DNA of 64,000 nt from Pantoea trifolii (GTDB lineage Bacteria; Pseudomonadota; Gammaproteobacteria; Enterobacterales; Enterobacteriaceae), in contig NZ_JANIET010000001.1 of assembly GCF_024506435.1 (NCBI RefSeq), positions 1-64,000 on the forward strand. Reading direction: 5' to 3'. This document shows, piece by piece, positions 1-64,000 of the stretch. Made by a program: the position numbers and the translations under genes. Position 1 is the stretch's first letter, and each line of letters starts with the position of its first letter. The notes under the pieces were generated by a model, which saw only the letters and a list, made by a program, of their open reading frames with translations, made no database searches and was not told where the DNA came from.

Positions 1-1389
1 TTAAGTGGCGAAAGCGTGTTTCTGCTCGGGCCGCCAGGCATCGCCAAGAGTCTGATTGCCCGCCGATTAAAATACGCCTTCCAGCACGCCCGCGCTTTTG
101 AATACCTGATGACCCGTTTTTCCACCCCGGAAGAGGTGTTTGGTCCGCTATCGATTCAGGCCCTGAAAGATGAAGGGCGTTATCAGCGTCTGACCAAAGG
201 TTATCTGCCGGATGCTGAAATTGTCTTCCTCGACGAAATCTGGAAAGCCGGCCCGGCGATTCTGAATACCTTGCTGACCGCTATCAACGAACGCCGCTTC
301 CGCAATGGCGACAGCGAAGAAAAAATCCCGATGCGCTTGCTGGTTACCGCTTCCAACGAACTGCCGGAAGCCGATAGCGGACTGGAAGCGCTGTATGACC
401 GCATGTTGATTCGCTTGTGGCTGGATAACGTGCATGAGAAGCAGAACTTCCGCAGCATGCTCACCCACCAGCAGGATGAAAACGACAATCCGGTGGCGGA
501 ATCGCTGCGCATCAGCGATGAAGAGTATGAACAGTGGCAGAAAGGCATCAGCCAGGTCAGTTTGCCGGATCACGTGTTTGAACTGATCTATCAGCTACGT
601 CAGCAGTTAGAAACGCTGCCGGATGCGCCGTACATTTCCGATCGTCGCTGGAAGAAAGCCATTCACCTGTTGCAAGCCAGCGCCTTTTACAGCGGTCGCG
701 TGACCATCGCGCCCATCGACTTAGTGCTGCTGAAAGATTGCCTGTGGCATGACGTGGCATCGATGAAACTGCTGGATCGCGAAATCGATACGCTGATGTC
801 GCAACATGCCTGGCAGCAACAGGCTCTGCTGCACAAACTGCAGCAGATCAAAGGCCGCCGTCTGGCGCTGCAACAGCAGCAAAGCGTGGCGCAAGCGCTG
901 ACGCTGGAGAAACACAGCGGCATGTTCAGCCGCAAACCGCACTACGAATTACCCGCCGCCATTACCGATGAGCAGCTGACGCTGATGCTGCAACAGCCGT
1001 TAATGCTGCACGACATGCAGGTGACGCACATTCTGATTGGCCGTGAAGCACTGGAGCAGTGGCTGCTGAAGGGCGGTGAAATTCGCGGCAAGCTGAACGG
1101 CATCGGCTTTGGTCAGACGCTGGATATGCTGGTGGATACGCATCATTGTCTGACGCTGCGCGATGTTAGCCTGCAATCCACGCGTCTGACGCTACCGGGC
1201 GCCAGCAGCAGCAGCGAGATGCCGCAGGAGATCGCCGATGAGTATGACGCGCTGGAAACTCAGCTGCGCGCGCAGCGCACCCTGTTCAGCCAGCATCAGC
1301 GTTGCCTGTTCATTAGCGATGACTGGCTGGCGCGCATTGAAACCAGCCTGCAGGATGTCGCGGAACAGCTGAAACAGGCGAGAAAATGA
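1..1389 (+). CDS. ravA: ATPase RavA (5'-truncated by window edge)
   Basis: MoxR-family AAA+ ATPase that works with ViaA and, in E. coli, binds the inducible lysine decarboxylase LdcI and influences respiratory complexes. The reading frame is open from base 1, so the real start lies upstream; about 462 residues are visible against 498 in E. coli. Walker A (GPPGIAKS) is near the visible N-terminus, Walker B ([11 protein letters not shown]) follows about 60 residues later, and a sensor-like TASNELP segment comes after it. The C-terminal half is the helical LARA-type region. The stop overlaps the viaA start by 4 bp, the usual ravA-viaA coupling. Identification is secure; only the start is missing. 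Confidence 0.95.
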
Positions 1390-2846
1390 TCTCACTGGAG
1401 ACGCTGAGTGCGCTGCTGTCGATTGGCGAAACCGAGTTAATCGAAGAGCTAATTATCGCGCTGCTCGCCTCGCCGCAGCTGGCGCTGTTCTTTGAGAAGT
1501 TTCCCCGCCTGAAGCAAGCCATGATGCGCGATCTGCCGCGCTGGCGATCGGAGATCGCCGAGCAGATCAAAGTCACGCCGGTGCCAGAAGCGCTGGCGCA
1601 GGAGTTTCAGCTGTTTCAACAGATGCAGCTGCTCAGCACACAACATTTCACCCAGCAGTTACCCAACATCATGACGCAGCTGAAAAGCCTGCCGTCGCCG
1701 TTCATCGAAGAAGCCAGCAAACTGCTGCTGAATGCCGAAAGCGACCAGCTCAGCAACGCGCAACACACCTTGTTCCTGCAACGCTGGCGTCTCAGCCTGA
1801 CGCTGCAAACGCTAACGCTGAATGAAACCATTCTCGAAGAGCAGCGCGAACGCTTGATGGCCGAGCTGCAACAGCGCATGGCGATCAGCGGCCAACTGGC
1901 GCCAATCCTCACCGATGATGATGAAGCCGCCGCCGGACGCCTGTGGGATTTGAGCAAAGCGCCGCTGCAGCACGGCGATTATGAACTGATCGTGCAATAC
2001 GGCGATTTCCTCGCCCAGCAGCCGGAGCTGATGAAGCTGGCGCAGCAGTTGGGTCGCAGCCGCGAAGCTAAATCGGTGCCGTCGCAGGATGCGCCGCTGG
2101 AGGAGTTTCACCAGCTGGTACGCGAACCGGATAACGTGCCGGAAGAGGTCAGCGGCATTCATCAAAGCGATGATGTGCTGCGTCTGTTACCGCCTGAATT
2201 GGCGGCATTGAGCATCAGCGAGTTAGAGCTGGAGTTTTACCGGCGCTTAGTTGAAAAACGCCTGCTGACTTATCGTCTGCAGGGCGATGCGTGGCATGAA
2301 AAAGTCACCATGAGTCCGGTCAGCCACCAGCAGCATGAAGAGCAACCGCGCGGCCCATTTATCGTCTGCGTTGATACGTCCGGTTCGATGGGCGGTTTCA
2401 ACGAACGCTGCGCCAAAGCCTTTTGCCTGGCGCTGCTGAAAGTGGCGCTGGCGGATAAGCGCCGCTGCTACATCATGCTGTTCGCTCATGAAGTGATCGG
2501 CTATGAACTCACCGCCGACAATGGCATTGAGCAGGCAATCCGTTTCCTCAGCCAGCGTTTTCGCGGCGGCACCGATCTCGCTGCCTGCCTTGCGGCGGTG
2601 GTGAAACGCATGGAAGGCAGCGCCTGGCAGGAAGCGGATGCGGTGATCGTCTCTGACTTTATTGCCCAACGTTTGCCGGACGACATCGTCAGCACCATTA
2701 AACAGCGTCAGCGCCAACATCAACAGCGTTTCCATGCGGTGGCGATGTCCCTGCATGGCAAACCCGGCATCCTGCGCATCTTCGATCACATCTGGCGCTT
2801 CGATACCGGCCTGAAAAGCCGTCTGCTGCGCCGCTGGCAGCGCTAA
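1386..2846 (+). CDS. viaA: VWA-domain protein ViaA, RavA partner
   Basis: Partner of RavA; it stimulates RavA ATPase activity in E. coli. The protein has 486 residues (E. coli 483). A long helical N-terminal region is followed by a von Willebrand factor A domain whose metal-ion (MIDAS) motif DTSGSMG begins at Asp330. A further SDFIAQRLP segment occupies the later MIDAS Asp position. The start overlaps the ravA stop in an ATGA arrangement, so translation is probably coupled. A 67-bp gap separates it from ovoA downstream, where E. coli has the convergent gene asnA. Confidence 0.95.
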
Positions 2847-2913
2847 TTCATCTGACGGAAATGCTAATTTGCTATATTGATAAGTTCGAGCACATAGCAA
2901 ACTGGAGCATCTT

Positions 2914-5040
2914 GTGACGACCGCCCAACTTCCCGTACCAACCCGCACGCTAAAACTTTCCGGCCATAACTCCGAACAAAAACGGGCCGAGCTGCTGGCG
3001 TACTTCACCCAAACCTGGGAACTGTATGAAAGCTTGTTTGATTGCCTGGCGGACGAGCGCGCCTGGTTTAACAAAGCCATTTCGTTGCGCCATCCGCTGA
3101 TCTTCTATTTTGGCCACACCGCGACCTTCTACATTAATAAGCTGATGGCGGGCCGCTATCTCGATCAACGCGTTGACGATCGCATCGAAGCGATGATGGC
3201 GATCGGCGTCGATGAGATGAGTTGGGACGATCTCAACGACAGCCATTACGACTGGCCGAGCATCGCAGAGGTGCGCGACTATCGTGGCAAAGTGAAAAGC
3301 CTGGTGAGTGAGTTTATTCGCACTATGCCGCTGGAACTGCCAATCGGCTGGGACAGCCCGGCGTGGGTGGTGTTGATGGGCATTGAGCACGAGCGTATTC
3401 ATCTGGAAACCTCCAGCGTGCTGATGCGCCAGTTGCCGATTGAATGGGTCAAGCCGCAGCCGTACTGGCCGGTTTGTCCGCAGGCGCGTCACGATCGTCA
3501 ATCGGTACCGGAAAATGCCCTGATCGCGATGCCCGGCGGCCGCGTGCAGCAGGGCAAAACCGACGACACCTATGGCTGGGATAACGAATACGGCAGTCAG
3601 CAAACCGAACTCAAGCCGTTTAAGGCCAGTAAGATGCTGGTCAGCAATGCCGAGTTTTATCGCTTCATTGCGGCGGACGGTTATAACAATCGCCGCTGGT
3701 GGGATGACGAAGGTTGGGGCTGGCGTGAATTCTCCGGCGCACAGATGCCGACATTCTGGGTCGGTGACGAAAAGCTGCCCGATCAGCTAAAACTGCGCGT
3801 GCTGGCCGAAGAAGTGGCGATGCCGTGGGATTGGCCAGCGGAAGTGAATCAACTGGAAGCCGCCGCTTTCTGCCGCTGGCTGGCCGAAGAGACCGGTAAA
3901 TCTATTCAGCTTCCCTGCGAGGCCGAATGGGCGCTGCTGCGTGAGCAGGTTGGCGGCGATCAGCCTGATTGGATTGAAGCACCGGGCAATATCAATCTGG
4001 CGTATTGGGCTTCCTCCAGCCCCGTCGACCGTTTCGCGCAGGGTGAGTTTTACGACATCGTCGGCAACGTTTGGCAGTGGACCACGACGCCAACCAACGG
4101 TTTCGAAGGCTTTAAGGTGCATCCGCTGTACGACGACTTCTCGACGCCGACCTTTGATGGCAAACATGCGCTAATCAAAGGTGGCAGCTGGATTTCTACC
4201 GGCAACGAAGCGCTGAAATCTGCGCGCTACGCTTTCCGTCGTCACTTCTTCCAGCACGCCGGTTTCCGCTATGTGGTTTCTTCCCATGAAGAGAGCATGG
4301 CCCTCAATCCCTATGAAACTGACAGCATGGTGTCGCAGTATCTCGATTTCCAGTACGGGCCGAGCTACTACAACGTGCCTAACTACGCGGCGGCACTGGT
4401 GGAAAAACTGCTGCCGCACTGCACTGCGCGCGGTCAGGCGCTGGACATCGGCTGCGCTACCGGGCGTGCCAGCTTTGAACTGGCACGACACTTCGACGCG
4501 GTAACCGGCATGGATTACTCGGCGCGTTTTATTGATGTCGCGCTGCAGCTGACCTCCGGTGAGGATTTCCGCTATGTTGTGCCCGAAGAAGGGGATCTGG
4601 TGGAGTATCGTCAGGTGCGGCTGAAAGAGTTTGGTCTCGAAGCAGAGCAAGCGCAGCGCATTCAGTTTGTGCAGGGCGATGCCTGTAACCTGAAGCCGCA
4701 GCCGGATCGTTACGATCTGGTGCTGGCCTCTAACCTGATTGATCGTCTGCGTCAGCCGAAGCGCTTCCTGCAGGATATTATCCCGATGATCCGTTCCGGC
4801 GGTTTGCTGGTGCTGTCATCGCCGTATACCTGGCTGGAAGATTTCACACCAAAAGAGAACTGGCTGGGCGGTGTGCGCGAAAATGGCGAAGCACTGACGA
4901 CCTATCAGGCGCTGCAGCGTCTGTTGCGTGATGCTTTCGACGAAGTGGCACCGCCGCAGGATGTGCCCTTTGTGATCCGCGAAACGGCGCGCAAATTCCA
5001 GCACACGCAGGCGCAAGTGACCTTCTGGCGTAAGCGCTAA
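2914..5040 (+). CDS. ovoA: 5-histidylcysteine sulfoxide synthase / methyltransferase OvoA
   Basis: Iron-dependent sulfoxide synthase that joins cysteine to the imidazole C5 of histidine, the first step to ovothiol A; its C-terminal domain N-methylates 5-thiohistidine. Three domains are visible in 708 residues. The first is a DinB-like N-terminus with His60/His68 and the iron-binding H-x3-H-x-E motif at His159/His163/Glu165. The second is a formylglycine-generating-enzyme-like domain at about 200-455, with WDNEYG, NVWQW and GGSWIS segments. The third is a SAM methyltransferase with LDIGCATG starting at residue 510. The start is GTG with GGAG about 8 bp upstream. The sulfoxide lyase OvoB needed for the pathway is not in the window. 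The gene occupies the asnA position beside asnC. Confidence 0.93.
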   Translation: MTTAQLPVPTRTLKLSGHNSEQKRAELLAYFTQTWELYESLFDCLADERAWFNKAISLRHPLIFYFGHTATFYINKLMAGRYLDQRVDDRIEAMMAIGVDEMSWDDLNDSHYDWPSIAEVRDYRGKVKSLVSEFIRTMPLELPIGWDSPAWVVLMGIEHERIHLETSSVLMRQLPIEWVKPQPYWPVCPQARHDRQSVPENALIAMPGGRVQQGKTDDTYGWDNEYGSQQTELKPFKASKMLVSNAEFYRFIAADGYNNRRWWDDEGWGWREFSGAQMPTFWVGDEKLPDQLKLRVLAEEVAMPWDWPAEVNQLEAAAFCRWLAEETGKSIQLPCEAEWALLREQVGGDQPDWIEAPGNINLAYWASSSPVDRFAQGEFYDIVGNVWQWTTTPTNGFEGFKVHPLYDDFSTPTFDGKHALIKGGSWISTGNEALKSARYAFRRHFFQHAGFRYVVSSHEESMALNPYETDSMVSQYLDFQYGPSYYNVPNYAAALVEKLLPHCTARGQALDIGCATGRASFELARHFDAVTGMDYSARFIDVALQLTSGEDFRYVVPEEGDLVEYRQVRLKEFGLEAEQAQRIQFVQGDACNLKPQPDRYDLVLASNLIDRLRQPKRFLQDIIPMIRSGGLLVLSSPYTWLEDFTPKENWLGGVRENGEALTTYQALQRLLRDAFDEVAPPQDVPFVIRETARKFQHTQAQVTFWRKR

Positions 5041-5146
5041 AAAGCAGGCAGACAACGGCAAGGCTGTTGTCTGCACCTTGCCTGCACCGCTAATTTGCTG
5101 CACATTCTCCTCTATTCATAGAAGAAGAACTCAACGAGGATGGATA

Positions 5147-5608
5147 ATGGCGGAACACCTTCAGCTGGATAACCTGGATCGCGGCATTCTGAATGCGCTG
5201 TTACAGAATGCGCGCACCGCCTATGCCGAGCTCGCCAAACAGTTCAACGTCAGCCCCGGCACTATTCATGTGCGGGTGGAGAAGATGCGTCAGGCGGGCA
5301 TTATTTTAGGCACGCGCGTGGAGATCGATCCGCGTCAGCTCGGCTTCGATGTGTGCTGCTTTATCGGCATTATCCTCAAAAGCGCGCGCGATTATCCGGC
5401 GGCGCTGAGCAAACTCGACGCGCTGGATGAAGTGGTGGAAGCTTGGTACACCACCGGCCATTACAGCATCTTTATCAAAGTGATGTGCCGATCGATCGAT
5501 GCCTTGCAACAGGTATTGATCAACAAGATCCAGACCATCGACGAAATCCAATCCACCGAAACCCTGATCTCACTGCAAAACCCGATCATGCGCACCATTA
5601 AGCCGTGA
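5147..5608 (+). CDS. asnC: Transcriptional regulator AsnC (Lrp/AsnC family)
   Basis: Lrp/AsnC-family regulator; in E. coli it activates asnA when asparagine is scarce and represses its own gene. The protein has 153 residues (E. coli 152), with an N-terminal helix-turn-helix (about 10-55, including YAELAKQFNVSPGTIHVRVEKM) and a C-terminal RAM ligand-binding domain. The ATG at 5147 is preferred over an in-frame start 69 bp upstream because an AACGAGGA ribosome-binding site sits 6-7 bp before it and the product begins MAEHLQLDNLDR as in E. coli. Its classical target asnA is absent from the adjacent position, which now holds ovoA. Confidence 0.95.
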   Translation: MAEHLQLDNLDRGILNALLQNARTAYAELAKQFNVSPGTIHVRVEKMRQAGIILGTRVEIDPRQLGFDVCCFIGIILKSARDYPAALSKLDALDEVVEAWYTTGHYSIFIKVMCRSIDALQQVLINKIQTIDEIQSTETLISLQNPIMRTIKP

Positions 5609-5632
5609 TCCCTCTCTAAGCTGTGCACAAAC

Positions 5633-5736
5633 TTATCCCCGGCAGATCGCGCGTATGGCGCGACTTGTCGCCTGATGCTTTCATCTATTAACCCTGTTTT
5701 CCACAGGTGGATCACGGCTTGATCACAGCGTACAAT
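5633..5736 (+). promoter_or_regulatory. mioC promoter with DnaA-box-like sites
   Basis: The stretch between asnC and mioC closely follows the E. coli mioC promoter. A -10 hexamer TACAAT is at 5731-5736 with a weak -35 TGGATC at 5708-5713 (17-bp spacer). Just upstream is the DnaA-box-like TTTTCCACA (5697-5705), and a second box-like TTATCCCCG lies at 5633-5641. In E. coli, DnaA represses this promoter, and transcription from it enters oriC. Regulation here is inferred from the similarity. Confidence 0.7.
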
Positions 5737-5762
5737 GCTCGCCTTTAGTGCGGGAGAGCATC

Positions 5763-6203
5763 ATGGCCGATATTACGTTAATCAGTGGAAGTACCCTTGG
5801 CAGCGCCGAATATGTTGCTGAACATCTGGAAGAAAAACTGCAGGAAGCGGGCTTCTCAACCGAGGTGCTGCATGGCCCAGAGCTGGATGAGCTGCAACCG
5901 GAAGGCATCTGGCTGATTGTGACCTCCACGCACGGTGCCGGTGAACTGCCTGATAATTTGCTTCCTTTATATGAAGCACTGCAAGAGACAAAACCGGACC
6001 TCTCGGGCTTACGTTATGGCGCAGTCGGCATCGGTAATCATGAATACGACCTTTTCTGCGGCGCGATCAAGCTGCTGGAAGAGCAATTGAACCAGTTGGG
6101 CGCCAAACGCATTGGCGATCGACTGGAGATCGACGTGCTGGAGCATGAGATCCCGGAAGACGCGGCTGAAGTGTGGGTCGCCACATGGAAAACGCAGATT
6201 TAA
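5763..6203 (+). CDS. mioC: FMN-binding protein MioC (flavodoxin-like)
   Basis: Short-chain flavodoxin; in E. coli it binds FMN and supports biotin synthase activity in vitro. The protein has 146 residues (E. coli 147). The phosphate-binding loop is at SGSTLGSAEYVAE near the N-terminus, and the flavin-stacking STHGAGELPDN and GIGNHEYDLFCGA loops follow. The start at ATG 5763 follows a GGGAGAG ribosome-binding site; an upstream in-frame start is less likely because it lacks one. Its position directly before oriC is the conserved enterobacterial arrangement. Confidence 0.95.
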   Translation: MADITLISGSTLGSAEYVAEHLEEKLQEAGFSTEVLHGPELDELQPEGIWLIVTSTHGAGELPDNLLPLYEALQETKPDLSGLRYGAVGIGNHEYDLFCGAIKLLEEQLNQLGAKRIGDRLEIDVLEHEIPEDAAEVWVATWKTQI

Positions 6204-6284
6204 AACGATCGTCAGTGGCTGGGGATCGGGAAATTACAATGATCCCCAGTTGATTGCGCTGTTTTTTTACTTTAAACACGCGAT

Positions 6285-6556
6285 CGACTGTGGATAACAT
6301 AGCCTGATTCATGCGTATAACCAGTAGTTATCCAAAGAACAACGGTTGCTTCTATTTTGACCTGTGTATAAGTCGCTATTTTGATCCCAGCTTATACGGA
6401 TCAGGATCACCGATCATTCACAGCTAATGATCTTCTCTAATCTGCTGTTAAGCCTGCGCTTTTCGAGGTTATCAACAGCAAGGTGCGATCCTAATAGTAG
6501 ATCTAACAGAGAGATCATATAAAAGACTTAAGATCCTTTCTTTTAAACCTCAGGAT
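6285..6556. other. oriC: Chromosomal replication origin oriC
   Basis: Lies between mioC and mnmG as in E. coli, read in reverse relative to the usual oriC numbering. DnaA boxes: R4-type TGTGGATAA at 6289-6297 (perfect), R3-type TTATCCAAA at 6328-6336, R2-type TGTGTATAA at 6363-6371, and an R1-position TTATCAACA at 6469-6477 with one change from consensus. About 15 GATC (Dam/SeqA) sites lie between 6206 and 6613. Three AT-rich 13-mer units, read on the minus strand and each starting GATCT, cover 6491-6503, 6504-6516 and 6523-6535 and form the unwinding region beside mnmG. The block around 6382-6420 (GATCCCAGCTTATACGGATC onward) matches the conserved central part of enterobacterial oriC. Confidence 0.93.
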
Positions 6557-6645
6557 CCCGCGACTTTCGCCGCCGACATTATTTCAGTAGAATCCACCGC
6601 CCAGGGCAACGATCCCTGTCCGAAACATTAACGAGGACCCACTTC

Positions 6646-8535
6646 ATGTTTTATCCAGATCCTTTTGACGTCATCGTAATCGGTGGTGGTCATGCGGGCA
6701 CCGAGGCCGCGATGGCCGCAGCCCGAATGGGTCAGCAAACCCTGTTACTCACCCATAACATTGATACGCTTGGACAAATGTCCTGTAACCCGGCGATCGG
6801 TGGCATCGGGAAAGGACATCTGGTGAAGGAAGTGGATGCCTTAGGCGGTTTGATGGCCACGGCAATTGACCAGGCAGGTATCCAGTTTAGGATACTAAAC
6901 GCGAGCAAAGGCCCCGCCGTTCGTGCCACTCGTGCTCAGGCTGACCGTGTACTGTATCGCCAGGCGGTACGCACTGCGCTGGAGAATCAGCCGAACCTGA
7001 TGATCTTCCAGCAGGCGGTTGACGATCTGATTGTGGAAAACGATCGTGTCGTCGGTGCGGTGACGCAAATGGGCTTGAAGTTCCGCGCCAAAACCGTGGT
7101 GCTGACCGTTGGAACCTTCCTTGATGGCAAAATCCACATTGGCCTGGATAACTACAGCGGTGGCCGTGCAGGCGATCCGCCATCAATCCCATTGGCAAAA
7201 CGCCTGCGTGCACTGCCGCTGCGCGTAAATCGTCTGAAAACCGGTACGCCGCCACGTATCGACGCACGCTCGATTGATTTTTCAGTGCTAACACCGCAGC
7301 ACGGTGATAATCCGATGCCGGTGTTCTCGTTCATGGGCAAGGTTTCACAGCATCCACAGCAAGTGCCGTGCTGGATCACCTACACCAACGAACAGACGCA
7401 TGACGTGATCCGCAATAACCTCGATCGCAGCCCGATGTATGCCGGGATCATCGAAGGTATTGGTCCACGTTACTGTCCGTCGATCGAAGACAAAGTGATG
7501 CGCTTTGCCGATCGCAACGCGCATCAGATCTTCCTGGAGCCGGAAGGCCTTACCAGCAACGAGATCTACCCGAATGGTATCTCCACCAGCCTGCCGTTTG
7601 ACGTACAGATGCAGATCGTACGTTCGATGAAAGGACTGGAAAACGCGAAGATCATCCGTCCGGGTTATGCTATTGAGTATGACTTCTTCGATCCACGCGA
7701 TCTTAAACCGACGCTGGAGAGCAAATTTATCCACGGCCTGTTCTTTGCTGGCCAGATCAACGGCACCACCGGCTACGAAGAAGCGGCAGCGCAAGGTTTG
7801 CTGGCTGGTCTGAACGCAGCACGCGCTTCCGCCGACAAAGAAGGCTGGGCGCCACGCCGCGATCAGGCTTATCTCGGTGTGCTGGTTGACGATCTCTGCA
7901 CGCTTGGCACGAAAGAGCCGTACCGCATGTTTACATCGCGCGCGGAGTACCGCTTGATGCTGCGCGAAGATAACGCCGATCTGCGTTTGACCGAAGCCGG
8001 TCGCGAACTCGGTCTGGTTGATGATGCACGCTGGGCGCGCTACAACCAGAAACTGGAAGCGATTGAGCAGGAGCGTCAACGTCTGCGCGATCTGTGGGTG
8101 CATCCAAAATCGGATAACGTGGCTGAAGTGAACGCGGTGATCAGCGCGCCGCTTACCAAAGAAGCCAGCGGTGAAGATCTGCTACGTCGTCCAGAGATGA
8201 CCTATCCGCTGCTGACGTCACTCGCCAGCTACGGTCCGGCACTGCCTGATGAGCAAGCCGCTGAGCAGGTGGAGATTCAGGTGAAATACGAAGGATACAT
8301 TGCTCGTCAGCAGGAAGAGATTGATCGCCAGCTGCGTAATGAAAACACCTTGTTGCCTGTTGAGCTCGACTATCGTCAGGTGAATGGCTTGTCGAATGAA
8401 GTGATCGCCAAACTCAACGATCACAAACCGACGTCCATCGGCCAGGCTTCGCGTATTTCGGGTATCACGCCTGCGGCAATCTCAATTCTACTGATTTACC
8501 TGAAAAAACAGGGCCTGCTGCGTAAAAGCGCCTGA
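6646..8535 (+). CDS. mnmG: tRNA uridine-5-carboxymethylaminomethyl modification enzyme MnmG
   Basis: FAD-binding subunit of the MnmE-MnmG complex, which installs the (carboxymethyl)aminomethyl group on wobble uridine 34 of certain tRNAs; its partner mnmE is also in this window. The 629 residues match E. coli length. The FAD dinucleotide-binding motif [10 protein letters not shown] is at about 13-22, the catalytic [14 protein letters not shown] segment (Cys) is near residue 47, and a C-terminal helical domain ends in the tRNA-binding tail. The start has a clear GAGGA ribosome-binding site (near 6632). Transcription leaves the adjacent oriC. Confidence 0.97.
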
Positions 8536-8582
8536 TAGACTTTGGGGCGAGGCAACTCGCCCCCGTTAATGGAATTCTCGTC

Positions 8583-9200
8583 GTGATCAACAAACTCTCC
8601 TCGCTGCTCAATGCGGCAAACATTTCCCTTACCGATCAACAAAAACAGCAGTTGGTTGGCTATGTTGAGTTGCTGCATAAGTGGAATAAGGCCTATAACC
8701 TGACATCGGTGCGCGATCCGCAGCAGATGCTGGTGCGCCATATTCTCGACAGCGTGGTGGTTGAGCCACATTTGCAGGGCGAACGCTTTATTGATGTGGG
8801 CACCGGTCCGGGCTTACCGGGTATTCCGCTGGCAATTGTGCGCCCGCAATCGCATTTCACCTTGTTGGATAGCCTTGGCAAACGCGTGCGTTTCCTGCGT
8901 CAGGTACAACATGAGTTAGGACTTACTAACGTCACGCCAGTGCAGAGCCGCGTTGAAGAGTTCCCGTCTGAGCCGCCATTTGATGGTGTTATCAGCCGTG
9001 CATTTGCGTCACTTGAAGATATGCTGAACTGGTGCCATCATCTGCCGAGCCCTGAAGGTCGCTTTTATGCCCTGAAAGGCGTGCGTCCGGATGATGAAAT
9101 TGCTGCATTACCCGCAGGCTTTACAGTAGAGAAAATTCAACCGCTGCAGGTACCCGAACTGGATGGTGAACGTCATCTGGTGGTGATAACCCGCCAATAG
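8583..9200 (+). CDS. rsmG: 16S rRNA (guanine527-N7)-methyltransferase RsmG
   Basis: SAM-dependent methyltransferase acting on G527 of 16S rRNA; its loss gives low-level streptomycin resistance in E. coli. The protein has 205 residues (E. coli 207). The SAM-binding motif [15 protein letters not shown] is near residue 67, followed by [12 protein letters not shown], and a SRAFAS segment follows. The start is GTG (product [10 protein letters not shown]). It follows mnmG by 47 bp, the usual mnmG-rsmG operon. Confidence 0.95.
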
Positions 9201-9913
9201 CCTTTTAAACGGTATGGATTTAAGCCAGTTCATGCCGTTTGCCTTCGTCTTTTCACTGAACGAAAAAGCAGCGATTGAACACTTTTAGGTAAACGCTTTT
9301 ATTTAGCAGGGCAGGGCGAGCGAGTTAACAACTCCGACGGAAATTATCCGAAAAGCTCTGTTACATTTAACGAACATTTCACATTTCATTATCACTTAGA
9401 TCACTTTATTGCGTGTATTTACCCAACCAAATAATCACTGGGGAAAATATAACTTTGCAATAAATTGGCGTGCGTAATATCAGTTTTGCGTTTTTATTGC
9501 AGCGCATGATGTCAATAGAGTGTTTTTCTCGAAAATCGTAGTGCATCACCTAATAAATAAATTTAATGCACTGATTTATTGATGCTTTAGGCGTATTTGA
9601 AATCGTATAAATCTTGTCTGATACAAATTCAGTCAGGCATTCCTTGTTTATTATGTGATCTAAAGCACGCTTTAAAAGCAAGTCGATCGGGCATTTTCAG
9701 CATTTAAGTCAGACATTGCCTAAAGACGATGTTTTGAAAAATAGCCCTTCAGAAAGAAATTTAAATAATTGTTCACCTTTTCGCTACTTACCGATTGAAA
9801 TCGCAGGTGGCGCCCGTATAATTTGCACGGCTTTTGCTGCTTGACTCAAATGAGTAAAGGCAGTCTTATACGACACGCGACATACCCCGTTCGGGGCAGG
9901 AGAGTTCAGCGTC
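9201..9913. other. Gene-free region upstream of the atp operon
   Basis: About 710 bp with no credible coding sequence and higher A+T than its surroundings. Just after rsmG is a hairpin (AAACGGTATG at 9207-9216 pairing with CATGCCGTTT at 9231-9240, one G-U pair) with no T-run, possibly an mRNA 3' end. ATCACTT occurs twice, 9 bp apart, at 9391 and 9400. The atp promoter is at the right end. E. coli also has a long gap here, so the length itself is ordinary. Confidence 0.6.
9795..9822 (+). promoter_or_regulatory. Predicted atpI promoter (sigma-70)
   Basis: -35 TTGAAA (9795-9800) and a perfect -10 TATAAT (9817-9822) with a 16-bp spacer, about 90 bp before the atpI start. It is the best sigma-70 match in the 700-bp leader region and corresponds in position to the main E. 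coli atp operon promoter. Confidence 0.75.
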
Positions 9914-11121
<1,208 letters not shown>

Positions 11122-11152
11122 TTTTTATCTCAACACTTAAGCTTTTAACTGA

Positions 11153-11493
<341 letters not shown>

Positions 11494-11517
11494 TAACTTA
11501 ATAAGAGGCATTGTGCT

Positions 11518-11988
11518 GTGAACATTAATGCAACAATCCTCGGCCAGGCCATCGCGTTCATTCTGTTTGTCGCGTTCTGCATGAAGTACGTATGGCCGCC
11601 GATTATGGCTGCCATCGAAAAGCGCCAGAAAGAAATTGCTGAAGGCCTTGCTTCTGCTGAGCGCGCGAAGAAAGATTTAGATCTCGCGCAGGCCAATGCG
11701 ACCGACCAGCTGAAAAAAGCGAAAGAAGACGCTCAGGTCATTATCGAGCAGGCGAACAAACGCCGTGCCCAGATTCTGGACGAAGCGAAAACCGAAGCTG
11801 AGACTGAACGTAACCGCATCGTGGCACAGGCGCAGGCAGAAATTGATGCCGAGCGTTCGCGTGCCCGTGAAGAGCTGCGTAAGCAAGTCGCGTTGCTGGC
11901 ATTAGCTGGCGCCGAGAAAATCATCGAACGTTCCGTGGATGAAGCTGCTAACAGCGACATCGTTGATAAACTGGTCGCTGAACTGTAA
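11518..11988 (+). CDS. atpF: ATP synthase Fo subunit b
   Basis: Peripheral-stalk subunit, 156 residues as in E. coli: an N-terminal membrane helix (about 5-25), then a long charged coiled-coil ([23 protein letters not shown] onward) that binds the delta subunit. The start is GTG at 11518, preceded by AAGAGGCA; the product begins [11 protein letters not shown] 107-bp gap after atpE holds a possible stem (the wobble-tolerant pair around 11456-11486), perhaps related to differential expression of c. Confidence 0.95.
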
Positions 11989-12002
11989 GGAGGGAGGGGC
12001 TG

Positions 12003-12536
12003 ATGTCTGATCTGATTACTGTAGCTCGCCCCTACGCCAAAGCAGCTTTTGACTTTGCTGTTGAGCATCAAAGCATCGATCGCTGGCAATCAATGCTGGC
12101 GTTTGCCGCAGAAGTGGCTCGCAACGAACAGATCGCAGATCTTCTTTCCGGTGCGCTCGCACCGGAAGCTTTGTCTGCTTCTTTCATTGCAGTTTGTGGC
12201 GATCAACTTGATGAAAACGCCCAGAACCTGATTAAGGTAATGGCCGAAAACGGACGTTTGACAGCGCTTCCAGCCGTACTGGCTCAGTACATTCAACTGC
12301 GTGACGCTTATGAAGCGACAGCCGAAGTTGATGTGATTTCTGCCAGCACGCTGAGTGACAGTCAGCTGACTAAAATCAGCGCCGCGATGGAAAAACGTCT
12401 GTCACGTAAAGTTAAGCTGAATTGCAAAATTGATAAGTCTGTAATGGCAGGTGTGGTTATCCGTGCGGGTGACCTGGTCATTGATGGCAGCGTACGCGGC
12501 CGTCTTGATCGTCTGGCAGACGTCTTGCAGTCTTAA
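12003..12536 (+). CDS. atpH: ATP synthase F1 subunit delta
   Basis: Connects the F1 head to the b-subunit stalk. The 177 residues equal E. coli length. The N-terminal helical domain ([17 protein letters not shown]) and the C-terminal signature [29 protein letters not shown] are both present. It follows atpF after 14 bp with an AAGGAGGG ribosome-binding site. Confidence 0.96.
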
Positions 12537-12550
12537 GGGGACTGGAGCAT

Positions 12551-14092
12551 ATGCAACTGAATTCCACCGAAATCAGCGAACTGATCAAGCAGCGCATTGC
12601 TCAGTTCAATGTCGTGAGTGAAGCTCACAACGAAGGTACTATTGTTTCTGTAAGTGACGGTATCATCCGCGTACACGGCCTGGCCGATGTGATGCAGGGT
12701 GAGATGATTGCCCTGCCGGGCAACCGTTACGCTATCGCACTGAACCTCGAGCGTGACTCGGTTGGTGCAGTAGTGATGGGCCCGTATGCTGACCTCGCGG
12801 AAGGCATGAAAGTAAAATGTACGGGTCGTATTTTAGAAGTTCCAGTTGGCCGTGGCCTGCTGGGCCGTGTGGTGAACACCTTGGGTGCACCGATCGACGG
12901 TAAAGGCGCAATCGAAAACGACGGCTTCTCGCCTGTTGAAGTGATTGCACCGGGCGTTATCGACCGTCAGTCAGTAGACCAGCCTGTTCAGACCGGTTAC
13001 AAATCTGTCGATGCGATGATTCCAATCGGCCGTGGCCAGCGTGAGCTGATCATCGGTGACCGTCAGACCGGTAAAACTGCAATGGCAATCGACGCCATCA
13101 TCAACCAGCGCGATTCAGGCATCAAGTGTGTCTACGTTGCGATTGGCCAGAAAGCGTCAACCATTTCTAACGTAGTTCGCAAACTGGAAGAGCACGGCGC
13201 GCTGGCTAACACCATCGTGGTTGTCGCTTCTGCTTCTGAATCTGCAGCACTGCAGTACCTGTCACCGTACGCCGGTTGTGCGATGGGTGAGTACTTCCGT
13301 GACCGCGGTGAAGATGCATTGATCGTGTACGATGACCTGTCTAAGCAGGCTGTTGCCTACCGTCAGATTTCTCTGCTGCTGCGCCGTCCACCAGGTCGTG
13401 AAGCATTCCCTGGCGACGTGTTCTATCTCCACTCTCGTTTGCTGGAGCGTGCATCACGCGTTAGCGCTGACTACGTTGAGCGCTTCACCAATGGTGAAGT
13501 GAAAGGCCAGACCGGTTCTCTGACAGCACTGCCAATCATCGAAACTCAGGCGGGTGACGTTTCTGCGTTCGTTCCGACCAACGTAATCTCGATTACTGAT
13601 GGTCAGATCTTCCTGGAATCTAACCTGTTCAACTCCGGTATTCGTCCAGCCGTTAACCCGGGTATCTCGGTATCCCGTGTTGGTGGTGCTGCACAGACCA
13701 AGATCATCAAGAAACTGTCCGGTGGTATTCGTACCGCGCTGGCACAGTATCGTGAACTGGCTGCGTTCTCTCAGTTCGCTTCCGATCTGGACGATGCAAC
13801 GCGTAAACAGCTGAGCCACGGTCAGAAAGTGACCGAGCTGCTGAAACAGAAACAGTATGCGCCGATGTCAGTCGCGCAACAGGGTCTGGTGCTGTTTGCT
13901 GCTGAGCGCGGCTATCTGAACGATGTTGAACTGGCGAAAGTCGGCAGCTTCGAAGCCGCTCTGCTGGCGTTCGCGGATCGCGATCACGCTGAGCTGATGG
14001 CTGAAATCAACCAAGCGGGTAACTTCAATAACGAAATCGAAGAGAAGCTGAAAGGCCTCCTCGAAACGTTTAAAGCAACCCAGTCCTGGTAA
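12551..14092 (+). CDS. atpA: ATP synthase F1 subunit alpha
   Basis: Regulatory, non-catalytic nucleotide-binding subunit of the F1 hexamer, 513 residues as in E. coli. The P-loop GDRQTGKT is at about 169-176. The ATP synthase alpha/beta signature [10 protein letters not shown] and the arginine finger region [10 protein letters not shown] are present near residues 363-380. Start ATG after AAGGGGACTGGAG; 14 bp after atpH. Confidence 0.97.
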
Positions 14093-14144
14093 TGTCTGGC
14101 GGCTTGTCTGAAAAGGCAGGCCGCAAGGCTTTGAGGAGAAGCTA

Positions 14145-15011
14145 ATGGCCGGCGCAAAAGAAATACGTAGTAAGATCGGAAGCGTAAAAAATACGCAGAA
14201 GATCACCAAAGCGATGGAAATGGTCGCCGCCTCCAAAATGCGTAAAACGCAGGAACGCATGGCGGCCAGCCGTCCGTATGCAGATACCATGCGCAAAGTG
14301 ATTGGTCACCTTGCTCTGGGTAATCTGGAATACAAGCACCCTTACCTGGATGAGCGTGACGTTAAGCGCGTCGGCTACCTGGTCGTTTCGACTGACCGCG
14401 GGCTTTGTGGTGGTTTGAACATTAACCTGTTCAAAAAATTGCTGGCAGATATGAAAGGCTGGGCAGATAAAGGCGTACAGAGCGATCTGGCCGTTATCGG
14501 TTCGAAAGGCAATTCATTCTTCGGCTCTGTAGGTGGCAACATCGTGGCACAGGTCACCGGTATGGGCGATAAGCCTGCACTGTCTGATTTGATCGGCCCG
14601 GTAAAAGTGATGTTGCAGGCCTATGATGAAGGTCGCATCGACAAGCTGTATATCGTTGCCAACAAGTTTAATAACACCATGTCTCAGACTCCGACCATTA
14701 CCCAACTGCTGCCGTTACCGCCAGCGGAAGGTGAAGAAGAGATGAAGGCGAAGACCTGGGATTACCTGTACGAACCCGATCCGAAAGCGCTGCTGGATAC
14801 CCTGCTGCGTCGTTACGTCGAATCGCAGGTTTATCAGGGTGTGGTGGAAAACCTGGCCAGTGAGCAGGCCGCACGTATGGTTGCGATGAAAGCTGCAACC
14901 GATAACGGCGGAAACCTGATCAAAGAGCTGCAGTTGGTTTACAACAAAGCTCGTCAGGCCAGCATCACCCAGGAACTTACCGAGATCGTCTCGGGAGCCT
15001 CCGCGGTTTAA
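14145..15011 (+). CDS. atpG: ATP synthase F1 subunit gamma
   Basis: Central rotor shaft. The protein has 288 residues (E. coli 287). The N-terminal coiled-coil helix ([29 protein letters not shown]) and the C-terminal signature [14 protein letters not shown] are those of the family. GAGGAG precedes the ATG by about 6 bp. Confidence 0.97.
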
Positions 15012-16472
<1,461 letters not shown>

Positions 16473-16496
16473 TTTAGGTTTCCCAGGAGGAATGGT

Positions 16497-16916
16497 ATGG
16501 CTATGACTTATCATCTGGACGTGGTCAGCGCGGAGCAACAAATGTTCTCCGGTCTGGTCGAGCGTATCCAGGTGTCAGGTAGCGAAGGTGAGTTGGGGAT
16601 TCGTCCTGGCCACGCCCCGCTGCTGACAGCCATCAAGCCTGGTATGATTCACATCGTGAAACAGCACGGCGAAGAGGAGTTTATTTACCTCTCTGGCGGC
16701 GTGCTGGAAGTTCAGCCTGGCAGCACCACCGTTCTGGCCGACACCGCGATTCGCGGTGAAGACCTTGACGAAGCGCGCGCGCTGGAAGCGAAACGTAAAG
16801 CAGAAGAGCACATGAACAGCAGCCACGGCGACGTGGACTATGCTCAGGCTTCTGCGGAACTGGCGAAAGCCATCGCGAAACTGCGTGTCATCGAGCTGAC
16901 CAAAAAAGCGATGTAA
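16497..16916 (+). CDS. atpC: ATP synthase F1 subunit epsilon
   Basis: Inhibitory and coupling subunit, 139 residues as in E. coli. It has an N-terminal beta-sandwich ([22 protein letters not shown]) and a C-terminal helical hairpin rich in Ala, Lys and Glu. The CAGGAGGAA ribosome-binding site is strong. Last gene of the atp operon, followed directly by a terminator. Confidence 0.96.
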
Positions 16917-16937
16917 TCAGGCTTTATGCGTCACGAA

Positions 16938-16967
16938 ATGCCAGCCCTTTGGGTTGGCATTTTTTTT
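16938..16967 (+). terminator. Rho-independent terminator of the atp operon
   Basis: A 10-bp stem (ATGCCAGCCC / GGGTTGGCAT, one G-U pair) with a TTT loop is followed by a run of eight T. It lies 22 bp after the atpC stop. Confidence 0.92.
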
Positions 16968-17079
16968 GCCCAAAATTTGCCGCCTGGCGCTGAGCCCGGC
17001 TAATTTCGACCCGAGAAAAATGTAGTAATCTCGGGGTTAAACCTTACACTTTCGACAGTTGAAGAGAATCAGGATAGTT

Positions 17080-18450
17080 ATGTCTACGAACGCGATGAGT
17101 GTGGTGATCTTGGCCGCTGGCAAAGGCACCCGAATGTATTCCGACCTGCCCAAAGTTCTGCACACCCTTGCAGGCAAACCGATGGTTCAACACGTGATTG
17201 ATGCCGCCACCGGTTTGGGCGCCCAGCAGATCCATCTGGTTTATGGCCACGGCGGAGATTTGCTGCAATCGACGTTAGCGCATAACGCACTCAACTGGGT
17301 GCTGCAGGCCGAGCAACTCGGTACCGGCCACGCGATGCAGCAGGCCGCCCCTTTCTTTGCCGATGACGAAGATATTCTGATGTTGTACGGCGATGTGCCG
17401 CTGATTTCGCAGGCCAGCTTGCAGCGTCTGCGCGATGCAAAACCCGCTGGTGGCATCGGTTTACTCACCGTGGTTCTGGATAACCCAACCGGCTACGGCC
17501 GTATTGTGCGTGAAAACGACACGGTGACCGGCATTATCGAGCAGAAAGATGCCTCGCCAGAACAGCTGAAAATTCAGGAAATTAACACCGGCATCCTGAT
17601 TGCCAACGGCGGCGACCTCAAGCGCTGGCTGGCGCAGCTGAACAACAACAATGCGCAGGGCGAATTCTACATCACCGATATCATCGCCATGGCGCACCAT
17701 GAAGGCCGCGTGATCAATGCGGTGCATCCGGCGCGCATCAGCGAAACCGACGGCGTTAACAACCGCCTGCAGCTGGCAACGCTTGAGCGTGTCTATCAAA
17801 GTGAGCAGGCAGAAAAGCTGCTGCTGGCGGGTGTGATGCTGCGCGATCCGGCGCGTTTCGATCTGCGCGGTTCGCTGCAACACGGCCGCGATGTGGAGAT
17901 CGACACCAATGTGATCATCGAAGGCAAGGTTACGCTCGGCAACCGCGTCAAAATCGGTGCCGGCTGCATCATCAAAAACAGCGTGATTGCTGACGACTGC
18001 GAAATCAGTCCCTATTCGGTGATCGAAGATGCCACCTTAGCCGCCGCCTGTACGGTTGGGCCTTTTGCGCGTCTGCGTCCGGGCAGCGAGCTGGCGGAAG
18101 AAGCGCACGTGGGCAACTTCGTAGAGATGAAGAAAGCGACGCTCGGCAAAGGCTCGAAAGCCGGTCATCTCTCTTATCTTGGCGATGCGGAAATTGGCGC
18201 GGGGGTGAATATTGGCGCGGGCACCATCACCTGCAATTATGACGGCGCCAACAAATTCAAAACCATCATCGGCGATAACGTGTTTGTCGGCTCCGATACG
18301 CAATTGGTAGCACCTGTAACCGTAGCGAGCGGCGCCACTATCGCTGCCGGCACCACGGTGATGAAAGATGTCACCGCGGCGGATCTGGTCTACAACCGTA
18401 AAGAGCAGAATCAAAAATCGGGCTGGCAGCGCCCTGTTAAGAAAAAATAA
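17080..18450 (+). CDS. glmU: Bifunctional UDP-GlcNAc pyrophosphorylase / glucosamine-1-phosphate acetyltransferase
   Basis: Makes UDP-N-acetylglucosamine for peptidoglycan and LPS. The N-terminal uridyltransferase has LAAGKGTRM; the C-terminal left-handed beta-helix contains hexapeptide repeats and the acetyltransferase residues around [12 protein letters not shown] and [19 protein letters not shown]. The start at 17080 gives 456 residues, exactly the E. coli length; an in-frame start 21 bp upstream lacks a ribosome-binding site. The last 30 residues differ from E. coli ([17 protein letters not shown]) but keep the RPVKKK end. Confidence 0.96.
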
Positions 18451-18457
18451 ATTTTAA

Positions 18458-18477
18458 AGGCCGACAACGATCGGCCT
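18458..18477 (+). terminator. Hairpin between glmU and glmS
   Basis: AGGCCGA / TCGGCCT stem with a CAACGA loop, 8 bp after the glmU stop and followed only by GTTTG. It may be a weak terminator or an mRNA-processing structure. In E. coli the glmUS transcript is cleaved between the two genes, and glmS is then controlled by the sRNA GlmZ; the glmS leader here is 130 bp and could work the same way. Confidence 0.5.
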
Positions 18478-18580
18478 GTTTGCAGTGCCATAAAAAAATA
18501 TCCCCACTCTCTACAAGGCTCGGGGAAATCAGGTCAGATGACAACGCAATGGCCGAAAGCCATGAAGTCAGGAAATTACT

Positions 18581-20410
18581 ATGTGTGGAATTGTTGGTGC
18601 AGTAGCGCAGCGTGACATCGCAGAAATTCTGCTGGAAGGTTTGCGTCGTCTTGAATATCGCGGTTATGACTCAGCGGGATTAGCCGTTGTCGATCGTCAG
18701 GGCCACATGACGCGCCTGCGTCGTCTGGGCAAAGTGCAGAACCTGGCGGAAGCCGCAGAGCAGCAGCCGCTGATTGGCGGCACCGGTATCGCACACACGC
18801 GCTGGGCGACCCACGGTGAGCCGTCGGAGGCCAATGCGCATCCGCACGTTTCTGAGCACATCATCATCGTGCACAACGGCATCATTGAAAACCATGAGCC
18901 GCTGCGCGCGCAGTTGCTTGAGCGCGGCTATCACTTTGCCTCAGAAACTGACACCGAAGTGGTGGCGCATCTGGTGCATTGGGAGCAGAAGCAGGGCGGC
19001 ACGCTGCGTGAAGTGGTGCTACGCGTCATTCCGCAGCTGCGCGGTGCGTATGGCATGGTGATCATGGACAGCCGCGATCCGTCGCTGCTGGTGGCGGCGC
19101 GTTCCGGTAGCCCGCTGGTGATTGGCCGTGGCGTGGGTGAAAACTTTATTGCTTCCGATCAGCTGGCACTGCTGCCGGTGACGCGTCGCTTCATCTATCT
19201 GGAAGAGGGCGATATTGCCGAGATCACCCGCCGCGAAGTCACCATTATCGATCGTGACGGTAACACGGCTAAGCGCGCCGAAATCGAATCGACCGCGCAA
19301 TACGATGCCGGCGACAAAGGCATCTATCGTCACTACATGCAGAAAGAGATTTACGAGCAGCCGAACGCGATCAAAAACACCATCACCGGTCGTTTTAATC
19401 ACGGCGAAGTCGATCTCAGCGAGCTCGGTCCGGATGCTGAAAAGCTGCTGAGCCAGGTCGAGCATATTCAGATCATCGCCTGCGGTACGTCATACAACTC
19501 CGGCATGGTGTCGCGCTACTGGTTTGAGTCGCTCGCCAACCTGCCTTGTGATGTGGAAATCGCTTCGGAATTCCGTTATCGCAAATCTGCGGTGCGTAAA
19601 AATAGCCTGCTGATCACGCTGTCACAATCGGGTGAAACCGCCGATACGCTGGCGGCACTGCGCCTGTCAAAAGAGCTGGGTTATCTCGGTTCGCTGGCGA
19701 TCTGTAACGTGGCCGGTTCATCGCTGGTGCGTGAATCCGATTTGGCGCTGATGACTAAAGCCGGTACCGAAATTGGCGTTGCCTCGACCAAAGCTTTCAC
19801 CACGCAGCTGGCGGTATTGCTGATGCTGGTGGCGAAACTGGGGCGTCTGCACGGCATGAAAGCCGAAATCGAGCACGAAATTGTGCACGCGCTGCAAGCC
19901 TTGCCGAGCCGCATCGAACAGATGCTGGCGCAGGACAAAGTGATCGAAAATCTGGCGGAAGGTTTCTCGGATAAACATCATGCGCTGTTCCTTGGCCGTG
20001 GCGATCAGTATCCAATCGCTATGGAAGGCGCGCTGAAGCTGAAAGAGATCTCCTACATCCACGCCGAAGCCTATGCGGCGGGCGAGCTGAAGCACGGCCC
20101 GCTGGCGCTGATTGATGCCGATATGCCGGTGATCGTGGTCGCGCCGAACAACGAACTGCTGGAGAAGCTGAAATCCAATATTGAAGAGGTACGCGCGCGC
20201 GGCGGTTTGCTGTACGTGTTTGCCGATCAGGATGCCGGTTTCAGCGACAGCGATGGCATGAAAATCATCTCTCTGCCGCATGTAGAAGAGGTGATTGCAC
20301 CGATCTTCTACACCGTGCCGCTACAGCTGCTCTCGTATCATGTGGCGCTGATTAAAGGCACCGACGTTGATCAACCACGTAACCTGGCGAAATCGGTTAC
20401 CGTTGAATAA
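18581..20410 (+). CDS. glmS: Glutamine-fructose-6-phosphate aminotransferase GlmS
   Basis: Converts fructose-6-phosphate and glutamine to glucosamine-6-phosphate, the entry step of the hexosamine pathway. The 609 residues match E. coli. An N-terminal class II glutamine amidotransferase starts with the nucleophile Cys2 ([10 protein letters not shown]). Two SIS isomerase domains follow ([20 protein letters not shown]), and the C-terminus [13 protein letters not shown] is the conserved end. A good terminator follows. Confidence 0.97.
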
Positions 20411-20422
20411 TCAGTAACAAGA

Positions 20423-20450
20423 GTGGGCCCGCAATGGGCCCGCTTCATTT
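20423..20450 (+). terminator. Terminator after glmS
   Basis: An 8-bp GC-rich stem (GTGGGCCC / GGGCCCGC, one G-U pair) with a GCAAT loop is followed by TTCATTT. It separates glmS from the phosphate-regulated pst operon. Confidence 0.75.
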
Positions 20451-20457
20451 CTACATG

Positions 20458-20513
20458 CTGTCATATAACTGTCATATTTCGTACATTTCACTGTCATCAA
20501 ACTGTCCTATTTT
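20458..20513 (+). promoter_or_regulatory. Tandem Pho boxes and pstS promoter
   Basis: PhoB half-sites recur every 11 bp: CTGTCAT at 20458, 20469 and 20491, with weaker CGTACAT at 20480 and CTGTCCT at 20502. The first and last pairs form 18-bp Pho boxes in which seven-base repeats are separated by four bases. The -10 element TATTTT (20508-20513) follows, as in E. coli pstS, where PhoB replaces -35 recognition. This marks the downstream operon as induced by phosphate starvation. Confidence 0.92.
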
Positions 20514-20584
20514 CCCTCCAGCAGCAATCACTAACTCCTACTAAAAAGGCATTGAGCCTGTTTTTTAAATCCCCTGGAGGGAAC

Positions 20585-21628
20585 ATGACACTGATGCGTA
20601 GCACCGTAGCCCGAATCCTCGCCGCCACCTTCGCAGTAAGCGCGGTCTCTGCTTTTGCAGCAACCGATCTGACGGGCGCAGGCGGGACATTCCCGGCGCC
20701 GGTTTATGCCAAGTGGGCAGCCGAGTACCAGCAAGCCACTGGTAGCAAAATCAACTATCAGGGTATTGGTTCTTCAGGCGGCGTGAAGCAAATCATCGCG
20801 AAAACCGTCGATTTCGGTGCGTCTGATGCACCAATGAAAGAAGAAGATCTGCAGAAAAATGGCCTGTTCCAGTTCCCTACCGTGATTGGTGGCGTGGTGC
20901 TGGCGGTTAACATCCCAGGTGTGAAATCAGGTGAACTGACTCTCGACGGTAAAACCGTGGGCGACATCTACCTCGGTACCATCAAAAAGTGGAACGACCC
21001 GGCGATCACTAAACTGAACCCAGGCGTGAAACTGCCAGATTCCAACATCAACGTGGTTCGCCGCGCTGACGGTTCCGGTACTTCATTCGTCTTCACCAGC
21101 TACCTGGCGAAAGTGAACGAAGAGTGGAACAGCAAAATCGGTAAAGGTAACACCGTTAACTGGCCGACCGGTCTGGGCGGTAAAGGTAACGACGGCGTGG
21201 CCGCATTTGTACAGCGTCTGCCGGGTTCAATTGGCTATGTGGAATACGCTTACGCCAAGCAGAACAACCTGACCTACACCAAACTGGTTGATGCCGATGG
21301 TAAAGCGGTCGCACCAAGCGAAGAGAGCTTTGCGAACGCCGCGAAAGGCGCAGACTGGAGCAAAACCTTTGCTCAGGATCTGACCTTCCAGAAAGGCAAC
21401 GCAGCATGGCCGATCACCTCAACCACCTTCATCCTGATTTACAAAGATCAGGCGAATGCGGAGAAAGGTAGCGAAGTGCTGAAGTTCTTCGACTGGGCTT
21501 ACAAAGGTGGCAGCAAAACCGCAACCGACCTGGATTACGCCGCGCTGCCAGAAAGCGTTGCTAACCAGATTCGTGCAGCGTGGAAAGCGAACATCAAAGA
21601 TAGCTCCGGTAAAGCGCTGTATCAGTAA
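20585..21628 (+). CDS. pstS: Phosphate ABC transporter periplasmic binding protein PstS
   Basis: High-affinity periplasmic phosphate binder. The start at ATG 20585 is chosen because GGAGG lies just upstream and the product then begins with a signal peptide ([25 protein letters not shown], cleavage before ATDLTG). The protein has 347 residues (E. coli 346). Phosphate-contact segments [27 protein letters not shown] and [10 protein letters not shown] are present. The open frame extends farther upstream through the Pho boxes, but that part is not coding. Confidence 0.96.
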
Positions 21629-21717
21629 CCGATTTACCTGGCCAGCCGAGACGGTTGGCCAACCCCAATGGGCGGCCTGCGTGCCGCCCTGACATCCTCC
21701 TGAGAACAGAGAATTCT

Positions 21718-22680
21718 ATGGCTGCCACTAAGCCGACGTTCAAAGCCCCCGGTAAACAAGGCGACATGATTTTCGGCGCGCTGGTGAAGCTCTCCGCGCT
21801 TATCGTGTTGTTATTGATGGGCGGCATTATCGTCTCCCTGATTTTCTCCTCCTGGCCAAGCATCCAAAAATTTGGTTTCTCTTTCCTGTGGAATAAAACC
21901 TGGGATGCGCCAAACGAACAATTTGGTGCGCTGGTACCGATTTACGGCACCCTCGTCACCTCGATTATTGCCTTGATCATTGCCGTACCGGTGAGTTTCG
22001 GCATCGCGCTGTTCCTGACGGAACTGGCGCCAGGTTGGCTGCGTCGCCCGCTGGGCACCGCCATTGAGCTGCTGGCGGCGATCCCCAGCATCGTTTACGG
22101 CATGTGGGGCCTGTTTGTTTTCGCCCCGCTGTTCGCCGAATATTTCCAGACGCCGGTGGGTAACGTGATGTCGACTATCCCGATTGTCGGCACGCTGTTC
22201 TCTGGCCCGGCATTTGGTATCGGTATTCTGGCGGCGGGCGTGATTCTCGCCATCATGATCATTCCGTACATCGCCTCGGTGATGCGCGACGTGTTTGAAC
22301 AAACGCCGGTGATGATGAAAGAGTCGGCTTACGGTATCGGCTGCACCACGTGGGAAGTGATCTGGCGCATCGTGCTGCCGTTCACCAAAAACGGCGTGAT
22401 TGGCGGCGTGATGCTCGGCCTGGGCCGCGCGTTGGGTGAAACCATGGCGGTGACCTTTATCATCGGTAACACCTACCAGCTCGACAGCGCTTCGCTGTTT
22501 ATGCCGGGTAACAGCATCACCTCCGCGCTGGCCAACGAATTTGCCGAAGCGGAATCGGGTGTCCACGTCGCGGCACTGATGGAACTGGGTCTGATCCTGT
22601 TCGTGATTACCTTTATCGTGCTGGCGATCTCCAAACTGATGATCCTGCGTCTGGCGAAGAGTGAAGGAGCCCGTTCATGA
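21718..22680 (+). CDS. pstC: Phosphate ABC transporter permease PstC
   Basis: Inner-membrane permease subunit, 320 residues (E. coli 319) with about six membrane segments. The EAA-type loop that contacts PstB is at [28 protein letters not shown] 21718 is preferred to an earlier in-frame start because the product begins [16 protein letters not shown] like the family. Its stop overlaps the pstA start (ATGA). Confidence 0.95.
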
Positions 22681-23564
22681 CCGCTATTGAAGTTCAGGCT
22701 CGCGCTGAGCTGGAAGCCTCGCGCCGCAAAATGCAGGCGTGGCGCAGTACCAAAAACAAAATTGCCCTGACGCTGTCGCTGATGACCATGGCTTTCGGTC
22801 TGTTCTGGCTGGTGTGGATTCTGTTCACCACCATTACGCGCGGTGTTGATGGTTTAAGCTGGTCGCTGTTTACCGAATCGACGCCGCCGCCGAATACCGC
22901 GGGCGGTGGTTTGGCGAACGCCTTAGTCGGCAGTGGTTTACTGATTTTCTGGTCGACGATCGTCGGAACGCCGCTCGGCATCATGGCCGGGATCTATCTG
23001 GCGGAATATGGCCGTAAACACTGGCTGGCGGAAGTGATTCGCTTCATCAACGACATTCTGCTGTCAGCACCGTCGATTGTGGTGGGCCTGTTCGTCTACA
23101 CCATCGTGGTATCGCAGATGCAGCACTTCTCCGGTTGGGCCGGCGTAGTTGCGCTGGCGCTGCTGCAAATCCCGATCGTGATCCGCACCTCCGAAAACAT
23201 GCTGCGTCTGGTACCTGACAGCATGCGTGAAGCGGCTTATGCGCTGGGTACGCCGAAGTGGAAGATGATTTCGGCAATCACGCTGAAAGCCTCGGTTTCC
23301 GGCATCATCACCGGTGTGCTGTTGGCCGTAGCGCGTATCGCCGGTGAAACTGCACCGTTGCTGTTTACTGCGCTGTCGAACCAGTTCTGGAGCACCGACA
23401 TGATGCAGCCGATCGCGAACCTACCGGTCACCATCTTTAAATTCGCCATGAGCCCGTTTGCCGAGTGGCAAAGCCTGGCGTGGGCAGGTGTGCTGATTAT
23501 TACCGTGTGCGTGCTGCTGCTGAACATTGTGGCGCGTGTGGTTTTCGCCAAGGGCAAACACTAA
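22677..23564 (+). CDS. pstA: Phosphate ABC transporter permease PstA
   Basis: Second permease subunit, 295 residues (E. coli 296), with six predicted membrane helices and an EAA loop at [25 protein letters not shown]. Overlaps pstC by 4 bp, so the two permeases are probably translationally coupled. Confidence 0.95.
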
Positions 23565-23598
23565 TTTCCCGGCGCGGCTTCGGCGGCGCTGCTTATGA

Positions 23599-24381
<783 letters not shown>

Positions 24382-24395
24382 TTCAGGAGACGCAC

Positions 24396-25130
24396 ATGGA
24401 TAATTTAAATCTGAACAAACACATCTCCGGTCAGTTCAACGCGGAGCTGGAGCACATTCGCACGCAAGTGATGATCATGGGCGGCATGGTTGAGAAGCAG
24501 CTGATGGACGCCATCACCGCGATGCATAACCAGGATGGCGAGCTGGCGCGTCACGTGATCGACGGCGACCAGAAGGTCAACATGATGGAAGTGGAGATTG
24601 ATGAAGCCTGCGTGCGCATCATCGCCAAACGCCAGCCCACCGCCAGCGATTTGCGTCTGGTCATGGCGATCATCAAGACCATTTCTGAACTGGAACGCAT
24701 TGGCGATGTGGCGGAAAAAATCAGCCGCACCGCGCTGGAGAAGTTCAGCCAGCAGCACCTGCCGCTGCTGGTGAGCCTTGAAGCGCTGGGTCATCACACC
24801 GTGCAGATGCTGCATGACGTGCTGGATGCGTTTGCGCGCATGGATCTCAACGAAGCCATCAAAATCTACCGTGAAGATAAGAAGGTGGATAAAGAGTACG
24901 AAGGCATCGTGCGTCAGTTGATGACCTACATGATGGAAGATCCGCGCACCATCCCAAGCGTGCTGACCGCGCTGTTCTGCGCGCGCGCCATCGAGCGTAT
25001 CGGCGATCGCTGCCAGAACATCTGCGAAATTATCTTCTATTTCGTCAAAGGTCAGGATTTCCGTCATGTGGGCGGCGACAAGCTGGATGAACTGCTGTCG
25101 GGCGATGATGGCAGCAATAAACCCTCTTGA
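24396..25130 (+). CDS. phoU: Phosphate signalling protein PhoU
   Basis: Negative regulator that links Pst transport to the PhoR-PhoB system. The protein has 244 residues (E. coli 241). Two repeated three-helix PhoU domains are seen, each with an E/D-x3-D metal-binding style motif ([13 protein letters not shown] and [15 protein letters not shown]). Last gene of the pst operon. Confidence 0.96.
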
Positions 25131-25140
25131 TTGACGCGTC

Positions 25141-25174
25141 GGCGGCCCGTTGCCACTGTGGCTAACGGGCTGCC
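25141..25174 (+). terminator. Strong hairpin after phoU
   Basis: GGCGGCCCGTTGCC pairs with GGCTAACGGGCTGCC (G-U pairs tolerated) around a short ACTGT loop. It has no T-run immediately after it, so it may stabilise or end the pst mRNA without being a classic terminator. Confidence 0.5.
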
Positions 25175-25249
25175 TGCTTAAATTCTGTCTGTTCTCAGCG
25201 ATTCCCTCTCTTTATACTTGGCGCACTTTTTTCTGCCAGGTGCTGTTAC

Positions 25250-26488
25250 ATGTCCTCCCCAACTCCTAAAAAACAAGCCATTACACCGGCGAAAGCCATG
25301 GTGGCTGCGATCAGCGGCTACGCGATGGATGGATTTGATCTGCTGATTCTTGGTTTTATGCTGCCAGCGATCAGCGTCTCGCTGGCGCTCGATCCTTCTC
25401 AGGCCGGTTCGCTGGTCACCTGGACGCTGATCGGCGCGGTGATCGGCGGCATTGTGTTTGGTCATCTGAGCGATCGTTATGGTCGCATCCGCATTCTTAC
25501 CGTCACCATTCTGGTGTTCTCGGTGTTCACCGGCCTGTGTGCGGTGGCGCAAGGCTATTGGGATCTGTTGGCGTACCGCACGCTGGCGGGTGTGGGATTG
25601 GGTGGCGAGTTCGGCATCGGCATGGCGCTGATTGCCGAAGCCTGGCCGAAAGAGAAGCGCAACCGCGCCTCGGCGTGGGTTGGCATTGGCTGGCAGCTCG
25701 GTGTACTTCTGGCGGCCTTTATCACGCCGCCGCTGCTGAGCGTGATTGGCTGGCGCGGCATGTTCCTCGTCGGTTTGCTGCCGGCGCTGGTGTCGTTTGT
25801 GATCCGCCGCAGCATGGGCGAGCCGGAAAGTTTTACCCGCCACGTTGAGAGAACGCCGCAGCTCTCCTTTGCCGCACGCATTAAATTGCTGTTTGCCGAC
25901 CGCGCCACCAGCAAAGCCAGCCTGGGAATTTTCATTCTCTGCTCGGTGCAGAATTTTGGTTACTACGGATTGATGATCTGGATGCCGAGCTATCTGTCAT
26001 CCAACTTCGGGTTCAGCCTGACCAAATCTGGCCTGTGGACCGCCGTCACGGTGGTGGGCATGACATTCGGCATCTGGCTGTTTGGCGTGCTGGCCGATCG
26101 CTTCGCGCGCTGGAAAATCTTCCTGCTGTATCAGTTCGGCGCGGTGGTGATGGTGGTGGTGTATGCACAGCTGCGCGATCCAACGGTGATGCTGTTTACC
26201 GGCGCGCTGATGGGGATGTTTGTAAACGGCATGATTGGCGGCTACGGTGCGCTGATTTCCGACACCTTCCCACCGCACGCACGCGCGACGGCGCAGAACG
26301 TGTTGTTTAATTTGGGACGTGGCGTGGGCGGATTTGGTCCATTGGTGATTGGCCTGCTGGCCACCAATATCTCTTTCACCGCCGCGATTACGCTGCTGGC
26401 ACTGATTTATCTGCTGGATATCGCCGCCACGCTGTTCTTGCTGCCGAAGAAGCAGAGCAACGAGGATTCGTTGGGGGCGATTGGCTGA
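25250..26488 (+). CDS. MFS transporter, AAHS-like metabolite:proton symporter
   Basis: A 412-residue major facilitator with twelve hydrophobic segments. Motif A is at GHLSDRYGRIRIL between TM2 and TM3, with a second copy at GVLADRFARWKIF in the C-terminal half. The N-terminal SGYAMDGFDLLILGFMLPAIS segment, with an acidic TM1 (DGFD), is typical of the aromatic-acid and sialate/shikimate-type proton symporters (AAHS family). The substrate cannot be told from sequence. It stands alone between phoU and a palindromic repeat; no linked catabolic gene indicates its role. Confidence 0.75.
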   Translation: MSSPTPKKQAITPAKAMVAAISGYAMDGFDLLILGFMLPAISVSLALDPSQAGSLVTWTLIGAVIGGIVFGHLSDRYGRIRILTVTILVFSVFTGLCAVAQGYWDLLAYRTLAGVGLGGEFGIGMALIAEAWPKEKRNRASAWVGIGWQLGVLLAAFITPPLLSVIGWRGMFLVGLLPALVSFVIRRSMGEPESFTRHVERTPQLSFAARIKLLFADRATSKASLGIFILCSVQNFGYYGLMIWMPSYLSSNFGFSLTKSGLWTAVTVVGMTFGIWLFGVLADRFARWKIFLLYQFGAVVMVVVYAQLRDPTVMLFTGALMGMFVNGMIGGYGALISDTFPPHARATAQNVLFNLGRGVGGFGPLVIGLLATNISFTAAITLLALIYLLDIAATLFLLPKKQSNEDSLGAIG

Positions 26489-26496
26489 TTTAGATT

Positions 26497-26660
26497 GTGC
26501 TGGTTGTCCCCCATCCCGGCCTTCCCCCATAAATGGGGGAAGGAGATGCTGCCACATGCAACTCCCAACTCACATATTGCAGCATCTTCCTCCCCCCTTC
26601 ATGGGGGAGGACCGAGGAGGGGGACAGCCAGCACGGACAGAGAAGCGGGACAGCCAGCAC
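26497..26660. repeat. REP/BIME-like element with two inverted hairpin units
   Basis: Two arms of about 56 bp (26497-26552 and 26579-26634) are imperfect reverse complements around a 26-bp spacer. Each arm carries its own palindrome: CTTCCCCCAT / ATGGGGGAAG at 26521-26542, and a C-rich/G-rich pair at about 26588-26610. Outer ends read GTGCTGG...GTCCCCC. The tail GGGACAGCCAGCAC is repeated directly at 26621-26634 and 26647-26660, ending on the yieH stop codon. A related element lies between dnaN and recF. Confidence 0.8.
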
Positions 26661-27322
26661 TACCCCACCAAATCCCACCCACGCGCACGCCACAGATCCG
26701 GCAACTGCGCCATATCATCAAAGCGCGTCACCAGCGGATGATCTAATTCAGGATTGTGCGCATCGGCGCAGTAGTAAAACACCGGAATCCCGGCAGCGAT
26801 TCCCGCGCGCGCGCCAGCCTCGGAATCATCCACCAGAATGCACTTCTCAATCGGCACCTGCATCTGCTCGGCGGCGTGATACATCAGCTCTGGATCCGGC
26901 TTCCAGTGGTTAATGTCATAACCGCTATACAGCTTGCCATCGAGATACGGCAGCATGCCGGTCAAGCCCAGCGAATGTTGCATCTTCTTCACCGTGCCGT
27001 TGGAAACCACGCACATCTTCACTTTGACACTTTCCACCAGCGCTTTGGCACCGGCAATCGGCTTCAAATCGAGATCAAACAATCTCGCCACTTCGGCGCG
27101 ATAGGCGGTTTCCACCTCTTCGAGCGGCAATTCAACCTGATGTTCGGCCGCCACATCGCGGATGATGTCGTAAAGCTTCACCCCTTTATACTGCTCAAAC
27201 ATTTGCTGTAGAGAGCGTTCAATACCGTAGCGGGCAAAGGTGTTGACGTAAGCTTGCGTACAGATCACTTCGCTGTCGACCAGCGTGCCGTCGCAATCAA
27301 AAAAAATACATTCAACCGACAT
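26660..27322 (-). CDS. yieH: HAD-family 6-phosphogluconate phosphatase YieH
   Basis: Haloacid-dehalogenase phosphatase; the E. coli orthologue acts on 6-phosphogluconate. The protein has 220 residues (E. coli 221). The catalytic DxD is in FFDCDGTLVDSE near the N-terminus, motif II is VVSNGT, and motif IV is LVDDSEAGARAG. The stop lies at the edge of the palindromic element. Divergent from adeP across a 151-bp region, as in E. coli. Confidence 0.92.
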   Translation of the reverse strand: MSVECIFFDCDGTLVDSEVICTQAYVNTFARYGIERSLQQMFEQYKGVKLYDIIRDVAAEHQVELPLEEVETAYRAEVARLFDLDLKPIAGAKALVESVKVKMCVVSNGTVKKMQHSLGLTGMLPYLDGKLYSGYDINHWKPDPELMYHAAEQMQVPIEKCILVDDSEAGARAGIAAGIPVFYYCADAHNPELDHPLVTRFDDMAQLPDLWRARGWDLVG

Positions 27323-27388
27323 CGCACATCATCCTTTTGTTAAACAATAAGCTGACACTCTAACGCACTGAGCGCAGAAAGCGACCCT

Positions 27389-27404
27389 GAGCAACCGGTT
27401 GCGA
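27389..27404 (+). promoter_or_regulatory. Putative PurR operator upstream of adeP
   Basis: The 16-mer GAGCAACCGGTTGCGA contains a perfect 12-bp palindrome (GCAACCGGTTGC) and matches the PurR consensus ACGCAAACGTTTGCGT at 11 of 16 positions. It lies about 70 bp before the adenine permease gene, a sensible target for purine repression. The assignment rests on pattern and context only. Confidence 0.6.
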
Positions 27405-27473
27405 AAAATCAGTGTTTTGCCGCGCTAAACTCTATAGGATACGCGGCGATAAATTTTTTAGCGGAACAGTGGA

Positions 27474-28787
27474 ATGACTAATCAGGGCCTTTTGCAGCGT
27501 ATCTTCAAACTGCAGGAACACGGAACCACGGTGCGCACCGAAGTGATTGCCGGTTGCACGACTTTCCTGACGATGGTGTACATCGTTTTCGTTAACCCGC
27601 AAATTCTCGGTGTGGCGGGCATGGATACGCAGGCCGTGTTTGTTACTACCTGCTTGATTGCCGCGTTCGGCAGCATTCTGATGGGGCTGGTGGCGAATCT
27701 GCCGGTGGCGCTGGCGCCGGCGATGGGCCTGAACGCCTTCTTCGCCTTTGTGGTGGTCGGTGCCATGGGTTATTCCTGGCAGATTGGTATGGGCGCGATT
27801 TTCTGGGGCGCGCTGGGTCTGCTGATCCTTACGCTGCTGCGCGTGCGTTACTGGATGATTGCCAACATTCCGCTCAGCCTGCGCGTGGGTATCACCGCCG
27901 GTATCGGCCTGTTTATCGCCATGATGGGGCTGAAAAACGCCGGTATCATCGTGCCAAACGCCGATACCATCGTTGCCGTTGGCAATCTGACCTCGCACAG
28001 CGTGCTGCTTGGGGCGCTCGGTTTCTTCATCATCGCGATTCTGGCTTCTCGCAATATCCATGCGGCGGTGCTGGTGTCGATTGTGGTGACGACCGCGCTG
28101 GGCCTGATCATTGGCGATGTGAAATTCAGCGGCGTGTTCGCGGCGCCGCCTGCGATCACTTCCGTTGTCGGCCAGGTCGATATCAAAGGCGCGTTCAACA
28201 TCGGCATGGCCGGTGTGATCTTCTCCTTTATGCTGGTCAATCTGTTCGACTCATCCGGCACGCTGATTGGCGTAACCGATAAAGCCGGGCTGACCGACGA
28301 GAAAGGCACGTTCCCGCGCATGAAGCAGGCGCTGTACGTTGATAGCGTCAGTTCAGTGACCGGTTCGCTGATCGGTACCTCATCGGTGACCGCCTACATT
28401 GAAAGCTCGTCCGGCGTGGCGATCGGTGGTCGCACCGGCTTGATGGCGGTGATTACAGGCATTTTGTTCCTGCTGGTGATGTTCCTGTCACCGCTGGCGG
28501 CGATGGTGCCTTCTTATGCGGCGGCGGGTGCGCTGATTTACGTTGGCGTATTGATGACGGCGTCGCTGTCACGCGTGCAGTGGGACGATCTCACCGAAGC
28601 GGTGCCAGCATTCGTTACTGCGGCGATGATGCCTTTCAGCTTCTCGATCACCGAAGGTATCGCGCTGGGCTTTATCTCTTACTGCGTGATGAAGTTGGGG
28701 ACCGGCCGCTGGCGTGAAATCAGCCCGTGCGTGGTGGTAGTCGCGCTGCTGTTCGTGCTGAAAATCGTCTTTATCGACGCCCACTAA
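27474..28787 (+). CDS. adeP: Adenine permease AdeP
   Basis: High-affinity adenine:proton symporter of the NCS2/AzgA-like family. The protein has 437 residues (E. coli 445) with at least twelve hydrophobic segments. Conserved AzgA elements include GLVANLPVALAPAMGLNAFFAF, NLFDSSGTLIGV and GTSSVTAYIESSSGVA. The start is ATG with AGTGGA upstream. Same neighbourhood as in E. coli (yieE, adeP, yieH). Confidence 0.93.
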   Translation: MTNQGLLQRIFKLQEHGTTVRTEVIAGCTTFLTMVYIVFVNPQILGVAGMDTQAVFVTTCLIAAFGSILMGLVANLPVALAPAMGLNAFFAFVVVGAMGYSWQIGMGAIFWGALGLLILTLLRVRYWMIANIPLSLRVGITAGIGLFIAMMGLKNAGIIVPNADTIVAVGNLTSHSVLLGALGFFIIAILASRNIHAAVLVSIVVTTALGLIIGDVKFSGVFAAPPAITSVVGQVDIKGAFNIGMAGVIFSFMLVNLFDSSGTLIGVTDKAGLTDEKGTFPRMKQALYVDSVSSVTGSLIGTSSVTAYIESSSGVAIGGRTGLMAVITGILFLLVMFLSPLAAMVPSYAAAGALIYVGVLMTASLSRVQWDDLTEAVPAFVTAAMMPFSFSITEGIALGFISYCVMKLGTGRWREISPCVVVVALLFVLKIVFIDAH

Positions 28788-28794
28788 ATAGAAG

Positions 28795-28817
28795 AGGCCG
28801 CTGATGCGGCCTTTTTT
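28795..28817. terminator. Terminator between adeP and yieE
   Basis: AGGCCGC / GCGGCCT stem with a TGAT loop and a T-run at 28812-28817. It serves adeP; the opposite strand of the stem could also act on the convergent yieE, whose stop overlaps the T-run. Confidence 0.88.
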
Positions 28818-29565
28818 ATGACGGATGTCCCATCTCATGCGGCGTGACCAAACTGGTGAGGCGCAAGGTACGCGGCCCGATATTGGGTTTGCTCATCTCG
28901 ACATCGCGCAGCGCTTGCCAGTGCTGCGCGCCATCAATCTCCCACAAGTGTAAGCGTTCGGTGCCGGGCGACAGCGCGCATGACCACACCAGCGTTGGCT
29001 CAGCATCACACACCGCCTGAATATCGGGAAACACGGTGGAACGCAGCCGACCGGCCGCAGGATGCAAACGCAGTGAATCAATGCCGCTATTGGTTTCGCC
29101 GGTGAGCTTGAGAATGCTTTGGCGCAGCGTCCAGATTTGCGTCACCGCTTCCATGAAATCCTGCTGCGCGTTGATCCAGGCTTTTTCGCCGGAGGAAAGA
29201 TCTTGCGTCAGCATATCCTGCGTTTGACGGCTGTGTGCGCGCACAATCTCCATATCCAATCCGGCGCGCCCGCCTTCTTCGGCCAGTAGCACACCGATGG
29301 TGTTTCCAGCGTAGGAAATACTGAAGTCGGGCAGGTTAGTATCGGCAAAGCAGGGACGTCCGCTGCTGGAGGTCGTCAGCGCGGGGAGTTCGCGAATGCC
29401 ATAAACGCGCAGCATCAGTTGCGCCAGCAGTTCACGCGCGGCAAGAAAGCGTCCGCGACGCTTGTCAGCGAAGCGCTGAGCGCTGTTGATCACTTCCTGT
29501 GGCACCCGCATATTCTCGGAAGAAAAGGGCGGATTACCTATCCAACGTACAAAATGACTAGCCAT
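28816..29565 (-). CDS. yieE: 4'-phosphopantetheinyl transferase superfamily protein YieE
   Basis: Member of the Sfp/AcpT-type family that transfers the phosphopantetheine arm of CoA to carrier proteins; the carrier target of YieE is not established. The protein has 249 residues as in E. coli. A substrate-binding FSISYAGNTIGVLL segment is followed by GLDMEIV (Mg-binding Asp and Glu) and then the W-x3-E/S-x3-K type region WTLRQSILKLTG. The usual WxxKEA is altered to WTLRQSILK, which leaves activity uncertain. Start ATG with GGAG six bases upstream. Confidence 0.85.
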   Translation of the reverse strand: MASHFVRWIGNPPFSSENMRVPQEVINSAQRFADKRRGRFLAARELLAQLMLRVYGIRELPALTTSSSGRPCFADTNLPDFSISYAGNTIGVLLAEEGGRAGLDMEIVRAHSRQTQDMLTQDLSSGEKAWINAQQDFMEAVTQIWTLRQSILKLTGETNSGIDSLRLHPAAGRLRSTVFPDIQAVCDAEPTLVWSCALSPGTERLHLWEIDGAQHWQALRDVEMSKPNIGPRTLRLTSLVTPHEMGHPS

Positions 29566-29619
29566 CTGTCGCTCCGTGAAAATGGTCGAATAATCATCAG
29601 TGCTATTGTAAGAATTTTC

Positions 29620-29811
29620 TCATGGGTTTGCATCCGGCTTAAGATGGAATCGGCGATATTTCAGATAAGGACGAAGCCAGGCGGCAATCCCATTTGGCAA
29701 CTTTGCATAGAACGCTTTTGCAGATTCGTGTCTCAACGGATGCCGAACGGCCTGATGTGGTGTAGGATTTGGACAGTAAAAAGGCACAGTGAAGTGCGCT
29801 AACCAATTCAT
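29620..29811 (-). CDS. Possible small unrecognised protein (63 aa)
   Basis: An open frame in the 295-bp gap between yieE and the flavin reductase. The product is basic and rich in Pro, His and aromatic residues (KAFYAKLPNGIAAWLRPYLKYRRFHLKPDANP at its C-terminus). It lies 54 bp upstream of yieE on the same strand, so it could be co-transcribed. The ribosome-binding site is weak (GGCAGATGA before ATG). No family is recognised; it may be a small gene, a gene remnant or chance. Confidence 0.25.
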   Translation of the reverse strand: MNWLAHFTVPFYCPNPTPHQAVRHPLRHESAKAFYAKLPNGIAAWLRPYLKYRRFHLKPDANP

Positions 29812-29860
29812 TCATCTGCCAATCGTGCGCATCTTAGAAGCATGCACGTCGGAGTTTTCT

Positions 29861-30370
29861 ATGTCAGTTACCGCTATTTCTCGCCAGGAATCGATCTCGC
29901 TTGATGAGTTTCGTCACGGCATGCGTCGCTTAACCGCGGGTGTTTCTCTGGTTACCACCGAATTTCAGGGCGAAAAGTTGGGGCTGATTGCGACGTCGGT
30001 CAGTTCGCTGGCGGCTGAGCCACCAAGTCTGCTGGTGTGCGTCAATCGCAGCGCATCCAGCCATGATGCCTTTATCAACGCCGGCCATTTTGCCGTTAAC
30101 GTGCTGCGTGAACAGCATGACGACTTATGTGCTCAGTTCAGCCAATCCTCACGCCGCGACGAGCGCTTTCAAAGTGGTACGTGGCAGACATTAAATACCG
30201 GCGCGCCGATTTTAGCTGATGCGCTGGTGAGCTTTGATTGTCAGCTGGAGAAGGTGGTGGAGTGGAACACGCACAGCGTGCTGCTGGCGCGTATCGTGGG
30301 GATCGCTCTGCCTGGTGAAGCGGCAGAGCCGATGATCTACTTCAACAGCGGCTTCCATTCACTGGGATAA
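29861..30370 (+). CDS. Flavin reductase domain protein, RutF-like
   Basis: FMN-binding split-barrel NAD(P)H:flavin oxidoreductase of the HpaC/RutF type, which supplies reduced flavin to a partner monooxygenase. The product has 169 residues from ATG 29861 (GGAG seven bases upstream); an earlier in-frame start is not supported. Motifs: MRRLTAGVSLVTT, GLIATSVSSLAAEPPSLLVCVNRSAS (flavin binding), FAVNVL, LVSFDCQLEKVV and a C-terminal histidine (FNSGFHSLG). No partner monooxygenase is adjacent. E. coli has chrR (yieF) in this position, a different fold. Confidence 0.82.
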   Translation: MSVTAISRQESISLDEFRHGMRRLTAGVSLVTTEFQGEKLGLIATSVSSLAAEPPSLLVCVNRSASSHDAFINAGHFAVNVLREQHDDLCAQFSQSSRRDERFQSGTWQTLNTGAPILADALVSFDCQLEKVVEWNTHSVLLARIVGIALPGEAAEPMIYFNSGFHSLG

Positions 30371-30382
30371 CCGCTTAAAACC

Positions 30383-30411
30383 GGCGTCGTGGACTCAGCC
30401 CGACGCCTTTT
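30383..30411. terminator. Bidirectional terminator between convergent redox genes
   Basis: GGCGTCG (30383-30389) pairs with CGACGCC (30401-30407) around an 11-nt loop, with TTTTC on the plus side and an AAAA run just before it for the minus side. It sits between the convergent flavin reductase and nitroreductase genes. Confidence 0.75.
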
Positions 30412-30416
30412 CTCAA

Positions 30417-31007
30417 TCAGGCAAAGGTGCTGGCTTCATCAAAGCCCAGACGCGGCAGACGCGCATGCAGTTTGCTGGCTTCGCCATAGCCGAGATTGAT
30501 CAGTAAGTTCACCTGCCATTTACTCTCGCTGAAGAACGCCTCGTTCACTTTTGACGGATCGAAACCGGACATCGGGCCCGCATCCAGGCCCAGCGAACGC
30601 GCGGCCAGAATCAAATAACCTGCTTGCAAGCTGCTGTTACGGAACGCGGTTTCTTTCGCCAGATCCGGGCTGCTGGTAAACCAGCTGCGCGCATCACCGT
30701 GCGGGAACAGCTTTGGCAGCGCTTCGTAGAATTCAGGATCCCACGCCACGATCACCGTCACCGGTGCGGCCATGGTTTTATCGACGTTGCCGGATGAGAG
30801 CGCGGGTTTCAGCTTCTCTTTCCCTTCCTGCGAGGTCACAAATACAAAACGGCCTGGCGAGCAGTTAGCGGAGGTTGGGCCCAGCGCGGTCAGGCTATAG
30901 AGCTGCTTCAGCAAATCCTGCGAAACCGGTTTGTCCTGCCAATAGCTGTGGGTGCGGGCTTCGTTGAACAGCGCGTTCAGCGCCACGCTGTCGAGCGTTG
31001 TACTCAT
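30417..31007 (-). CDS. rutE: RutE-type malonic semialdehyde reductase / nitroreductase family protein
   Basis: FMN-dependent nitroreductase-family enzyme; E. coli RutE reduces malonic semialdehyde to 3-hydroxypropionate in uracil degradation. From ATG 31007 (GGAGAG upstream) the product has 196 residues, equal to E. coli RutE. It shares [55 protein letters not shown] and [20 protein letters not shown] with it. The remaining rut genes (A, B, C, D, G) are not here, so the enzyme may serve a general aldehyde or quinone reduction role. Confidence 0.85.
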
Positions 31008-31173
31008 GTTTCTCTCCTGTTCAGGCAGCAACTGGCGCCCAATATTTAGCATGAATAATGAATGTACCCAGCAGGACCTGTACGCCGGGCAGTGATCGTT
31101 ATACTGCAAAGGCGTTGGGGAGCCAAATAACAAAGACGCATGATTACCGTGAGCCAGGTTCACATGAATGCGC

Positions 31174-31215
31174 ACCCTACATTAGAACGCCGTAGGGTCG
31201 CCATTCATGGCGACC
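31174..31215 (+). repeat. Copy of the GGTCGCC palindromic repeat
   Basis: GTAGGGTCGCCAT, a TC centre, then ATGGCGACC at 31192-31215; the inner arms pair over 9 bp without mismatch. An ACCCTAC at 31174-31180 also forms an inverted match to GTAGGGT. It is one of six intact copies in the window and lies just before the mnmE stop in the rutE-mnmE gap. Confidence 0.85.
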
Positions 31216-31228
31216 ACGTAACAGGTCA

Positions 31229-32593
31229 TTACTTACCAATACAGAAACTGGAGAAGATTCTGCCCAGCAGATCGTCGGAGGTGAATTCGCCGGTGATTTC
31301 GCTCAGCGCCTGCTGCGCTAAGCGTAACTCTTCTGCCAGTAATTCCCCGGCCCACGCGCCTAACAGCTGATGCTTGCCCTGCTGCAAGTGCGTTGCGGCT
31401 AGCTCCAGCGCTTGCAGATGGCGGCGGCGTGCGAGAAATCCGCCTTCCATATTGCCGGCAAATCCCATGCTCTGTTTCAGGTGATCGCGCAGCGCTTCCA
31501 CACCTTCCCCGGTGCGCGCCGAGAGACGAATCAGTGAGTGACCGTTCACTTCAGTGAGGCCCAGCTCTTCGCCGGTCATATCCGCTTTGTTGCGCACCAC
31601 GGTTATCGGCAGCGCTTCCGGCAGACGGGCAACGAAATCCGGCCAGATTGCGGCGGCTTCGGTCGCGTCGGTGGTGGTGCCATCAACCATAAACAGCACG
31701 CGGTCGGCCTGCTCGATCTCCTGCCACGCGCGCTCAATACCGATGCGCTCGACTTCGTCGCTGGCTTCTCGCAAACCTGCGGTATCGATGATGTGCAGCG
31801 GCATGCCGTCAATGTGGATATGCTCGCGCAGCACGTCGCGCGTGGTGCCAGCAATATCGGTGACGATCGCCGCTTCGCGCCCGGCTAAGGCATTCAGCAG
31901 GCTCGATTTCCCGGCATTGGGACGACCGGCAATCACCACCTTCATCCCTTCACGCAGCAGGCTGCCCTGACGCGCTTCGGCACGCACGCCATCAAGGTCG
32001 CCGATCACCACATTGAGCTGGGCTTCAATTTTGCCGTCGGAAAGGAAATCGATCTCTTCATCCGGGAAGTCGATGGCCGCTTCTACATAGATGCGCAGGT
32101 GAGTAAGTGCTTCCACAAGCGCGTTGATGCGCAGGGAAAATGCGCCCTGCAACGAGTTCACCGCCGAGCGGGCGGCTTGCTCTGAACTGGCATCGATCAG
32201 ATCGGCAATCGCTTCGGCTTGCGCTAAATCGAGCTTGTCGTTGAGGAAGGCGCGTTCCGAGAATTCGCCTGGCTGGGCAATACGCAAGCCGGGCAGCGCC
32301 ACGATGCGTTTCAGCAGCAGGTCAAGAATTACCGGGCCGCCATGGCCTTGCAGCTCCAGCACATCTTCACCGGTAAAGGAGTTCGGGCCAGGAAACCATA
32401 GCGCAATGCCCTGATCGAGCACGCTGCCATCGGCATCGGTAAAGGGCAGATAGTCGGCATAGCGCGGTTTTGGCAGCTTGCCGAGCAAGGCTTGCGCCAC
32501 CTCAGCGGCTTTTGCGCCGGAGATACGCAGAATGCCGACGCCGCCGCGGCCGGGAGGCGTCGCCTGGGCAACAATAGTGTCGCTGTGGCTCAT
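31229..32593 (-). CDS. mnmE: tRNA modification GTPase MnmE
   Basis: GTPase partner of MnmG in wobble-uridine modification. The 454 residues equal E. coli length. The N-terminal formyl-THF-binding domain ([21 protein letters not shown]) is followed by a helical domain, an inserted G domain with G1 [13 protein letters not shown]3 DTAG and G4 NKAD, and the C-terminal catalytic motif CIGK. It lies 84 bp downstream of yidC, separated by a terminator, so it likely has its own promoter as well. Confidence 0.97.
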
Positions 32594-32611
32594 GATTCAC
32601 CTTTTCTCAAA

Positions 32612-32642
32612 ACAAAAAAACAGGGCGACATAAATGCCGCCC
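32612..32642 (-). terminator. Terminator between yidC and mnmE
   Basis: Read on the minus strand: stem GGGCGGCAT / ATGTCGCCC (one G-U pair) with a TT loop, then TGTTTTTTT. It follows the yidC stop by about 35 bp and would end the rpmH-rnpA-yidD-yidC transcript. Confidence 0.85.
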
Positions 32643-32677
32643 CTTAATTATACGCTGCTGCTGGTTGCAGTCAGACG

Positions 32678-34324
32678 TTACGCTTTCTTCTTGTCGCGGC
32701 TATGCAGACCACGTTTTTCCAGGCCGCGATAAATCAGCTGCTGCTGGAGAATGGTCACCAGGTTGCTGACGATGTAGTACAGCACCAGACCTGATGGGAA
32801 CCACAGGAAGAACACGGTAAAGATAACCGGCATGTAGGTCATGATCTTCTGCTGCATCGGATCGGTCACGGTGGTCGGTGACATCTTCTGAATGAAGAAC
32901 ATGGTGATACCCATGATGATCGGCAGAATGTAGTACGGGTCCTGCGCTGACAGGTCATGAATCCACAGAATAAACGGCGCATGACGCAGTTCAACCGAGC
33001 CTGACAGCATGTAGTACAAGGCCAGGAAGATTGGCATCTGGATAACCAGTGGCAGACAGCCGCCCAGCGGGTTCACTTTCTCCGCCTTATACAGCGCCAT
33101 CATTTCCTGGCTCTGCTTCTGCTTATCATCGCCCAGACGTTCACGCATCGCCTGAATCTTCGGCTGCAGCATACGCATCTTCGCCATCGAGGTGTACTGC
33201 GCTTTGGTCAGCGGGTACATGATGCCACGTACGATGAAGGTGATAACGATAATGGAGAAGCCCCAGTTACCGATGAAGCTGTGGATGAACTTCAGCAGCT
33301 TAAACAGCGGCTGAGAGATGAACCACAACCAGCCGTAATCCACGGTCAGATCCAGGTGCGGCGCGATGGCTGCCATCTGGTCCTGAATTTCCGGGCCGAC
33401 CCAAAGCGTTGCGCCGAGATCCTGCTGTGCGCCTGCGCCAACGGTAACCGGTGCAGATTTGTAGCCAATTGCCGCGATGCCATTGCCGAGGTTGCTGGTG
33501 TACAGCGTGTTGTTACCCTGCGTGCGTGGCACCCATGCGGTAGCGAAGTACTGCTGCAGCATCGCCACCCAACCATTGCTGGTGGTGGTATTCAGGTTCT
33601 CATTATCCGCGATGGTGTCGAATTTATATTTTTCGTATTTCGCATCGCTGGTTGAGTACGCTGCGCCACGGAAGGTGTGCAGAGCAAAGTTGTTGCTGCC
33701 GGTATCACGGTGCTTAGGCACGTCGATGGTCTGCTTCAGCTGACCAAACATCGACACTTCCAGCGGCTGCTGAGTGGTGTTGTTGATGTTGTAGTCAACG
33801 TTTACCGCATACTCACCGCGCTTAAAGACGAACGTCTTGGTGTAAACCACGCCGTTTTCACCGGTCCAGGTCAGCGGCACGCGCAGTTCGCTCTGGCCAT
33901 CCGCCATCACGAAGCTTTCTTGCGAAGTGGTATACAGCGGACGTGCGCCATTGTTCGGGTTATCCGGACCGTTACGGCCCGTTAAGCCGCTCTGCGCCTG
34001 ATAAACGAAGGCAGGTGTGGTTTCAAGCAGCTGGAACGGTGCGTCTGAACCCAGTTTGTCCGGGTAAGTCAGCAGCTGAGCCTGCTCAATATCGCCACCA
34101 CGCGTATTGATGTTGAGTGACAGGACATCTGTCTTAACGGTGATCGTTTTGCCCTGTCCGCTAGCCGGCACGCCGGAAGTGGCGGCATCACCCGCTGCGC
34201 TGCTTGTGTTTTGCGTGGTCTGGGTTTGCTGTGGCTGCGGAGCGTGGTCCGTCTGCCAGGCTTGCCAGATCATAAAAGACACGAACAGAAAAGCGATGAG
34301 AAAGAGATTGCGTTGCGAATCCAT
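32678..34324 (-). CDS. yidC: Membrane protein insertase YidC
   Basis: Inner-membrane insertase acting alone or with Sec. The 548 residues equal E. coli length. An uncleaved N-terminal signal anchor ([20 protein letters not shown]) precedes a large periplasmic beta domain (about 25-340) and the conserved five-helix insertase core from about 350. The core contains the hydrophilic-groove arginine in [15 protein letters not shown] and the coiled-coil loop [17 protein letters not shown]. The C-terminus is basic (RDKKKA) for ribosome contact. It starts two bases after yidD. Confidence 0.97.
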
Positions 34325-34326
34325 CG

Positions 34327-34584
34327 TTAATGTTCTCTGGTATCAAAGGTTTTTGGCGGCACAGGATCGTCACCACCCGGGTTCAAAGGGTGGCATTTTA
34401 ATACGCGTTTTATCGTCAACCAACTGCCTTTTACAACGCCAAAGCGGCGTAAGGCCTCAATCCCATACTGCGAACAGGTGGGATGGAACCGGCAATGAGG
34501 TCCCAGCAGTGGGCTGATGGCGCGTTGATAAACGCGTATCAGGGCAATCAGGAGCCGCGAGCCAGGCGACAGTGACGACGCCAT
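34327..34584 (-). CDS. yidD: Membrane protein insertion efficiency factor YidD
   Basis: 85-residue protein, the same length as E. coli YidD, with the family core [31 protein letters not shown] containing two cysteines, and [12 protein letters not shown]. It is thought to help YidC-dependent insertion. The start overlaps the end of rnpA by 37 bp, a conserved and unusually compact arrangement. Confidence 0.95.
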
Positions 34585-34907
34585 AGTTTCTCCAACGCTT
34601 CCGTCAGCGCACGGTTATCCAGGTCAGCAATCCCTTTTTTAGCCACGATCACAAAATCCATCGCAGGGAGCTCATGTTGACGCAGACGAAAGCTTTCGCG
34701 GGTCAATCGCTTGATCCGGTTGCGTTCATGGGCACGTTTTACATGTTTTTTTGCGACGGTGAGACCGATGCGGGGATGCCCCAGCGCGTTAAGTCGGCCG
34801 AGTATGGTGATTTGCGGCGTACCGGCTCGTTGTGGCTGCTGGAAGACGAAAGTGAAATGAGTGGGAGTTAACAAACGTAACTCCCTGGGAAATGCGAGCT
34901 TAACCAC
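34548..34907 (-). CDS. rnpA: Ribonuclease P protein component RnpA
   Basis: Basic protein subunit of RNase P, 119 residues as in E. coli. The family signature [13 protein letters not shown] lies near residues 54-66, with FTFVFQQP and [16 protein letters not shown] before it. It overlaps yidD downstream and follows rpmH by only 14 bp. Confidence 0.96.
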
Positions 34908-34921
34908 GAGGGTTAGCTTTA

Positions 34922-35074
<153 letters not shown>

Positions 35075-35160
35075 CTAAACTTGAAAATTTTCACTGGGTG
35101 ACGCGTTTTCGGGCCAGTAAATCGACCAACGCCTCAATGTGTCTTTAATAAAGAGGCGGG

Positions 35161-35189
35161 ATTGTAATAATTGTACAGTCCAGAGTCAA
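35161..35189 (-). promoter_or_regulatory. Predicted rpmH promoter
   Basis: On the minus strand: -35 TTGACT (35189-35184), a 17-bp spacer, and -10 TACAAT (35166-35161). This is a strong sigma-70 match about 100 bp before the rpmH start, as expected for a ribosomal protein gene. Confidence 0.75.
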
Positions 35190-35664
35190 TTTACTTCGCT
35201 GGTCGCGGCACCTGGAAACCCAGATACAGCCCGCTGATTCCGGGCATCAAGGCTTCACGCAATAATGCCGGGTGGGGAATTATACGGGCTGTGGGTTAAA
35301 GCGCAAGGATCGCGCAGGATCTTCTTGCGATCAATTTGCAGATTTGTTGCGCAGAAACGAGAGCTCGCCAGAAAAATTACCGCTTTCAGCCACATTAACG
35401 CTGGCTTTTTTCGCAGAAAGCGTAAACTCATTATCGCTTCAGCAGCCTGTGGATAAATTGGATCAAAACTGTGTAGAAAGGGAAGATCTCTGTGCGGCTT
35501 TACGTTATGATCCGCCCTTCCGCTGACGATCCTTACTGCGATCGCCGGGGAAGACTACCGCGAATAGCGGTCGCAGGCGCTTTCCAACCGTCTGTGTCTA
35601 AAAATTACGTTTCTATTTATTAGCGCCTAAAATTCTTATCGATTTTGTACGAGTGGAGTCCGCC
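35190..35664 (+). promoter_or_regulatory. dnaA upstream control region with DnaA box
   Basis: About 475 bp without a credible gene. A perfect DnaA box TGTGGATAA lies at 35448-35456, with a weaker TGTGTAGAA (two changes) 22 bp farther on at 35470. GATC sites cluster between 35460 and 35556, and a -10-like TATGAT is at 35506. This matches the E. coli dnaA promoter, where DnaA and SeqA control dnaA transcription. Exact promoters cannot be fixed by eye. Confidence 0.7.
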
Positions 35665-37071
35665 GTGTCACTTACGCTTTGGCAACAGTGTCTTGCCCGT
35701 TTGCAGGATGAGCTTCCTGCCACCGAATTCAGCATGTGGATTCGTCCGCTGCAAGCTGAATTGAACGACAATACGCTGACCTTGTATGCACCAAATCGGT
35801 TTGTACTCGACTGGGTTAGAGATAAATATCTCAATAGTATCAATGGGCTGCTGAATGAATTCTGCGGTGCAAATGTGCCGTTACTGCGTTTCGAAGTCGG
35901 CACGCGTCCTGCCGCACAGGTGACAACCAGCCAACCGGCGATGGCCACGTCCAGTTACAGCGCACCTGCACCGATTGAAAATCGTCCCGCGCCGACGCAA
36001 ATCCTGCGTCCAAGCTGGGATTCTGTGCCTGCGCCGGCGGATGTCACTTACCGCTCCAATGTGAATAACCGTCATAACTTCGACAACTTCGTTGAAGGTA
36101 AATCGAACCAGCTGGCGCGCGCGGCGGCACGTCAGGTGGCGGATAATCCTGGCGGCGCGTATAACCCACTGTTCCTTTATGGCGGCACCGGCCTGGGTAA
36201 AACTCACCTGTTGCACGCGGTGGGTAACGGCATTATTGCGCGCAAGCCCAATGCCAAAGTGGTGTACATGCACTCTGAGCGTTTTGTGCAGGACATGGTT
36301 AAAGCCTTGCAGAACAACGCCATCGAAGAGTTCAAGCGTTACTACCGCTCGGTTGATGCGCTGCTGATCGATGACATTCAATTCTTTGCCAATAAAGAGC
36401 GCTCGCAGGAAGAGTTCTTCCATACGTTTAACGCGCTGCTGGAAGGCAATCAACAGATCATCCTGACCTCGGATCGTTATCCAAAAGAGATCAACGGCGT
36501 AGAAGATCGCCTGAAATCACGTTTTGGCTGGGGATTAACTGTGGCGATCGAGCCGCCAGAGCTGGAAACGCGCGTCGCGATCCTGATGAAGAAAGCCGAT
36601 GAAAACGATATTCGTCTGCCAGGTGAAGTCGCCTTCTTTATTGCTAAGCGTTTACGTTCCAACGTTCGTGAGCTGGAAGGCGCGCTGAACCGCGTGATTG
36701 CCAACGCGAACTTTACCGGTCGCGCCATTACTATCGATTTTGTGCGCGAAGCGTTGCGCGATCTGCTGGCGCTGCAGGAAAAGCTGGTCACCATTGATAA
36801 TATTCAGAAAACGGTGGCCGAGTATTACAAAATCAAAGTGGCGGATTTGCTGTCGAAACGCCGTTCGCGTTCGGTAGCGCGTCCGCGCCAGATGGCGATG
36901 GCGATGGCGAAAGAGCTCACCAACCACAGCTTGCCGGAGATTGGCGATGCGTTTGGTGGCCGCGACCATACCACCGTGCTTCACGCTTGCCGTAAAATCG
37001 AGCAGCTGCGTGAAGAGAGCCACGACATCAAAGAAGATTTCTCTAACCTCATTCGAACACTATCTTCCTGA
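35665..37071 (+). CDS. dnaA: Chromosomal replication initiator DnaA
   Basis: AAA+ initiator that binds DnaA boxes and opens oriC. The GTG start at 35665 gives 468 residues (E. coli 467), beginning [14 protein letters not shown]. Domain I is about 1-90, followed by a variable Pro/Ala-rich linker. Domain III has Walker A GGTGLGKT and Walker [10 protein letters not shown]. Domain IV ends with the DnaA signature [15 protein letters not shown]. The linker differs from E. coli; domains III and IV are almost identical. dnaN follows after 5 bp. Confidence 0.97.
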
Positions 37072-37076
37072 CGCAT

Positions 37077-38177
37077 ATGAAATTTATTGTAGAACGTGAG
37101 CAGTTACTGAAGCCACTGCAACAGGTTAGCGGTCCACTTGGCGGACGCCCAACGCTGCCGATCCTGGGAAATTTACTGCTGCAGGTGAGCGAAGGCTCGC
37201 TGCGCTTGACCGGTACCGATCTGGAAATGGAAATGGTAGCCCGTGTTGCGCTGACGCAGCCGCACGAGCCGGGCGCCACCACGGTTCCCGCGCGTAAATT
37301 CCTCGATATTTGCCGCGGTTTGCCGGAAGGCGCGGAGATCAGCCTGACGCTGGAAGGCGACAGAATGCTGGTGCGCTCTGGCCGCAGCCGTTTCTCGCTG
37401 TCAACGTTGCCCGCCAGCGACTTCCCGAATCTGGATGACTGGCAGAGCGAGGTGGAATTCACCTTACCGCAGGCGACGTTGAAACGTCTGATCGAAGCCA
37501 CGCAGTTCTCAATGGCGCATCAGGATGTGCGTTATTACCTCAACGGTATGTTGTTCGAAACCGAAGGCGAAGAGTTGCGTACCGTCGCCACCGATGGTCA
37601 CCGCCTTGCGGTGTGCTCCATGCCGATTGGTCAGGCGCTGCCGAACCATTCGGTGATCGTACCGCGTAAAGGTGTGATTGAGCTGATGCGTTTACTGGAT
37701 GGCGGCGAAACGCCATTGCAGGTGCAAATCGGTAGCAGCAACATCCGCGCACACGTGGGTGACTTCATCTTTACGTCGAAACTGGTTGATGGCCGTTTCC
37801 CGGATTATCGCCGCGTACTGCCGAAGAATCCCGACAAAGCGCTGGAAGCTGGCTGTGATATTTTGAAGCAGGCGTTTGCGCGTGCGGCAATTCTCTCGAA
37901 TGAGAAATTCCGCGGCGTTCGCATCTATATCACGGAAAATCAGCTCAAGATCACGGCGAATAATCCTGAGCAGGAAGAAGCAGAAGAGATGCTGGATGTC
38001 TCTTACAACGGCACCGATCTGGAGATCGGTTTCAACGTCAGCTATGTGCTGGATGTGTTGAATGCGCTGAAGTGCGAGAACGTGCGTTTGCTGCTGACCG
38101 ATGGCGTTTCAAGCGTGCAGATTGAAGATGTTGCCAGTCCGGCTGCAGCCTACGTCGTCATGCCAATGCGCTTGTGA
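37077..38177 (+). CDS. dnaN: DNA polymerase III beta sliding clamp
   Basis: Ring-shaped processivity clamp; the 366 residues equal E. coli length. Three repeated clamp domains are seen, beginning MKFIVEREQLLKPLQQVSGPLGGRPTLPILGN and ending AAAYVVMPMRL (peptide-binding cleft). Tightly linked to dnaA. Unlike the E. coli arrangement, where recF follows at once, 138 bp holding a palindromic element separates it from recF. Confidence 0.97.
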   Translation: MKFIVEREQLLKPLQQVSGPLGGRPTLPILGNLLLQVSEGSLRLTGTDLEMEMVARVALTQPHEPGATTVPARKFLDICRGLPEGAEISLTLEGDRMLVRSGRSRFSLSTLPASDFPNLDDWQSEVEFTLPQATLKRLIEATQFSMAHQDVRYYLNGMLFETEGEELRTVATDGHRLAVCSMPIGQALPNHSVIVPRKGVIELMRLLDGGETPLQVQIGSSNIRAHVGDFIFTSKLVDGRFPDYRRVLPKNPDKALEAGCDILKQAFARAAILSNEKFRGVRIYITENQLKITANNPEQEEAEEMLDVSYNGTDLEIGFNVSYVLDVLNALKCENVRLLLTDGVSSVQIEDVASPAAAYVVMPMRL

Positions 38178-38183
38178 TCATGC

Positions 38184-38293
38184 CATTCCCCCTCCCACTT
38201 GTGGGAGGGGGCTAGGGGGAGGGACAGCGAGCAGATAACCTATTTCGCTGTCTTTCCCCCACCCAGCCTCCCCCGCAAGCGGGGGAGGTGAAA
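38184..38293. repeat. REP/BIME-like element between dnaN and recF
   Basis: Two palindromes in inverted orientation: CCCCCTCCCAC / GTGGGAGGGGG at 38188-38211 (TT loop) and CCTCCCCCGC / GCGGGGGAGG at 38267-38288 (AA loop). Their inner flanks are reverse complements of each other (GCTAGGGGGAGGGACAGCG against CGCTGTCTTTCCCCCACCCAGC). The palindrome-plus-GGGACAGC layout is shared with the element at 26.5 kb. It fills nearly all of the dnaN-recF gap. Confidence 0.85.
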
Positions 38294-38315
38294 ACCACTT
38301 CGACCCGGACTTTTC

Positions 38316-41824
<3,509 letters not shown>

Positions 41825-41841
41825 TCGACACGGCAAAACGT

Positions 41842-41874
41842 AAAAACCCTTCCCTGGTGGAAGGGTTTTTTGTT
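41842..41874 (+). terminator. Rho-independent terminator after gyrB
   Basis: A 12-bp perfect stem (AAAAACCCTTCC / GGAAGGGTTTTT) with a CTGGT loop; the T-run continues to TTGTTTT. It closes the dnaA-dnaN-recF-gyrB unit. Confidence 0.93.
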
Positions 41875-41994
41875 TTCAGCGTGGTAACTCAACAACGCTC
41901 ACAATGAGAAAAAATCTTAAGTTAGGCGCAAAACTGGTCAGTGTGAGCTGAATCGCGCTAGCATTGATCAAAACCCTGACTCAACGAGGACGTT

Positions 41995-42804
41995 ATGGCT
42001 ATAAAACTGGTAGCAATCGATATGGACGGCACGCTGCTCAATCCGCAGCACGAGATCACGCCTGCAGTTAAATCGGCCATTGAGCGCGCACATAAAAAAG
42101 GTGTGATGGTGGTGCTCACTACCGGCCGTCCGTTCGTCGGTATTCAGCGCTATCTGATGGAGCTGAATCTGGTTGATGAAGGCCAATATTGCATCAGCTA
42201 CAACGGTGCGCTGGTGCATCGCGCTAATGATGGCGAGTGCGTCGCGGAAATCACGCTGGGTTTTGACGACTATCTCTATATCGAACAGCTGGCGCGCGAC
42301 CTTGGCGTCCACTTCCAGGCCTTCGATAAATCCTTCCTCTATACGCCGAACAAAGACATCAGCGAATTCACCATCCACGAAGCGAGCCTGACCGGCATTC
42401 CGGTGCGCTATCGTTCCGTGGAAGAGATGGATCGCGCCACGCGTTTCCCTAAGCTGATGATGATTGATAAGCCCGATCTGCTGGATTCTGCCATTCAGCG
42501 CTTGCCGCAGCAGGCTCGCGACAACTACACCATTCTCAAAAGCGCACCTTACTACCTCGAAATCCTCGATTCCCGCGTGAATAAAGGACAAGGCGTGAAA
42601 ATGCTGGCTGAGAAGCTCGGCCTGGCGCGTGAAGAAGTGATGGCGATTGGCGATCAGGAAAACGATCTGGCGATGATTGAGTATGCTGGAACCGGCGTAG
42701 CAATGGGCAATGCTATTGATTCCGTGAAGAAAATCGCGCAGTTCATTACCAAAACCAATATGGAAGACGGCGTAGCGCACGCCATTGAAGAGCTGGTGCT
42801 GTAA
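41995..42804 (+). CDS. yidA: HAD-IIB sugar phosphatase YidA
   Basis: Cof-type phosphatase acting on small phosphosugars in E. coli. The protein has 269 residues (E. coli 270). Catalytic DxD is in AIDMDGTLLN, motif II is TTGRP, and motif IV is AIGDQENDLAMIEYAG. E. coli has yidB between gyrB and yidA; it is absent here. Confidence 0.94.
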   Translation: MAIKLVAIDMDGTLLNPQHEITPAVKSAIERAHKKGVMVVLTTGRPFVGIQRYLMELNLVDEGQYCISYNGALVHRANDGECVAEITLGFDDYLYIEQLARDLGVHFQAFDKSFLYTPNKDISEFTIHEASLTGIPVRYRSVEEMDRATRFPKLMMIDKPDLLDSAIQRLPQQARDNYTILKSAPYYLEILDSRVNKGQGVKMLAEKLGLAREEVMAIGDQENDLAMIEYAGTGVAMGNAIDSVKKIAQFITKTNMEDGVAHAIEELVL

Positions 42805-42834
42805 ACCCTTCTTATTTCTCCTCACGCTTTTTTT

Positions 42835-42900
42835 GATCGCCATAAATGGCGACCCTACAAACCTCACCAAGCCATCGTAGGGTCGCCATTCATGGCGACC
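42835..42900. repeat. Paired GGTCGCC palindromic repeats in inverted orientation
   Basis: A minus-oriented copy (42835-42858, one mismatch in the outer arm) and a plus-oriented copy (42877-42900) face each other across 18 bp, making a BIME-like pair between yidA and the dgo control region. The 3' flank of the second copy (CTTATCGCATCATCGCACA) resembles flanks of the copies at 47.9 and 57.8 kb. Confidence 0.85.
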
Positions 42901-42943
42901 TTATCGCATCATCGCACATGCATTGTCTATTTTGTGATCCAGA

Positions 42944-42975
42944 TTGTAGTACAACTTAACGTTATGGTACTACAA
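42944..42975 (+). promoter_or_regulatory. Putative twin DgoR operators
   Basis: Two TTGTA-N-TACAA type palindromes: TTGTAGTACAA at 42944-42954 (perfect) and TGGTACTACAA at 42965-42975 (one change), with centres 21 bp apart, about two helical turns. Together they form a larger inverted repeat with 10-bp arms. They lie about 90 bp before dgoR. This fits binding by the FadR-family repressor DgoR, which in E. coli represses this operon until galactonate is present. Confidence 0.75.
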
Positions 42976-43063
42976 TCGACGGCACAGGTCAGGGCGGCCG
43001 TTAGGCTTCGCTCCGCGAAAGCAGTAATCTGATGCGTAACTGCCTTTCACTGAATGGAACATC

Positions 43064-43762
43064 ATGACGCAAGAACAATTAAGCAAAACAGAGCGCATCA
43101 TCCTGACGCTGGGTGAAGAGATTGTGGCCGGCAAATTTGTACCGGGCGCGGCGTTACCCGCCGAAGCTGAGCTGTGTGAACGCTTCGGCACCTCGCGCAA
43201 TATCATCCGCGAAGTGTTTCGCTCGCTAATGGCGAAACGTTTGATGGAGATGAAGCGCTATCGCGGCGCGTTCGTCACGCCGCGCAATCACTGGAACTAT
43301 CTCGATAGCGACGTATTGCAGTGGGCGCTGGCGCACGATCAGGACCCGCGTCTGATTGCCGCCATGAACGAAGTGCGCGTGCTGGTTGAGCCGCAGATTG
43401 CGCGCTGGTCTGCTGAACGCGCCACCTCAAGCGATCTGGCTGCGATTGAACAGGCGTACAACGACATGGTGGCTAACCACCTCAATCGTGATGCCTTTAA
43501 TGATGCGGATATCCGCTATCACGAAGCGGTGCTGAATTCGGTACACAATCCGGTGCTGCAGCAGCTCAACGTGGCGATCAGCCAGCTGCAAAAAGCGGTG
43601 TTTGCGCAAACCTACATGGCGGACGAAGGCAACATGCCGCGCACGCTCGCCGAACATAAAGCGCTGTTCGATGCCATTCGTCATCAGGATGGCGATGCCG
43701 CCGAGTTGGCGGCGAAAGCGATGATTGCCAGCTCAACGGCGCGACTCAAGGAGATTATGTGA
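43064..43762 (+). CDS. dgoR: D-galactonate catabolism repressor DgoR
   Basis: GntR-family (FadR/FCD subfamily) repressor. The protein has 232 residues (E. coli 229). The N-terminal winged helix includes LPAEAELCERFGTSRNIIREVFRSL; the C-terminal helical FCD domain carries metal-binding His/Asp residues (DADIRYHEAVLNSVHN, LAEHKALFDAI). Overlaps dgoK by 4 bp, so it is the first gene of the operon. Confidence 0.93.
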   Translation: MTQEQLSKTERIILTLGEEIVAGKFVPGAALPAEAELCERFGTSRNIIREVFRSLMAKRLMEMKRYRGAFVTPRNHWNYLDSDVLQWALAHDQDPRLIAAMNEVRVLVEPQIARWSAERATSSDLAAIEQAYNDMVANHLNRDAFNDADIRYHEAVLNSVHNPVLQQLNVAISQLQKAVFAQTYMADEGNMPRTLAEHKALFDAIRHQDGDAAELAAKAMIASSTARLKEIM

Positions 43763-44637
43763 CCAGCTATATCGCGATTGATTGGGGCTCAACCAACCTG
43801 CGCGCCTGGCATTATCAAGCCGGCGTTTGTATTGATGAGCGCCGCTCTGAAGCTGGCGTTACGCGCCTTGGCGATCGCACGCCAGCTGAAGTATTTGCTA
43901 GCGTCACTGCGGGTTGGCCAGTCAACGACGTGCCGGTGGTGATGGCGGGCATGGTGGGCAGCAATGCCGGCTGGCTGTCGGTGCCGTATCTCTCCTGTCC
44001 GGTGGCGCTGGGCGAAATCGCTGGCCGCCTGACGCGCGTTGAGGAGAAAGCGTGGATCGTGCCGGGATTGAGTGTGGAACGTGCTGACAACTACAACGTG
44101 ATGCGCGGTGAAGAGACGCAGCTGCTCGGCGCGGTGGAACTGCAACCTGCGCCGCTCTACGTGATGCCAGGCACGCACGCTAAATGGGTGCAGATGGAAC
44201 AGGATCGCGTGCTGGATTTCCGCACCGTGATGACCGGTGAACTGCATCATCTGCTGCTGAAACAGTCGCTGATTGGCGCGGGTTTACCCGAGCAGCAAGC
44301 GAACGCGGCGGCTTTCCACGAAGGTGTGCAAGTCGGCAGCAACGATGCTTCGATTCTCTCGCGCCTGTTTGAAGTCCGCGCTTCTCACGTGCTCGGTGCA
44401 CGCGACCGCCGCCATATCAGTGACTTTCTTTCAGGCTTGCTGATTGGTCACGAAGTGGCGCTGATGACGCAACAGGCCAACGCCACCAGCCAACCGATCA
44501 CCATTATTGCCGGTAGCGCGCTGGCGCAACGTTATCAGCAGGCGCTGCAGTTTATCGGCATGGATTCAGTCACGCTGGAAGGCGATCGTGCTTTCCAGCA
44601 CGGAATAAGGAGTATTGCGAATGTCCTGGCAAACTAA
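43759..44637 (+). CDS. dgoK: 2-dehydro-3-deoxygalactonokinase DgoK
   Basis: Phosphorylates 2-keto-3-deoxy-galactonate at position 6. The protein has 292 residues, as in E. coli, with the actin-like ATPase phosphate-1 loop AIDWGSTNLRAW at the N-terminus and GTHAKWV in the middle. The GTG start overlaps the dgoR stop with AAGGAG upstream. The 3' end overlaps dgoA by 17 bp. Confidence 0.94.
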   Translation: MTSYIAIDWGSTNLRAWHYQAGVCIDERRSEAGVTRLGDRTPAEVFASVTAGWPVNDVPVVMAGMVGSNAGWLSVPYLSCPVALGEIAGRLTRVEEKAWIVPGLSVERADNYNVMRGEETQLLGAVELQPAPLYVMPGTHAKWVQMEQDRVLDFRTVMTGELHHLLLKQSLIGAGLPEQQANAAAFHEGVQVGSNDASILSRLFEVRASHVLGARDRRHISDFLSGLLIGHEVALMTQQANATSQPITIIAGSALAQRYQQALQFIGMDSVTLEGDRAFQHGIRSIANVLAN

Positions 44638-45238
44638 AGTCCCGCTGATCGCCATTCTGCGTGGCATCACGCCGGATGAAGCCGAAGCGCACGTTGGCGC
44701 ACTGATTGACTCGGGTTTCGATGCGATTGAAATCCCACTTAACTCGCCGGAGTGGGCGAAAAGCATCGGCGCGATGGTGAAAACCTTCGGCGATAAAGCG
44801 CTGATTGGTGCCGGTACGGTGCTGAATCCGGCGCAGGTCGATGAGCTGGCGACGCTGAACAGCAAATTAGTCGTCACGCCGAACACCGATGCCGCCGTGA
44901 TCCGCCAGGCGGTCGCCAAAGGGATGATCGTCGCCGCCGGTTGCGCCACCGCGACCGAAGCGTTTGCCGCCTTACAGGCCGGTGCGCAGGCGTTGAAAAT
45001 TTTCCCGTCGTCAGCCTTTGGGCCGGGCTACATCAAAGCGCTGAAAGCCGTGCTGCCGCCGGAAGTGCCGGTGTTTGCCGTGGGCGGCGTGACGCCGGAA
45101 AACCTGCATGAATTTATGGCCGCAGGCTGCATTGGCGCGGGTCTGGGCAGCGATCTCTATCGCGCCGGCCAACCGCTGTCGCGCACTGTGGAACAGGCTC
45201 GCGCATTTATTGCTGCATATAAGGACGCTGTACGATGA
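44621..45238 (+). CDS. dgoA: 2-dehydro-3-deoxy-6-phosphogalactonate aldolase DgoA
   Basis: Class I aldolase splitting KDPGal into pyruvate and glyceraldehyde-3-phosphate. From ATG 44621 (AAGGAG upstream, inside dgoK) the protein has 205 residues as in E. coli. The catalytic Glu is in [12 protein letters not shown], and the Schiff-base Lys is in [22 protein letters not shown] is the phosphate-binding loop region. It overlaps dgoD by 4 bp. Confidence 0.95.
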
Positions 45239-46383
45239 AAATTACCAAACTGACCACTTATCGCCTGCCGCCGCGCTGGATGTTCCTGAAAATCGAAACG
45301 GACGAAGGCATTGTCGGCTGGGGCGAACCGGTGATTGAAGGCCGCGCGCGCAGCGTAGAAGCGGCGGTGCATGAGCTGTCGGAATATCTGATTGGTCAGG
45401 ATCCGGCGCGCATCAACGATTTATGGCAGGTGATGTATCGCGGTGGCTTCTATCGCGGCGGCCCGATTCTGATGAGCGCCATCGCCGGTATCGATCAGGC
45501 ATTGTGGGATATCAAAGGCAAAGCGCTCGGCGTGCCGGTTTATCAACTGCTGGGCGGTTTGGTGCGTGACAGCATCAAAGCCTACAGCTGGGTGGGCGGC
45601 GATCGTCCGGCGGATGTGATTGATGGCATCAAGAAACTGCGCACCATCGGTTTTGATACCTTCAAACTCAACGGCTGCGAAGAGATGGGCATTATCGATA
45701 ATGCGCGCAAAGTCGATGACGCGGTGAATACCGTGGCGCAGATCCGTGAAGCCTTCGGTAAAGAGATTGAGTTTGGCCTCGATTTCCACGGCCGCGTTAG
45801 CGCGCCAATGGCAAAAGTACTGATCAAAGAGCTGGAACCTTATCGCCCGCTGTTTATTGAAGAGCCGGTGCTGGCGGAGCAGGCGGAATATTATCCGCGG
45901 TTGGCGGCGCAAACTCACATCCCCATCGCCGCTGGCGAACGCATGTTCTCGCGCTTTGAGTTCAAACGCGTGCTGGAAGCGGGTGGACTGGCGATTCTGC
46001 AACCGGATCTGTCACACGCGGGCGGCATCACCGAGTGCTACAAAATTGCTGCGATGGCCGAATCTTACGATGTGGCGCTGGCTCCACACTGTCCGCTGGG
46101 CCCGATCGCGCTGGCCGCGTGCCTGCACGTTGACTTCGTCTCACGCAATGCGGTGTTCCAGGAGCAGAGCATGGGGATTCACTATAATCAGGGCGCTGAA
46201 CTGCTCGATTACGTGATCAATAAAGACGATTTTAAAATGGATGACGGTCATTTCTATCCGTTAAATAAACCGGGCCTCGGCGTGGAAATTAATGAAGAGC
46301 TGGTGATCGAGCGCAGTAAAAATGCACCTGACTGGAGAAACCCGCTTTGGAGATTCCCCGACGGTTCAGTTGCCGAATGGTAA
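45235..46383 (+). CDS. dgoD: D-galactonate dehydratase DgoD
   Basis: Enolase-superfamily dehydratase of the mandelate racemase group, converting galactonate to 2-keto-3-deoxygalactonate. The 382 residues equal E. coli length. Metal ligands lie in LDFHGR, FIEEP and AAGERMF, and the catalytic His lies in the [14 protein letters not shown] segment. Translationally coupled to dgoA (ATGA overlap). Confidence 0.95.
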
Positions 46384-46422
46384 TTAACACGTACTAAAAA
46401 TAGTCATTTGAAAATATCTATA

Positions 46423-46469
46423 TGCCGGTGAAATAGGGCATAGGGCTTCGCTCAGCCTGTTTCCCGGCA
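46423..46469 (+). other. Long imperfect hairpin between dgoD and dgoT
   Basis: TGCCGGTGAAATAGGGC (46423-46439) pairs with GCCTGTTTCCCGGCA (46455-46469) over about 14 bp with two bulges and one G-U pair; the loop is 15 nt. No T-run follows. It could stabilise the dgoRKAD mRNA or reduce read-through into dgoT. Confidence 0.6.
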
Positions 46470-46575
46470 CAGCTTATTTACCGTTGACGCGGTTTTACCT
46501 TTGATATCGCTACCCTACATCTGCCGGGGCGTGCTCTGTCGCGCCTAAACGGCAAAACGATTACGGAGAAACACC

Positions 46576-47868
46576 ATGGATCTCTCTGCTGTTCAGGCCA
46601 AACCGACGCGCCGTCGCTATATCACGCTACTGATGATATTTATTACGGTGGTCATTTGTTATGTCGATCGCGCTAATTTAGCTGTCGCTTCCGCGCATAT
46701 TCAGGAAGAGTTCGGTATTACCAAAGCGCAAATGGGTTATGTCTTCTCCGCCTTTGCCTGGTTATATACGCTGTGCCAGATTCCCGGCGGCTGGTTCCTC
46801 GATCGTGTAGGTTCACGCTTAACTTATTTTATTGCCATCTTTGGCTGGTCGGTTGCGACCTTATTACAAGGTTTCGCCACCGGCTTATTATCGTTAATTG
46901 GTCTGCGTGCGATTACCGGCATATTTGAAGCGCCGGCTTTCCCCACCAATAATCGTCTGGTAACCAGCTGGTTCCCGGAGCAGGAGCGCGCTTCCGCCGT
47001 CGGCTTCTACACGTCCGGTCAGTTTGTCGGCCTGGCTTTCCTCACACCACTGCTGATCTGGATTCAGGAACTGCTGAGCTGGCATTGGGTGTTCATTATT
47101 ACCGGCGGCATCGGCATTGTTTGGTCGTTCATCTGGATCAAGTTCTATCAGGCGCCGAGCCAGAGCAAAGGCATTAATAAAGCCGAGCTGGAATACATCC
47201 GCGAAGGCGGCGCGATGGTGGATGGCGATGCGCCGAGCGAAAAGAAAACCCGCACCAAACTCACCGCCGCCGATTGGAAACTGGTGTTTCACCGCAAGCT
47301 GTGCGGCGTCTATCTTGGCCAGTTCGCCGTGACATCCACGCTGTGGTTCTTCCTGACCTGGTTCCCGAACTATCTGACGCAGGAAAAACACATCGCGGCG
47401 CTCACCGCGGGCTTCATGACCACCGTGCCCTTCCTCGCGGCATTCGTTGGCGTGATTCTCTCGGGTATCGTCGCCGATCGTCTGGTGCGCAGCGGCCGTT
47501 CGCTGGGTTTTGCGCGCAAAACACCGATCATCTGCGGCCTGCTGATTTCCACCTGCATCATGGGCGCGAACTACACCAATGATCCCATCTGGATTATGAC
47601 GCTGATGGCGATCGCCTTCTTCGGCAACGGCTTCGCCTCAATTACCTGGTCGCTGGTCTCCTCGCTGGCGCCGGTGCGTCTGATTGGTTTGACCGGCGGC
47701 ATGTTCAACTTTGTTGGCGGCCTGGGCGGCATCACCGTGCCGCTGGTGGTGGGCTATCTGGCGCAGGATTACGGCTTTGCGCCAGCGCTGGTGTATATCT
47801 CGGCGGTGGCGCTGATCGGCGCGCTGTCTTACATCCTGTTAGTCGGTGATGTAAAACGCGTAGGTTAA
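46576..47868 (+). CDS. dgoT: D-galactonate transporter DgoT
   Basis: MFS anion:cation symporter (ACS family) for galactonate, 430 residues (E. coli 430) with twelve predicted membrane helices. The TM1 motif [15 protein letters not shown] and the TM4-5 region [23 protein letters not shown] are typical, and motif A-like [13 protein letters not shown] is in the second half. Its own ribosome-binding site is TACGGAGAAAC. Confidence 0.94.
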
Positions 47869-47876
47869 TACACCCC

Positions 47877-47971
47877 GTAGGGTCGCCATTTATGGCGACC
47901 TGGCCAACAACCGCACGATAATGGCGACCTTGCAGATAACCGCACAATAAGCGCAACCTGGTTTATTCGCA
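47877..47971 (+). repeat. GGTCGCC palindrome followed by degenerate tandem units
   Basis: An intact palindrome copy (47877-47900, TT centre) merges into about 2.8 degenerate direct repeats of some 29 bp (starting near 47891, 47919 and 47948). Each begins TxATGGCGACCT or a decayed form and ends near ACCGCAC. It fills much of the dgoT-yidR gap. Confidence 0.75.
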
Positions 47972-48026
47972 TCGCCCCGCCAAATCACGTAATTTATCCG
48001 GCAACAGTTTGATGGAAGGTTGCCTC

Positions 48027-49289
48027 ATGTCAGAAAAACAAATCACCTTTGCCGCGCGTCATCATCAACTCACCAACATCAACGTCTGGACCGGCGACAG
48101 CCAGTGGCTGGCATTTGATGTGCGACCTTCCGGCGCCTCTTTTACCAGCCTGACCATTGAGCGCGTCAACGTGGCGAGCGGTGCCGTTGAGGTGCTGTAT
48201 CAGGCGCGCGATGGCGCGCATGTTGGCGTGGTCACCGTCAGTCCGGATTTGCCGCCGCGTTACGTCTGCATTCATGGGCCGGAACATCCGGATGCGCACT
48301 GGCACTACGATTTCCATCACCGTCGCGGCGTGATCGTGCAGCACGGCATCGCTGAGAACCTCGACGCCTGCGATATCACCGCGCCTTACACGCCCGGCGC
48401 GCTGCGCGGTGGCTCGCATGTTCACGTCTTCAGTCCGGACGGTTCGCGCCTGAGTTTTACCTACAACGATCATGTGATGCATGAAAAAGAGGCCGGCGAC
48501 GATCTGCGTAACGTCGGCGTGGCCGTGCCGCTGCATCCGGTGTGTCCGCCCAAACAGCATCCGCGTGAATATGAGGGCAGCCATTATTGTGTGCTGGTCA
48601 GCCAGACGCAGCGCGATCCACAGCCAGGCAGCGACCAGATTGACCGCGCCTATGAAGAGTGCTGGATCGGGAATCAAGGCTATCAGAAAGCAGATGGCAG
48701 CTGGCAGCGCTGGGCCATCGCCTTTATCGGCGATACGCGCGGCGCGAACGGCGACAAAGTGCCGGAGGTGTTCGTGGTGGATCTGCCCGCCGCGTTAGCC
48801 GATTATGCTAAAGCTGGCGCATCGCCCTTGCAGGGCTCGGCGGATAAATTGCCTGCGCCGCCAGCTGGCGTGCAGCAGCGCCGCATCACGCACACCAACG
48901 GCCTGGCGTTGCAACCGCGTCACTGGCTGCGCGCCTCAGCGGATGGCAGCGCCATCGCCTTTTTGCTGGCGGACGATCAGGGCGTGATTCAGCTGTGGAC
49001 GGTTTCACCTAATGGCGGTCAGCCGCGTCAGGTGACGCAGCTAGCAAGCAGCATTCAGTCGGCGTTTAGCTGGCATCCACAAGGTGGCGCGATAAGCTTT
49101 ATCTGTGATAACAGTGTGATGCGCTGTGAGGTGGCAACGGGGAAATGTACGCGCTTAACGCCACGTAGCGATCAAGCGCCATCCGGTGATGCGGTGGTTT
49201 GGTCACCAGATGGGGAAAAGATCGCTTATATGCGGGAAGTAGACGGCTGGCGGCAGCTGTTTTGCGTTAATGCGGCTGCACGGGCATAG
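48027..49289 (+). CDS. yidR: DUF3748 protein YidR (beta-propeller type)
   Basis: Uncharacterised protein of the YidR family. From ATG 48027 (GGAAGG seven bases upstream) it has 420 residues (E. coli 415). TolB/WD-like blade signatures recur: FSPDGSRLSF, SADGSAIAFLLADDQG, SWHPQGGAISFICD and WSPDGEKIAYMREVDGWRQLF. No signal peptide is seen, so it is probably cytoplasmic. The function is unknown. Its 3' end overlaps the convergent yidQ by 23 bp. Confidence 0.88.
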   Translation: MSEKQITFAARHHQLTNINVWTGDSQWLAFDVRPSGASFTSLTIERVNVASGAVEVLYQARDGAHVGVVTVSPDLPPRYVCIHGPEHPDAHWHYDFHHRRGVIVQHGIAENLDACDITAPYTPGALRGGSHVHVFSPDGSRLSFTYNDHVMHEKEAGDDLRNVGVAVPLHPVCPPKQHPREYEGSHYCVLVSQTQRDPQPGSDQIDRAYEECWIGNQGYQKADGSWQRWAIAFIGDTRGANGDKVPEVFVVDLPAALADYAKAGASPLQGSADKLPAPPAGVQQRRITHTNGLALQPRHWLRASADGSAIAFLLADDQGVIQLWTVSPNGGQPRQVTQLASSIQSAFSWHPQGGAISFICDNSVMRCEVATGKCTRLTPRSDQAPSGDAVVWSPDGEKIAYMREVDGWRQLFCVNAAARA

Positions 49290-49626
49290 CCGCCGCGGTC
49301 GCCAGGCTGGCTTGCGTGCCGGCCATTTTCTCGCTCTGCATCACGCGCTCGTGGATGGAATCCTTACTTTTATCGTCGTCAGAACGGAAGTAATCCCACG
49401 GCAGCAGCACGGTGTCCATCACCGCTGAGAACGGGAGATCGATCAGCGCCAGCGGCTTGATCGCCCAGCTGGTGTTGTCGTCAGTGATCATCTCTGCGCT
49501 GGCGCGCGTGCCGGGGTAGTAGCCCTGACTGGCGCCGGTGTGAGACATAACGCTGGAGCAGCCCGAAGTAACGAAGGTACTGCAAACCAGCACAGCTGTG
49601 AGCGGAAAGCGTTTCATCATATTCAT
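49267..49626 (-). CDS. yidQ: Putative lipoprotein YidQ (DUF1375)
   Basis: Small outer-envelope lipoprotein of unknown function. A hydrophobic signal (MKRFPLTAVLVCSTFV) leads to the lipobox TSGC; the mature part begins CSSVMSHTG as in E. coli YidQ and keeps YYPGTRASAEM and DLPFSAVMDTVLLPWD. Six closely spaced Met codons make the start uncertain; 49626 is chosen as the one best spaced (about 9 bp) from GAAGGG. It gives 119 residues (E. coli 110). Confidence 0.85.
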   Translation of the reverse strand: MNMMKRFPLTAVLVCSTFVTSGCSSVMSHTGASQGYYPGTRASAEMITDDNTSWAIKPLALIDLPFSAVMDTVLLPWDYFRSDDDKSKDSIHERVMQSEKMAGTQASLATAAAMPVQPH

Positions 49627-49777
49627 CATCATCATCCCTTCAGTCATGGCATGGCCCTGGCTGGAGTGTTTCACCTGACGTTAAGCAAAGCTCTATGGCT
49701 AGGTCTTGGATCTCAGGCGATTGGTCCCCTGAGTGTATGTCATATCGTCAAATTTGCTGTAAAAAAATACGCATCAG

Positions 49778-49808
49778 CCCTTGAAAGCGACCAGGCTGCA
49801 CCCACTTT
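49778..49808 (+). promoter_or_regulatory. Predicted sigma-32 heat-shock promoter of ibpA
   Basis: CCCTTGAAA (49778-49786) and CCCACTTT (49801-49808) with 14 bp between them resemble the RpoH consensus CTTGAAA / CCCCATNT. The position, about 105 bp before ibpA, agrees with the E. coli heat-shock promoter. Confidence 0.75.
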
Positions 49809-49912
49809 TAAGGAACGGTCTTGTTGTTGTTGCCGGAAGGGACAACAACGGACTGCACAACCTGTCCATGGTGGAAGGTTGCCTAAACTTGCTGAATATC
49901 AGGAGTCTTATT
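49809..49912 (+). promoter_or_regulatory. ROSE-type RNA thermometer in the ibpA leader
   Basis: The leader holds a first hairpin (TTGTTGT 49821-49827 with ACAACAA 49842-49848). A last hairpin has TTGCT (49889-49893) facing the AGGAG ribosome-binding site (49901-49905), the hallmark UUGCU/AGGA pairing of ROSE elements that melt on heating. Similar leaders control ibpA in enterobacteria. Confidence 0.8.
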
Positions 49913-50326
49913 ATGCGTAATTTTGATCTCTCTCCACTTTATCGTTCTGCCATTGGTTTCGATCGCCTGTTTAACCTGCTTGAGTCCAATCAAAACCAGG
50001 CCAATGGTGGCTATCCTCCGTATAACGTTGAGCTGGTGGATGAGAATTTTTACCGTATCACCATTGCCGTGGCGGGCTTTGCCCAGAGCGAGTTAGATAT
50101 CACCTCGCATGACAACGTGCTGGTGGTGCGCGGCGCGCATCCTGAAGAGCAGCCGGAGCGTAAGTACCTGTATCAGGGCATCGCCGAGCGCAACTTCGAG
50201 CGCAAATTCCAGCTGGCCGATCACATCACCGTGCGCGATGCGCGTCTGGAGAATGGTCTGCTGAGCATCGATCTGGTTCGCATCGTCCCGGAAGAGGCGA
50301 AACCGCGTCGTATCGAAATCCTGTAA
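49913..50326 (+). CDS. ibpA: Small heat shock protein IbpA
   Basis: Holdase that binds aggregating proteins for later recovery by Hsp70 and ClpB. The 137 residues equal E. coli IbpA, beginning [24 protein letters not shown]. The alpha-crystallin domain runs from about 36 to 125 ([23 protein letters not shown] to [10 protein letters not shown]), and a conserved I-x-I type anchor occurs at the end (RRIEIL). An open frame runs farther upstream through the thermometer but is not coding. No ibpB follows; a terminator comes next. Confidence 0.95.
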
Positions 50327-50344
50327 TCAGGATGTGAGTTGAAA

Positions 50345-50371
50345 AAAACGCCGCTGAAAAGCGGCGTTTTT
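50345..50371. terminator. Terminator between ibpA and the eamA-type gene
   Basis: ACGCCGC / GCGGCGT stem with a TGAAAA loop, extended by an A-run before and a T-run after, so it can act on both strands. It would end ibpA on one side and the six-gene minus-strand operon on the other; the latter's stop codon is 3 bp from it. Confidence 0.88.
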
Positions 50372-50373
50372 GT

Positions 50374-51285
50374 TTAGGTGCGCACCAATAATCGCTGACT
50401 GACCATGCCGCCAAACACGTTCACCAGCAGGCCGAGGATGATCACTGAAACCCCAATCATCTGCTGAATTGACAAGGTTTCACCGAGAATCAGCGCCGCG
50501 CTGAGAATGCCCACCACCGGCACCAGCAGCGACAGCGGAGCTACGCGCCAGGTTTCATAGCGACTCAGCAGGTTGCCCCAAATCGCGTAGCCGACAATGG
50601 TGGCGATAAAGGCGAGATAGATCAGCGCCAACACCGTTTGCAGCGAGATGTGCAGCAGGCTGGTGACAATCGCCGCCTTACCATCGAACAGCCACGAGCA
50701 GGCAAAAAACGGCACTATCGGCACCAGCGCACTCCACACCACCAGCGACATCACCGGCACTTTGCGGTTACGCAAAATGATTTTGTTGGTGATATTGCCG
50801 AGCCCCCACGACAGCGCCGCAGCCAGCGTCAGCATCATGGTGGTGAGCGTAATGCCCGCCGTGGTTTGGCCTGCCATGCCTGCCGTCGCCAGCATAAACA
50901 TGCCGAGCGTCGCCACTAAAATGCCGGCGATGTGATTCCAGCGCAGCTTCTCCGCCAGGAACAGCGCGCCCAACAGTAAGGTGAAAAAGGCCTGCGCCTG
51001 TAACACCAGCGACGCCAATCCTGCCGGCATGCCCAGCTTGATGGCAAGGAACAGAAAAGCGAACTGGCCAAAGCTGATGGTCATGCCGTAGACGATCAGC
51101 CAGCGCAGCGGAATCGCCGGCCGCTTCACAAACAAGATCGCCGGAAACGCCACCAGGCTAAAACGCAATCCCGCCAGCAAGAAGGGCGGCATGTCCTGCA
51201 GGCCCAGCTTAATCACCACAAAATTCACGCCCCATGCCACCACAACCAGCAGGGCTAACAACATATCTTTCACTGACATACTCAT
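50374..51285 (-). CDS. eamA: EamA-type DMT exporter (O-acetylserine/cysteine-like)
   Basis: Drug/metabolite transporter with ten hydrophobic helices in two EamA repeats; E. coli EamA exports cysteine and O-acetylserine. The protein has 303 residues (E. coli 299). It shares LALLVVVAWGVNFVVIKLGL, GMPAGLASLVLQAQAFFTLLLGA, SLVVWSALVPIVPFF and SRYETWRVAPLSLLVPVVGILSAAL with it. It is the last gene of a six-gene operon, 15 bp after the deacylase gene, so here it may export the operon's amino-acid-like product. Whether it is the true eamA orthologue or a paralogue cannot be decided from the window. Confidence 0.82.
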   Translation of the reverse strand: MSMSVKDMLLALLVVVAWGVNFVVIKLGLQDMPPFLLAGLRFSLVAFPAILFVKRPAIPLRWLIVYGMTISFGQFAFLFLAIKLGMPAGLASLVLQAQAFFTLLLGALFLAEKLRWNHIAGILVATLGMFMLATAGMAGQTTAGITLTTMMLTLAAALSWGLGNITNKIILRNRKVPVMSLVVWSALVPIVPFFACSWLFDGKAAIVTSLLHISLQTVLALIYLAFIATIVGYAIWGNLLSRYETWRVAPLSLLVPVVGILSAALILGETLSIQQMIGVSVIILGLLVNVFGGMVSQRLLVRT

Positions 51286-51300
51286 TCCTTCCTGCCGTAA

Positions 51301-51801
51301 TCAGGCAGTTGCCGTTACCGGTGTCGCGATCTCGGCACAACATTCTTCACCGACAATCTTAAAGAAATCATCCACCTGTAAAGCAATGGAGCGATCCAGT
51401 GCGCCCGCGTTGAACCACAGCGTGCCGACGTCGCGCAGGCGCGCATCGACGCGTAGCGCCAGCCGGTCATCAAAACTAAACGGCGGCACCGCGCCCATCA
51501 CGCACTGGGTTAACTCCTGCGCTTTCTCTGGCGGCGCAAAGCTCGACTTCTTGCCGCCAATGGCGCGTGCGGCGCTTTTGAAGTTAATCTTGCAGTCGCC
51601 CGGCACAATCGCCAGCAGATAGCGCGCATCCGCGCCATCCGGCATCGTCACTTCCAGCACCATCGCTTTGGCCGCCTGATTGAGATCGTTACCGCGAATC
51701 TCGCTAATCAGGTCGGTCTGGCCGATGGCTTCATGCTCCACCACGCGATAACGCGCCTGATGCTGATCCAGCAGGGCCGCTACTTTTTCATAGGTATTCA
51801 T
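51301..51801 (-). CDS. YbaK/EbsC-type aminoacyl-tRNA deacylase, YeaK-like
   Basis: Member of the INS/YbaK superfamily of free-standing editing domains that hydrolyse mischarged tRNAs; closest in look to E. coli YeaK (ProXp-ST type, acting on Ser/Thr-type mischarging). The protein has 166 residues (YeaK 167). Shared features are the YRVVEHEAIGQTDLISEIRG start, a lysine-containing AAKAMVLEV strand, GAVPPFSFDD and a FNAGALDRSIAL end. Inside a biosynthetic operon it may remove tRNA mischarged with the product or an intermediate; that is inference. It lies between the oxygenase (27-bp gap) and the exporter. Confidence 0.8.
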   Translation of the reverse strand: MNTYEKVAALLDQHQARYRVVEHEAIGQTDLISEIRGNDLNQAAKAMVLEVTMPDGADARYLLAIVPGDCKINFKSAARAIGGKKSSFAPPEKAQELTQCVMGAVPPFSFDDRLALRVDARLRDVGTLWFNAGALDRSIALQVDDFFKIVGEECCAEIATPVTATA

Positions 51802-51828
51802 GCTCGTCTCCTCGTCGAAAACCTGGCG

Positions 51829-52629
51829 TTAACTCCAGGCGATGGCGTGTTTCATTTTTTTGTCGGTCAGGCCAAAGAAGAAGCCCATGGTGATGCGCGT
51901 GTCGCCTTCCACGCGATCAATTTCGTGATAAAACGCAGGGTTAAACAGATAGATATCGCCACTGCGCGGTGAGAACTCGCACACCTCGCTGTGCTCAATG
52001 ACGCCGGTTTGATAACCGAGCTCGCCCGGCGTTTTGTAATACTCATCCATCGGCTGCCACTTCTTATTGAAGATGCGCAGCTCGCCGCCGGCGTTGCACT
52101 CCTGCAAACAGACCACGCAGCTGAGTTGATGCAGGATGTGGGTCACCGCCAATCCGCTGCCAGCGGCATCGCGCACGATGTTGTCGTTATGCAGGGGATT
52201 GGCGACGCCGTTTGCGTGGAAGCGCACAATCGAACCGGCGTAATCGCCCAGTTCAGGTTCGTTAGCGGTTTGCAGGCTTTCCAGGCGCAGCGCGTGCTTA
52301 ACCCAGTTGTAGATCTGATCGCGCAGGCAGTGCAGCGACGGCGGCAGCGCGGGCTGGATATCGCGCAGCTCAGTGAAGTAGTTTTCCGGCGCAGCGGTGT
52401 GCTTCGCCAGATAAGGGCCAAGCGTGGTCAGCGCGCCGTTCGGATAGTGCGACACCCGCACCTGTTCGCGGCACTGCTGCAAATCATCGACCACCGCTGC
52501 GCGCACGTCCGGTGTGAGGAAATTACGTAATACCAGCAACGGCACGCGCGCGGTGACGATGTCATCCAGCCAGGTGCTTTCCACAAACATGTTCGGATGA
52601 ATAACGCGGATCTGATTGAAAATCGCCAT
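51829..52629 (-). CDS. 2-oxoglutarate/Fe(II)-dependent oxygenase
   Basis: Non-haem iron oxygenase that would hydroxylate, desaturate or epoxidise a small substrate. From ATG 52629 (GGGGAG eight bases upstream) it has 266 residues; a GTG nine bases earlier is possible but sits on the ribosome-binding site. The facial triad is visible: His147-x-Asp149 (PLHNDN) and His235 (FYHEID), with the 2-oxoglutarate-binding Arg245 (TRITMGFF) 10 residues later, all within a double-stranded beta-helix. The substrate is unknown. It sits in the operon after the amidotransferase, starting 5 bp past its stop. Confidence 0.8.
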   Translation of the reverse strand: MAIFNQIRVIHPNMFVESTWLDDIVTARVPLLVLRNFLTPDVRAAVVDDLQQCREQVRVSHYPNGALTTLGPYLAKHTAAPENYFTELRDIQPALPPSLHCLRDQIYNWVKHALRLESLQTANEPELGDYAGSIVRFHANGVANPLHNDNIVRDAAGSGLAVTHILHQLSCVVCLQECNAGGELRIFNKKWQPMDEYYKTPGELGYQTGVIEHSEVCEFSPRSGDIYLFNPAFYHEIDRVEGDTRITMGFFFGLTDKKMKHAIAWS

Positions 52630-52634
52630 GTTGA

Positions 52635-53342
52635 TCACTCCCCAATAGGAAACTCATGAAGTTCATGGTTACTCATACGACGCCATTCAGACGCCGTGCC
52701 CAGTGCTGAAATAGGTTCAGAAGAGATAAATGTGGTGTTGTTATTCTGTAAGCGGTGCAGCGTGAAATAGTTGGGATAGGGCGTATCGTCGGGATGCCAT
52801 TGCCACGCCCAGGCTTTATCGCGGGTGACAAAAATGGCGTTTGCCGAACTGCCGCCCGGCGCGACCTGCGCCATCTTGTCGCGCAAATAATCGCGGGTGA
52901 AATCCGCGGGCGTGGCGCGATCCACTACATATTCCAGATACTCAGCGGAATCAAAACGCGACTCCGCCATGCCCAATTGCTGATAGACGGTGGGCAAAAA
53001 ACCGTTATGCATCATGTACCACTGCGTTGCGCCGCTGGTGCGCCACAGCGGATGGGAAAATTCGATACCGTGATTTTTGCTCAGCGTGGCGTGGCGGACA
53101 TGCACCGCCAGAAAGCGGCCGCGCAGGCGATCAACATCAATGGTCGGCAGCGCATCGGCGAAAGTGCCGGTGCCGTGCAGCGTGCGAATGTGCCCTTGTT
53201 CCAGCCATAAACAGCCCCAACCGTTGGGATGCTGTTTAATCGGACCTTCGTGCGTGGCGGTTTCACCGCAGCTCATGGCACGCGCGGCGTCCAGCACTGC
53301 GGCGGCATCAAATTGGCCGTGCGCCACGATCATTCTGCACAT
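52635..53342 (-). CDS. Stand-alone class II glutamine amidotransferase
   Basis: Ntn-hydrolase glutaminase domain, 235 residues, without a fused synthetase. The N-terminal nucleophile is Cys2 (MCRMIVAHG). Other family residues are in PNGWGCLWL, VHVRHATLS and MMHNGFLP, the substrate-binding loops. It could release ammonia for the PP-loop ATPase in the same operon, or hydrolyse a gamma-glutamyl amide as EgtC does. The ATG is 13 bp inside the end of the ATP-grasp gene, with GGAGA eight bases upstream, so the two are translationally linked. Confidence 0.82.
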   Translation of the reverse strand: MCRMIVAHGQFDAAAVLDAARAMSCGETATHEGPIKQHPNGWGCLWLEQGHIRTLHGTGTFADALPTIDVDRLRGRFLAVHVRHATLSKNHGIEFSHPLWRTSGATQWYMMHNGFLPTVYQQLGMAESRFDSAEYLEYVVDRATPADFTRDYLRDKMAQVAPGGSSANAIFVTRDKAWAWQWHPDDTPYPNYFTLHRLQNNNTTFISSEPISALGTASEWRRMSNHELHEFPIGE

Positions 53343-54607
53343 AGTAAATCTCTCCGTGTGGTGAGCGATGAGACTTCAAGGATCTGATGGAACACCGCCA
53401 GAATTTCGTCACGGCTGGTAGCGGCGAGGCGGAAGGTGGCGAGAATGCCGGCGTGGCGGGTTAAATCGGCATACAGCGAAGAGCGCGGCGAAACCGCCAG
53501 CGCCGGCAGATTGAGCGGCGGCAACAGCTGACCGCGTTGATGCTGCTCGATCCAGCGTTCAGCCGCGTCATACTGCAGGCGCTGACGCAAACGCACGCGG
53601 CCCACCGCCTGCGGCTGCGGCGGAAAATGCAGCGGCGGCATGCTGTGACCGGCTTCGATGTGAAACGCCACTTCCGCCCAGTTAATGCCGGTAACTTCCT
53701 GCACCAGATTCACCACGCCCATGCCGGAAAGGCGGAAGCCCATTTCGAGGAAGTGCGGTTCGCCATTGACCACAATAAAGTCGATATGAAATGCGCCCTG
53801 ACGATAGCCGAAGGTTTCGCAGCAGAAGCTCATCAGGCTGCTAAAGCTGGCGGGCAGTTGCTGCGCCGCGACCGCCACATGACCGGATTCGTAAAAACTG
53901 ACGCAGCCATCGGCATCGCGATGGTGTTCGATCACCTTTTGGCAGCAGGTCAGCGCGACGGCGTGGCCGTCCGCCACCACGCCTTGCAGCGAATACTCAT
54001 CGCCCGCCAGCCAGCTCTCAACGATAAATCCGCTGAAGCCGCGTCCGCCGTAATTCATGGTATCGACCAGCTTGCCGATCACCGCATCGAGCTGGCTGGC
54101 CTCTTTCACCAGCCAGATGCCAAGGCCGCCGCCGCCATCAACCGGCTTAATCACGCAGGGATAGAGCAGCGCTTCACGCGCATCGCGGATGCTGAGCGGC
54201 GAGGCAAAAAAGCGAAACTCCGGTTGCGGAAAGCGCTGCCAGGCTTTGCGTAACGCCATGCGCTGCGCGTACTTATCCGGCGGAATAAAGCTCACACCGG
54301 CGTCGGGCCCCGCCAGCAGTTCGCGCACGCGACCGGCGCTGGCGTTGTAGGCTTCAAAGCCGGCCAGCACCACGTGAGGATGTTCCATCAACCCGGCATG
54401 CAAACAGGCTTGCAGCACATCCCACGGATTTTCCGGGCGATCGAGCCGCACAATCAGATCGAATGGCAACGGGATGCTCAGCGATTGGTAATCGACGAAG
54501 TCGCCCATCTCCGCCAGCACGGTAAAGTAGCCCTCGCGTTTGGCCACCGCGCAGTAAGGATTTTGTCCGTCGCGGGTGGCGCCAATCTGCAGGAAAATCT
54601 TTCTCAT
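53330..54607 (-). CDS. ATP-grasp ligase, amino-acid-ligase type
   Basis: ATP-grasp enzymes form amide bonds through acyl-phosphate intermediates. In 425 residues there is an N-terminal pre-ATP-grasp region (about 1-110) and the ATP-grasp fold with the nucleotide lysine and glycine loop PCVIKPVDGGGGLGIWLV. The metal-binding segment is DFIVVNGEPHFLEMGFRLSGMG. The E-x-G-x-R-x-x-G form of this last motif is typical of L-amino-acid or dipeptide ligases rather than PurK. A C-terminal lid region follows. The substrates are unknown. Start ATG with AAGG eight bases upstream, 17 bp after the PP-loop gene. Confidence 0.8.
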   Translation of the reverse strand: MRKIFLQIGATRDGQNPYCAVAKREGYFTVLAEMGDFVDYQSLSIPLPFDLIVRLDRPENPWDVLQACLHAGLMEHPHVVLAGFEAYNASAGRVRELLAGPDAGVSFIPPDKYAQRMALRKAWQRFPQPEFRFFASPLSIRDAREALLYPCVIKPVDGGGGLGIWLVKEASQLDAVIGKLVDTMNYGGRGFSGFIVESWLAGDEYSLQGVVADGHAVALTCCQKVIEHHRDADGCVSFYESGHVAVAAQQLPASFSSLMSFCCETFGYRQGAFHIDFIVVNGEPHFLEMGFRLSGMGVVNLVQEVTGINWAEVAFHIEAGHSMPPLHFPPQPQAVGRVRLRQRLQYDAAERWIEQHQRGQLLPPLNLPALAVSPRSSLYADLTRHAGILATFRLAATSRDEILAVFHQILEVSSLTTRRDLLCAE

Positions 54608-54624
54608 CGCGTTGCCTTACCGGG

Positions 54625-56091
54625 TTAACGCCCGGAGATCACTTCAGTGACGACGTCTTGCATGACACCGTTATTCACCTGAATCACTGCTTTGTGCGGG
54701 TCAAAACGCAGCACGCGCGAAAGCGCATCGCCGCGCTGATCGTCCAGCAGTGAACTCACCTGCGCGCTGCGCCAGCAGTGACGCATCTGCGCCACGGTCA
54801 AACCAGAAAGTTGCTCCAGCTGCTGCGCCAGCAACAGATCGTCGCTTTCGCCGCGCAGCAGCGCGCGCACCGCCGCTTCGTCCGGCGCATCGGCCAACTG
54901 CTGCAGCCAGCTTTTTAGCTGATGGCCTTCGGCGATAAACGGCGAATAGATCATGCAAACCAGTTGGGTTTCATTGAGGCCGAATGCTTGTTCGGCGAAC
55001 TGCGCAGCGCGCTGGCGGGCGCGCTTAATCGCCTTATCGTCCTGATAGCGTGCCGCCATCTCATCGATCAGCTGCGGCGGGAAATCCTTTTTCACCATCA
55101 GCCCGAGCGCAAAGCGCACATATTCGCGAATGCCTTCGGCGTAGCTGCGCTGCAACAGCGTCTCCGCTCGCAGACCGCGAATATGTGCCATTAACGTCGG
55201 GTTACCGCAGTCCGATTCGGAGAAGCTGAACATCAGTTCATCAAAGCGGAAATGCATAAATTCGGTCAGCAGCGCCCAGTGCGCGCCAGCTTCATACGCG
55301 GTGTCTTGATAGATATTGAAGAACAGCGGATCGCGTTCCAGCTGCCAGGTAATGCGGTGCGCGGGCGTCACCTGGTCGGCGCCGTAGATATCGGCGAAAT
55401 AGCGCTCGGCCACGCCATCCAGCGTCTGCAGGAAGCCGCTAAAGCCGCGCGATTTATCCGCCACCGGCGCATCAAACAGCCGCGAAAGATGGCGCGCCCA
55501 TGCCAGATAAGCGGTTTGTTCCTGCGGCGAATCACCTGTGATGATCACATCAACGCCACCGTCGTAATGCGCCGCCAGGCCAAACGAGTTCACCATGCTG
55601 AGATTGCAGGCGTTACAAAAGGTAGAGCGCGCATCGGCACGGAAGCGGTGGCCATTCATCAGCACATCGTTGCGATTTTGCTGGCGTACGCTGTCGGGCA
55701 TCGGTAAATGGCGATCGAAGTGGCGGATTTGCAGGCCGTCGGTCACCAGACATTCGGTAAAGTCATCATCGGGGATGTGCAGCGCGCGATACACGCGATC
55801 GATATTCTCCATCACGCTGTCGTTCATCGCCGCATGACGGTTGGTGCTGATGCGCAGCTGAAAGGTGGTGCCGTGCTGCTGCCAGATCAGCCCCTGAATG
55901 TAGCGTACGTACGCCACCATATAGCTGCTGTCTTTGCCGCCGCCGTAGGCCAGCAACACGCGGTTATTTTCCGGGTGCGCGGCATCGGGAAGTGCGGCCA
56001 GTAAACGGCGTGAACAGTGTTGCGCTGAATCGATAATCGTCGGAGTGAGATATCCACTCATCTCTCGCATCATGGTGGACAGATTATTCAT
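54625..56091 (-). CDS. PP-loop (N-type ATP pyrophosphatase) enzyme of unknown substrate
   Basis: First gene of the six-gene operon, 488 residues. The PP-loop YGGGKDSS starts at Tyr49 (Gly50-Ser55), placing it in the adenylating AANH/ATP-pyrophosphatase group that includes asparagine synthetase, TilS and sugar amidotransferases. A CxxC pair (Cys160, Cys163; TFCNACN) suggests a bound metal or a sulfur chemistry step. A C-terminal 200 residues are helical and not recognised. With the glutaminase encoded two genes on, the simplest reading is adenylation of a carboxylate or carbonyl followed by amide or amidine formation. The start at 56091 is likely but has only an AGGA 11 bp away. Confidence 0.72.
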   Translation of the reverse strand: MNNLSTMMREMSGYLTPTIIDSAQHCSRRLLAALPDAAHPENNRVLLAYGGGKDSSYMVAYVRYIQGLIWQQHGTTFQLRISTNRHAAMNDSVMENIDRVYRALHIPDDDFTECLVTDGLQIRHFDRHLPMPDSVRQQNRNDVLMNGHRFRADARSTFCNACNLSMVNSFGLAAHYDGGVDVIITGDSPQEQTAYLAWARHLSRLFDAPVADKSRGFSGFLQTLDGVAERYFADIYGADQVTPAHRITWQLERDPLFFNIYQDTAYEAGAHWALLTEFMHFRFDELMFSFSESDCGNPTLMAHIRGLRAETLLQRSYAEGIREYVRFALGLMVKKDFPPQLIDEMAARYQDDKAIKRARQRAAQFAEQAFGLNETQLVCMIYSPFIAEGHQLKSWLQQLADAPDEAAVRALLRGESDDLLLAQQLEQLSGLTVAQMRHCWRSAQVSSLLDDQRGDALSRVLRFDPHKAVIQVNNGVMQDVVTEVISGR

Positions 56092-56304
56092 TTTTCACTT
56101 CATCCTTTGGCTAATAAAGTCGCTGCTGCCGTGCTGGCGGCAACAGACGGGAAATGGGCCACGAAGGTGCTACGGAATGAATTTTTTAGTCGGAAGCGGC
56201 ACTGCAACTAATGCGTATGGTTATCAATTAACTGATGCAGCCTAAAGTACTTTGAATGTAATCTGGTGAAAACGCACAGATCCGGACGAAATAGGGTGGA
56301 ACAG
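56092..56304. promoter_or_regulatory. Divergent control region of the unknown operon and its MocR regulator
   Basis: About 210 bp between the divergent PP-loop and regulator genes; it must hold both promoters. An imperfect palindrome ATCAATTAACTGAT (56223-56236, one mismatch between arms) is a candidate operator. CTGCAACTAATGCG and CTGATGCAG segments flank it. No convincing -35/-10 pair stood out by eye on either strand. Confidence 0.45.
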
Positions 56305-57741
56305 ATGGCGGGTGAAACGGAACAGGGCAGTCGTTACCGTCAAATCGCAGAGCAGATAAAACAAGCCATTCACAGCGGCTCGCTGCCGCCCGACAGCCGT
56401 TTACCGTCGGTGCGCACGCTGGCGACGCAGTACAGCGTCAGCATGACCACCGCGCTGAAAACATTACGTACCCTTGAGGATGAGCACTACGCGGTGGCGC
56501 GTCCCAAGTCTGGTTTTTTTGTCGCCCCGCGACCTGCTAATAAAGCGCTTCCCACGGTGATCAACGAGCAAGCGCGCGAAGTGGCGCCGCTCGACGAGCA
56601 AACCGAGCTGCATCTGGCGATGCTCGGTTCAGACTGCCGCGTGCGGCTGGATCTGGCCAACGGCGACATCTCACTCTATCCGGTGAAGAAGATTGGTTTG
56701 CTGATGCGCCAGATGGGATACAGCAAACCGGCGCTGCTCGGCAACACCGTGAAGGGCACCGGCTATGCGCCGCTGAAAAATGAAATTGCACGCCGCGCGG
56801 TGGATTATGGCTGCAATATCAACGCTGATGACATCCTGATCACTAACGGCTGCATTGAAGCGATTTCGCTGGCGCTGCGCGCCACCACGCGGCCTGGCGA
56901 TATCGTTGCGGTGGAGTCGCCCTGCTATTTCGTGCTGCTGCAGATGCTGCATAACCTCAATCTGCGGGTGATTGAGGTGGAAGCCGGGCCGGAGGGTTAC
57001 GTCAATGTGGAAAAACTCACCGCGCTGTTTCAGCGCAAAGCGGTGCAGGCGTATCTCACCATCAACAACATCAACAATCCGCTGGGCAAAAGCATTCCCA
57101 ACGAGCAGAAAGCCTATATTGCGCGTCAGGCCGACGAGAACGATGTGGTGATCATTGAGGATGATATCTTCGGCGATACCGCATTCGGCGAGCGCCGCCC
57201 GTTCCCGATGCGCGCCTTCAGCCCGAACGCTATTTTGTGCAGCGGCTTCTCGAAAACTGTCGCGCCTGGCATTCGCATTGGCTGGGTGCACAGCAGCAAC
57301 TACATGCGCAAAATCGCCTCGCTGAAATACACCACTAGCATGGGCACGTCGGTATTGTCGCAGGCGGCGATTGCAGAGCTGCTGCGCAGCGGCGGCTACG
57401 ATGCGCATCTGCGTAAGCTACGGCGTGAGTTGAAGAATCAAATCCAGCATATGCGTCAGGCGGTGCTGCGCTACTTCCCGCCGGGCACGCGGGTTTCTGA
57501 TCCCGAAGGCGGCTATGTGTTGTGGGTGGAAATGCCGATCGGTGCATTGAATGTGCGCGCGCTGTTTCTCAAGGCGCGCAATGCGGGCATCGGTATCGCG
57601 CCGGGGCACATTTTTGCCACGGATCACCGCTACGATCACTGTTTTCGACTCAACGCTGGTTTTGGCTGGAATGCCGAAGTGGAGCAGGCGATTCAGCAAC
57701 TGGCGCAGTGGTGCCAGTTGTCGTTACCGGCGGGATCGTAG
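56305..57741 (+). CDS. MocR-type transcriptional regulator (GntR HTH plus PLP aminotransferase domain)
   Basis: PLP-dependent regulator of the MocR/PdxR class, which sense amino compounds or vitamin B6. From ATG 56305 (AGGGTGGA just upstream) it has 478 residues; a GTG 39 bp earlier has no ribosome-binding site. The N-terminal winged helix (about 5-75, IKQAIHSGSLPPDSRLPSVRTLATQYSVSMTTALKTLRTLE) is followed by a type I aminotransferase-like domain with the PLP lysine at Lys317 (SGFSKTVAPGIRIGW). Divergence from the six-gene operon makes it the probable regulator. The stop codon falls inside a palindromic repeat. Confidence 0.85.
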   Translation: MAGETEQGSRYRQIAEQIKQAIHSGSLPPDSRLPSVRTLATQYSVSMTTALKTLRTLEDEHYAVARPKSGFFVAPRPANKALPTVINEQAREVAPLDEQTELHLAMLGSDCRVRLDLANGDISLYPVKKIGLLMRQMGYSKPALLGNTVKGTGYAPLKNEIARRAVDYGCNINADDILITNGCIEAISLALRATTRPGDIVAVESPCYFVLLQMLHNLNLRVIEVEAGPEGYVNVEKLTALFQRKAVQAYLTINNINNPLGKSIPNEQKAYIARQADENDVVIIEDDIFGDTAFGERRPFPMRAFSPNAILCSGFSKTVAPGIRIGWVHSSNYMRKIASLKYTTSMGTSVLSQAAIAELLRSGGYDAHLRKLRRELKNQIQHMRQAVLRYFPPGTRVSDPEGGYVLWVEMPIGALNVRALFLKARNAGIGIAPGHIFATDHRYDHCFRLNAGFGWNAEVEQAIQQLAQWCQLSLPAGS

Positions 57742-57761
57742 GGTCGCCATTTATGGCGACC
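57738..57761 (+). repeat. Copy of the GGTCGCC palindromic repeat
   Basis: GTAGGGTCGCCAT, a TT centre, then ATGGCGACC. The TAG stop of the MocR gene (57739-57741) is the second to fourth base of the repeat, and the convergent avtA stop is 8 bp beyond it. The 3' flank CTGGCCGATTAATCGC resembles that of the 47.9-kb copy. Confidence 0.85.
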
Positions 57762-57768
57762 TGGCCGA

Positions 57769-59016
57769 TTAATCGCTAAACGCGGCTTCCAGCTCTTCCG
57801 CCAATATTTGCACCGCGCGCTCAATCTTCTCCGCATCTGGCACATAGTTCATGCGCATGCATTGATGGGTGTGCGGCCATGCGTGTTCCAGGCCGGGGAA
57901 GAAGAAGTGGCCGGGCACCATCAGCACACCGCGCGCCTTCAGGCGCTGATACAGCGTTTCGGTGCTGATCGGCAGATCGCGGAACCACAGCCAGAGGAAA
58001 ATTGCGCCTTCGGGTTTATGAATCAGGCAGCGATCTTCCGGCAGATAGCGGCGCAGAATCGCAATCGTCTCGCTCACTTTCGCCTGATAGAACGGCTTAA
58101 TCACCTCTTCCGACAGACGCAGCAAATCCCCGCGCACAATCATCTCATTGGCAATTGCAGGACCGATGCTGCCCGGCGCCAGGCTGATAATCCCGTTCAT
58201 GTTACCAATTGCGGCGATTGTGCTCTCATCGGCGACGATGATGCCGCAACGTGCGCCCGGCAGGCCGAGTTTCGACAGGCTCATACACAGAATGGTATTG
58301 GGATTCCACAGCGGACGTGCTTCGCTAAAGATGATGCCGGGAAACGGCACGCCGTAGGCGTTATCAATCAGCAGCGGTACGCCGTGCTGCTGCGCCAGCG
58401 CATCCAGCTGCAGCAGTTCGTCATCAGTGATGACGTTGCCGGTTGGGTTAGTCGGGCGCGATACGCAAATCAGGCCGACATCATCATTCAGCGGCAGATG
58501 ATCGAAATCGACGTGATATTTGAACTGGCCTTCCGGCAGCAGCTCAATGTTGGGCTTGGCGGAGACAAACAGATCCTCTTCCAGACCGGCATCGGCGTAG
58601 CCGAGGTATTCCGGTGCCAGCGGGAACAGCACGCGCTTTTTGCTGCCGTCGGCGCGACGTCCGGCGAACAGATTGAAGAGATAGAAGAACGCGCTCTGGC
58701 TGCCGTTGGTCAGCGCAATATTTTGCGCGGTTAATGGCCAGCCAAGTTCGTCACGCAGCATCTTCGCCAGCGCATCCAGCAGCAGCGCTTTGCCGCGCGG
58801 ACCATCGTAGTTGCACAGCGCTTCGCTCAGCTTGCCGTCCTGATGCATCTGCATCAGCAACTGGTTGAAATAGTCATTCATCGCCGGGATCTGCGCCGGA
58901 TTACCGCCGCCAAGCATGATGGTGCCGGGCGTGCGCAGGCCTTCACCCATGTCTTCCATCAGACGTGAGATGCCGGAGTGTTGAGTAAATTTGTCGCCGA
59001 ACTGAGAAAAGGACAT
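57769..59016 (-). CDS. avtA: Valine-pyruvate aminotransferase AvtA
   Basis: PLP enzyme making valine from 2-ketoisovalerate with alanine as donor. The protein has 415 residues (E. coli 417). Family elements include MSFSQFGDKFTQHSGI, LGGGNPAQIP, NYDGPRGK, RPTNPTGNV and the PLP-lysine segment SLSKLGLPGARCG. It is convergent with the MocR gene and not obviously part of the six-gene operon, though it could feed amino acids to it. Confidence 0.93.
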   Translation of the reverse strand: MSFSQFGDKFTQHSGISRLMEDMGEGLRTPGTIMLGGGNPAQIPAMNDYFNQLLMQMHQDGKLSEALCNYDGPRGKALLLDALAKMLRDELGWPLTAQNIALTNGSQSAFFYLFNLFAGRRADGSKKRVLFPLAPEYLGYADAGLEEDLFVSAKPNIELLPEGQFKYHVDFDHLPLNDDVGLICVSRPTNPTGNVITDDELLQLDALAQQHGVPLLIDNAYGVPFPGIIFSEARPLWNPNTILCMSLSKLGLPGARCGIIVADESTIAAIGNMNGIISLAPGSIGPAIANEMIVRGDLLRLSEEVIKPFYQAKVSETIAILRRYLPEDRCLIHKPEGAIFLWLWFRDLPISTETLYQRLKARGVLMVPGHFFFPGLEHAWPHTHQCMRMNYVPDAEKIERAVQILAEELEAAFSD

Positions 59017-59098
59017 AGGAAGTTAAAACGTTGTGAAATCGAATGGGGAACCACCATAGCGCCCGCCGCTGGCAGGCGCAATGGGTAAAGCAGCAAGC

Positions 59099-60073
59099 TT
59101 AGCCTTGGATCTGCGGGTTAACGCAGTTTTTCTCGACTTTGCCACTCAGGGCGGCGATCAGGTTATCTACCGCGTCGCGCGCCATGCCGTAACGGGTTTC
59201 ATGGGTGGCGGAACCGATGTGCGGCAGCGCCACCACGTTCGGCAGCGTCAAAATCTCGGCATCGGCAGGTACCGGCTCAACTTCGAACACATCCAGACCG
59301 GCGGCGTGGAGGGTGCCGTCTTTCAGGGCCGTTGTTAGCGCCTGCTCATCCACTACCGGACCGCGACCGGCGTTGATCAGAATTGCGCTTGGCTTCATCA
59401 ACTTGAGCTGCGCCGCGCCAATCATATGGTGCGTTTGTTCGGTCAGCGGCAGGCTGATGCAGACAAAATCACTCTCTTTCAGCAAGGTTTCCAGATCGCA
59501 GGCACGCGCGCCAAAGCGGGTTTCTGCCTCTTCATGCTGACGGCGCGCGTTATACAGAATGTTCATGCCGAAGCCAAAGTGCGCACGCTGCGCCAGCGCC
59601 AGGCCGATGCGGCCCATGCCGAGAATGCCAAGGGTTTTGTGATGCACATCGATGCCGAAATGATCCGGGCCGATGCTCTTTTTCCACTCGCCGGCTTTCA
59701 CCCACTTATCCAGCTCGGTCACGCGACGCGCGGTGCTTAGCACCAGCGCCATCATGGTGTCGGCGACGGTTTCGGTCAGCACGGTTGGCGTATGCATCAG
59801 CAACACCTTGCGTTGATTCAGCGCGTCGACGTTGAAGTTGTCGTAACCCACCGACACGGTGGAGCAGGCGCGCAGCGCGGGCATTTTTGCCAGCAGCTCG
59901 CCATCCACTTTGCCGCCAGAGCCGAGCAAACCTTGCGCCTGTTCGAACTGCGCCGCGTGTTTCTGGATGGTTTCCGGCGAAATATCATGCACTTCAGTAA
60001 CGGTGAAATGGGCATCCAGTTTGGTGCGCAGGTCATCTGGCAGGCTCTTATAAAGAATCACAGCAGGTTTCAT
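59099..60073 (-). CDS. ghrB: 2-hydroxyacid dehydrogenase GhrB/KguD (2-ketogluconate-type reductase)
   Basis: D-isomer-specific 2-hydroxyacid dehydrogenase. The protein has 324 residues (E. coli GhrB 324). The NAD(P) motif [18 protein letters not shown] is present, as are the substrate arginine in [10 protein letters not shown] and the catalytic His in [12 protein letters not shown]. coli GhrB reduces glyoxylate, hydroxypyruvate and 2-ketogluconate. Its position after kguE, kguK and kguT suggests the KguD role, reducing 2-ketogluconate-6-phosphate to 6-phosphogluconate. Sequence is closest to GhrB; the operon role is inferred. Confidence 0.88.
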
Positions 60074-60123
60074 CTTTTGCTCCCTATGAAATGGTGAGGA
60101 GGCCTTGAGGCCTCCCGAATTGA

Positions 60124-61407
60124 TTACGCGTGCTTTGCGCCATGCATCGGCGGCGATGTTTTATTCTGCGCCGGTTTGACGATCAACGTCAGCCAGACCG
60201 AGGCCAACAGCGCAGCACCCATGAAAATGTAGGAGGCGGCAGGCGAACCGGTCGCGCCATTAAGATAGCCTACAATCCACGATCCAACGAAGGAACCGAG
60301 TGCGCCCATGCTGTTGATCAGTGCCATCGCACCACCGGCGACGTTGCGCGGCAACATCTCCGGAATGATGGCGAAGAACGGACCGTACGGCGCATACATC
60401 GCACCACCGGCAATCACCAGCAGCGTATACGACAGCCAGAAGTTACTGGAACCGACCAGGTACGAACCAAGGAATGCCAGTGCGCCAATCAGCAGCAGCG
60501 GCCAGACAAACAGTTTACGGTTCTGGGTTTTATCGGAGGCCCACGACACCACGATCATCGCAATGGTCGCCACCAGATACGGCACCGCTGACAGCCAGCC
60601 GGCTTCCACCATGCCCATCTGCGAACCGTTACGCAGAATGGACGGCAGCCACAGCACGAAACCGTACACGCCGATGCTCCAGGCAAAATATTGCAGGCAC
60701 AGCAGGATCACGTTGCGATTACGGAACGCTTCACCATAGTTACGTACCGCTTTAATGCCTTCCTGCTCTTTTTGCAGTTGCGCCTGCAGCGCGGCTTTCT
60801 CGCTTTCACTCATCCATTTGGCCTGGGCTGGTTTGTCCTGCACCAGGAACCACCAGGCAACCGCCCAGATCACCGCCGGAATGCCTTCAATGATAAACAT
60901 CTCACGCCAGCCAAAGGATTCAATCAGATAGCCGGAGACCACCGACATCCACAGCACCGTGACCGGATTACCGAGGATCAGGAAGGTATTGGCGCGCGAA
61001 CGCTCGGATTTGGTAAACCAGTTGCTGATATAGATCAGCATCGCTGGCATCACCGCCGCTTCCACCACGCCGAGCACAAAGCGGATCGCCGCCAGCATCG
61101 GGATGTTGCTGACCACGCCGGTCAGCGAGGCGCAGCCGCCCCATAAAATCAGGCACCAGAAAATCAGCTTCTTCACGCTGCGACGTTCGGCATACAGCGC
61201 ACCGGGAATCTGGAAGAAGAAGTAGCCGAGGAAGAACAGAGCGCCCAGCAGCGATGACATGCCTTTGGTGATGCCAAGATCGTCATTTATCCCTGCGGCA
61301 GAGGCGAAGCTGAAGTTCGCCCGGTCCAGATACGCCAGACTGTAAGTGATAAACACGATGGGCATGATAAACCACCAGCGTTTTGGCGCGATTGTCTGCG
61401 ATTTCAT
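60124..61407 (-). CDS. kguT: 2-ketogluconate transporter KguT (MFS, ACS family)
   Basis: Twelve-helix MFS permease of the anion:cation symporter family. ATG 61407 with GGAG upstream gives 427 residues; an in-frame start 30 bp earlier lacks a ribosome-binding site. Motifs: [15 protein letters not shown] in TM1, [27 protein letters not shown] between TM4 and TM5. The C-terminal tail is hydrophilic and ends in KHA. The 2-ketogluconate assignment comes from linkage to kguE, kguK and a KguD-type reductase. Confidence 0.82.
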
Positions 61408-61501
61408 GGGTGACTCCTCTGGTTGAGGTGGACGCATTTAGGGGATGCGCCTCGCAATATAGTTGTAGTAGGTACAGATATTTTTTAAATCTTTGTCGGG
61501 A

Positions 61502-61525
61502 GGTCGCCATAAATGGCGACCCTAC
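61502..61525 (-). repeat. Copy of the GGTCGCC palindromic repeat (minus orientation)
   Basis: GGTCGCCAT, an AA centre, then ATGGCGACCCTAC. It lies in the 143-bp gap between kguK and kguT, inside the presumed operon. Confidence 0.85.
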
Positions 61526-61550
61526 AAAAACGCATCGACTGTCGTGAGTA

Positions 61551-62495
61551 TCAATAATCACCCAACGCCGCGCGCGTCGGCAGGCCTTCGCTGTCGCCAG
61601 CGACCTGAATCGCCAGCGAACCGATTTTATTACCGCGCAGAATCGCTTGCGGCAGGGATTTTCCCTCCAGCAACGCGCTGATCAGCCCAACTGCAAAACC
61701 GTCGCCGGCACCGACAGTATCGACCACGTTCTCGACACGAATCGGTGCGACCTGGCCTTGCTGGCCGTCAGCGGTTTTGTACCAGGCGCCGTCGCCACCG
61801 GTTTTGATCACCACCGCTTTTACCCCTTTATCGAGGTAGAAATCGGCGATGGCTTCCGGCTGGCGATAGCCGGTAAGAATCAAACCCTCTTTTTCGCCTG
61901 GCAGCACCCAATCGGCGTATTCCGCTAAATGATTGAGCTGCTTACGCATCTCCTCTTCGCTGCGCCATAACACCGGACGCAGATTGGGATCGAAGGAGAT
62001 GGTTTTGCCCCGCGCGCGCATCTCTTTTGCCGCATGTTGCGCCAGGGCAAGTGAGCTGTCGGAGATCGCCGCCGCCACGCCGCTTAGATGCAGATGGCGC
62101 GCGCTGCCAAAGTAGTCATCGTTGAAATCGTCGGGCGACAGATGGCTGGCGGCGGAGCCTTTGCGGAAATATTCCACTTCCGGATCGGAGCCGTCATCGA
62201 CGCGGGATTTGAGCTGGAAACCGGTGCGATAGCGTGCGTCGGTGGTGACGCAGCGGTGATCGACGCCCTCTTTTTCCAGCTGCTGCAGCGTGAAGCGACC
62301 AAAGCTGTCGTCGCCGACGCGGCTCACCCAACCGACCTGCAAACCGAGACGCGCCAGGCCAATCGCCACGTTGAGTTCGGCACCGGCGATGCGTTTGACG
62401 AAGCCTTCCGCTGCGGCGAGATCGCCGGTTTGCTGGGCGATAAACATCGCCATCGCTTCGCCAATCGTCACCACATCCAGCGTTTTATGCGTCAT
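61551..62495 (-). CDS. kguK: 2-ketogluconate kinase KguK (PfkB family)
   Basis: PfkB-type sugar kinase phosphorylating 2-ketogluconate. Of two adjacent ATG codons, 62495 is chosen (AAGGAG six bases upstream), giving 314 residues. N-terminal VTIGEAMAMFIAQQTGDLAAAEGFVKRIAGAELNVAIGLARLG and the C-terminal catalytic DTVGAGDGFAVGLISALL (active Asp) define the family. It starts 10 bp after kguE. KdgK-type activity on 2-keto-3-deoxygluconate is the main alternative, but the neighbours favour KguK. Confidence 0.85.
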   Translation of the reverse strand: MTHKTLDVVTIGEAMAMFIAQQTGDLAAAEGFVKRIAGAELNVAIGLARLGLQVGWVSRVGDDSFGRFTLQQLEKEGVDHRCVTTDARYRTGFQLKSRVDDGSDPEVEYFRKGSAASHLSPDDFNDDYFGSARHLHLSGVAAAISDSSLALAQHAAKEMRARGKTISFDPNLRPVLWRSEEEMRKQLNHLAEYADWVLPGEKEGLILTGYRQPEAIADFYLDKGVKAVVIKTGGDGAWYKTADGQQGQVAPIRVENVVDTVGAGDGFAVGLISALLEGKSLPQAILRGNKIGSLAIQVAGDSEGLPTRAALGDY

Positions 62496-62505
62496 CATCG
62501 GCTCC

Positions 62506-63252
62506 TTACGCTGCACGCAGCAGGTCAACGTAATGGCGCGTGACCGCCAGCAAATCCGCGCCTTCCAGCGGGAATTCGATGCCGCGCGGTGCGTCGGTTG
62601 GCAGCGCGTTCAGCAGCGAGCGCCAGCTATCGTCGGCCTGATCCAGCGCGATAGCGCGGAAAGTCTCACCGTGCGGCACCGCCGTTTTAACGTGGATGTA
62701 GCTAACGTAGCGGCTGAGTTGCGCGGCGGCTTGCAAACCGTCTTCGCCGGTCCACTGCCAGTTGCCCATATCGAAGGTCATATCCAGCGGCAATGCGGCA
62801 TCACAAGCCTGATGAAAGAAGCGCAGCATCGGCGTCAGTTTGCTGTCCGGGGTTTGATCGTTCTCCACCACCAGCGTCACCGTTGAGGCGTTCAACACAG
62901 CGCGCAGCGCACTGGCATCGAGCTCCATAAAATGACCGAGCGCCACTTTCAGGCGCTTAGCGCCGATTTGTTCGGCCTCCTGCAGGAATTGCGCCAGACG
63001 CGGATTCAGCGCGCCATCATCCAGCCACAGCGCTTCCGGCACGGAATAGCTGGCGCTCAGCTGATGCTGGGAAATCGCATTGCCGAGTGCGTGCAGCAGG
63101 CAGAGTTCGTTTTCGTTGAACAGCTCGCGACGGATTTCGACGCCATCCGCGCCCGCCTGTTTGATCAGCGGCAACAGCGCGGTCTGGCCACCCAATTCCG
63201 CTACTTTCTGCGCGCCGTATGCGGCAGTTACAACAATAATTTCTGGTTTCAT
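62506..63252 (-). CDS. kguE: Sugar phosphate isomerase/epimerase-family protein KguE
   Basis: Xylose-isomerase-like TIM barrel, 248 residues from ATG 63252 (GGAGA seven bases upstream). KguE is the first gene of Pseudomonas 2-ketogluconate operons; its exact reaction is not settled. Metal-binding positions typical of the fold are visible in GADGVEIRRELF, TLVVENDQTPDS, MTFDMGNWQWTG and YIHVKTA. It heads this operon, preceded by the palindromic operator. Confidence 0.82.
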   Translation of the reverse strand: MKPEIIVVTAAYGAQKVAELGGQTALLPLIKQAGADGVEIRRELFNENELCLLHALGNAISQHQLSASYSVPEALWLDDGALNPRLAQFLQEAEQIGAKRLKVALGHFMELDASALRAVLNASTVTLVVENDQTPDSKLTPMLRFFHQACDAALPLDMTFDMGNWQWTGEDGLQAAAQLSRYVSYIHVKTAVPHGETFRAIALDQADDSWRSLLNALPTDAPRGIEFPLEGADLLAVTRHYVDLLRAA

Positions 63253-63301
63253 CACGTTTCTCCGGGCATGACCACATCCCATTCGTTATAAAAAACCTAA
63301 A

Positions 63302-63315
63302 TGGAACCGGTTCCA
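63302..63315. promoter_or_regulatory. PtxS-like operator in front of kguE
   Basis: Perfect 14-bp palindrome TGGAACCGGTTCCA with the central CpG typical of LacI-family operators. It differs from the Pseudomonas PtxS operator TGAAACCGGTTTCA at one symmetrical position per arm. It lies 50 bp upstream of kguE and 65 bp after the LacI-type regulator gene. Confidence 0.82.
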
Positions 63316-63348
63316 AAGAGAAGAGGCAGACCGTGAAATTATGATCAT

Positions 63349-63363
63349 GCTCACGAAGTGAGC
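63349..63363. terminator. Small hairpin after the LacI-type regulator gene
   Basis: GCTCAC / GTGAGC stem with a GAA loop, 17 bp beyond the regulator stop on the minus strand. There is no T-run on that side, so termination is uncertain. Confidence 0.35.
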
Positions 63364-63379
63364 CATAAAAGGGGGGAGA

Positions 63380-64000
63380 TTAGCGCAGCGGCTGGCTGGA
63401 GCCGCGCACGATCAGTTCGCCGGAGAAGAGCTGTTCGCTGATCGATTGCTCGCTGCCTTCGATGCGTGCAATGACTTGTTCCAGCGCGGCGTAGCCAATC
63501 TGCCAGGTGGGCTGTTTTAAAGTGGTGATGCCGACGCCCGCCAGCGCCGCCCATTCCAGTTCGTCAAAGCCCAGCAGGCCAATCGCTTCGCCCCAGCGCA
63601 GCTCAAGGCGCTGCAGCGCGCGCGCCACTTGCAAGGTCAGCGCGCCGTTGGCGGCGATCACCGCACAGCGTTTGTCAGGATGGCGCTGGTGGAACGCGCG
63701 CAGCTGTTTTTCCAGCGCGTCGGGCTGATGCAGCGCCACTTCGGCATTCTCTGCCGCAATCTGTGACGCGCTGTTCACCGTGTCGTAGAAGGCGCGCAGA
63801 CGTTCGCGGCGGGTGTTGACGCTGCCGAGCGGCTCGCTAAGAAAGAGCAGGGCTTGATAACCGTTATCCAGCAAATGTTGGGTGGCAATGGTGGAGGCTT
63901 CAACGTTGTTGAGCCCCACCATATCGCAGGCGAAATCGGGAATTTTTCGGTCGATCAACACCATCGGCAGCATCGACTGTTGCAGCCGATTAAGGACTTC
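63380..64000 (-). CDS. LacI-family regulator, PtxS-like (5'-truncated by window edge)
   Basis: The C-terminal 207 residues of a LacI/GalR regulator; the frame stays open to base 64000, so the DNA-binding domain lies outside the window. The effector domain shows LPMVLIDRKIPDFACDMVGLNNVEAS, RRERLRAFYDT and GLLGFDELEWAALAGVGITTLKQPTWQIGYAA. PtxS, also a LacI member, represses the Pseudomonas 2-ketogluconate operon. Adjacency to kguEKT and the matching operator suggest the same role here. Confidence 0.85.
   Translation of the reverse strand, partial: EVLNRLQQSMLPMVLIDRKIPDFACDMVGLNNVEASTIATQHLLDNGYQALLFLSEPLGSVNTRRERLRAFYDTVNSASQIAAENAEVALHQPDALEKQLRAFHQRHPDKRCAVIAANGALTLQVARALQRLELRWGEAIGLLGFDELEWAALAGVGITTLKQPTWQIGYAALEQVIARIEGSEQSISEQLFSGELIVRGSSQPLR

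What the first reader, a model, noticed from the sequence alone, without database searches (positions are those of the whole stretch)
50374..57741. Six-gene operon that looks like an undescribed amino-acid or dipeptide biosynthesis system
Seen: PP-loop ATPase, ATP-grasp ligase, class II glutamine amidotransferase, 2OG/Fe(II) oxygenase, YbaK/YeaK-type deacylase and EamA-type exporter lie on one strand, with four gaps of 5-27 bp and one 13-bp overlap. A MocR regulator is divergent and a terminator closes the unit. Established: ATP-grasp ligases join amino acids, PP-loop enzymes with glutaminases make amides, 2OG oxygenases tailor amino acids, and EamA exports cysteine-like molecules. Dapdiamide clusters of Pantoea combine an ATP-grasp ligase, a 2OG oxygenase, an amidotransferase and an exporter. 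Inference: this operon makes and exports a hydroxylated or amidated amino-acid or dipeptide metabolite, perhaps an antimetabolite. No NRPS or diaminopropionate genes are present, so it is not the dapdiamide cluster.
Basis: partly seen in the sequence, partly recalled or inferred. Interest (0 to 1): 0.85.

Follow-up and report, generated by a model that had tools for sequence, protein, structure and literature searches.

The report
Unassigned amino-acid modification gene cassette
A compact set of genes found in many Pantoea bacteria probably makes and exports a small modified amino acid, using an enzyme family with no known function whose relatives occur in several bacterial phyla.

Summary
Six genes lie on one strand (50374-56091) with gaps of 17, 5, 27 and 15 bp and one 13-bp overlap, plus a divergent MocR gene and a terminator.

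(1) The inherited unit is MocR plus five genes. The EamA exporter stays at this site in 6 of 6 Pantoea genomes that lack the block. One of these kept MocR and its operator directly upstream of eamA.

(2) The PP-loop protein matches no Pfam family. Homologues occur in Streptomyces, Nostoc, Myxococcus and Brevibacillus, in part with the ATP-grasp and amidotransferase. Three invariant cysteines (CXXC-C) are placed as in [4Fe-4S] sulfur insertases. VIA-align puts N-acetyl sugar amidotransferase first, Foldseek NcsA. An invariant Ser-Gly-Arg ends the protein.

(3) In a pseudomonad genus (unnamed, taken for Pseudomonas) and on a Methylobacter plasmid the enzyme sits in a different cluster, with an AsnA-like enzyme and B12 glutamate mutase. 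Elsewhere in that genus it decays beside a MocR gene.

Best reading: a cassette for a small exported, modified, perhaps thio-, amino acid or dipeptide, with YbaK-type tRNA editing as protection. Substrate, product and the sulfur or nitrogen step are unproven. It does not look like any of the 12 catalogued Pantoea antibiotic clusters; sequences were not compared.

The parts
54625..56091 (-). PP-loop ATP pyrophosphatase-like enzyme, 488 aa, no Pfam family; YGGGKDSS, CXXC-C (C159, C162, C295), C-terminal SGR
53330..54607 (-). ATP-grasp ligase, 425 aa, best solved-structure match an L-amino acid ligase (BL00235)
52635..53342 (-). class II glutamine amidotransferase / EgtC-like Ntn hydrolase, 235 aa, Cys2
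51829..52629 (-). 2OG/Fe(II) oxygenase of the WelO5/HilA group with an H-N-D motif, 266 aa (alternative GTG start 52638)
51301..51801 (-). YbaK/YeaK-type aminoacyl-tRNA editing domain, 166 aa
50374..51285 (-). EamA-type exporter, 303 aa; resident gene of the avtA-ibpA interval, last gene of the operon
56305..57741 (+). MocR-type regulator (GntR + aminotransferase domain); listed ORF start GTG 56266
56235..56281 (.). conserved control block between MocR and the PP-loop gene (inverted ATCTG-N11-CAGAT, AAAGTACTTT)
50341..50373 (.). intrinsic terminator between the operon end and ibpA

Best explanation
The unit is a MocR-controlled cassette that makes a small modified amino acid or ATP-grasp-linked dipeptide and exports it through the resident EamA. 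Shown: the gene set, its order, joint presence and absence, a conserved control block, purifying selection, and the catalytic motifs. Inferred: MocR binds the control block; the oxygenase hydroxylates a free amino acid; the amidotransferase frees ammonia to form a carboxamide (or removes a gamma-glutamyl group); the ATP-grasp enzyme makes an amide bond; and the PP-loop enzyme adenylates a carboxylate or amide oxygen and replaces it, most likely with sulfur delivered by a [4Fe-4S] cluster held by C159, C162 and C295, giving a thioamide or thiocarboxylate. The YbaK-like domain would clear tRNA mischarged by the product, and EamA, a relative of the cysteine/O-acetylserine exporter, would expel it. 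My rough odds: small amino-acid metabolite or dipeptide 0.65; sulfur chemistry at the PP-loop step 0.4; amidine or amide chemistry there 0.3.
For: MocR + six genes in the same order in 23 of 26 named-genome loci, including Hafnia at another site. PP-loop gene absent from 6 of 36 Pantoea-genus genomes, whose avtA-ibpA site lacks all five enzyme genes in 6 of 6. dN/dS 0.08-0.14. Control block conserved to Hafnia and left between MocR and eamA in G029. C159, C162, C295 invariant in 57 of 57. Foldseek's top hit is the thiolase NcsA (E 1.8e-3). C162 lies 24 residues before the next conserved Gly; the same pattern gives 23 in 23 of 24 TtcA. The structural alignment to NcsA ends at model 296 / chain 233; NcsA binds its cluster with Cys142, 145 and 233 (PMC10067955, passages). 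In eight decayed homologues C295 is gone in 8 and C162 in 7. The second cluster type holds an AsnA-like amidating enzyme and an SsuD/SfnG-like monooxygenase. YbaK and EamA here, and that monooxygenase there, are nearest to cysteine or sulfur proteins.
Confidence: 0.42

Rival explanations
1. Split amidotransferase. The class II enzyme frees ammonia, the PP-loop enzyme adenylates a carbonyl and inserts ammonia to give an amide or amidine (as N-acetyl sugar amidotransferase does on sugars, or asparagine synthetase on aspartate), and the ATP-grasp enzyme then makes a dipeptide. The cysteines hold zinc.
For: N-acetyl sugar amidotransferase is the best VIA-align match and matches better by profile than TtcA; asparagine synthetase is second by Foldseek. 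The amidotransferase gene is in the unit and, by locus tags and contig lengths, with the PP-loop gene in Nostoc and others.
Against: CXXC-C lies after the PP-loop, unlike the zinc tetracysteine of the sugar amidotransferases, which lies before it (PMC10607449 passages; 13 of 13 scored sequences have two CXXC before the PP-loop, 1 of 13 has one after). The pseudomonad clusters show no match to this class II amidotransferase, and none is annotated in the Methylobacter cluster.
Confidence: 0.28
2. Protect, modify, deprotect, as in ergothioneine biosynthesis. The ATP-grasp enzyme adds a gamma-glutamyl or aminoacyl group, the PP-loop and oxygenase enzymes modify it, and the EgtC-like hydrolase removes the group.
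For: EgtC is the top NCBIfam hit of the class II enzyme (20.9 bits; 23.2 for the Nostoc homologue). EgtC-type enzymes hydrolyse gamma-glutamyl amides (recalled).
Against: Scores are far below the EgtC cut-off of 218.65. No other ergothioneine-type gene is among the seven.
Confidence: 0.15
3. An unknown housekeeping or salvage route for an amino acid or for sulfur, with no exported specialised metabolite; EamA is only a bystander that shares the promoter.
For: The PP-loop gene is full length in 28 of 36 Pantoea-genus genomes. EamA persists without the block in 6 of 6.
Against: The PP-loop gene matched in 0 of 24 genomes of other families, and in 394 genomes of the order only in three of the window's genus. 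The unit has moved (Hafnia) and carries a tRNA-editing gene, which suggests a noxious product.
Confidence: 0.15

Closest known systems
Dapdiamide (dda) cluster of Pantoea
   Same: ATP-grasp ligase, 2OG oxygenase, amide formation and exporter (recalled)
   Different: Ligase is not the DdaF equivalog (35.9 against 840 bits); this unit has a PP-loop enzyme, a class II amidotransferase and YbaK, and is in most Pantoea genomes sampled
[4Fe-4S] sulfur insertases TtcA, TtuA, NcsA, LarE
   Same: PP-loop followed by CXXC and a third Cys; the structural alignments to NcsA and to one LarE end close to their third or sulfur-giving Cys, which would put C295 within 1-2 residues of it (PMC10067955, PMC9283937, passages)
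   Different: No detectable full-length sequence relation to TtcA, 488 aa with a large C-terminal region and an SGR end, in an amino-acid gene cluster
N-acetyl sugar amidotransferase (WbpG/WbuX/LpNASAT)
   Same: Best VIA-align match, shared PP-loop core
   Different: No N-terminal tetracysteine zinc motif, different cysteines, no sugar genes among the seven; TIGR03573 has no match in the window's genome
WelO5 halogenase / HilA isoleucine dioxygenase
   Same: Oxygenase matches PF22814 at 72.5 bits (cut-off 27) and HilA at 30 bits
   Different: H-N-D where WelO5-type chains read H-V-G-N-D, so a hydroxylase is expected; HilA cut-off of 500 not reached
Asparagine synthetase B (class II amidotransferase + PP-loop)
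   Same: Same two domain types, here as separate genes; second Foldseek hit
   Different: The PP-loop protein has no Pfam match, so not Asn_synthase

Membership tests
Dapdiamide cluster | DdaF-equivalog ATP-grasp ligase (NF041595, cut-off 840) | tested here: not met
   35.9 bits
Dapdiamide cluster | diaminopropionate and carrier-protein genes in the cluster (recalled) | tested here: not met
   none among the seven genes
[4Fe-4S] PP-loop sulfur insertases | CXXC-C after the PP-loop | tested here: met
   C159, C162, C295 in 57 of 57
[4Fe-4S] PP-loop sulfur insertases | bound [4Fe-4S] cluster and sulfur transfer | not testable with these tools
   needs protein
[4Fe-4S] PP-loop sulfur insertases | sequence membership in TtcA (NF007972) | tested here: not met
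   only one hit in the window's genome, at C1:2163342 and not at this gene
N-acetyl sugar amidotransferase | fold of 8wex | tested here: met
N-acetyl sugar amidotransferase | TIGR03573 match | tested here: not met
   no match in G000
N-acetyl sugar amidotransferase | CXXC-Xn-CXXC zinc motif before the PP-loop | tested here: not met
   PP-loop at residue 50; the only conserved Cys before it is C26
Class II glutamine amidotransferase | N-terminal catalytic Cys after Met | tested here: met
   MCRM in this protein; Cys2 in 86 of 106 homologues
EgtC | TIGR03442 cut-off 218.65 | tested here: not met
   20.9 bits
WelO5-type halogenase | HxG in place of HxD (recalled) | tested here: not met
   H-N-D in 18 of 18
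YbaK Cys-tRNA deacylase | TIGR00011 cut-off 153.25 | tested here: not met
   60.8 bits; Pfam tRNA_edit met at 76.8
EamA O-acetylserine/cysteine exporter | NF008523 cut-off 472 | tested here: not met
   396 bits, close below the cut-off
MocR regulators | GntR domain + aminotransferase class I/II domain | tested here: met
   58.5 and 102.8 bits, both over cut-off

The most novel reading that the evidence does not exclude
The PP-loop protein founds a new family of non-redox sulfur-inserting enzymes that act on free amino acids or dipeptides instead of tRNA. Bacteria of several phyla use it in at least two differently equipped clusters to make thioamide- or thiocarboxylate-type amino-acid antimetabolites, with an invariant C-terminal Ser-Gly-Arg tail that takes part in the reaction or docks a partner.
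Probability: 0.27. Interest if true: 0.9.

Novelty: new variant of a known kind. Interest (0 to 1): 0.7.

Why it matters
A gene set present in most sampled genomes of a plant-associated genus is built around an enzyme family with no Pfam entry and no assigned function, shared with Streptomyces, cyanobacteria, myxobacteria and 313 of 398 sampled genomes of a pseudomonad genus. If the sulfur reading holds, it would be a new route to thioamides or thiocarboxylates on amino acids. In either case the chemistry is directly testable with four or five enzymes, and the decay series in the pseudomonads marks which residues act together.

Tried and rejected
PqqD/RRE domain: NCBI or UniRef name several PP-loop homologues 'PqqD family protein', but Pfam finds no domain at E<=1 in the five family members scanned (nor in the window's own at 0.1). 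Conserved 'CAE/CAG' end of the ATP-grasp protein: explained by the 13-bp overlap, since the ATG TGC AGA ATG start of the amidotransferase reads TGT GCA GAA TGA in the other frame; rejected as a protein feature. Such an end in 8 of 51 distant ATP-grasp proteins hints at an adjacent amidotransferase; three of the eight (P0180, P0205, P0213) also share a contig length with one. PDB sequence hits of the PP-loop protein to G-protein chains and psoriasin: chance. Structure model of the oxygenase: pLDDT 54.8, not used. First hhalign run in global mode: uninformative, replaced by local mode. H303 as a zinc ligand: less likely, as it is kept in 11 of 11 decayed homologues scored while C295 is lost in 8 of them. 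Viral contigs, E. coli genomes (megablast only), the viral fold library and Rfam: no informative match. Context in Streptomyces, Nostoc and others could not be read directly; only locus tags and contig lengths bear on it. A family absent from the structural lists is not excluded. Paper searches for this cluster found no description in their listings; subscription journals are mostly not held.
Full report
What is there. Six ORFs on the minus strand (PP-loop 54625-56091, ATP-grasp 53330-54607, class II amidotransferase 52635-53342, 2OG oxygenase 51829-52629, YbaK-like 51301-51801, EamA 50374-51285) and a divergent MocR gene were confirmed. Five of the six were assigned by Pfam; the PP-loop protein has no Pfam family. 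The downstream neighbour is ibpA (NCBIfam IbpA 267 bits, cut-off 212) and the neighbour beyond MocR is avtA (839 bits). I call the window's genus Pantoea because named relatives at 96-100% identity are Pantoea (for example L041, L021); some deposits carry other names (Enterobacter, Erwinia).

Distribution and inheritance. The PP-loop gene matches in 30 of 36 genomes of the window's genus (own included); 28 are full length, one is in three pieces (G003) and one is a 32-residue remnant (G014). It matches in 0 of 24 genomes of other families. Even samples gave 3 of 394 in the order (all this genus), 1 of 369 in the class (the window's own) and 7 of 398 in the phylum (two of this genus, five of one pseudomonad genus). 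In 26 named-genome loci, 23 carry MocR + six genes in one order; in 18 all seven are in full-length open frames, in five (L027, L028, L033, L034, L036) one or two genes are short or broken, and in three (L038, L042, L046, two of them titled as insect symbionts) most are degraded. Of the 23, 22 keep avtA within the locus and 21 keep ibpA. The exception for both is Hafnia psychrotolerans L040 (67% identical PP-loop), where the unit follows an enolase-like ORF with transposase-like ORFs between and an ArdC-like ORF on the far side (my reading of the ORFs), so the unit has moved.

Empty sites. Six genomes of the genus lack the PP-loop gene (G002, G010, G011, G012, G019, G029). Five also lack the MocR orthologue (best match 33-37%). 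The oxygenase has no match in five and a weak 28% match in G011. The other three enzyme genes were not sought genome-wide, but none of the five enzyme genes matches at the avtA-ibpA site of the six. In 6 of 6, eamA (79-86% identical) still stands between avtA and ibpA, and a further genome (L097) has avtA-eamA-ibpA in its 3.9-kb locus. So eamA is the resident gene; whether the block was gained or lost in each case was not tested. G029 kept MocR (81%) and eamA with about 60 bp between them, and there the operator persists: the five enzyme genes are missing exactly between promoter and eamA. In another genome (L216) a 64% MocR is divergent to a 68% EamA without the block.

Control region. Alignment of 17 intergenic regions shows a strongly conserved stretch, ATCTGTGCGTATTCA-CAGATTACATTCAAAGTACTTTAGGCTGCAT (window 56235-56281), recognisable in Hafnia. 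Its 31-base core occurs once in the window with up to 3 mismatches, against none in 100 shuffles. The other five fetched block-less sites and L097 show no match to the operator pattern. It covers the GTG 56266, so MocR likely starts at ATG 56305. That MocR binds it is inference.

Selection. Median dN/dS: PP-loop 0.10, ATP-grasp 0.12, amidotransferase 0.12, oxygenase 0.08, YbaK 0.14, EamA 0.09, MocR 0.06 (14 relatives, of which Hafnia was saturated at synonymous sites and left out of the medians).

Partners in other phyla. ATP-grasp and amidotransferase homologues share contig lengths with PP-loop homologues: PP/ATP-grasp 4, PP/amidotransferase 7, ATP-grasp/amidotransferase 5, against 0.08, 0.14 and 0.12 expected from jittered lengths. 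Nostoc NIES-4103 locus tags are 54280 (PP-loop) and 54300 (amidotransferase). This is indirect evidence of a three-gene core.

A second cluster type. A Methylobacter plasmid carries an AsnA-like enzyme, a B12-binding MutS-like subunit, the PP-loop protein (40%), MutE, EamA and a MocR-like gene (aminotransferase domain only found, next to a transposase), with a PanB further on. In the pseudomonad genus 313 of 398 genomes hold a family member. Of the ten strongest matches, six were fetched and 6 of 6 have AsnA-like - LLM monooxygenase (nearest SsuD, SfnG) - B12-subunit homologue (found by tblastn; no Pfam match for the L223 copy) - ATP-grasp - PP-loop - MutE - second ATP-grasp (227 bits to DdaF, below its cut-off of 840) - PanB-like, with an opposed MocR gene; five of six have an MFS gene inside. 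AsnA-type amidation followed by thionation would unify both cluster types; that is inference.

A decay series. Another form in this genus sits beside a MocR gene in 14 of 14 fetched loci. Of 33 loci of this form scored for motifs, 22 keep the PP-loop and all three cysteines and end in SGR; three (L230-L232) have lost the PP-loop Lys/Asp but keep the cysteines; eight (L233-L235, L050-L054) have an altered PP-loop and have lost C295 (8 of 8) and C162 (7 of 8). A Gly-Arg end remains in 8 of these 11 decayed ones. The nucleotide site and the cysteines thus decay stepwise, and C162 mostly goes with C295.

Other enzymes. The oxygenase belongs to PF22814 (72.5 bits) but has H-N-D in 18 of 18, so hydroxylation is expected, not halogenation. 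The amidotransferase has Cys2, as do 86 of 106 homologues; glutaminase and gamma-glutamyl hydrolase activities cannot be told apart by sequence here. The YbaK-like protein and EamA fall below the curated cut-offs for YbaK and the cysteine exporter, though EamA comes close.

Known Pantoea clusters. The 12 catalogued antibiotic clusters are rare, each under 2% of Pantoea genomes where the passage I saw lists them (PMC11350110, passages). The PNP-1 table shows other genes beside a similarly divergent MocR-type regulator (PMC4010436, passages); PMC7744662 has no hit for the five terms looked up. I did not compare sequences with those clusters.

Noticed in passing
L223:4615-14653 (also L219-L222, L236): Cluster in a pseudomonad genus (unnamed, taken for Pseudomonas): AsnA-like, SsuD-like monooxygenase, B12 glutamate mutase, two ATP-grasp, the PP-loop enzyme, PanB-like and MocR; no description in the listings.
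   Followed up: partly
L230-L235, L050-L054: PP-loop pseudo-enzymes (beside a MocR gene where the flanks were fetched) that have lost the ATP site and then two cysteines; function unknown.
   Followed up: partly
L047:13375-20093: Methylobacter plasmid with a partial version of that cluster, near His-Xaa-Ser radical SAM maturase genes and an insertion sequence.
   Followed up: partly
L092:1055-3486: A genome in which the five enzyme genes are missing exactly between the MocR operator and eamA.
   Followed up: yes
L040:2380-3680 and 15763-16764: In Hafnia psychrotolerans the unit lies between transposase-like ORFs and an ArdC-like ORF, suggesting a mobile island.
   Followed up: partly
L038, L042, L046: The block is degraded in insect-symbiont Pantoea genomes (L042's lifestyle recalled).
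   Followed up: no
window:53330-53342: The conserved Cys-Ala-Glu/Gly end of the ATP-grasp protein is dictated by the overlapping start codons of the amidotransferase; it can hint at adjacency in databases without context.
   Followed up: yes
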